From NCBI GenBank assembly GCA_021129415.1, contig JAJOLH010000019.1, forward strand, positions 6,070-44,414: a stretch of DNA of 38,345 bases, given 5' to 3'. This document shows positions 1-38,345 of the stretch, in pieces (within the stretch, counting starts at the first letter, position 1; every line of letters begins with the position of its first letter). A program made the translations under genes and the position numbers. Under the pieces are notes generated by a model. The model made no database searches, had not been told where the DNA came from, and saw nothing but the letters and a program-made list of their open reading frames with translations. The stretch comes from Candidatus Altimarinota bacterium. Lineage in GTDB: Bacteria; Patescibacteriota; Gracilibacteria; BD1-5; UBA6164.

Positions 1-41
1 TTAATGTTATCAATAACCTTGCTCTGACATGAACACAGTAA

Positions 42-200
42 ACACTAAAGAAAATTATAACTCCTGAAAATGGTATATTTGAAATAGTATCTGGTACTCC
101 ACATATTTTCCATTTCCCAGAAAATACAAGAATGTTAGAATGGTTTCCTGATGGTACTCAAAGTGAGGACTTTGATAGATATAGAGCAATGAAAAAATAA
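42..200 (+). pseudogene. 3' remnant of a cupin-like protein
   Basis: This open frame runs from just after an in-frame TAA at 39-41 to TAA at 198-200 and has no ATG start. The 52 residues read naturally, including GTPHIFHFPEN and MLEWFPDG. This resembles the last beta strands of small cupin-fold sugar or capsule proteins, where a His-rich strand precedes a Glu-Trp-Phe strand. The start, the first strands and the usual metal-binding motif are missing, so it looks like the 3' end of a broken gene rather than one cut by the window edge. Family assignment is by pattern only. Confidence 0.4.
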
Positions 201-265
201 TTTCCATTTCTCTATATTTTTTGCTATACTAATACCCGTATAATATTTTTTATAATTATTTAACT

Positions 266-1378
266 ATGGCAACTCAAGTTAAAACAGATGAGGCAATGGC
301 TCAGGCAGAAATTCTCGTTTCTGATACTGCTAGTATACCACTTACACAAGCTGATAGAGCAGAGGTAGAAGAGACATTTAAAGAGGCAAAGGATTTTAGA
401 GAGCTTGGAGAAAAAATAACAGCTCCTCTCGATACTATAATCTCTGAAACTGCAGCCATCATAGATGCTGATCCAATTATGAAAGTATCAGACGAACTCG
501 CTGATATGAATAGAGATGTACAATCAGTATACGATGATATCATCGACAATGATGGTGTTGTGATGAAAGTTGCAAAGTCTATACCTATAGTATCATCACT
601 TGCAAAAGTACTTGATGCTAAGTGGGATGAAGCAAAGTTCAATATCAAATCAATGGAAGGTAAAATTGAAGCTATATTTGATGGCTTTGATCAATCAAAT
701 ATATCACTCGACACATCTATAGATATGCAAAAAGCATTTTTAGAATGAATAGAAGCAAATCTCGGAAAAGTTGTTGCATACAAAGAATTCCTCCAATGAA
801 AAGTAGTAGAGTTTAAAGCAAAAGCAGAAGAAGTAGAAAGTGAAGATGATAAACTAAAATACGATATGTTCCTGAGAAACGTTGAGTATTTCTTATCAAA
901 TCTCGTAGTACTTATCGGGAATCTTGAGATGGCTAGAAAGAGACTCCTCATGAGACTAGATAGCGCGAGTAAACTCTCTCTTGCGATGAGCTCATCTCGT
1001 CCAATCTTTAAAACACTTCTTTCAACAGCACTTATAGAAACAAGCTCTCAAAAAGCTCTTGATGCAAGTATGAAAGCTCTTAATGTAATGGGTGAAACAA
1101 TTGATAAAATGTCTTCTGAGCTTACAGATAAAGCTATAGAATCAGCAAAAACGTCTGAAGAACTATCAAGTAAACCAGTACTATCAGCATCAGTATTTGT
1201 AGAAAATGTTACAAAACTTAAAAATCACTTTGATCAAATTGAGAGCTTTAGAGCGCAAGTAGCACTCGAAGCAGAAGCTGAAAAGAAAGCATTTTCAGAT
1301 GCTAAAGACAAGCTAGATGATGTTAAAATCCTCTCAAGTAAATCACAAGAAGAACTCGCAGCAGAAATTAACAAATAA
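266..1378 (+). CDS. TelA-like (toxic anion resistance family) helical protein
   Basis: The frame encodes 370 residues when the TGA codons at 746-748 and near 798 are read as glycine; the standard code would split it in two. The protein is acidic, almost wholly alpha-helical and has no signal peptide. The second half (about residues 205-330) has the long helix with repeated Ser, Ala, Leu and Thr spacing typical of TelA/KlaA-family proteins (PF05816), and the end is a Glu/Lys-rich coiled coil. TelA-family proteins were named for tellurite resistance, but their molecular role is poorly defined. The next gene, five bases downstream, is an XpaC-like membrane protein, a pairing known from Firmicutes, which supports the call. 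The start is the first ATG, behind an AT-rich leader with a TATAAT at 239-244 and no Shine-Dalgarno. Confidence 0.65.
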
Positions 1379-1383
1379 AGCAT

Positions 1384-2598
1384 ATGTTTACTAGGACTCG
1401 TGATCAAGAAGATACCGTTCCAGAGGTTATCCGCGTTCCAAAGAATATCTCAAAAGATATTCAGGAACGTGGTTTTCACCTTTATAAATGGATATCTCCA
1501 GAGGAAGTAAAACTCTCTATCGAAAGAGACTTTTTAAAGGTTTTAAAAATTATTGGAGTTCCATTAGCAATTTTGGCTTTAGTTTTTACTTTCCTGTCAG
1601 CGCTAAACCCTATTGTTTTCCTGTTCACTGTATTTGTAGGGGTTAGTATGATGTTTATCTACTTACTTTTTCTCTCTATAAAGAGATCAAGACTACTTAC
1701 AAAGTCAGCATTTGTAGTCATGACAGATAGTTCTATATCTCTTTGATGAAAAATACATAAGCTTTCTGACATGTCTGGACTCAAAAAAGACATCGATGAG
1801 GTATCTACAACTTTCGAGGAAAACTTATTCGAAGAATCTAAACTTGCTACAAGTAAAAAGAATCTCACTGATCAAGTTATTGAACAGTTATTTTGAGGGT
1901 ATAAAAAAATATTCTCACTATGAGATAGCAGGATATCTTTTGGAAGAAGTAAGGATTCGGCACAATTTATGCTTATAATAATAGCTCTCTATACTGCATA
2001 TGTAGCCATTATGGCATCCGTATATTTTGTTGGGGTACTCTGACTCTTAATATTTGGAAAACTTCTTACATGGGCTAATACTCGCTATCTTATCTATAGA
2101 TGACATAGCGTTACAAAGATTAATCAATTATTTGGAGATCTCGATATCAGCTCTGATAATATTAAACAACAGAAATCTGAACTAAAAAAACTCCTTACTC
2201 AAGCACACGACAATCAGTGGAAAGATTGACTCTTACTCGAGATAAATGCAGGAATAAAAGATATAAATTCTAGTGCTCAATGAGCTGTTTTAGAGTTTAT
2301 GAATCTCAAAAACGAAATAAGTTCATCACGATACAGTGATATGTTTCGCTTTGAAATCTATCATACATGGATAAAGAAACAAATATCTAAACCGCTAGAA
2401 GATATATTATCACTCTTAGAAAAAAATAGAGATGTTTTATCACAAACTCAGGATGATATAAAAAAACAGATTAATAACACAAGTAAGGTAGAATTACAAT
2501 GACCACTTAAACTACAACTTAAGAGAATAAAAATGCAGCTGCGAGATGTTAAACAATACATCCCCATGCTAGAAGAATCTATTTCTAAACTTCGTTAA
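1384..2598 (+). CDS. XpaC-like membrane protein
   Basis: The frame gives 404 residues with several in-frame TGA read as glycine. A soluble N-terminus (about 1-55) is followed by two hydrophobic helices at about 57-100. After a cytoplasmic stretch, two more helices lie at about 198-225. The last 180 residues are charged and helical and look like a coiled coil. The arrangement of paired transmembrane helices plus a helical tail, directly behind a TelA-like gene, is what one sees for XpaC (PF10112, 5-bromo-4-chloroindolyl phosphate hydrolysis protein). The family has no proven enzymatic role. I place it by architecture and neighbour, not by a catalytic motif. It is likely co-transcribed with both flanking genes. 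Confidence 0.45.
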
Positions 2599-2602
2599 TA
2601 TT

Positions 2603-3163
2603 ATGAAAGATCATGTACTAGAAAATCTCCATAGCGAGCTTGAGCGAACTCATGACCTAGTGGAGCACTATAAAATCAAGGGATTAAAGGAATTATGTTT
2701 TTCCCTATTATGAAAAAGTTTTAAAAAAATCCTTGCTTTGTATGCAAAAGAAAAAGAAGATGTTCTTATGGCATATGCTACCCTGCACTATGATATTGGA
2801 AAGGATATAGGCAGTGCTGCAATCCGCGCAAATGATGTGGAGCATGTAAGGCTCTGAATAAGCTCTCTTACTTATAAGATAGAATCATGTAGTAAGATTT
2901 TAGTTCAGCTTATATCACACTCACAGAGACAAGAAGAGATTCTCCATCATGAAAAGTTATTCTTCGTCCATCTCATAGAAAGTTTTAATGTGGATCTACT
3001 AAAATGGGTTGGGTCACATGAAAAGGAAATATTTTGAGAAAGAACTACTTTAGAAAATACTGAAGATAGAAACTCTATAGAAAAGTGAAAACTCCTTCTC
3101 GAAAAACAAAAACAGAAACTAGAACAACATATAGATAATCTTTCTAAAGGGCTAATGCTCTAA
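2603..3163 (+). CDS. Coiled-coil protein of unknown function, third gene of the TelA operon
   Basis: ATG at 2603 lies four bases after the previous stop, and the frame runs 186 residues to TAA at 3161-3163. It contains TGA-glycines (for example in LLGKSFKKI and RLGISSL). The protein is soluble, charged and helical, with heptad-like Leu/Ile spacing and a Lys/Glu/Gln-rich C-terminal coiled coil. I do not recognise a family. Position and spacing suggest a partner of the two upstream proteins. The last five codons fall inside a 42-nt sequence that recurs in inverted orientation at 11401-11442. Confidence 0.6.
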
Positions 3164-3190
3164 AATGTGTGCTATTTTATAGAAATAATT
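3149..3190 (+). repeat. 42-nt dispersed repeat, copy 1
   Basis: This stretch spans the last codons and stop of the preceding gene plus 27 bases downstream. The same sequence occurs on the minus strand at 11401-11442 with a single mismatch (G versus A at about 3157). It ends right before a terminator hairpin. Confidence 0.85.
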
Positions 3191-3220
3191 GGCTTATTCT
3201 AGGTGTAGAATAAGCCTTTC
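3191..3220 (+). terminator. Rho-independent terminator of the TelA-like operon
   Basis: A perfect 11-bp stem (3191-3201 with 3206-3216, arm GGCTTATTCTA) has a 4-nt loop and is followed by TTTCT. It lies 27 bases after the last stop codon of the operon. Confidence 0.7.
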
Positions 3221-3221
3221 T

Positions 3222-3483
3222 AGCTTTGATATTGATGAAATTGCTCTTAGAAGCTCATACAACTATAATCAAACTGTAGAACTAGCAAAAATTGCCCAAA
3301 GTCATATATAGAGGGATCTGTACTCTAGTAAATATTCCTTATATGCGTTCTATCTCTTATATTTATTCTTGTAACTATTATTCCTGCTGCATTTATAATG
3401 GACGTATATAGCATCCCTGAAACTTCTCTGAATATATTCATTTTTATTTTTCTTCCCATCATTTTCAAAAGAAGAAATAAATT
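3222..3483 (+). other. Intergenic stretch with a coding-like scrap, no gene
   Basis: From 3222 to the TAG at 3309-3311 one frame reads as 29 plausible residues (SFDIDEIALRSS, then NQTVELAKIAQ) with no start codon, so it may be a gene remnant. From 3312 to 3483 I see no convincing frame on either strand. Confidence 0.3.
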
Positions 3484-3510
3484 TTGCACTCTTTCCAAAA
3501 TCTATATAAT
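3484..3510 (+). promoter_or_regulatory. Putative promoter of the leader/small RNA upstream of ridA
   Basis: TTGCAC (3484-3489) and a perfect TATAAT (3505-3510) are separated by 15 nt. No start codon follows within 150 nt, so the transcript would begin with a long untranslated RNA. Confidence 0.45.
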
Positions 3511-3516
3511 AGTCTT

Positions 3517-3694
3517 ATAGGCATTTGAGCAGCTATCACCTGCAAGCCAGAGGAAGAAAAGAACTCGTTCTGACTAGAACCTCTCGAAGTCGTAATCCTT
3601 CGTTAAAAAATAAAATCAAGCATAGCTATCGGTGGTACCTTCCTAAAACTATTTAGGACCGACAGCACACAACTATATGTCTGTGTGTTTTTTT
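3517..3694 (+). ncRNA. Putative structured RNA or attenuator leader ahead of ridA
   Basis: Between the TATAAT at 3505 and the T-run at 3688 lies about 175 nt without a coding frame but with pairing potential. AGCTAT (3531-3536) can pair with ATAGCT (3622-3627). A 7-bp hairpin with arm TCCTAAA lies at 3641-3658. CACACA/TGTGTG (3666-3671 and 3682-3687) forms a final stem followed by seven T, a terminator. A GGTGGTACC at 3631-3639 resembles the core of a T-box, but I find no convincing specifier stem. It could be a free small RNA or an attenuator controlling ridA, which starts 18 nt after the T-run. Confidence 0.35.
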
Positions 3695-3712
3695 ATTTAT
3701 TATTTTTACTCT

Positions 3713-4087
3713 ATGAAATCTATATATTCAGAAAGTGCTCCTGAGGTAGTATGACCTTATTCACAATGAATCGTTTCATGAAATATGTTTTACAGTAGTG
3801 GGCAAATAGGTATTGATCCTGAAACTCTGCTCCTAAAAGAGTGAGGAATATACGCGCAAACACATCAAGCGTGTCTCAATCTCAAAGCAGTTCTAGAGGC
3901 AGCCAACCTCTCACTTGAAAATGTCATCAAGGTAAATATATTCCTGAGAGATATGAGAGATTACGAAGTAGTAAATAATGTTTACAAAGAGTATTTTGCT
4001 CACAAACCAGCCAGATCATGTGTTGGAATAGCATGACTCCCAGCAAACGCGCTGGTAGAAATAGAAATTATAGCTGAAATAAAATAA
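3713..4087 (+). CDS. ridA: RidA family reactive imine deaminase
   Basis: The frame encodes 124 residues, the normal length for the RidA/YjgF/YER057c family. RidA hydrolyses reactive enamine/imine intermediates such as 2-aminoacrylate, released by PLP enzymes acting on serine or threonine, to ketoacids and ammonia in the cytoplasm. Visible family marks are the N-terminal PEVVGPYSQGI, SSGQIGID, and the C-terminal PARSCVGIAGLPANALVEIE, which holds the Arg that binds the substrate carboxylate and the Glu near the active site. Several of these glycines (VGPYS, AGLPA) are TGA codons. The gene follows a terminator-like hairpin and is followed 32 nt later by tRNA-Ser. Confidence 0.92.
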
Positions 4088-4119
4088 TCAATTGTCCGCA
4101 ATGACTTAAAACTACTCCT

Positions 4120-4210
4120 GGAAGGGTGGCTGAGTGGTTGAAAGCGCACGCTTGGAAAGCGTGTGTACAGTTCTGCTGTACCGCGAGTTCGAATCTCGTC
4201 CCTTCCTCCA
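4120..4210 (+). tRNA. trnS-GGA: tRNA-Ser (anticodon GGA)
   Basis: This 91-nt class II tRNA has a 7-bp acceptor stem (GGAAGGG with CCCTTCC), a D-arm and an anticodon stem CACGC/GCGTG holding GGA at 4154-4156. It also has a long variable arm (GTACAG paired with CTGTAC), a T-arm with GTTCGAATC, and an encoded CCA at 4208-4210. GGA reads the serine codons UCU and UCC. The discriminator base at 4207 is T, whereas bacterial tRNA-Ser normally has G73. Confidence 0.95.
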
Positions 4211-4229
4211 TTTTATAACAAAATACCTA

Positions 4230-4369
4230 TGACAAAATTATTTAACTATCCATATATCTGACTTGAGAATGGAAAAGTTTAGAAGAAATTTTACAGCTTG
4301 AAAAACAAGATATGATTTCTTCAAAAAATGTAGTAATAGCTAGTAAATATTTTCTAAATAAATAGTATT
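4230..4369 (+). other. Short intergenic stretch with a possible frameshifted remnant
   Basis: An ATG at 4230 opens MTKLFNYPYIGLENGKV before TAG. A neighbouring frame then reads about 30 plausible residues (WKSLEEILQLEKQDM onward) to a TAG just before the next gene. The two parts would join only with a frameshift, so this may be a decayed small gene. Confidence 0.25.
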
Positions 4370-4630
4370 ATGAAAAACATAAATATTCTCCTATACGCAA
4401 TGTGATTTCTTTCATTCTTCCTCTGACTCGGAGTATTTTGATTTCTCCAATGAGGACAAAATTTTGCAATAGTCTTCACTTGATCGCTTCTACTCATTGG
4501 ATGAGTAAATATAAGCTCTATACTTTTTTATAAAGTTTTAAATACAAAAGATGAGATTTTAAAATACACTTTCTCCTTTCTACACATTGTATATCTTGTG
4601 GTTATAAGTGTGAGTTTAGGACTAATTTAA
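4370..4630 (+). CDS. Small hydrophobic membrane protein
   Basis: The frame gives 86 residues, with seven TGA codons read as glycine. Almost the whole protein is hydrophobic, with helices at about 5-25, 32-52 and 66-86 separated by short polar loops (FYKVLNTKDEILKY). No family is recognised. The many TGA-glycines inside the membrane helices argue that the frame is real, since the standard code would leave only fragments. It lies 20 nt upstream of the first DUF559 gene. Confidence 0.6.
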
Positions 4631-4650
4631 TTTAAAATAACAAAAAAACC

Positions 4651-5016
4651 ATGGATGATACAATAAAATACGCATGTCGAGATCGAAGACGAAACATGAC
4701 TTCAGCTGAAACACTTTTCTGGAACGCAACTCGTAGAAATAAAACATGATTAAAAATAGATCGACAACGGTCAGTACTTTTACAAGCAGAGGATTCCTCA
4801 GATACTCTGTCAGTCATCGCAGATTTCCTCTATATCGAAATTAGGATTATCATTGAGGTAAATCCAAAGGTTCAAAATAAGAAAGATAGTTATGAGTTAG
4901 ACGAGGTAAAGGATAAAATTCTCGAGGGAAAAGGATACAAGATATTACGATTTACTGAGCAAGAAGTGATTGAGGATATTGAGAAGGTTATAGCAAAGGT
5001 ACAAGCAGGAGTTTAA
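4651..5016 (+). CDS. DUF559 endonuclease-like protein, copy 1 (possibly inactive)
   Basis: The 121-residue protein matches the DUF559 family, a restriction-endonuclease-like (PD-(D/E)xK, Vsr-related) fold. Family marks are RRNMTSAETLFWNATRRN near residue 15, the ADFLY strand, IIIEV, and the C-terminal GYKILRFTEQEVIED. Compared with the neighbouring copy, the core IIELDG is changed to IIEVNP, and the ADF strand replaces PDF. The aspartate expected to bind metal is therefore missing and this copy may be catalytically dead. It contains one TGA-glycine (NKTGLK). Proteins of this family are small and often lie next to palindromic intergenic repeats; such a repeat starts 29 nt after this stop codon. 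Confidence 0.8.
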
Positions 5017-5044
5017 GTTTAATGGAATAAAGTCACTCAGATAC

Positions 5045-5091
5045 TAACTCTATCTTGAATTCTTTCTCTTGGAAAGAGAAAGAGGCTGCAT
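5045..5091 (+). repeat. Palindromic dispersed repeat, copy A
   Basis: This roughly 47-bp element starts AACTCTATCTTGAAT, has a TCTTTCTCT/AGAGAAAGA stem, and ends GAGGCTGCAT. It lies between the two DUF559 genes. Related copies are at 5517-5560, 5577-5622 (minus) and 36433-36480. Confidence 0.8.
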
Positions 5092-5118
5092 AATTAATTC
5101 TTGAAATTTTAAAAAAAA

Positions 5119-5496
5119 ATGAGAGTACCTGATACTATAAAAGAGGTTGCAAGAAACTTGCGTAAAAATATGACTCCTGCAGAAACAATATTTTGGAATC
5201 ATGTAAAAGCTAAGAAATTTGAATGACTTAAGTTTCAAAGGCAGAATCCAATGTATATGTTCACTGAAAATAACTGACTAGATAGATTTATAATTCCAGA
5301 CTTCATCTGTTTCGAAAAGGATTTAATTATAGAACTTGATTGAAATATACATGATATTCCAGATGTGTTGTTACTAGATAAACACAAGGAAGAATTATTA
5401 AAAAATCAGTGATTTAGAGTTATTAGGTTTAGAAATGAAGAAGTAATTCAAAATATGAATAAAGTGCTAGAGGAAATAAAAACAGAAATAAATTAA
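5119..5496 (+). CDS. DUF559 endonuclease-like protein, copy 2
   Basis: This 125-residue DUF559 protein keeps the full set of family motifs: NLRKNMTPAETIFWNHVK (about 13-30), GLKFQRQNP, the IPDFICFEKDLIIELDG core (about 57-73) followed by a His, and GFRVIRFRNEEVIQN near the C-terminus. PDF plus ELDG is what a PD-(D/E)xK nuclease centre would need, so it is plausibly active, though DUF559 function is not firmly established. Four glycines are TGA. Palindromic repeat copies sit on both sides (A upstream; B' and inverted B downstream), giving a bracketed unit that resembles a REP-type mobile module. Confidence 0.85.
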
Positions 5497-5560
5497 CTCT
5501 CCTCTGAATCTGGAATAACTCTTACCTGAATCCTTACTCTTGAGAAGAGCAATGGGCTAC
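5495..5560 (+). repeat. Palindromic dispersed repeat, diverged copy B' plus a partial copy
   Basis: 5517-5560 reads AACTCTTACCTGAATCC and continues through a CTCTTGAGAAGAG palindrome to a degraded GGGCTAC end. It is a diverged plus-strand copy of the same element. A further partial copy (AACTCTCCTCTGAATC) lies at 5495-5510 and touches the stop codon of the DUF559 gene. Confidence 0.6.
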
Positions 5561-5576
5561 CAGACCACTAGAGAAA

Positions 5577-5622
5577 ATGCAGCCTCTTTCCCTTTCCAAG
5601 GGAGAGAATTCAAGAGAGAGTT
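5577..5622 (-). repeat. Palindromic dispersed repeat, copy B (inverted)
   Basis: Read on the minus strand it starts AACTCTCTCTTGAATTC, has a CTCTCCCTT...AAGGGAAAGAG palindrome, and ends GAGGCTGCAT. It is very close to copies A and C. It faces copy A across the DUF559 gene, like an inverted end. Confidence 0.8.
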
Positions 5623-5696
5623 TGTCCGAGACGACACTAAACTAAATCAAAAGAGTTTTTTGAGAATAGAAATAAATAAAATTTAATTATCAAATC

Positions 5697-6107
5697 ATGG
5701 ATAAACAATTACTAATAACATTTCTCTGAGTAACAATAAGTATAATTTGAGTATTATATTGATACTCAAAAATTGCCAATAAATCAGTTTGAAAAATTAT
5801 TATAGATTTTATAATGAATTGTATTTTTCTAAGTATAGTAATCGCTGGAATTATTTGAGTATGAATGCTATTTGATAATTTTTACTCTGACTATTGAGAA
5901 TATGCTGTTATGTGAGTAATTTTTTGAATCGTTATTGCAATTGCTATTCCTGCATACATTTATTGGGAAAAAGTTGATTATTTTTTATATACAAAAGAAT
6001 GAAAATCTAAATGGTTTTTACTTCCAGATGCAGAAAGAAGCTTGAATAAAAATCAAAACCAATTCATTAAAAAACTTGAAAAAAGTATGAACTTGAACAC
6101 GAATTAA
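5697..6107 (+). CDS. Small membrane protein of unknown function
   Basis: The frame encodes 136 residues with many TGA-glycines (FLGVTIS, IIGVLYG, GVGMLF, VIFGIV). Three hydrophobic helices are visible at about 4-24, 36-60 and 72-92. They are followed by a charged, Lys/Asn-rich tail predicted to be cytoplasmic. No family recognised. It lies between the palindromic repeat cluster and ileS, 41 nt upstream of ileS. Nothing in the sequence points to a function. Confidence 0.6.
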
Positions 6108-6148
6108 TAATCACCTAAATAAATAATATACCTAACCCCAACAAACCT

Positions 6149-9100
6149 ATGTTCCCAAAAGTAAACCCAAAACAGAGCTTTCCAGAGATGGAAGAGAAGA
6201 TACTAGCATTCTGGAAGGAAAATGATACCTTTCAGAAGTCTATAGATAATCGTCCAGAAGATAAACCCTATAGATTTTATGATGGACCTCCATTTATCAC
6301 GGGGACTCCGCACTACGGTTCCCTCCTCTCAAGTATCGTAAAGGATATCGTCCCAAGGTACCACACGATGCAAGGTAAACGTGTAGAGAGGAAATGGGGT
6401 TGGGATTGTCATGGTCTGCCTATTGAGGAAAAAGTGCAGAAAAAACTCGATTTAAAATCAAACAAAGACATTGAAGAACTTGGTGTTGAGAAATTTATTC
6501 AGGAGTGTTATAAATATACTCAGGAAACATCTGCTGAGTGGGATTGGTATATCGATCATATCGGGAGATGGGTAGATACAGATAATGCATATCGCACGAT
6601 GGACCAGGACTACATGGAGTCTGTTATATGGGTGTTTAAACAAATGCACGAAAAAGGTCGAGTATATAAAGGTCGAAGAGTATCACTCTACTCTTGGAAA
6701 CTCTCTACACCTATCTCAAACTTTGAAGTTGCGATGGATGATAGTTATGAAACTGTTTCTGACCCAGCTATCACAGTAATGTTTCCACTTACTGAGTCAC
6801 ATAACCACGTACAAGCATGAGACTATATTCTCGCGTGGACGACTACTCCATGGACGATTCCAGCTCATATGTCTATGGCTCTTAATAAGAATCTCTCATA
6901 CTCACGAGTAAGTTCTGAGGGGAAAATTTATATAGTTGCAACTGCGAGAGTTGAAACAGTATTCAAATGAAAGGAGCACGAAATCTTGGATAGTTTTACC
7001 GGTGAGGATCTCATCGGACTAAAATACACTCCTCCATTTGATTTCTATGTTGGGAAAGTAGACGCAGATAAAAATCATAAGATTCTTCATGCTGATTTCA
7101 TCACAGATACTGACGGTACTGGTATTGGTCATCAAGCCCCAGAGTTTGGTGAGGTTGATTTTCAACTTGCTGGGAAAGAGTGAGTACATATATCTACGGC
7201 TCTCGATGATGCTGGATGTTATACAGAGGAAATACCAGATTACGAAGGGATGCATTATCAGGATGCAAATGATGCTGTGTCTGAGAAGCTCAAAGAACTT
7301 GGATTATTATTCAAAAAAGAATCGATCAACCATAGAGTTGCCATGTGTCCACGATCAGGAACAAAGCTCATCTATAAAGCTCAAGATTCTTGGTTTATAA
7401 ATATCCAAGAAATAAAAGACAGACTCCTCGCTGAAAACGAAGGAATCAACTGGCAACCGAACCATCTCAAACATGGTCAGTTCCTCAAATCAGTAGAGAG
7501 CGCTCCTGATTGGTGTATATCTCGTACTCGTTATTGGGGTACTCCTATGCCAATATGGATGGGTACAAATGCAGAGTGAGAAGAAGTGGATATGAAAGTA
7601 TTTGGAAGTAAAAAAGAAATCGAAGATGCTTCTGGTATGACCATCACAGATCTACACAGGCCATATATCGATGATATCACGTGGCAAGAAAATGGACTAA
7701 CATATACTCGGCTCCCAGAAGTACTCGATGTGTGGATGGATTCAGGATCTATGCCGTATGCTCAAATGCATTATCCATTTGAAAATAAAGCTCCAATGGA
7801 GAACTCATACCCAGCTGACTTTATAGTAGAGTATATCGGGCAGGTACGAGCATGGTTTTATGTAATGCACGTTGTTGGAGTTGCTCTCTTTGATAAACGA
7901 GCCTTTACCAATGTTATTACAACAGGTATCGTGATGGGAAGTGATGGACGAAAAATGAGTAAGTCATTTGGAAACTACCCAGATCCAAGAGGAACGATTG
8001 GAAAATATGGAGCTGATGCTATTAGATTCTACATGGCAAATTCTCCCCTGCTCAATGGTGGGAATATGGATTTTAAAGAAGAAGGAATCGTAGAGGTTAT
8101 TAAAAAAGTTATTCTTCCTATGTGGAATACTTATAGTTTCTTTACGACCTATGCAAATATAGATAACTTCTCCCCTACAGGAAAGTCAGAGAGGAACAAC
8201 CCTCTCGATACATGGATGATATCTGAAACTCATAAGTTAGTAGCAGATGTAACATCTGGTATGGAGAGCTATGAGATCACTGACGCGACTCGTCCTATAG
8301 TAAAATACATGGATAATCTCACAAACTGGTATATCAGAAGATCAAGAAAAAGGTTTTGGAAATCTGAAAATGATTGAGATAAAATGGAGGCATACGAAAC
8401 ACTCTACCAAGTACTCGTAACAGTCTCTCAAGTTATTGCTCCGTTCATGCCGTTTGTCGCTGAGGAAATCTATAAAAACCTCACAGGAAAAGACTCTGTT
8501 CATCTCTCTGACTTCCCTACTGCAGATAGCTCACTTATCAATGAGCAAATGGCTGAAGATATGGCTCTGTGTCAAAAGGTTATTAATCTTGGTCTTTCTC
8601 TGCGAACAGCGCAAAAAATCAGAGTACGTCAACCTCTTGCATCTATCTCTATAGGACAAAGTCTCTCTGATTATTATAAAGATATCATCAAGGAGGAGCT
8701 CAATGTAAAAGACGTTTTCGAAGTAGATTCAAGTAGCATAGCTCAGAAAATCTGTAAACCAAATGGTAGACTCATAGGACCAAAGTTTGGAAAAAATGTA
8801 AAAGATATCATGACTCAAGCAAAGTCTGGTAACTTTGAAGAAATAGATGAGAATACGGTAAAAGTTTGAGAGTTTATATTAGAGTGAGATGATTTTGAAA
8901 TGGCTTACATAACTGATGGAGACTCTGATAATATTGAGTCAGGATTTGGTATGGTAATCTCTATGAATCTAGAAATATCAGCTGAGCTCAAAACTGAGTG
9001 ATATGCTCGTGACATCGTTCGTCATATCCAAGAAGCACGTAAAGAGGCTGGATACCAAGTTGACGATAGAATAACTCTGAATATCATAGTAACAGACCTC

Positions 9101-9232
9101 GACGCTATTCTTGCAAGTTACGACATAGCATCTGAAACACTTTCTACTCTCGACAGCTCTCTCACTTCAGGAGATATAGAAAAAGAAATAGAGCTATGAG
9201 ATACTACTGCAAAGATAATTCTTAAAAAATAA
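6149..9232 (+). CDS. ileS: Isoleucyl-tRNA synthetase (long, eukaryote-like type)
   Basis: The 1027-residue enzyme charges tRNA-Ile with isoleucine. The class I signatures are present: HYGS in TGTPHYGSLL at residues 55-58 (the HIGH motif) and KMSKS at 602-606. WGWDCHGLPIE and TTTPWTIPAH (editing-domain entry) are also visible, as is the anticodon-binding segment near TRPIVKYMDNLTNWYIRRSR. The length and the PHYGS variant fit the longer, eukaryote-like type II IleRS common in CPR and mupirocin-resistant enzymes. Nine glycines are TGA (6818, 6968, 7181, 7577, 8375, 8867, 8885, 8999 and about 9197), a small share of all glycines, so this gene uses the recoded codon sparingly. The HAD-like gene follows after 7 nt. 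Confidence 0.97.
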
Positions 9233-9239
9233 GACTCTC

Positions 9240-9839
9240 ATGACAGAGAAACTCAAAAACATAATCTCAGGACTTACAGATCAAGTAGGTCTTGTAGATT
9301 TTTATATAGCAGAAGCTGCTGCACTTTTAAAACAAGACAGTAGCTTTGTTATATGCGATCTTGATGATACGCTATTTGGGAGAAAGGATCAAATGCAGTG
9401 AGAGCCAGAACTTAAGAAAAACAGAGGGTATGCTGGGAATACCTATATGATAAATGAGATAGGTATTCATGAGATGATTAGAAAATATTATATGGACACT
9501 GAGTATCCTCAAGATATTCTTTCGAGATTAACTCCAGAAAAAACTCTCTTACTCACAGCTGGTATACCAGAGTATCAGCAACTCAAAGTCCGAGCAATGC
9601 ATCTAGAAAAGTTTCCATTACAAGTTGTGTGGGAGTGAAAAGATAAGATACTAGAAACTATCAGGTATGTACTCTTTGAGCTTAAATACATTCCAAGCGA
9701 GATAGTAATATATGAAGACAGACCTCATTTTTTTATAGAATATAAAGATCTAATTGAGTGAGTACTTTGAACAAAACTTACTATTATGTATGTTGAGATG
9801 GACGGAAATAATGGATATAAAAAGATAGAAGAAATATAA
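9240..9839 (+). CDS. HAD-like hydrolase domain protein
   Basis: The 199-residue protein has the HAD motif I in FVICDLDDTLFGRKD (about residues 37-51), where the first Asp would be the nucleophile. LLLTAGIPEYQQLK resembles motif II (Thr), and a late IVIYEDRPHFF resembles the acidic motif III/IV of polynucleotide-phosphatase-like HADs. Substrate cannot be predicted. It starts seven bases after ileS and is probably co-transcribed with it, but there is no known functional link. TGA-glycines occur at MQGEPEL, WEGKDK and in IEGVLG. Confidence 0.75.
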
Positions 9840-9982
9840 AAAAGTTGTTCAGTAAATATTTTCTGTCATTTTTCAGTTGGATACTTTCACGTAACACATC
9901 AAGTGCACATATCATCACCATCTACCCTCAAGGCTTTAAGGAGTTTACTCACTTCCAAATATTTTATACTATTCGGGTTAAT
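9840..9982 (-). pseudogene. Remnant of purF (amidophosphoribosyltransferase) C-terminus
   Basis: On the minus strand the region reads as about 47 residues, including SIKYLEVSKLLKALRV, DDMCTGC and VTGKYPTEKGQKIF. This matches the PurF C-terminus, where a YLS.E.LL-like helix precedes C.(A/G)C.TG.YP(T/I)E. PurF catalyses the first step of purine synthesis. An in-frame TAG lies just upstream and nothing else of PurF is present, so it is a fragment. Two glycines in it are TGA, so the gene was native to a UGA-glycine genome before it decayed. Confidence 0.6.
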
Positions 9983-10023
9983 CTAAAAAAAGAATGCTAC
10001 TTTTAGTATAAAAAACGTGAATA

Positions 10024-10052
10024 AAAAGACTCCTGAAATTCAGGAGTCTTTT
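10024..10052. terminator. Bidirectional terminator
   Basis: A 14-bp perfect stem (10024-10037 with 10039-10052, arm AAAAGACTCCTGAA) is flanked by A-run and T-run, so it can work on both strands. It ends the minus-strand gene 16 nt away and can stop ileS transcripts from the other side. Confidence 0.8.
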
Positions 10053-10068
10053 AGCTATAGGATTGTTT

Positions 10069-10803
10069 TTACTTTTTTGCTCTTTTAGCGTTATGCTCTT
10101 TTACTGGATCAAGCTTCATATTTTCAAGTTCTGCTATATTTTCAGTTATTTTATCAGATTCTGAGTCTAGTATTGCCATGTCTGCTTCTAGATCCTTTAC
10201 CTGAGCTTGTAACTCTTTTATTTTAGCTTTAATCTCTTCTTCACTTTGAGATTTAGAAGATTTATCAGTAGATATCGCTTCTTTTCTTGCTGCTAGTTGA
10301 GCAATAGTGGCTGAGAGAATATCATTCATAGATGTATCATCACCTGATGAACCAGTAGGGACAGCAATTTCTGTGATAGTCTCACTTGTTTGTGATACTT
10401 CTTCTTGAGTTTCTACTGCCTTATCAGCAACAGCCTCGTCGATGTTAAATGAAAAATTCTCATGTGCTTCTACCTCATGAGTTTCTGCCTTGATTTCGTC
10501 TTTTGTTTCCTGAGCTACTGGAGCATCAAAGTCTATACCAAGATCTATAGTAGCATCATCCGTAACTTCAGGTGCATCAGATGTTTCTGGTGTTTCAGTA
10601 GTTTCTTCTAGGATATCAATCCCCATTTTTGGAATGTCTGTTGATTCTGATACTACTTGAGTTTCAACTTCAGCAGTAGTTGGTGTTTCTGTTTTTTCTG
10701 TGGAATTATCATCAAAATCAAAAGAAAACTCGATATTATCTTCACTAGCAGAGTCGTCTGCGATAATAAGTAGATCATCGTCTTGAGTCGTTGCAGTAGC
10801 CAT
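10069..10803 (-). CDS. Acidic, low-complexity protein with C-terminal coiled coil
   Basis: The 244-residue protein has an acidic N-terminal two thirds rich in Thr, Glu, Asp and Val (for example DLLIIADDSASEDN and ETTETPETSDAPE), probably disordered. Two short similar segments (IEFSFDFDD and NFSFNIDEA) recur in it. Residues about 165-240 form a Lys/Glu/Leu coiled coil (IKAKIKELQAQVKDLEADM). There is no signal peptide or membrane helix. No family recognised. Unlike its neighbours the frame contains no TGA codon. It is divergent from ybaB. Confidence 0.7.
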   Translation of the reverse strand: MATATTQDDDLLIIADDSASEDNIEFSFDFDDNSTEKTETPTTAEVETQVVSESTDIPKMGIDILEETTETPETSDAPEVTDDATIDLGIDFDAPVAQETKDEIKAETHEVEAHENFSFNIDEAVADKAVETQEEVSQTSETITEIAVPTGSSGDDTSMNDILSATIAQLAARKEAISTDKSSKSQSEEEIKAKIKELQAQVKDLEADMAILDSESDKITENIAELENMKLDPVKEHNAKRAKK

Positions 10804-10882
10804 ATTTTTATATTTAAAATTATATTACCCTCTTAGAATATCATATTCTGTACCGGCTCGCAAGAAATCAGCATCTTTTCTC

Positions 10883-10910
10883 TTGAAAAAAGTATTTCTG
10901 GAGCTATAAT
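10883..10910 (+). promoter_or_regulatory. Promoter of ybaB
   Basis: TTGAAA (10883-10888), a 16-nt spacer and a perfect TATAAT (10905-10910) lie 32 nt before the ATG. Confidence 0.75.
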
Positions 10911-10942
10911 CTGAGCATGTTATTTAAATAAACTATATAAAT

Positions 10943-11260
10943 ATGGATTTTAGTAAAGCAGGTGAGCTCATGAAGCTCCAACAAGAAGCAATGAAGGTTA
11001 AGAAAGAGCTAGAAAATACTCTCATAGAAGCAGAGGTTGATGGTCTCGTGGTTACCGTAAATGGTGAAATGAAAGTAGAAAAAGTAGAATTTGAATCTGA
11101 TACGATTATCGGTGACAAAGCTGCTCTAGAAAAAGCTATCCTAGAAGCTGTAAACAAAGGAATGAAAAAAGCTCAAGAAGTTGCAGGAGATAAAATGCAA
11201 TGAGTAATGCAATGAATGGGTATGGGAGATATGATGGGGGGTCTACCTGGAGGAATGTAA
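10943..11260 (+). CDS. ybaB: YbaB/EbfC nucleoid-associated protein
   Basis: The 105-residue protein has the YbaB/EbfC pattern: an N-terminal helix with KAGELMKLQQEAMKVKKEL, a three-strand sheet (IEAEVDGLVVTVNGEMKVEK) and a C-terminal helix (LEKAILEAVNKGMKKAQEV). A Met/Gly-rich tail ends LPGGM. The family forms a DNA-binding dimer shaped like tweezers. Two glycines of the tail are TGA; with the standard code the tail would be lost at residue 86. It has its own promoter and terminator. Confidence 0.92.
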
Positions 11261-11273
11261 TCGATAAAAAAAT

Positions 11274-11305
11274 AAAAAGGAATGTATCATGCATTCCTTT
11301 TTTTT
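11274..11305 (+). terminator. Terminator of ybaB
   Basis: An 11-bp stem (11274-11284 with 11292-11302, arm AAAAAGGAATG), a 7-nt loop and a following T-run lie 13 nt after the stop codon. Confidence 0.8.
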
Positions 11306-11400
11306 ATGGTCAAAGGATTCTGTAGTAATACTTTAGGCTATTCATGAAGGGAGAGTAAATTACAATTCGATATTTTTTTTAAAAGCCTTATGAAACACCT

Positions 11401-11442
11401 AATTATTTCTATAAAATAGCACACATTTTAGAGTATTAGCCC
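11401..11442 (-). repeat. 42-nt dispersed repeat, copy 2 (inverted)
   Basis: Read on the minus strand it equals 3149-3190 at 41 of 42 positions. Copy 1 covers the end of a real gene; here the same bases give the last codons of a short minus-strand frame. Confidence 0.85.
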
Positions 11443-11598
11443 CAATGATTTAATTGTAGTTGGTGTGCTGGTGCTACAGACTATAACACCTATAAATTTA
11501 GACAGCAAATACTCGCGATAGAAGATCTCTAATTTAACTCAGGGTGGTATGTTTGAAATGCGAGTGCTAGATACTATCAACAATGGTTTCAGTAACAT
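11428..11598. other. Coding-like remnant, strand uncertain
   Basis: On the plus strand this reads GFNCSWCAGATDYNTYKFRQ and then QILAIEDL, a TAA, and a further FNSGWYVGNASARYYQQWF, interrupted by TAG and TAA. That looks like a broken gene. On the minus strand in the same codon phase there is an uninterrupted 56-residue frame (ATG at 11598, TAA at 11428) that starts one base after the end of the Bat-operon gene. One of the two is a shadow. The plus-strand residues look more protein-like to me, but the minus-strand position suits an operon. Confidence 0.3.
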
Positions 11599-11599
11599 A

Positions 11600-12097
11600 T
11601 TACCAATCCTTTTCTCCTCCTCTATCTAGTTCTCAAAAGAAGCTATCATACGTGTCTTGAAAACTAGATCATTGCTGCACTTTATTGTAGTATTTTTGAT
11701 TTTTTTCTTGCTGTGATTTTATTTCCTCTAGCGCTGTATTTAGCTGTTGTTTTTCTTCCCCAGATAAACTATTATCCTCATTATATATTCCTCCACTACT
11801 ACTATCATTATTCTCATCTTCTACTTTTTTTGTGAGTGCTAGAAGCTTATTAACAATCATGAGGTTATTCAAGGTGCGAGGATCATCGAGGATATTTAGT
11901 GAATCCTGGTAATACTCTTTCGCAAGTAGCAGGTTTCACTGAGATCCATTGAAATATTCTTGCATAGCAATATTTCATTGATTATGTAGATTCCTTGATA
12001 CAGAGTATATTTGATATTTTTTTCATGCTAAAACTACCCCTATCCCCCAGAGGAGAATGAGGATAAATACAATAATGAATGTCTTATTTCTTTTCAT
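11600..12097 (-). CDS. TPR-like membrane-anchored protein, last gene of the Bat operon
   Basis: The 165-residue protein has an N-terminal membrane anchor (TFIIVFILILLWGIGVVLAG, about 5-25). A TPR-like segment follows (NIAMQEYFNGSQGNLLLAKE, then YYQDSLNI), and then a polar Ser/Asp/Asn/Gln-rich region ending in a short coiled coil. In Bat operons a TPR protein (BatC/BatE type) often follows the vWA proteins, which suits this place. Its start ATGAAAAGAAATAA overlaps the end of batB by 14 nt. Two glycines near the end are TGA; the stop is TAA at 11600-11602. Confidence 0.6.
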
Positions 12098-12884
12098 AAT
12101 ATATTTTATATCAAATAGTAGATATATACATAATCCAAAACAGTAAAGCTAATAAAAGAAATCAATACTTAAATATACTACTCGCATAATATCATTTTCA
12201 TAGCTGCAACTCATCATTAAGATCATAATATTTTCCTCATATCTCTTGAGATATATCTATCAATTCAGAGCGAGAAAGTTTTGAGATAACAGTTTTTCCT
12301 TGGTATGTTTTATAAGGGTTTTTTATATCCCCTGTTGGGATTGTTCCTCACTTTATAGATCATATACCGACTATTGAAAAATGTATGTTACTGTTTTTTA
12401 TTTCCTTTACTATTTCAGGGGTCAGTCAGCCATGATCTTCTCCTCAATCAGAGAGGATAACTACATCACCTATATCTTCTCATAAAAAGCTATTAATTGC
12501 ATCCCTTAGTGCTAAATCTAGGTTAGTTCACTGGATTGTGAGATTATCACTGTTGATGTCATCTAGAAATGTAGAAAATAAATCCAAATCTTGAGTTAGT
12601 GGGAGTATCCTCTGTGACTCTCACGCGAATATATTTAGTGCGTAGTTGTGTCACTGATTTTCAGAAATTATTTCAAAGATTTTACTCTTTGCTGCTGATA
12701 ATCTAGAGCCATTATCTACATCAATGACTTTCATACTTTGCGATACATCCAGTACAAATACAGTGCTATGTTCTTCTTGCGAGCTTGTAGTTGATGAATT
12801 TAGTGAAATAAACAAAAACACTAGAGTTCAAAATAGGCTCATTATAAATGAGATATTTCAAATAATGTGTAGCAATTTATTCAT
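12084..12884 (-). CDS. batB: BatB-like von Willebrand factor A membrane protein
   Basis: The 266-residue protein has a TM helix near the N-terminus (about 8-30) and a vWA domain. Its MIDAS motif is VFVLDVSQSM (DxSxS). The later Thr is in QGTNLDLAL, and the second acidic site is in VVILSDGGEDHG. A C-terminal TM helix lies at about 240-262. Only one family member per operon has this short form, called BatB. The domain should face the periplasm or outside and bind a protein ligand through Mg. Many glycines are TGA, two of them in SDGGEDHGG. ATG overlaps the TAA of batA by one base (TAATG). Confidence 0.8.
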
Positions 12885-13885
12885 TATAATTTAATCTTTT
12901 TAAAAAATACTATATATCAAGCTCAAAGGAAACATGCGAGTAAAAGATAAAGAAATGCTCCTGTTTTAGAAACATGCTTTAAATATGTCTGCGTTTCAAG
13001 TTCAGTTTTTTCAAGCCCCTCAATTGCTATAAGTAATTGCTCCATAGCATTAGTTTGGTCTAGACTAATATATTCTCATCAAGTCTTTATAGCTATCTCT
13101 TTTAAAAATCAATCATCCAGAGAGACTATTTTTTTCACAGGTGTTTCTCTGTTTGGGAGGTATACTTCCAGCTGAATTCCCTCAACTGTTCCAACTCAAA
13201 GAGAATAAATTTTCACATTGTTTTCAGATGCATACTTGATAGATATATCAGGATTAATACCTCCGTCCGGTTCACCATCAGTTATAAGTAAAATAAGTTT
13301 TTCCCTATCTCCCTCATGCTTTATCAATATATCAGTAGCAAGGAGAATAGCATCTCAAATTGCACTTCATTGTAAATATTGATACTGTTTACTTATCATA
13401 TCTACGTCAATCCTTCTTATAAAATCAGACAGAAAATTATAGTCATAACTAGGAGGAATAGATTGAAATGGTTTTCATGAGAATACAATCAGTCATACTC
13501 TGTCATTTTCTAACTTAGTCGTTAGCTCAGAAAAAAATGACTTTGCAACACTCAATCTATTAGGAAAAACATCCTCTGCTAACATCGAATAGCTTAAATC
13601 AAAAACTATTTCTATATCAATTCCTGAGTTCGTTTCCTTTATTTGCTCCTGGGAATAAGGTCAGGCTAATATAATAAAATACAAGCTTGAGATCATAAAT
13701 ATTAGCAGAATGTATACATAATATAAATAGCTGCTATTACCATATACTTCTTGTAACAAGTCATCATCTATAAAATTGGTACTAGTTTTTTTAGTAAACA
13801 AGATCCATAGAGTAAAACACAAAAACACAGCTCAAAGCGTGAGCCATATTGGATTATCAAAACCATGTATTATAAAACTTTGCAT
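12884..13885 (-). CDS. batA: BatA-like von Willebrand factor A membrane protein
   Basis: The 333-residue protein follows the BatA plan: N-terminal TM helices (about 13-30 and 52-73), a vWA domain, and a C-terminal TM helix at about 307-326. The MIDAS is IEIVFDLSYSMLAEDV, with GSAIGDAILLAT and LILLITDGEPDGG completing the metal site. In Bat operons BatA and BatB partner the MoxR ATPase; roles proposed include protein maturation, metal insertion and stress or oxygen tolerance. Start and stop overlap both neighbours by one base, so translation is probably coupled. Confidence 0.85.
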
Positions 13886-14427
13886 TACTTATTAATTTCT
13901 CAGAGAATATCACTTATATATTTTTTTCGAGTTTCACTCGAGACGCTTTTATCCGAGTACTCATATTTGTAACTTTTCTTAAATATTTTTAGAACACTAC
14001 TTTTTTCAATATTTTTAATTAAAACTAATTCACCAAGAGTGATCCTGTGAGCATTTAAGACTCATTGTTCTAGAAATAATCATCTGAGTCAGCTATTGTA
14101 TCTCTTGAAAAAATCTCTATTACTTAATGTATCAGAATCATCTAATAGCTTATGAAAATATTTTAATACTTTTTCTTTTTGTGCATCTCTCTTTTTCTTT
14201 TTTTCATCTTCCTGATTTATCTTAGTAGGCTTAGAACTATGAGCAGTAAATGTGAGATATAACAATACGCTAGATACGCATGCAACAAATCCCAATTCGA
14301 GTATTGGCAATTCTCTTCATCTCATTCATGCTAAGCTATTTTCATCCAGTTCACTCGCAACACTCAGAGCGTAGGAACTAATGAAAAAATATAAGCCTAC
14401 AATAGATGTAATATAAGTTTTAAACAT
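13885..14427 (-). CDS. Membrane protein of the Bat operon, DUF4381-like by position
   Basis: The 180-residue protein has a signal-like N-terminus (ITSIVGLYFFISSYALSVAS) and a TM helix at about 45-62 (LGFVACVSSVLLYLTF). A Lys/Glu-rich stretch and a helical cytoplasmic domain ending DILGEINK follow. In typical MoxR-DUF58-Bat operons a one-helix DUF4381 protein sits between DUF58 and BatA; this gene has that place and shape, but I see no decisive motif. TGA-glycines occur at LAGMRGREL, NSGLRGLF and EQGVLN. Confidence 0.55.
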
Positions 14428-14437
14428 GCTGAGTATA

Positions 14438-15274
14438 TTAATTAGATTTTTCTCTCTGCTTCATGAGTCGTAAGAACTCAGAGTAAATAGATGTTTTTTC
14501 ATCAAGGAAAATACTATCTATTCCTATTTTCTTTAGCTCTCTTGAAAATGTGCTTAGTTTATTTTTTCTAGCCTTAATATATTTCACTCTCTTGCTCTCA
14601 TTATCTAGATTTATATTATATCCCTTACTCAGTCACTTGAGTCTTGATATCCCCGTTCACTGCAAAGTATTTTCAAAATGAGAAGAAACATGAACAAAAA
14701 CAATATCATGTTTCATAGCCGCAATTTTAAAACTCTTTATATCAAGACTCATGTTATCACTTATGACAAAGATAACTGATCTTTTGATTCTATTACTCAT
14801 GATAAAATCCAAACTCAGGCTATCATTAAGGCTTTTATAAGCATGAGACAGTTGTTTTAGTTTATGTAGAGTTACAATAGACTTTTGAGGAGGAATATAG
14901 GTTTGGGTGTTGTTATCCAATATATAACCTCAAAAATTTTCATTACTACTCTTGCTTGCAAGATACAATAAATCAAGGACATTTGAATAGATTTCTTTTT
15001 TTTCATTTTCACCAAATTCTAGAGACTCTCTCGCGTCAACAACACTAAGTATATTTCCCTGTTTTTCTTCTCTATATCTTCTCATAATAGTTCTCTGTTC
15101 TCTACTTGAAACCGACCAATCTATATATCTAGAGTCATCTGAATAACTATACTCTCTAAAATCTTGAAACTCTATCCCCTTTCATGAAAATGCAGCTTTA
15201 AAATTTCAAATGAATAAAGAGTTCATTAACTTTGAACTCTTAATATTTAAAATATTATTTTGCGCTGCTCTCAT
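14438..15274 (-). CDS. DUF58 domain protein of the MoxR/Bat operon
   Basis: The 278-residue protein carries the DUF58 signature GKGIEFQDFREYSYSDDSRY followed by IDWSVSSRE (about residues 31-60), then a degenerate vWA-like domain (ILSVVDARESLEF; VIFVISDN). There is no TM helix, in keeping with cytoplasmic DUF58 proteins. DUF58 proteins act with MoxR AAA ATPases and the Bat proteins. It starts two bases after the moxR stop codon. TGA is used for glycine at FIGNFK, FSGKG and NFGGY. Confidence 0.85.
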
Positions 15275-15276
15275 GT

Positions 15277-16215
15277 TTATCAAACTTTTACATCTGCTAA
15301 AATCCTTTCTATTATATTATCACTTGATATATCTTCTGCCATAGCCTGATAACTCATTATTATTCTATGTCTCAAGACTGCGTGTGCCATTTCCTTGATG
15401 TCTTCAGGAAGCACAAAATCTCTCCCCTGTATTCCAGCAAGTGCCTTAGAAGCAGCGAGTAAAGCTATGGTTGCCCTAGGAGATCATCCATACATAATCT
15501 CTGGATATTTGTTTGTGTTTCTAGACGCAAATATGATGCGACAAATATACTCATAAATACTTTCGGATACTTCTATGTTTTCAACTACTGATCTGAGTTG
15601 CTTTATCTCTTTTTTTCAAATGATTTTAGATATTTTTTGTTTATCTATTGCTCCTGATTTCATCAAAATTTCTTTTTCTTCTCACGCGCTTGGATAATCT
15701 ACAAGCGTTTTTAGCAAGAACCTATCGAGTTGAGCCTCCGGCAGGTGAAATGTTCCTTCTTGTTCAAGTGGGTTTTGAGTAGCCAACACCATAAATGGAT
15801 TATCTAATTTAAATGTCTCATCTCCTATGGTAACTTGTTTCTCTTGCATCGATTCTAGTAGAGCAGATTGCACCTTACTTGGGGCCCTATTGATCTCATC
15901 CGCAAGTATAAAATTTGCAAATATAGGTCATTTTTTAACTTCAAATATTTTAGCTTCAGGATCATAAATTCTTGCTCAGATGAGATCGCTCGGTAACAAA
16001 TCAGGAGTAAATTGGATTCTTTGAAAATCTAGTGACAATGCCTGAGAAAAACTACTTACAGTGCGCGTTTTCGCAAGGCCAGGGACTCACTCAAGGAGGA
16101 TGTGTCCCCCAGATAATAAAGCAATGATGATATCTCTCTTGAGGTCATCCTGCCCTACTATTACTCTTCCTACTTCATCAAGTAAGTCTTCAATTTTTTT
16201 CGAAAAATCCTGCAT
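15277..16215 (-). CDS. moxR: MoxR family AAA+ ATPase
   Basis: The 312-residue AAA_3 protein has Walker A LLEGVPGLAKT (43-50), Walker [13 protein letters not shown], sensor 1 [14 protein letters not shown], the [12 protein letters not shown] arginine-finger segment and sensor 2 in [11 protein letters not shown]. MoxR ATPases work as chaperone-like remodelers with vWA partners, here encoded downstream as batA and batB. It heads the operon. A TATACT box on the minus strand at 16250-16255 lies 34 nt upstream of the ATG. The glycine after the Walker A Glu is TGA, and the last codon before TAA is also TGA, so the protein ends in glycine. Confidence 0.93.
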
Positions 16216-16486
16216 TAATCTATTTTTATTTCTAAGTAATATACATCTCAGTATATGAAAATATACAGCTTTTAGAAAAAGTAAGACTCCGAGAAGCTAA
16301 TAAAAACTTGATTAATCTTATATATTAATTATAAACTAGATATGAAATTAAGAAATCTCACACCTCCCGTTGACCTATAAAAATTCAACTAGGAGAAGAT
16401 GATATATTATATACTTCACAAGACTGAGCGTTATATAGTATTACACAAGTTTCAGAAGATTAAAAAAAAGAGCTCCGCTCTTTTTT
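16216..16486 (+). other. Intergenic region with a possible short gene remnant
   Basis: From 16342 the plus strand reads MKLRNLTPPVDL to a TAA, and a shifted frame then reads KIQLGEDDILYTSQDG and ALYSITQVSED to TAA at 16461. The second piece contains one TGA-glycine and looks protein-like but has no start, so it may be a frameshifted remnant. The moxR promoter lies in the left part. Confidence 0.25.
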
Positions 16487-16496
16487 TTAATCTTCT
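16454..16496. terminator. Long perfect bidirectional terminator overlapping the dCMP deaminase stop codon
   Basis: A 20-bp perfect stem (16454-16473 with 16477-16496) has a 3-nt loop and A8/T8 tracts inside it. The minus-strand stop codon of the deaminase at 16487-16489 lies in the stem. Confidence 0.75.
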
Positions 16497-16927
16497 ATGT
16501 CTACTTGCTCTAATTCGGCTTTATTCTCATCCATAAACTTTTTTACTCAGTCATCATTATGTTTGTATTTATTTGCAAATACTATTCGTTTAATTCAGGC
16601 TCAAACTATATGTTTAGCACAGTTAAGGCATGGTTCTAGAGTGCAATAAAGCGTTCATCATTCTATCTTTTGTCATTGTCTTGCTGCCCAAAGTACAGCG
16701 TTCATCTCAGCATGTATTTCGTGAGCTGCAGACCAATCATGGTGTTCAGGAGTGTATTCTCATTTCCAATAATCATGGCAATTTGGATATCATGAAGGAG
16801 TTCCATTGTACCCTGTAGATACAATACGATTATCCTTTACTATAAGTGCTCAGACATGGGTAGAAACACATTTTGATCCCTTAGATATTTCTAAGGCCAT
16901 TCTTAGGAAATTCTTATCATTTAACAT
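16487..16927 (-). CDS. dCMP deaminase (ComEB-like zinc deaminase)
   Basis: The 146-residue protein has the zinc-dependent deaminase motifs HAEMNAV (His ligand and catalytic Glu) and TLEPCLNCAKHIV (two Cys ligands). It also has the dCMP deaminase hallmarks GYNGTPSGYPNCHDYW and SKCVSTHVGALIVKD. It would convert dCMP to dUMP, feeding dTMP synthesis. TGA encodes glycine at VGALI, SGYPN, RQGQK, EGGTLY, VGAGI and DDGVKK. It lies 17 nt downstream of the superoxide dismutase gene and is probably in the same transcript. Confidence 0.9.
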
Positions 16928-16944
16928 GATTACATATTTTTAAT

Positions 16945-17520
16945 TTATACAAGTCTTCCAGCTACAACATCCCAATCTACAATATTCCAAAAATTTTCTA
17001 TATATGCTCCTCTATCATTTCGAGTATCTATATAGTATGAATGCTCCCAGACATCACACCCAAGAAGAACATCTCCTCAGAGAGTGAGAGGATTCTCAGC
17101 ATTTGGGCTCGAGTATATTTCAAGTTTTTCACCTTTTTGCACCAACCATACCCAACCAGATCCAAATCGACCAAGAGATTCTGCTTTAAATTTTGCTTTC
17201 ATTTCATCAAAGCTCCCAAAACTAGATTCTATCATTTCTAGTAGTTTTCATTCTGGAGTTTGTCATTTATTTACCTTAAGAGTATTCCAAAAGAGATTGT
17301 GATTCCATATTTGAGCAGCATTGTTAAATACCTTTCCATCAGAAGAAGTAATAATTCCTTCTAGGTGCATATCTGCAAACTCTGTTCCATCGATCAGAGT
17401 ATTGAGAACATTAACGTATGCTAGGTGATGTTTTCAGTGGTGATATTCAAGAGTTTCAGCTGACATGTATGGTTGCAAAGAATCAAGTGAGTACGGAAGA
17501 TCAATAAGTTCGTGTATCAT
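16945..17520 (-). CDS. sodB: Superoxide dismutase, iron/manganese family
   Basis: The 191-residue enzyme removes superoxide. Metal ligands are visible: His in LEYHHGKHHLAYV, His in [10 protein letters not shown], and Asp and His in [11 protein letters not shown]. The Gln in NNAAQIWNH sits where iron SODs carry it, and no MnSOD-type Gln is seen further on, so an iron enzyme is more likely. N-terminal [16 protein letters not shown] and the C-terminal [11 protein letters not shown] are typical. There is no signal peptide, so it is cytoplasmic. It has its own promoter and precedes the dCMP deaminase. Confidence 0.92.
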
Positions 17521-17554
17521 AGTGTTTTTACTAAGGAATATTAAGATTTTTATG

Positions 17555-17582
17555 AGTATATAGAGCTAAAAAAATATATCAA
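17555..17582 (-). promoter_or_regulatory. Promoter of the sod-deaminase unit
   Basis: On the minus strand TTGATA (17577-17582), a 16-nt spacer and TATACT (17555-17560) precede the ATG by 34 nt. Confidence 0.65.
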
Positions 17583-17590
17583 AAATACTT

Positions 17591-17618
17591 TTGAAAAAAA
17601 GCTATTTTTAGGTAGAGT
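17591..17618 (+). promoter_or_regulatory. Possible promoter of the LCP-PBP operon
   Basis: TTGAAA (17591-17596), a 16-nt spacer and a weak TAGAGT (17613-17618) lie 31 nt before the GTG at 17650. This spacing matches other promoters in the window and supports that start. Confidence 0.4.
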
Positions 17619-17649
17619 TTGCGGGCTAAATTTTTAACGAAAACTCTTC

Positions 17650-19062
17650 GTGTTTTTTAAAAAGAAAAAAATATCTCCGGTACCATCCTATCCTAAAAAA
17701 ACAACTTATATTTTTAGTCTTTTTTGAGCTACTCTTATATGTGTACTATGATACTTTGCAGTATCTGCAGTCAATAACTTTGATTTCAAAATATTTGAGT
17801 TTGACGGACAATCACAAACAAATACTGGAGCCTATATTTGAACATCAAAATTTACTTTTTGAAAAAATAATAACGATCAAAGCTCAAATAACAATGAAAC
17901 ATACATCTTACTAACGGGGAGATGAGGATGAGATCATGATGCTCCTGATTTAACTGATACGATTATACTTGCGGGTTTCAACAATATTCACGAGACGATT
18001 ACCCTATTTTCTATTCCTAGAGACTTATTTGTAGATTATCCTTGAAGTTCTAGGCAAGGAAAAATAAATAGAATTTATGAGACATTTCTCCCAAAATGAT
18101 CAGACTACGCTATGTGAAAACTCAAAGAAAAAGTGAGTGAAATAACTGGGAAAAATATAGATCACTATATGAATGTCGATTTTGAAGGTTTTAAAGAAGT
18201 AGTAGATGCACTCGGTTGAGTCGAAATAACCCTCGAAGAAAACTTTGTAGACTATGAGTTTCCAGATGAAAATCTCTGATATAGACCATTTATCTTGAGG
18301 AAATGAACTTGGACACTTGATGGAGATGTAGCACTTATGTTTGCTAGATCGCGACACTCTACAAGCGATTTTGATAGATCACTGAGACAACAATATATTA
18401 TTTCATCTCTCAGGGAAAAGCTATGAAAGTTATGATATTTCAGAGATAGTAAAACTATACTCGAACTATATAATATATTTAATGGCTACGTAGAAACAGA
18501 TATGAGTCTCACTCAAATGGTTTCACTTGGACTCTCAATAAAATCATGGAAAAAAACCAATACTCTGAGTTTCAATCTCAACGATAGCTGTTATGATGGA
18601 AGTCCTACTTGTAGTGCTGGAGGATTACTATACGTTCCACTCAGAGAGTATTTTGCTGGGGCCAGCGTGTTACTCCCAAATGATGCGACCTATCTTTCAT
18701 TGTGAGAATACTCTGAGTTCGCGAAATTTGCTGACTTAATCTTTGAAAGCTCAGATATATATTCTGATCCGAAAAACATTGTAATATACAATACTACTGG
18801 CATTCCTCTCTATGCTTGATCCTTAGCTGAACAGCTGCGTCCATTTGGTTTTTCTATAGACAAAGAAAGTGGTACTCAAACGCTTGCAGAAAAAAAGTTT
18901 GAAAAATCAATTTTGTACTATAATGGTATTGATATTAATGACTCTACACTTGTTGCCCTCAAGGAGCAACTTGATATAGAGATACAAGAGACAGATTTAC
19001 CGGTATACAGTGGCAGTGACGTATCAATAGAGATTGTTTTAGCTAATGACGATAGCTTCTAA
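17650..19062 (+). CDS. LytR-CpsA-Psr (LCP) family cell wall ligase with LytR C-terminal domain
   Basis: The frame gives 470 residues from GTG at 17650. No ATG lies upstream of the membrane helix, so the start is inferred from the GTG and the spacing to a promoter. A Lys-rich cytoplasmic end precedes one TM helix (YIFSLFGATLICVLGYFAVS, about 24-43). The LCP domain shows LLTGRGGGDHDAPDLTDTI, ITLFSIPRDLFVDYPG, KINRIYE, VDALGGVEITL and the Arg-rich LMFARSRHSTSDFDRSLRQQ. LCP proteins transfer polymers such as teichoic acids or capsule to peptidoglycan. The last roughly 100 residues resemble a LytR_C domain (IVIYNTTGIPLYAGSLAEQL). It lies 10 nt upstream of the PBP gene. Confidence 0.88.
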
Positions 19063-19072
19063 AAAAAATATT

Positions 19073-22000
19073 ATGGCTTTCCAGAAAAGAAGAGTACAAA
19101 AAAATACTCGTAGACCACTTAAAAAAAGAGCATACAAGAAAACTGCTCTGTGAAAAAATAGTAAAAAAGGCTGAAAAAAAAGCTTCTTTTGAAAATTTTT
19201 CCTATATTTTTTACTAGGGTTTTTCGTATTCGGATGTTTATGACTTTTTATATTATATCAAAAAATCATAGCCCCACTCCCCTCTATAAGTGAACTAGAG
19301 AGTTTAGAAATTGCAGAAGCATCTGTGATCTATGATCGAGATTGAAATGAACTTTATAAGGTATTTGAAGAAAATAGAACCTACAGAAATTATGAAGATA
19401 TAAATAAAAATATCATCAACGCGCTCGTAGCAGGTGAAGATCAGAGATACTGGGAAAATCCAGGTGTTGATTTTATTGGTCTCGTTAGGGCTGGAATCTA
19501 CTGAATCATAGGTAAAAATGAAGGGTTTGGTGGGACATCAACACTCACTCAACAACTTATAAGAAATACCATCATCGAAAATAGAAGCTCAAACGAAACT
19601 ATTTTTGATAAACTGGAGAGAAAGATTAAAGAGATATACTTAGCCTTTAAGCTCACAAACTGAGTTCCAAAAGAAAAAATTATAGAGCTCTACCTTAATA
19701 AAATAGCGTTTTGAAGTAACGCTTATGGTATAGAGCAAGCAGCAAAAACTTTCTTTTGAAAGAGTGCAAAAGATGTCGGCATACTCGAAGCATCCATGCT
19801 AGCTTCACTTCCAAAAGGACCAAGTTACTATTCTCCATATTCTCACGCAAATAGACTTATAGGATATCCTTATGTATATACTGGTGAAGAAGAAAATAGT
19901 ATAAGTTTAGTAAGTCCTCAATCTGTAGAAAAAAATAGCTCTCATATATCAAAGCTTAAGGATTATATCTCGGGGTTTAAAGTAGAAAGATTTTCTGATT
20001 CGAAAGCATTAATTTGTGGTCTAAACAAAGAGATGATGAAGGCTAACATATCTATAGATAAAGATGGATGTAGCGTGATTGATTATTCTGAGTTTCTTAC
20101 ATTGCTCAACTCGATAAAGATTATCAACGACGATGTAACTATAGAGTATCAAACGGGGAGAAAGGATTTTATCCTATGACGTATGTTAGAAGATGAATAC
20201 ATTGATTTTGATGGTTATAGAGAAGCTGTTTTAGCTGGAATAGGGTTTGATTTCGTATCTTATAGCGAAGATATTAAGTATCCACATTTTGTTTTCTATG
20301 TGCGAGAGTTCTTAGAAGAAAAATATGGTCGAGAACTTCTTGAAAGAGGAGGATTAAAAATCTACACTTCTATTGATCCAGTACTCCAAGATAAAGCAGA
20401 AGAGTTAGTAGAAAAACATGCTGCGAACAACGAAACAAGATTCGCAGCACAAAATGCAGCACTCATATCTCTAGATAATGAAACAGGTGAAATACTGGCA
20501 ATGGTATGATGAAGAGATTATTTTGATGAAGAGAATAAATGAAATGTAAATATAGTTACATCTAATCTGCAACCAGGATCTACATTTAAGCCATTTGTAT
20601 ACTCTATGGCTATAGATAAAGAAATAATTGGAACTAAGACTCCTATATATGATGTAAAAATGAGCTTTCCAGGTTGATATACTCCAAATAATTTTGATGG
20701 TAAATTTATGGGGAAAATGGATGTTTCAAAAGCCCTTAATTATTCACGAAACATACCTGCAGTTAAGATGTTTTATCTTGCATGAGGTGAGAGTGAAATC
20801 ATAAAATGGATGGTAAACCTGTGAGTTGAATCTATGGGAACATTTAAAGATGAATATTTTGAAACCTATGGAAAAGAATATAGTTACTGAGCATCTATGT
20901 CATTAGGGACTGCCCTTATGACACCATTAGAACTTGCAGAAGCATACAGCGTATATGCTAATATGTGATATAAGAAAAATCTAGTTCCTGTTATTAAAAT
21001 ACTAGATTCAAAATGACTCGTGATAGAAGAATTTGAAAAAGAAAGTAATCTAGGAGAAAAGACTATTGATCCAAGTACAGCTTTCATTACAAATCATATA
21101 TTGTCAGATACTAGTAGTAGACCAGAATATTGGAATCAATACTTATCTCTGCGTGGACGAAAGGCCGCAGCAAAGACTGGTACATCTACAAAACAATATA
21201 CCAGATGAGGACAAAAAATCATATATCCTCGTAACCTCTGGACAGTATGATATACTCCTCAAGTGACAACCGTAGTTTGGGCATGAAATAATGATGGTAC
21301 AGAAACGAATTTCAGTTGAAATGGACTTGAATGAGCTGGTCCAATTTGGAAAGATTATATGGAATTTTATCATAGTGATGAATGAGTTCTTGAGTGGAAA
21401 AGACCGACATGAGTAAAAGAGGTAAACATATCAAAGATCTCATGAAAACTGGCTCCTGAATGACTTGGATCTAACTTCATTACTTCTGCTTTGTTTCAAA
21501 ATGCTCCAAGAGAGTATGATAACTCACTACAACCTATACGAGTAGATCTCCTATGTAACGGTGCAATAGATGAGTTTACTCCAATCTCAGCTATCTGAAA
21601 TGTCTCACTCCTTTCACTGCACTCACTAAAACCAGAAAATCCTAGATGGGAGTTACCTGTACAGGAATGGCTTTCAAAATGAGAATACGATGCATTTCTC
21701 CCAAAAACAAAAAACTTAGTGAGCAATATCAATGAGAATACCTGTGAGCGAACACATTTAGCTGGAAGTATAGAAGTATGATCAACTATTAAAAATGGTG
21801 ACACTCTCGTTAATGGTTCAAATTACATAGAAATTTGATACCGAAGTGATCAACCAATAGTAAAACTTGATGTATTTCTATGAGAAGAGAAAATCAAACA
21901 AATTGACCTAGCTTCAGAAAACAATGGTTTCTACACATGAGATATAAATATACCTAAGTGAACTCTATGAGAAAAAACACTTGTACTCAGAGCTATTGAT

Positions 22001-22402
22001 GACGAGTATTATTCTCAAGGTATTTCCTATAATATTAACGTTGTAAAAAGAGATAGTGAGCCTCCGATAATTACACTCAGTAATCCTATAGATAACTCTA
22101 TTTCTCTCTACAAAGGAGATTTTTTTAACCTTAGGTGAACTGTGAGTGACAGAGGATGAATAAGATCTACGAATATATATATTGATGATCTCCCCTTCAA
22201 AATATGACTTCAAGGGAGGGAATTCACGCAAGAAATATGATCCTCAGAACTCTTAGTCTGAAAACATATGATTAGAATAGAGTCTATCGACATGGATTTC
22301 AATGTATGACAAAGTGAAGTATTACTTGAAGTATTAGAAAGATGATCAACTACAATTCCCCCTAAAATACCAGAAACTATTCCTGAATTTTTAGGAAATT
22401 AA
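19073..22402 (+). CDS. Bifunctional class A penicillin-binding protein
   Basis: The 1109-residue protein polymerises and cross-links peptidoglycan. A Lys/Arg-rich tail precedes one TM helix (about 45-65). The glycosyltransferase domain has VAGEDQRYWENPGVDF, with catalytic Glu near 122, GGTSTLTQQLIRN, and the KEKIIELYLNKIAFGSNAYG segment. The transpeptidase domain has S503 in LQPGSTFKPF (SxxK), SRN at 558-560 (SxN) and K701 in AAAKTGTST (KTG). The roughly 300 residues after that include beta-sandwich-like segments (GSIEVGSTIKNGDTLVN; PPIITLSNPIDNSISLYKG), like the Ig-like tails of PBP1C-type proteins. Dozens of glycines are TGA, which would shatter the gene under the standard code. Confidence 0.95.
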
Positions 22403-22428
22403 TTTATTTATAACTATAACAATATACT

Positions 22429-23043
22429 ATGTGCAACTCTTTTGAAGACTACCAAATTGCTAAAATCGATACTCCAGCTCCTAGTTTTGAGCTCCCTTAT
22501 TATTGTCCAAAAAAAGATGATGAGTGAGTACTACATTTAAAAGACATGAAAGGAAAATGGGTCGTTCTATTTTACTACCCTGCTGACTTTACATTTGTGT
22601 GCCCAACGGAGCTCAAAGATATGGCAGAGTCAGAAGCAGAATTCACTAAAATGTGAGTAGAAGTACTTGCTACAAGTACAGATACTGTATTCTCTCACAG
22701 AGCATGGGTCAAAAATGAACTCCTCATGAAAGACTTCCCATACAAGATGCTTGCTGACCATAACCTAGGTACAGCAGACGCGTATAACATCCTTGATGAA
22801 AAGACAGGTATAGCAGGAAGAGGAACTTTCATTATAGATCCAGAAGGAGTAGTAAGAGGTATAGAAGTTACATCTGGTCCACTTGGGAGAAATAGTGAAG
22901 AGCTCCTCAGAAAAATAGAAGCTCTACAATTTATGAGTGCAAATCCATGAGTAGCCTGTCCTGCAAGATGGAAAGCTGGAGCAAAAACTCTTACTCCATC
23001 TATCAAAATAGCTGGTCAAGTTGGTGAAGAACTAGAAAAATAG
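22429..23043 (+). CDS. 2-Cys peroxiredoxin (AhpC/Prx1 type)
   Basis: The 204-residue enzyme reduces hydrogen peroxide and organic peroxides. The peroxidatic Cys is in YYPADFTFVCPTEL (about residues 50-63) with its Pro and Thr, the conserved Arg is in SHRAWVKN, and a second Cys lies in GVACPARWKAG near the C-terminus, as expected for the resolving Cys of typical 2-Cys enzymes. Only three glycines are TGA (DEGVLH, KMGVEV, NPGVAC); the rest are GGN, a low share that may fit a highly expressed gene. It stands 26 nt after the PBP gene and ends with a strong terminator. Confidence 0.93.
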
Positions 23044-23056
23044 AAAATAGGGACAT

Positions 23057-23089
23057 AAAAAAGCTCAGAGAAATTCTCTGAGCTTTTTT
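23057..23089. terminator. Bidirectional terminator
   Basis: A 16-bp perfect stem (23057-23072 with 23074-23089, arm AAAAAAGCTCAGAGAA) with flanking A and T runs lies between convergent genes. Confidence 0.85.
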
Positions 23090-23115
23090 ATTTAAGGATC
23101 TTGCCCAGTTACGGG

Positions 23116-23529
23116 TTAAATTTTCTTTGCTTCCTCTTCGTTACCAGATTTAAGCTCAGCAAGTAATTGCTTTCCTTTTTTTAAAGCATCTCATAGAAAT
23201 CCTCCAGCTTTATTCTTCCCTGCTGCTATTTTTTCATTTTTAGAAACTTCGCTTAACAGTTTTTCTCATTGAGCTATATATTTTTCTGAGGCTTTCATGA
23301 AGTCTTGTTTTTTTTCTGAGAGTTTTTTCTTATTTTCATCAGAAAGATATTTATCCTCCACATCAGCAATAAAATTTTTCTGTGTGTTTAAAAAATTTTC
23401 CACCATGAGTTTAACATCCTCTTTTCATTGGGCTTTCTTTGCCTTCTTTTTTCATCATGAATACACGGATGCAACCATATTTCCAGCAACATATCAAGCT
23501 GCGAGAAAGAGTATTTTTCTTCCAAACAT
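23116..23529 (-). CDS. YtxH-like small protein
   Basis: The 137-residue protein has a short hydrophobic Gly/Ala N-terminus (ILFLAAGYVAGNMVASVYSG, about 5-24) followed by a Lys-rich stretch and a long charged helix. This is the plan of YtxH-family (PF12732) stress-associated membrane proteins. A second glycine-rich segment, GKNKAGGFLGDALKKGK, lies near the end. TGA encodes glycine at AAGYVA, YSGGKK and elsewhere. It is divergent from clpC; a link to stress response is only suggested by the family and neighbour. Confidence 0.6.
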
Positions 23530-23660
23530 ATTTTTAGTATAAAACAAGTAAAAGTACAGTTAGGGTGCTTTTAAAAAGCCTCAAAATGAGTTATTATTAA
23601 GTATATTATTTTTGTTTTCTATCGCAAGTTTGGTTTTTAACATCAAATGCTCAATGCAGC

Positions 23661-23688
23661 TTTACAAGATATACAAAAGCTCTAGACT
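23661..23688 (+). promoter_or_regulatory. Putative promoter of clpC
   Basis: TTTACA (23661-23666), a 16-nt spacer and TAGACT (23683-23688) precede the ATG by 36 nt. I see no CIRCE inverted repeat. Confidence 0.45.
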
Positions 23689-23724
23689 AAAAATATTATT
23701 TACTCATATCTAAAACAAAAACAC

Positions 23725-26295
23725 ATGGTTTACAATAATTTCTCAGATGGATATAAAAAAACACTCATAAACGCTGAAAACAAGGCACGTGAAATAGGCT
23801 TTAAGGATTTACGTCCAGAGGATATATTTTTAGAACTTGTTGAATCATGCGACTGAGGAATACTCGAAGTACTCACTCTCTATGGAATAGACAAAAAACT
23901 CACTCTTGAAATTACAAATAAAGGCTTATTTAACACTCTTCCATCAAAAAGAAAAGGAGTATATAGCGGAATGAATCAAAAATGCAAGGATATCATTCTT
24001 GGGAGTGTAAAAATCGCAGCTCAAAATACTAAGGCTCGCGCTTCACTCGAAGATCTACTCATGTCACTACTTATTAACGACTCTTGGCTTGCAAGCTATT
24101 TAGAATACATAGGGATTAACCCGAGTGACCTTGAAACAAATATTGCTGATCTTCATAAAATTGGAACAAACGATGGTATAAACCCTCAAAAATCAGAAGA
24201 GACAAAGAGTGATGCTAGTATAGAAAAACTTTTCTGAAACCTCGCTGAAAACATATTTTCTGGACTTCAGGATGAGTCGTTAGAAGGAGGAGAAATTCCT
24301 TTTGATGCTAACCCATTAACAGATAGTAAAAAATCAGAATCAAATACCCCAGCTCTAGATTTCTTTACAACAGACTTAACGGCTGAAGCTCGAGAATGAA
24401 AAATAGATAAGATTATCGGTCGAGCAGTAGAAATAGAAAGACTTGTATGAATACTTAATCGAAAAACAAAAAACAACCCTTGTATGGTATGAGAGGCATG
24501 AGTTGGTAAGACAGCAATTGTTGAGTGACTTGCTCTCCAAATCGCAAATGGAGAAGTTCCATTTTCAATGAAAGACAAGAGAATCCTCTCCCTAGATATG
24601 TCTACGCTCGTTGCAGGGACAAAGTTTAGAGGTGAATTTGAACAGCGTATTAAACAAGTTATTGATGAAGCTAGTAAAGTAGAAAATGAAGTGATTCTCT
24701 TTATTGACGAGATACATACTATCATTTGAGCAGGAAGTTGAGAGTGAAGTCTTGACGCATCAAACATACTTAAACCAGCTATGGGACGAGGAAAAATTAG
24801 AGTCATTTGAGCGACAACAAATAATGAATATCAAAAATACATAGAAAAAGATCCAGCTCTCGAAAGACGTTTTCAACGAATTATTGCTGGTGAACCAGAC
24901 AGAAAAACTGCAACAGAAATTATATCAGGACTTAAAGAAATATTTGAAGAGTATCACAATCTCAACATTTCTGATGAAGCAATATCTGAGGCTGTAGATC
25001 TATCTATGAGATATATAACAGACAGGCAACTTCCTGATAAGGCTATTGATCTCGTAGATGAGGCTTGTTCTCTAAAATCAATGAAATATAATTTTGATGA
25101 AAAAGAGATTACAAAGATTAAAGAAAAAATGGCTAAAAACTCTAAAAAAATAGAATATGCCGTGATTTCTCAACAATATAAAAAAGCTGTGACTCTGAAA
25201 GAAAACCAGAAGAAACTAGAACAAGAAGTACAAAACCTCAAAAAGAAATTTTCGATTCCAAAAGATAAAAGATTCTGGGTAAAAGCTGAGGATATACATA
25301 GGGTCCTCTCTATCACGACAGGTATTCCTGTTGCAAATCTCTCTAAAAAAGAAATAGATAGACTCAAGAAACTTCCTGCTGCAATGAGAAAGAATATTAT
25401 CGCTCAAGATGAAGCAATTGAAGCTATCTCTAAATCAGTAATCAGAAACAAGACAGGTATAGGTGAGCCACATAGACCACTATGAAGTTTCCTATTTCTC
25501 GGTCCAACTTGAGTTGGTAAGACTGAGCTCGTAAAGGTACTTGCAAGAGAATACTATGGAGACGAAGAAGCACTCATCAAAATAGATATGTCAGAATACT
25601 CTGACAAAACAGCTACAAATAAGCTTATTGGTTCGTCTGCAGGATATGTAGGATATGAAGAGTGAGGACAACTCACAGAAAAAGTACGCAAAAAACCATA
25701 CTCTATTATTCTCTTTGATGAGATAGAGAAATGAGACATCGAAGTATATAATCTCTTACTTCAAATACTAGAAGAATGAGTTCTCACTGATAACAAAGGT
25801 CGAAAGGTAAATTTCAAAAATACTATCATCATCATGACCTCAAATATTGGTCAAGAGGAGTTTGGTGAAAAAGCTGCTCAAATAGGATTTGAAACTACTT
25901 CATCTCAAGAAGAAAAAATCTTAGCAGATTATGAAGAAGCAAGAGAAAAAATTAAAGCTTCTCTTACAGATTGTTTCTCACCAGAGTTCGTAAATAGAAT
26001 AGATAAAGTCATAGTATTTAACCCTCTTGATAAAGCTGCTATCAAAAAGATAGTAAAACTCTTACTCGAAAAATTTGCAAAAAGATTAGCTAGTAAAGAT
26101 ATGACTTTAGAGTTCGATACAAAAGTAATCACTCGAATATCAAAAGATGTGTATAATCCAGAGTTTGGTGCTAGAGAAATACGCAGATATATTACTGATC
26201 AAATAGAGGATCAAATTGCAGAGCAAATCCTTTCAGACTCTACAAAAAAGAAATTCACCTTATCTGCAGGAAAGGATTGAATTACCGTAAAATAA
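23725..26295 (+). CDS. clpC: ClpC/ClpA-type AAA+ unfoldase
   Basis: The 856-residue two-ring Hsp100 unfoldase feeds proteins to the ClpP protease. The N-domain (about 1-140) is followed by a linker and D1 with Walker A GEAGVGKT (256-263), Walker [16 protein letters not shown] and the arginine segment [11 protein letters not shown] short coiled coil of about 60 residues sits between the rings, as in ClpC rather than ClpB. D2 has Walker A GPTGVGKT (593-600), Walker [13 protein letters not shown] and sensor residues in PEFVNRID and FGAREIRR. An IGF tripeptide at 720-722 is the loop that docks on ClpP. Glycines 256, 259 and 596 of the Walker A motifs are TGA codons. A terminator follows. Confidence 0.95.
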
Positions 26296-26308
26296 TTAAA
26301 ACAATAAA

Positions 26309-26340
26309 AAAAAGACCAAAGATTAACTCTTGGTCTTTTT
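26309..26340 (+). terminator. Terminator of clpC
   Basis: An 11-bp stem (26309-26319 with 26330-26340, arm AAAAAGACCAA), a 10-nt loop and a T-run lie 13 nt after the stop codon. Confidence 0.75.
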
Positions 26341-26433
26341 AGTATTAGAATATATATCACTCATTAATCAAATCTCTTTTCTCAAAAATAGTGAATTTTA
26401 CTGAGAAATAGCTAATATAAGAGTAATAGTTTT

Positions 26434-28044
26434 ATGAAAACTGCACTTAATATGAATTTAGTTAAAAAAATAATTCTCTTCTCTCTGCTTGGAGGATGTT
26501 TTTTTATGAGTTCTACTTCTGCATTCCTTTGAGAAGATCTAGGTCTGGATCTATATAAACAAATAGATGAATGATTTGAGAGTTTAGAGATAAAACAATA
26601 CGAATATGAACTCACTGGTCAATGAGAAACAGATATAAATCAGGTACTAGAGCCTATATTTGCTGATAATGGATTAGATTGTGATATAGCAAGTAGCGCA
26701 GATATAGACCGAATGCTCGCTGATTGAAATGTTTGAATGATTGTAGAGAGGTGCGTCTGAGAGTGAGAACCAATACCAACAGCGCTTATTGAAGAAGTTA
26801 CAAATACACTTAATTACATCAAAAATACTTTTAAGTGAAGAGCTGAAACTAAGTCTAAAAAGACCTATGAAGTAGCTCGAATATGACTTTATAGTGATTG
26901 AAATATTGAGAACTCACCTTTTGATCTTATAACTGACCTGCAAGAGATAGATAGAGTCATATTTTCAGAAGAGCTCGAATATAATTGAGTAGAAAAAGAC
27001 AAAAGTGCAGATGAAGAACTCGATGATTTTCTAGAGGAAGATAAAGATTATCTCTACGAGGATGAGGAAGAGGAGGATGAAGCGGAAGATGAAGAAGTCT
27101 TAGAAGAGGGGAATGAAGACGAAGAAGAAACTACTACGGAAACAATAATTGATGAACTAGACTATCACACCTATGTTTGTGAACCAGGTGATGATCTCAG
27201 CTGACTTGATGAAGTAATTGTAGACGATATTATTGATGACATTGAGTGAACTGGATGATATATACCAAATCCCACATATTGGACCTATCCTGGATGAGTT
27301 GTTACCAACGGTACTAGTTGGTGAGGCCCATTTCCATGAGGATCGTCACTTACATGAGAATACACTCCAGTGACAGATAGTTGGGAGTGTGATAGTTTCT
27401 TTTGTATTGTTATAGAATTTCAAAAATCTAATTATTGACTTGCAGGTGGAGAAACAATGACAATAGAAACCGTTCTAAAACGTGCAGCTAAACATCTAGA
27501 AAAACCAGCAAACGCTTCCCTCACGCAAAGAAAACAGACAACTAATAACTTCGAACTAGGCTCCATTATAAAGAATTTAGGCAGTATGTTTCGAGGTTTC
27601 TGAATAGAGGTTTCATCTAAACCAGTTCCAATATTAGATCTAGAAGCAAAAAATGATAATCTGGTAGAAGGAGATTTATTTGAAATAGAAAATCTATTAA
27701 AAAAATATTATAAAAATGCTGGCCTAGATTATGATAGGAGAAATGATCTACATAATTTTACATCTAGGTCAGAGGAAGAAAGAGTTATAGAAACGGCTGG
27801 TGGGATGAGAATACCATATAGTGAAGATAAATTAAATGAGTTAGAAAAATTTCAAACAGCGCTCAGAGAAAATAATAGAATAGTTTCCCTTGCTGTAGAT
27901 AAAACGATATTACAAGATGATATGAAAGAATTTTGAAAACAATTTACCGAACTAGAAAGATTTGTGGCTGCAATTGAAGATTTCTGTAAAGGAATAACTG
28001 GAATCACTGATGAAATGAAGGAGATACGTAGCCAATGAGCATAA
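26434..28044 (+). CDS. Large secreted acidic protein of unknown function
   Basis: The 536-residue protein has an N-terminal signal peptide (KKIILFSLLGGCFFMSSTSA, about 10-30). A lipobox-like LGGC makes a lipoprotein possible. A mixed N-domain (about 35-185) with several Cys follows, then a very acidic stretch (LYEDEEEEDEAEDEEVLEE, near 210-230). A Gly/Pro/Tyr/Trp-rich segment (NPTYWTYPGGVVTNGTSWGG) comes next, and finally a charged helical C-domain. I recognise no family. Many glycines are TGA. The next gene starts 8 nt downstream and also has a signal peptide, so the two are probably co-expressed at the cell surface. Confidence 0.7.
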
Positions 28045-28052
28045 ATAAAACT

Positions 28053-29357
28053 ATGAAAAAAAATATATTCTACATATTCTTACTTACGCTACTCATACCA
28101 AGCCAGGTATGAGCAGATGAGTGTAGTCAAAGTTGTAAGATTGCTGACGCTCCTGCTCCTGCTCTCACAGAGTACCTTACAAACTTGTCTGTTATAAAAT
28201 CAAATATCCTAGAGGCACTCTCAGAAGCTGAATCAGATACTCAAAGTGAATTAAATGCAACGGAATCAACTCAAGTTGGTTCAGAAGTTTCCAGAGCGAG
28301 AGACAGGACTCAACAACTACTTGCAAGCTTTAGTTCTTTTTTGTCTTTCGGTGATTATTTTTGAAATTTTGATTTCAAGATAGCACTCCCAATAACAAAT
28401 GAAGTACCAAAAGAAGTGACGCGAGATCATAGAAAAATAGAAAGTGAGACAGAGCGTTTTATACAAATCCTTGAAAGATCTGTAAAACGTGGTACGTCAG
28501 AAGTAGTAGTAGAAGATATTTGCTTATGAGTATCAAACTGTAATATCGATGCATCAAAGGCAGAAGATGCACTTACTGACATCATAAATAATAATAGGAA
28601 AATAACGAGGCTCTACGAAACTTCAATTTTGGATAAGGCTCATCTGGCAAAAGATCGAGATTTTATACTCGTATCCAATGACTTCGAATCCCAAATTGAG
28701 TCTCACTACAATAAGGATACTCTCGGTGCCTGTAGTAAATGTGATGGTAATACATGGTCAGATTTAAGTGATAAAATAAAAAATATCTCATTTAAAAACG
28801 CTGATTATAAAGAAGGTATTCAAAAGTGGAAAGATGCGTGGGCACTCCTGAGATGAGGGAAAGCATCAGGTGAACAAGAAGCTCAGCAAGCCCGACTTCT
28901 AAATGATTATCTTGGAGAACAATGAATATCAGGATCTCAAGCTGATGTTGTGCTGGATAACTTAGGAAGATATGGTTCTGGTGGACTTTCATCTAGCAAT
29001 CCCCTATTTAACTCTAAAAACTATGCTCAGGCTGCAGTAGAAAATGAGATTGATACATTTGCTCAAACGCTCAGTGAGAGATTCGCTGGTGAAGAAAAAG
29101 TACCTATTGTAGCAATCACAGAAGTGAACACAGAAATAAAAGCGACTGAAGATCTCAAAGCAGAAATTAAAGCAATGTTCGAAGATCAACTCCCCTTTGC
29201 ACAATGACAAGATGTTGCAAGCCAAGAGCTACAACTGCGAATACTTCGAATGCACTTTTCTCTCGTGCGAAGTATAAACATGCTTCAAAAAAATAAAAAA
29301 TCCACAGAAAGAATTTGTGAAAAACAATGACAATGAGATGGTAGGTGTATTTATTAG
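28053..29357 (+). CDS. Secreted helical protein of unknown function
   Basis: The 434-residue protein starts with a clear signal peptide (MKKNIFYIFLLTLLIPSQVG, cleaved after GA near residue 22). The mature N-terminus has CSQSC, and further Cys pairs occur (CLGVSNC; ACSKCDG), suggesting disulfides or metal sites in an extracytoplasmic protein. The rest is charged and mostly helical. The C-terminus ends RICEKQGQGDGRCIY. No family recognised. The TGA codons in the final stretch and the TAG stop at 29355-29357 extend it well past the standard-code end. It sits in tandem with the acidic secreted protein upstream. Confidence 0.7.
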
Positions 29358-29364
29358 CAACAGC

Positions 29365-29392
29365 TTGAATATTGCTATAAAATTCCTATACT
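29365..29392 (+). promoter_or_regulatory. Promoter of the map-xer operon
   Basis: TTGAAT (29365-29370), a 16-nt spacer and TATACT (29387-29392) lie 26 nt before the map ATG. Confidence 0.65.
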
Positions 29393-29418
29393 TCACATAA
29401 TATTATTATCAGAAAAAT

Positions 29419-30162
29419 ATGCTTAGTGAAAAGGAATTAAATATAATGCGCAAAAATGGACTTGTACACAAACAAGTTTTTGATGCAGTAAAAAAAATGT
29501 TAGTACCAGGAGTAAGCGCTAAACAAGTAGATGACCTTGCGCTAAAAATCTGCAAACAAGAATGAGTTTTATCCGCGTTCACAGGTGTCTATGGATACAA
29601 GTATACACTTCAAACCAGTGTAAATAATGTCGTAGTACACGGTAGACCTCTTCAGAGTATCATTTTTGAACAAGGGGATGTTGTGACAATTGATTTTTGA
29701 GTCAAAGATAAAAAACATGGTATCTGTACAGATGCAGCTTTTACTATGATCGTTTGAGACAGTGATAAATACCCTGAAAAAAAAGAATTTCTCAGAGTAT
29801 GAGAAAAAGCTCTTCAAAAATGACTCGAACAAGCAACTGCTGGAAATACAGTATGAGATATATGAAGCGCTATAGAGAAATATGTTCTGAAACATGGTTA
29901 TCATATTATCAGGGAACTTACAGGTCATGGAGTTTGAAAGACGCTCCACGAACAACCATATATATATAACTACGGTACTCCGTGAACGGGGACTAAGCTT
30001 AAAGCGTGAATGACTCTTGCTATAGAGCCTATCTTAGGATTAACCTCAGGACAAATAACAGATAAATGAGATTGGGAAATTTATGTGGCTGATGGAAGTA
30101 TTGGTTGTCAGTTCGAACACTGTATTCTTGTTACTGATGGAAAACCAGAGATTATTGTCTAA
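29419..30162 (+). CDS. map: Methionine aminopeptidase, type I
   Basis: The 247-residue enzyme removes the initiator methionine from new proteins. The five metal ligands are in place: Asp in VVTIDFGVK, Asp in GICTDAAFTM, His in ELTGHGVGKTLHEQP, Glu in MTLAIEPIL, and Glu in GCQFEHCILV. The substrate-pocket His is in NNVVVHGRPL. Several of these conserved glycines (DFGVK, HGVGKT) are read from TGA. It is the first gene of a run with the Xer recombinase (7-nt gap) and a kinase-like protein. Confidence 0.95.
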
Positions 30163-30169
30163 TCTATAT

Positions 30170-31417
30170 ATGAACTTTACACCACAGCAACAACAATTTA
30201 TCTCAGAGTATGATATTGATCCTGCTCTAATTTTTGATGCGAGCTGAATGCATATTCAAAAGGCAAAAAGTGAGATGAAAAAGCAAAACTTACTTTTTGC
30301 GGTATGAGTAGAGCCGTGCATAGAGCAATGACACCAAATGATTATAAGAACTGGGCAGTGTGTTATGTGTAATCCAGACAGGATAGAATACATGAAGAAA
30401 CTTTGAAATAAGTCACAAGGAAATTACTTACCAGTTCCACTACCAGCTGATACTCGAGATTTTGGGTTACATCACTATGAAAAACATTTAGACTGACTTA
30501 CTCTCGTAGAAGCATGTGCAAATTTTATCGATTGGTTAGAAGTTATCAAAAACAGATCACAAAAAACAGTTGAGCAGTATTCTCGACATTTAGAGAAATT
30601 TTCAGAATACTTAGAAGAAAAAAACATAGATAGTTTTAATTTTACAGTGTGAGAAATAACTCTTAAATTAGCTGAATGATTTAGAAGTTATCTCTATAAA
30701 TGAGAAAAAAAGATAACAATCAAAACTGCGAATGCGTATATGATAACTATTCGAAGTTTTCTAAAATATCTTGAGAAGCAGTGAGAGAAATCTCTCTCAG
30801 CAACATCAATTGACCTCATAAAAGCAGAACCAAGAAGAGTGGAGTTCCTCTCACCAGAAGAGCTAGAAAAGCTCTTTAAATCTCCAGATGCTAGTACCCT
30901 CATCGGAAAAAGAGATCTTGCAATTATGATGTGTATTTACTCAACTGGACTACGTATTTCAGAGCTTACGGCATTGAATAAAAAAGATATTAATCTAGAA
31001 ACGCTCGAGTTTGCAGTGCGGGGTAAGGGACGAAAGATTAGGGTAGTATATCTTACTGAATATTCAGCTATTCTGATAAAAGAATATTTAAATGCAAGAG
31101 ATGATCATCTCTCTCCCCTTTTTATCCGTCATAATGTGTGAAAAAATAATATAGATGTACTTGAGGATGAAAATATGCGACTCTCTAGATTTTTCATCAC
31201 AGGAATGATAAAGGCATATGCTCTAAGGGCTATGATACTAAAGAATATCTCAGCACATACTCTCAGGCATTCATTTGCTACAACGCTCCTATGAGCGGGA
31301 GCTGACCTTCGAAGTATCCAAGAAATGCTTGGGCATGCTAGTATAACTACCACTCAAGTATATACCCATGTAACTAACCCTCAACTCAAGAATATTCATA
31401 AAAAATTTATGAAATAA
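30170..31417 (+). CDS. xerC: Xer-type tyrosine recombinase with a Cys/His-rich N-terminal extension
   Basis: The 415-residue protein has a standard C-terminal integrase domain: Arg262 in [10 protein letters not shown], Lys286 in RGKGRKIR, His363 and Arg366 in [13 protein letters not shown], His389 in MLGHASITT and the nucleophile Tyr398 in TQVYTHV. A SAM-like core-binding domain lies at about 115-215. Ahead of it are some 110 extra residues, where XerC/XerD (about 300 residues) have none. These include Cys50, His55, Cys64 and Cys67 (EPCIEQGHQ, then [13 protein letters not shown]), a likely zinc site. Xer proteins resolve chromosome dimers at dif. The extension is in frame through several TGA-glycines, so a standard-code annotation would lose it. 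The next gene begins 3 nt after the stop. Confidence 0.88.
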
Positions 31418-31420
31418 GAT

Positions 31421-31993
31421 ATGAAACAACAAATACAAGACATAAAAGATCTTAGAAAGTGAAGATTTTCATGGAGGCTCCTTTGAGAAAACTTTGTATT
31501 CAAAGATTGAAAGCATTTTTATAAAATGCCTACTTTTTTGGCAAAAAATATTATGTACAGAGACAATGACTCTTATGAAAAGCTTGTCGAAGCTATGAGA
31601 ATTATAAAAAAATATTTCTGACCATTAGCCAATATACCAAAAACTGAACTTTTCAAAGAAAAATCATGACACTATATCATGAAACAAGAGAATATTCCAT
31701 GAGAGAAACTTACTAAAAAAGCACTAAAAAATAACCCAAAACTCCTCTCAAAGTTCGAGCGGCTCATCATAGCAAACGAGCTCATGTGGAAGAAAGAGTG
31801 AATGTTTCTCGACATACTTTGAAGCGATATAGTAGCGCACCCACAAACTATTCATAATCTCTTTACTGACTGAGGCAATATCTATATATTTGATTTCTGA
31901 CTCCTAGAAAAGCAATCAAAAAATATATTCTTCAAATATTTTTCTCACTTCTGAACCTGGTTCCAGCTTAAATTCATGAAAATATTTTTTTAG
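31421..31993 (+). CDS. Protein-kinase-like fold protein (small, partly degenerate)
   Basis: The 190-residue protein shows marks of the kinase/aminoglycoside-phosphotransferase fold: a hinge-like GHYIMKQENIPGE (about 83-95), then an Asn in QTIHNLFTDGGNIYIFDFGL with DFG at 158-160. This resembles the metal-binding Asn and DFG of YrbL/Rio/APH-like kinases. A clear glycine loop is not obvious; FSWRLLGENFVFKDGKHFYK (18-36) may replace it, with a Lys. Substrate is unknown. It is encoded directly behind the Xer gene. TGA gives many glycines, including that of DFG; the stop is TAG. Confidence 0.5.
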
Positions 31994-31996
31994 TTT

Positions 31997-32023
31997 TTGA
32001 CTTATTATTATATATATTATAAT
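31997..32023 (+). promoter_or_regulatory. Putative promoter of the 68-residue ORF
   Basis: TTGACT (31997-32002), a 15-nt spacer and TATAAT (32018-32023) lie 29 nt before the ATG. An AT-only inverted repeat (32002-32012 with 32027-32037) overlaps it and could be an operator or chance. Confidence 0.5.
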
Positions 32024-32052
32024 ACATATAATAATAACTTTGAATACAAGAA

Positions 32053-32259
32053 ATGCTACTAGAAATGAGCCAATGGGAAAGAATCCTAGATGAAGATGAG
32101 CATGATAGCAGTATAAACATACCAGAAGATAGCAAAGGTTTTGTTCCAATTGTTAGGAGAACTGAGTCATTAGGTTGAAGTAATTATAAAATCGTTATCT
32201 ATAAGGATGATAGCATAGAAAGGATACTCTCTGCCTTACCAGAAGACAATCAGTCGTAA
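32053..32259 (+). CDS. Small acidic protein of unknown function
   Basis: The frame encodes 68 residues (starts MLLEMSQWERILDEDEHD) with one TGA read in SLGGSNYKIVIYKDD. It has no signal or membrane segment and no recognised family. A clear promoter upstream supports it. After the TAA the same frame continues for 20 plausible residues (DILDQALEKITTTFGSKSKI) to a TAG, so the gene may once have been longer. Confidence 0.5.
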
Positions 32260-32446
32260 GATATTCTAGACCAAGCACTTGAAAAAATAACTACTACCTT
32301 TGGATCTAAGAGTAAAATCTAGATTAGAACATAATGCGTGAGCGTTATTTTGGAAAAAAATTCATCATAATAAAACTCTAGAAACAGCTTCCTAATAATA
32401 TTTTTTTCATTATACTAGTAGTAATTCTAGTAGTATTTTTTTGTAT
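32260..32446 (+). other. Intergenic region with coding-like scraps and the pth -10 box
   Basis: Besides the tail of the previous frame, a second frame reads LRVKSRLEHNAGALFWKKIH and NKTLETAS to a TAA with a TGA-glycine but no start. It may be a remnant. TATACT at 32411-32416, 30 nt before the pth ATG, is a likely -10 box. Confidence 0.35.
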
Positions 32447-32968
32447 ATGAAACTCATAGTTGGACTTTGAAACCCTGGGGATAAATATCGAGAGACTCGT
32501 CATAATCTTGGTTTTATTTTTTTGGACAAATTTGCCCTAGAAAATTGATTTTGAGATTGGAAGTATGAGAGTAAATTTACAGCTGATATTAGTTCTGGTA
32601 TTATAGATTGAGAAAAAACCTTTCTTATAAAACCTCTGACTTATATGAATCTCTCTGGTGAATCAGTAGCCAAAATTTGTAGTTTTTATAAACTATCAGC
32701 TGAGGATTTTATAGTCATCTATGATGATATTTCAATGGAGTTTTGAAAAGTAAGAGTAAGGGATACTGGCAGCGCAGGCTGACATAATGGTGTAAAAAGT
32801 CTCATACAACACTTTAAATCTAATTGGACTCGGATCAAAGTATGAGTTTGAGAAGCTTGAAAATATGATGTATCTGACTGGGTACTCTCTAGATTTACAG
32901 CAGACGAACTCATAGATATAGATAATGAAATATATAACAAGATATCTGAAGAACTAAAAAAAAACTAA
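32447..32968 (+). CDS. pth: Peptidyl-tRNA hydrolase
   Basis: The 173-residue enzyme recycles tRNA by cutting peptidyl-tRNA. It shows the family start [20 protein letters not shown], with catalytic His in RHNLGF, then PLTYMNLSGESV, VIYDDISMEFGKVRVRDTG (catalytic Asp) and SAGGHNGVKSLIQHF. Glycines in GLGNP, FGKVR and AGGHNG include TGA codons. It is five bases upstream of murC, likely one transcript. Confidence 0.96.
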
Positions 32969-32973
32969 AAAAT

Positions 32974-34299
32974 ATGAATCAAACAACTATAGTGCCCCTT
33001 GAGGGTGAAAAAGTGTACTTCATAGGAATAGGTGGTATTTGAGTATCTGCTCTCGCTCGATACTATTTATCAGAAGGCTATGAAGTATCTGGAAGTGATA
33101 GCACAGATTCTGCTCTTGTTCAGTCTCTCATTTCTGAGTGATGTGATATAATAGTATGATCAGATGCAGAGAGGATAACGCAAGACATGGATCTCATTAT
33201 TTATAGTGAGGCTGTTCCTGCATCTCAAGATGAGCTTAGCAAAGCATGAGAGCTGTGAGTAAAAACTCTTAAATACAATGATGCTCTATGAGAAGTTGTA
33301 AACTGATATAAGCTCATAGCAGTTACAGGAACACATGGTAAATCTACTACAACAAGTATGATCTCGCAAATACTCAAAAATTCAGACGAAGACTTCAAAT
33401 CTATTGTATGAACTCTACTCAAAGAGTTTGATGGAAAAAATTTTTATAGCAGATGAACTACCGGGTATTTTGCTATCGAAGCTTGTGAATACAAAGAACA
33501 CTTTTTAGCATACAAACCGACTCTGGCAGTAATTACAAATATTGAATATGATCATGCAGATTATTTCAAAACTCCAGAGGATTATATCACTGCATATATT
33601 AAATTCATAGATAACATATTACCCTGAGGTTTTTGTATTATTGATAGTCATGATATAAATTCTAAATCTCTTATCTGACGCAGAGATGATATTACTTATA
33701 TAGACATTCAAGATGTAGATTTTCCTGAGATTATAATGCATGTTCCTGGTGAACATATATTCTTTGATGCGAAACTGGCATATATTGTCTCACATATGAT
33801 AGGAATAGACGATAAAACTATTCTAGAGACGCTCGAAGATTACTCTGGTGTTTGGAGACGCATGGAACAAATATGAACAACTCAGGAGGGAAATTTACTC
33901 ATGAGTGATTATGCACATCATCCAACAGAAATTCTAACAACTCTTTCTGCCCTCAAATTATGATATCCTAATAAAAAGATTTTTGTTGTATTTCAACCTC
34001 ATCAATATTCTCGAACTATAGAACTATTAGATTGATTTGAAACTTGTTTCACAGATGCTAACTCGCTAATAATTCCAGATATCTATGAATCAAGAGATAG
34101 TGATGAAGATAAAGCTAAAATGAGTAGTAAAATATTCGTTGAAGCTCTTCATCATCAAAATAAAGTTGATTGAGAGTGATTAGAAAATACTCTCAAACTT
34201 ATAAAAAAATATGATAGTGAAAATCCAGACTCATCTATAATATTACTACTATGAGCATGAAATATAGATAATTTAAGATATGACATCGATACAAAATAA
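32974..34299 (+). CDS. murC: UDP-N-acetylmuramate-alanine ligase
   Basis: The 441-residue Mur ligase adds the first alanine of the peptidoglycan stem peptide. The N-domain has [17 protein letters not shown], the UDP-binding loop. The ATP loop is [14 protein letters not shown] (about 112-125). [11 protein letters not shown] and [13 protein letters not shown] carry metal-binding Glu and His/Asp, and the C-domain has [11 protein letters not shown] and FQPHQYSRT. This set is typical of MurC rather than MurD-F. TGA encodes many glycines, including one in GGIGV. Together with the PBP and LCP genes it shows the cell makes its own wall. It ends at a shared terminator with bcp. Confidence 0.95.
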
Positions 34300-34320
34300 A
34301 AACAAGCTAAACTTGTTTTT
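34298..34320. terminator. Bidirectional terminator squeezed between two stop codons
   Basis: A 9-bp stem (34298-34306 with 34312-34320, arm AAAAACAAG) has a 5-nt loop. The murC stop (34297-34299) and the bcp stop (34319-34321) both overlap its ends. Confidence 0.75.
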
Positions 34321-34783
34321 ATTTTTCTATTTCTCTATATACCTTAGCAGCATGTCATTTTGCACGAACATTCTTCCACTCTTGCAATATATTTCCTTGT
34401 TTATCAAAGAGAAAAGTAGAACGAATGACTCATGTAACTATTTTACCATAGTTATTTTTTTCTCCGTATGCTCATAATTGTTTATGTAGAGTTAATTCAG
34501 GATCAGAGATGAGGTCTATGTTTAATTCTTGACTAGAAATAAATTTTTGATGTGATTCTACTGAGTCTTTAGATACTCAGACAAGTGTTATTCATAGTTT
34601 TTTATATTCTGATACCATGCAGGAGAAATCTTTATTCTCTACAGTGCAGCCAGGAGTATTATCTTTTGGATAGAAGAAAAGAAGCGTTTTATCTGAAAAT
34701 GAAAATAATTCTCAAAGAGTAAACTCTCATGCTTCTCAAGAAGTACTTACAGCAGAGTATTTTGTATCTAAATTTACTGACAT
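34319..34783 (-). CDS. bcp: Thioredoxin-dependent thiol peroxidase (BCP/PrxQ)
   Basis: The 154-residue peroxiredoxin has the BCP/PrxQ signature FFYPKDNTPGCTVENKDF, where the Cys is peroxidatic. A further Cys follows after nine residues (SCMVSEY), at about the place of the PrxQ resolving Cys. Later motifs are VGVSKDSVESHQKF and DPELTLHKQLGAYG. It would reduce peroxides using thioredoxin. It starts four bases after the secD stop and is likely read from the same transcript; there is no obvious functional reason for the pairing. TGA provides glycines at SGEAGEF, VGVSK and KGHAAK. Confidence 0.92.
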
Positions 34784-34787
34784 ATAT

Positions 34788-36422
34788 TTATTGTTTTCAA
34801 ATAAAATTATTCTTAGTTACCTCACTTTGAGCAAGTATTCGGATAAATAATCGTGATATAAAGAAAACTGTAAAGAGACTCACGAGTATTCAGAGAGCGA
34901 GTATAAAACCAAATCATTTAATCATATTGATTCCAAATATAAAGAGGATTCCAGCAACTATGAGTCCAGTAATATTTGCGTCCCATATCGCAGAGAATGA
35001 TTTATCAAATCCTATCCTCACAGCTTCTCTGAGATCTTCTCATTTTTTAATTTCATCCTTTACTCTCTCAAAGATGAGAATATTTGCATCAATAGCAATA
35101 CCAATAGATAATACAAGTCCTGCAATAGAAGCTAGAGTTAATACAACTCCAAACTGTTTAAGGATAGCCAGTGTTATTGCTATGTAGATAAATAGAGCGA
35201 CAGCAGCAATAAGTCCTGAAAGTCTATATATATATATAAGGAAAAGGAGTATAGAAACGAATCATAATATTCATGCAAAAATTATTTTTTCAAGAGAGTC
35301 TTGGCCTAATCTTGCATCTATAGTTCGTTCACTTGTTAAGTAAATTGGAGCAGGTACGACACCAATATTAATATCGTCGGAAAGAATTCTTGCAGAATCT
35401 GGAGTATAATTTCCAGTGATAACAGCTCTTCCGGATAAGATTGGTTCATCGATATTTGGTGCAGTTAAAAGCTCCCCACCAACAAATATTGCCATTGGGT
35501 TTCAAGTAAGCCTTTTTGTAAGATTTCCAAATATTTTAGCTCCTTCTGTATTAAAGGTTAACTCAATCATAGCTTTACCTATACCATTTCATTGGACCGA
35601 TGAATTAATAAAATACTTATCTGAAAGTACTCTTCCATCCTCATCTTCAGCTGGCACCCAAATAGATGGTTCAGCTTTAATAAATATATACTGATATGAT
35701 TCTCATGATTTTTTATAAATAAGATGTCATGCAACTCATGCTTTATCTTGTACATCAAGAAGCTTTGATGCATATCCGTTTTCACTAGTCGAAAAATCTA
35801 AAATTCAAGATCCAGTAGAGTTAATATACATTTCACTTAAGTTTGTACTTGTTCCGATAATAACATTATCAGTGTTTGTTGTAACTCTTTCAGACTCTAT
35901 AGAAAAGCTATCAGTTTTTGAGCTAAGTTCTTGATATATTTTTTCAGCAAGTATTTTCCTCGCAGCTAAATCTTCAGCTGTGATATCTTCCCTTAGTTCC
36001 TTAAATTCTATTTTTACCACTTTTCCAATAGCAGCTTTTGCTCTCTCTATATTATCAGAGCTTTGGAGGGCATCATTTCATTTCAGTGGAATTTGAACAA
36101 TAATATGCTCTTCCCCACCGTAACTAGCACTCGTTATAACACTGTCGTTAATATTAAGTGTTTCAACTCGTTTATCAATAATAGACTTCAGTCCTTCTAT
36201 TACAGCCTCTTTTCTCTGTAAGTTATAATCTTCTTCAAGTATAACTTCTGTTAAATCTACTTTATAATCTAATTCGATTCATCCACTTAAATCAAGCCCA
36301 AGCTTATACTCAGAACCTGAAAATGGAAGCTCTAAATTAAAATAACTCCATGGCAAAGCAAACAGCATAATAAAACATCCTCCGATAGCAGTCAAAAACA
36401 GTTTAAATATCAGTGATTTCAT
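34788..36422 (-). CDS. secD: Protein-export membrane protein SecD
   Basis: The 544-residue protein aids Sec protein export. An N-terminal TM helix (about 8-28) is followed by [17 protein letters not shown], the SecD hallmark. A large extracytoplasmic region holds [17 protein letters not shown], and the pre-TM segment is [20 protein letters not shown]. Five TM helices close the protein, with [20 protein letters not shown] and [15 protein letters not shown] between. SecF is not adjacent. ATG 36422 was chosen because the longer frame to 36479 merely reads through a palindromic repeat (MQPLSLSKGRGFRREL). bcp follows after 4 nt. Confidence 0.93.
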
Positions 36423-36432
36423 AAAATAACTC

Positions 36433-36480
36433 AACTCTCTCCTGAATCCTCTCCCTTTAGAAAGGGAAAGAGGCTGCATT
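36433..36480 (+). repeat. Palindromic dispersed repeat, copy C
   Basis: AACTCTCTCCTGAATCC, then CTCTCCCTTT/AAAGGGAAAGAG, then GAGGCTGCATT: the same element as copies A and B near 5.0-5.6 kb, 31 kb away. It lies 10 nt upstream of the secD start without a DUF559 gene, so it may affect secD expression. Confidence 0.8.
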
Positions 36481-36534
36481 TGAGATAAATAAAATAATGC
36501 CCCTATTCTATGGAAAAAGAATGCTATTCCAAAA

Positions 36535-36562
36535 AAAAACTCGGGATTAATCCTGAGTTTTT
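36535..36562 (-). terminator. Terminator of rlmN
   Basis: A 12-bp stem with one G-T pair (36535-36546 with 36551-36562, arm AAAAACTCGGGA) has the rlmN stop codon TAA (36547-36549) in its loop. The A-run on the plus strand gives the T-run for the minus transcript. Confidence 0.7.
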
Positions 36563-37623
36563 TCTATTTCATTTTGTTCATCTTTCTTCTTTCTTGCAAG
36601 TTGTCCACAAGCAGCATCGATATCGTCTCACATTGTAGCTCTGATAGTAGAGACTACTCAGTATTTTTGGAGAATTTTTTGAAATTTTTCTATTATAAAT
36701 CTTGGTGTTGTTGTATATCCATCTGATGATGTCCCTTCTCAAGCATTGTATGGAATAAAGTTTACATGAGCAAGTCTTCCCTCTAAGAGTTTTCAAAGCT
36801 CATCAGCTAGTTTGAGGTGATCATTTACTCCATTAATCATGATGTATTCGTAGAATATTCTTTTGTTCGTCTTGTCTGTATAATTATCCAGACTAGCCAT
36901 AAGAGCTTCTATGTCATATGTATGATCTACTGGCATGATAGATTTACGAATCTCATCATTAGGAGCATGAAGAGAAATTGCGAGAGATGTTTGGGGAAAA
37001 TCCTCAGTAAATTTATTGATTCATGGAACGATACCACAAGTAGAAACAGTTACTCTACGATTTGAGAGGTCAAATTTCTTTTGATCAGTAAACATATAAA
37101 TTGCCTGCTTCATCACATCGTAGTTGAGCATAGGTTCTCCCATTCCCATAAATACAACATTTCGCAGTCGTGATCATTCGTCGTTTACAAGTTTTGCAGC
37201 ATACATTACTTGCTCTATTATTTCATAGAGTGGAAGATTTTTTTGAAGTCAAAGTTTACCTGTAGCACAAAATGTACAAGCCATTGGACAACCAGCTTGG
37301 CAGCTAATACAAAGAGTATTTCTCCCTGATAAATGCCGCATTAAAACAGCCTCAATTAAGAGATCATCTGTGGTTTTAAAGAGAAATTTACTTGTCTGAT
37401 CATTCTTAGATGTAGCCTGGTGTTCTACTTCGAGTGATTGATAAAAACAATTTTCTTTGAGAAGCTCTCGAAGGTCTTTTGGTATAGTCTGGATTTCATC
37501 AAAATTTGTGATGAAATTTTTATAGATCGCATTTTCTATTTGACCATACCTGAACGCAGGAATTTTATTTTCTGCAAGAAGCGCTTTGAGCTCTGTCTGA
37601 TTATGTATTGAAAAACGTATCAT
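36547..37623 (-). CDS. rlmN: 23S rRNA (adenine-2503-C2) methyltransferase, radical SAM
   Basis: The 358-residue enzyme methylates A2503 of 23S rRNA and A37 of some tRNAs. The radical-SAM cluster motif is GCPMACTFCATGKLG (CxxxCxxC). NVVFMGMGEPMLNYD, RVTVSTCGIVPGI (catalytic region), SLAISLHAPND and the late MGDDIDAACGQL, with the second conserved Cys, are all present. The N-terminal helical domain ends at about residue 95. The glycine after GKL is TGA at about 37249, where a standard-code reading would stop. It has its own promoter and terminator. Confidence 0.95.
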
Positions 37624-37651
37624 AGTTGAACGTTTAGGTTAAGGCTCGGGG

Positions 37652-37679
37652 ATTGTATAGAATTTTTTATGATTGTAAA
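37652..37679 (-). promoter_or_regulatory. Promoter of rlmN
   Basis: On the minus strand TTTACA (37674-37679), a 16-nt spacer and TACAAT (37652-37657) lie 28 nt before the ATG. Confidence 0.6.
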
Positions 37680-37689
37680 GCCAAAAGTA

Positions 37690-37717
37690 TTGTGATTTTA
37701 TGAAACTTTTTTATACT
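37690..37717 (+). promoter_or_regulatory. Promoter of the prepilin-like gene
   Basis: TTGTGA (37690-37695), a 16-nt spacer and TATACT (37712-37717) lie 32 nt before the ATG at 37750. Confidence 0.55.
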
Positions 37718-37749
37718 CGTTATTATACAATATATTTTTCTATTTTTCT

Positions 37750-38345
37750 ATGAAACATTCTCTCAAAGCTACATCAATTATAGAAGCTATGATTGTACTT
37801 CTCATAGTTGTGAGTTGAATCACTGGAGTATATACTATCCTGAACTCTTCTCAAAAATTAGCGATTAGCACCTGAAATAGGATTGAAGCTATACAAATAG
37901 CCCGAGACTGACTCGAAGCATTTACTAATATTCGTGATACAAACTGGATACTCTACTCAGCTGATTATGAAAATTGTTGGAATACTTATAACTATGATGC
38001 TACATGTATTTGAAGTTCTGGCACATCAACTGATACAGTATTATGAGCTTCTCAAGGATTTTGAATCTATAAAAATTCAAATAATCAGTTTGAACTCATA
38101 AAGCACTGATGAATCATGGCATGATATTCAGACTCTACATACAGAACAAATTTTAGAGTTCAAAAAGATAGTAACTGATTTTATACTCAAAGCTGATCCG
38201 TAGATTTTAATCCTATCTACACCAGAGAAATACAAATCAGTTATCCTGATGGTGATTCAGATACTGATAGAATAGAGGTCACAGCTCTGGTACTATGGTC
38301 TGACTCATCTTCTTCAGCTCCTCAGAAGGTAGAGATGAGTACAAT
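37750..38345 (+). CDS. Type IV prepilin-like protein (3' end outside the window)
   Basis: At least 198 residues are visible and the frame is open at the window end. The N-terminus MKHSLKATSIIEAMIVLLIV followed by VSGITGVYTIL is the class III signal of type IV pilins: a short basic leader, a Glu six residues in, and a 20-residue hydrophobic helix. The processing residue before SII would be Thr or Ala rather than the usual Gly. ARDGLEAFTNIRDTNWILYS resembles PilV/PulJ-type minor pilins. A CWNTYNYDATC pair may form a disulfide. Glycines are often TGA. It is divergent from rlmN. Confidence 0.75.

Follow-up and report, generated by a model that had tools for sequence, protein, structure and literature searches.

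A triplex-capable repeat element beside stand-alone DUF559 nuclease genes: a candidate two-part selfish DNA system in Gracilibacteria and other bacteria

The window, meaning the whole 38,345-nucleotide stretch of DNA analyzed here, belongs to a Gracilibacterium genome assembly of 674 kb in 79 contigs (G000). Genes of this genome are open only when TGA is read as glycine (code 25); translation table 11 was tried and rejected, as it leaves the window ORFs broken. Two tandem genes encoding DUF559 proteins lie in the first part of the window among several copies of a repeat element of approximately 47 bp, and a further copy lies far downstream. The named code-25 relatives of the DUF559 protein are Candidatus Gracilibacteria. 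The features are as follows:

4651-5016, + strand: DUF559 gene 1; 121 aa in code 25; diverged, with catalytic D and H replaced by N and Q
5046-5091, + strand: triplex element A, of type A (T-TGAAT-T ... A); in the gap separating genes 1 and 2
5119-5496, + strand: DUF559 gene 2; 125 aa in code 25; intact; predicted Vsr/I-Bth0305I-like nuclease fold
5495-5510, + strand: partial element; head and linker alone; overlaps the gene 2 stop codon
5517-5563, + strand: triplex element B, of type B (C-TGAAT-C ... G); left-hand member of an inverted A/B doublet
5577-5622, - strand: triplex element C, of type A; right-hand member of the doublet; lies beyond gene 2 in the orientation opposite to that of A
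36434-36480, + strand: triplex element D; in the rlmN-secD gap; not near any DUF559 gene

A preliminary description of this DNA had recognized the tandem DUF559 genes, at least three element copies plus a partial one around them, and a distant copy near secD lacking a DUF559 gene, and all of these were recovered. It had also placed elements A and B facing each other across the intact gene; this had to be corrected, as both lie on the + strand. Gene 2 is bracketed by the inverted pair A plus C; C is also paired with B, as an inverted doublet. Element A ends ∼30 bp ahead of the gene 2 start. Two further features of the window were recorded: a tRNA-Ser(GGA) gene at 4120-4210, directly upstream of the DUF559 region, and a pair of 51-nt inverted repeats (3149-3199 and 11392-11442) that are 90% complementary and lie 8 kb apart. 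The latter are unrelated to the triplex element and possibly represent a separate repeat family of this genome.

Both DUF559 ORFs match the PF04480 profile above its cutoff (103.8 and 55 bits versus 20.6). In gene 1, the D and H of the sequence E-x-D-G-x-x-H, both of which are invariant or nearly so among relatives, read N and Q, and the protein sits on a very long, fast-evolving tree branch; because of these replacements and the branch length, gene 1 is probably a decaying paralogue beside the intact gene 2. For the gene 2 protein, an AlphaFold2 model (pLDDT of 93.9) gave 3HRL (a putative endonuclease from N. gonorrhoeae), I-Bth0305I, AbaSI, and Vsr as top PDB matches, with TnsA lower in the ranking. 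The homing endonuclease 3R3P was matched by both sequence and fold. A nuclease fold had already been predicted for the DUF559 family (PMC1189080), and the window protein is a member of this family (PF04480, with YcjD and 3HRL) by sequence and fold. The stand-alone DUF559 protein is predicted to be a PD-(D/E)XK nuclease of the kind found in Vsr and homing endonucleases. In homing, a nuclease gene spreads by cutting empty sites. The window DUF559 shares its nuclease fold with Vsr and with I-Bth0305I-type homing endonucleases; unlike a homing endonuclease gene, however, it is a free-standing ORF between elements, not within an intron or intein, and it is flanked by its own repeats, which also spread without the gene.

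A covariance model was built from the four window copies A to D, which themselves score 74 to 88 bits. This model matches 25 of 60 genomes, all except one of them from the same family, and detects 16 copies in the window genome, 120 in one relative (G018), and 60 in another. With 16 copies here and as many as 120 in one relative, the ∼47-bp element is a real repeat family. Copies often occur as inverted doublets, and the ends of the element read AACTC... and GGCTGCAT.

Aligned copies follow the pattern AACTCTCTC-Y-TGAAT-Y-CTCTCCCTT-loop-AAGGGAAAG-R-GGCTRCA, in which the Y, Y, and R positions covary in 75 of 78 copies (TTA in 44 and CCG in 31). On the 5' side of the hairpin stand the head, AACTCTCTC, and Y-TGAAT-Y; the head mirrors the sequence of the pyrimidine arm. 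The element had been described as palindromic; the hairpin bears this out, but the head, mirroring the pyrimidine arm as a putative third strand, makes it more than a palindrome. On the opposite strand, the hairpin is followed by the linker and then by a third strand that would run antiparallel to the purine arm, giving predicted triads of G.G:C, A.A:T, and T.A:T. Head permutation and shuffles served as controls for this purine-motif register: across 51 distinct head/stem pairs, 94.3% of third-strand triads are canonical, compared to 70.6% (maximum of 77.3% in 500 trials) when heads are permuted among copies. We also considered the conserved head as a pyrimidine-motif third strand and rejected it, given the misfit of T or A opposite T. 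The purine motif was preferred because the complementary strand fits every common triad, and the Box C literature then agreed. Folded by themselves as single strands, the hairpins had mostly unremarkable energies.

The same purine-motif rule is followed by other hairpin types beside DUF559 genes, whose linkers comprise 3 nt (TAG or TAA), 5 nt (TGAAT), or a 12-nt mini-hairpin. All 13 determinable doublets of type I (the window family) pair a type-A with a type-B copy, with locus L189 read by eye, as the script call there was wrong. Since stems drift with compensation in all three strands while the linker and tail stay constant, the alignments suggest that shape plus linker and tail is what is recognized. 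Purine-motif triplexes do not form in RNA, according to work cited in PMC4666352; the three-strand covariation therefore argues for a role as DNA.

A comparable architecture has been described in Escherichia coli. Box C elements, renamed PIT and TM_ECO, form a purine-motif triplex in vitro, as judged by CD and NMR, and have been known since the 1990s with no function or means of spread assigned (PMC4666352). Strain MG1655 carries 23 Box C copies of types A and B, and inverted pairs are always A plus B (5/5) (PMC4666352). Holder et al. (2015) found no mobility genes near Box C/TM elements, and neither DUF559 nor ycjD appears in the text of their article (PMC4666352). In both Box C/PIT/TM and the window element, a short linker joins a hairpin to a third strand, the triads are G.G:C, A.A:T, and T.A:T, copies fall into types A and B, and inverted pairs combine one of each; both are also mostly intergenic, strain variable, and widespread in bacteria. 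They differ in that the window elements are A/T richer and carry a TGAAT/ATTCA linker and a GGCTGCAT tail, and in that relatives of the window element have mini-hairpin linkers. The TM_ECO sequence with its TTA/CCG linker was not found in the window copies, where the linker is ATTCA plus a covarying base on each side. Judged from its sequence, the element is a hairpin with a triplex-capable third strand and a relative of Box C/PIT/TM, not TM_ECO itself.

The search of contigs for DUF559 relatives used four closer sequences as the query, the whole-clade alignment being too diverse. In an even sample of Patescibacteria, a triplex-capable element lies within 250 bp of 18 of 20 stand-alone DUF559 genes, and element density is 3.9 per kb near DUF559 versus 0.021 per kb far from it, a 187-fold enrichment that is smaller over intergenic DNA alone, as the far DNA includes coding sequence. 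A mixed set of 15 loci from other Patescibacteria, Bacteroidetes, Marinimicrobiota, and Chloroflexi gave elements near DUF559 in 13 (2.9 versus 0.065 per kb; 45-fold). Palindromes beside DUF559 genes of other bacteria, which the preliminary description had suggested, are found in both samples; random placement relative to DUF559, which it had named as a possible refutation, does not agree with the element densities. Among plasmid-collection records, reading the flanks directly showed similar-looking palindromes beside DUF559 in Synechocystis, Picosynechococcus, Pseudanabaena, Deinococcus, Sphingomonas, Sinorhizobium, Azospirillum, Photobacterium, and E. coli; a formal triplex scan accepted 7 of 10 records, E. 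coli not among them. The DUF559-element pairing also occurs in Bacteroidetes, Marinimicrobiota, Cyanobacteria, Deinococcus, and Proteobacteria (Alpha- and Gammaproteobacteria), and triplex-type elements probably also lie beside E. coli ycjD. Of 5.4 million open papers searched, 14 mention DUF559, and no link of DUF559 to repeats was found among them. One locus stood out for its copy number: in Photobacterium sp. GJ3 (L247), at least 13 triplex elements occupy 3.3 kb around the DUF559 gene in an apparent array.

Within the order of the window genome, 83 DUF559 domains were compared by context. Inverted repeats flank 31 of 46 solo domains versus 2 of 37 fused ones (Fisher's exact test, 3.5e-9), a comparison in which elements common to several genomes inflate the null, so that p-values are conservative. 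In a tree of 72 DUF559 domains from this order, a single clade of 19 (support of 100/98) holds nearly all genes flanked by window-type elements. Wherever the covariance model detects an upstream copy in this clade, the element lies 58 to 66 bp before the domain start; members missed by the model carry other triplex-type hairpins, likewise inverted around the gene. Of the 14 genomes with at least 5 type-I copies, 10 have an element-flanked DUF559 gene, compared with 2 of 46. Gracilibacteria also encode proteins of 800 to 870 aa with a DUF559 domain in mid-protein (L008, L012, L013, L014, L020, L044, L059, and others); these form a separate DUF559 lineage and have no flanking elements.

Comparison of orthologous sites revealed the presence/absence polymorphism that the preliminary description had proposed looking for. 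A single copy in G004 corresponds to an empty site in G006 and G002, another copy lying in coding sequence in G004 is absent from G006, and doublets in either G004 or G006 are absent from the orthologous site of the other genome. Copy D is missing from the rlmN-secD gap of two congeners (G001 and G007). At one position in a methyltransferase gene of cyanobacterial plasmids, the site is empty in Oscillatoria, occupied by an in-frame doublet only in Pseudanabaena galeata, and occupied by a full element-DUF559-element unit in Synechocystis sp. B12, where the region is annotated as broken ORFs. No target-site duplication or exact insertion product was evident at comparable sites, whose flanks have diverged. 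Empty sites, A/B doublets, and the unit inside a methyltransferase gene indicate mobility, and we infer that DUF559 does the moving.

Two of the insertions within genes have further features. The gene interrupted on the Synechocystis sp. B12 plasmid (L244, about 1370 to 1930) is a methyltransferase of the BREX/DISARM type, and the ORFs there include pglX. In two congeners (L191 from G004 and L226 from G006), an element lies in frame inside galE and adds ∼16 residues, in the manner of Rickettsia palindromic elements.

The reading that we favor, and hold to be fairly probable, is a two-part selfish DNA system in which a stand-alone DUF559 nuclease moves a triplex-folding element. The first part would be the element of 45 to 50 bp, in which the linker and third strand would fold back to give an intrastrand purine-motif DNA triplex; it occurs singly or as an inverted doublet that joins a type-A to a type-B copy. 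The second part would be the stand-alone DUF559 gene carried between inverted element copies. Upon becoming single stranded, for example, at a replication fork, the element would fold; DUF559 would recognize this hairpin/triplex, whose linker (TGAAT) and tail (GGCTRCA) are constant, and nick or cut at its base; and host repair would copy the element, the doublet, or the whole unit to new sites. A PD-(D/E)XK nuclease is not known to join strands by itself, and movement would therefore need host repair. The association across phyla, the three-strand covariation, the A/B doublets, the insertion polymorphism, and the unit inside a gene are direct observations, from which we infer the binding and cutting of the element by DUF559, the cut site, and the repair route.

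Several observations count against DUF559 as the mobilizer. Elements at the two flanks of a gene are not always A plus B, many genomes have elements without an adjacent DUF559 gene, and in G018 most of the 120 copies differ in stem from the flanks of its own DUF559 gene. In addition, a stable triplex was not seen in vivo by Holder et al. (PMC4666352).

A different role for the same enzyme is conceivable, though we regard it as unlikely: DUF559 could be a caretaker that clears replication-stalling triplexes or hairpins, with elements gathering near the gene through self-regulation or through selection that keeps the pair together. The relationship of its fold to the repair nickase Vsr fits such a role, as does the genome instability that Holder et al. 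(2015, PMC4666352) link to triplex motifs. The upstream copy, at a short and almost constant distance from the start codon, could permit autoregulation. Against regulation of this kind, the E. coli elements have neither promoter nor terminator activity, according to Hoyne and Maher as cited in PMC4666352. A caretaker would moreover leave unexplained the inverted copies that bracket the gene, the unit inside the methyltransferase gene, and the single and doublet insertion polymorphisms.

A further alternative is that DUF559 is a passenger, captured between copies of an element moved by a RAYT-type HUH transposase or by host recombination, and spreading along with them. The preliminary description had pointed out a resemblance to REP/RAYT systems. 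REP/REPIN sequences with their RAYT (Tnp_REP) genes, and the TIRYT group (PMC3733652), likewise comprise dispersed palindromes that occur as singles and inverted doublets, and the same repeats flank a small DNA-processing gene. This much of the resemblance stands. Membership in that system does not: the window enzyme is a PD-(D/E)XK nuclease rather than an HUH/Y1 protein, the element carries a triplex motif akin to Box C, and no GTAG or CGTC tag was found at the hairpin foot. For REPs with the CGTC tag, no transposase is known (PMC3733652). The Y1_Tnp profile had no match in the window genome or in G002 to G006, G011, G018, and G029, nine genomes that hold 6 to 120 element copies each; seven are at least 90% complete with at most 5% contamination (G029 lying on the 90% line), and G000 is only 78% complete. 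Conversely, the flanks of 15 Y1_Tnp loci from the same order contained no triplex-type hairpins. Dependence of the elements on a RAYT is hence not supported. A passenger would agree with the persistence of elements in genomes without DUF559, and some of the elements have a third strand, GGGGTGAG, that is similar to the GGGGWSAS sequence in the terminal inverted repeats of some RAYT-like genes (TIRYT, PMC3733652). The presence of elements beside nearly every solo gene sampled in Patescibacteria and the nearly fixed upstream distance would not be expected of a passenger, and we rate this possibility as quite improbable. The window system is REP/RAYT-like in its logic but differs in both its enzyme and its DNA structure.

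It is scarcely credible that the elements simply serve as transcription terminators or mRNA-end hairpins and surround small genes by chance: although they are hairpins in intergenic gaps at gene ends, they lack a T-run, match no Rfam family, lie in frame inside genes (galE and the methyltransferase), and are homologous, dispersed, and polymorphic, and a covarying third strand would make no sense in a terminator, purine-motif triplexes being unable to form in RNA (as cited in PMC4666352).

For DUF559 as the mobilizer, the broader form of the proposal is that stand-alone DUF559 proteins are the mobilizing enzymes of a bacteria-wide class of elements whose recognized end is an intrastrand DNA triplex, which we consider about an even chance. 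If true, this would account for how E. coli Box C and the CCCTCTCC/GGAGAGGG-type palindromes, which are frequent in the genomes of bacteria, arose, and the elements would constitute a class of mobile DNA with no relationship to HUH/REP transposition. The new component is the partner gene: a DUF559 nuclease beside elements of the Box C kind in many phyla, which makes DUF559 a concrete and testable candidate for the spread of Box C-type elements. Should DUF559 indeed move them, a REP/RAYT-like system would have been assembled from another enzyme and another DNA structure, and non-B DNA in bacteria would gain a biological context. A role would also be predicted for a widespread domain that, in the literature searched, had neither a role nor a DNA partner.

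In E. coli itself, the DUF559 gene is ycjD, located between sapF and fabI. A ycjD-region query is at least 80% covered in only 3,364 of 5,426 E. coli genomes, whereas 5,353 of the 5,426 have places matching a Box C-like query, with a median of 18 per genome; this difference counts against DUF559 as the mobilizer. A clean empty site at ycjD was considered and rejected, since strains lacking ycjD carry the eef operon at this position (PMC12817139). Loss or replacement mediated by the elements is possible at the ycjD/eef site. In the K-12 arrangement sapF-ycjD-fabI (L255), ycjD occupies the place held by eefRABCD in other lineages (PMC12817139).
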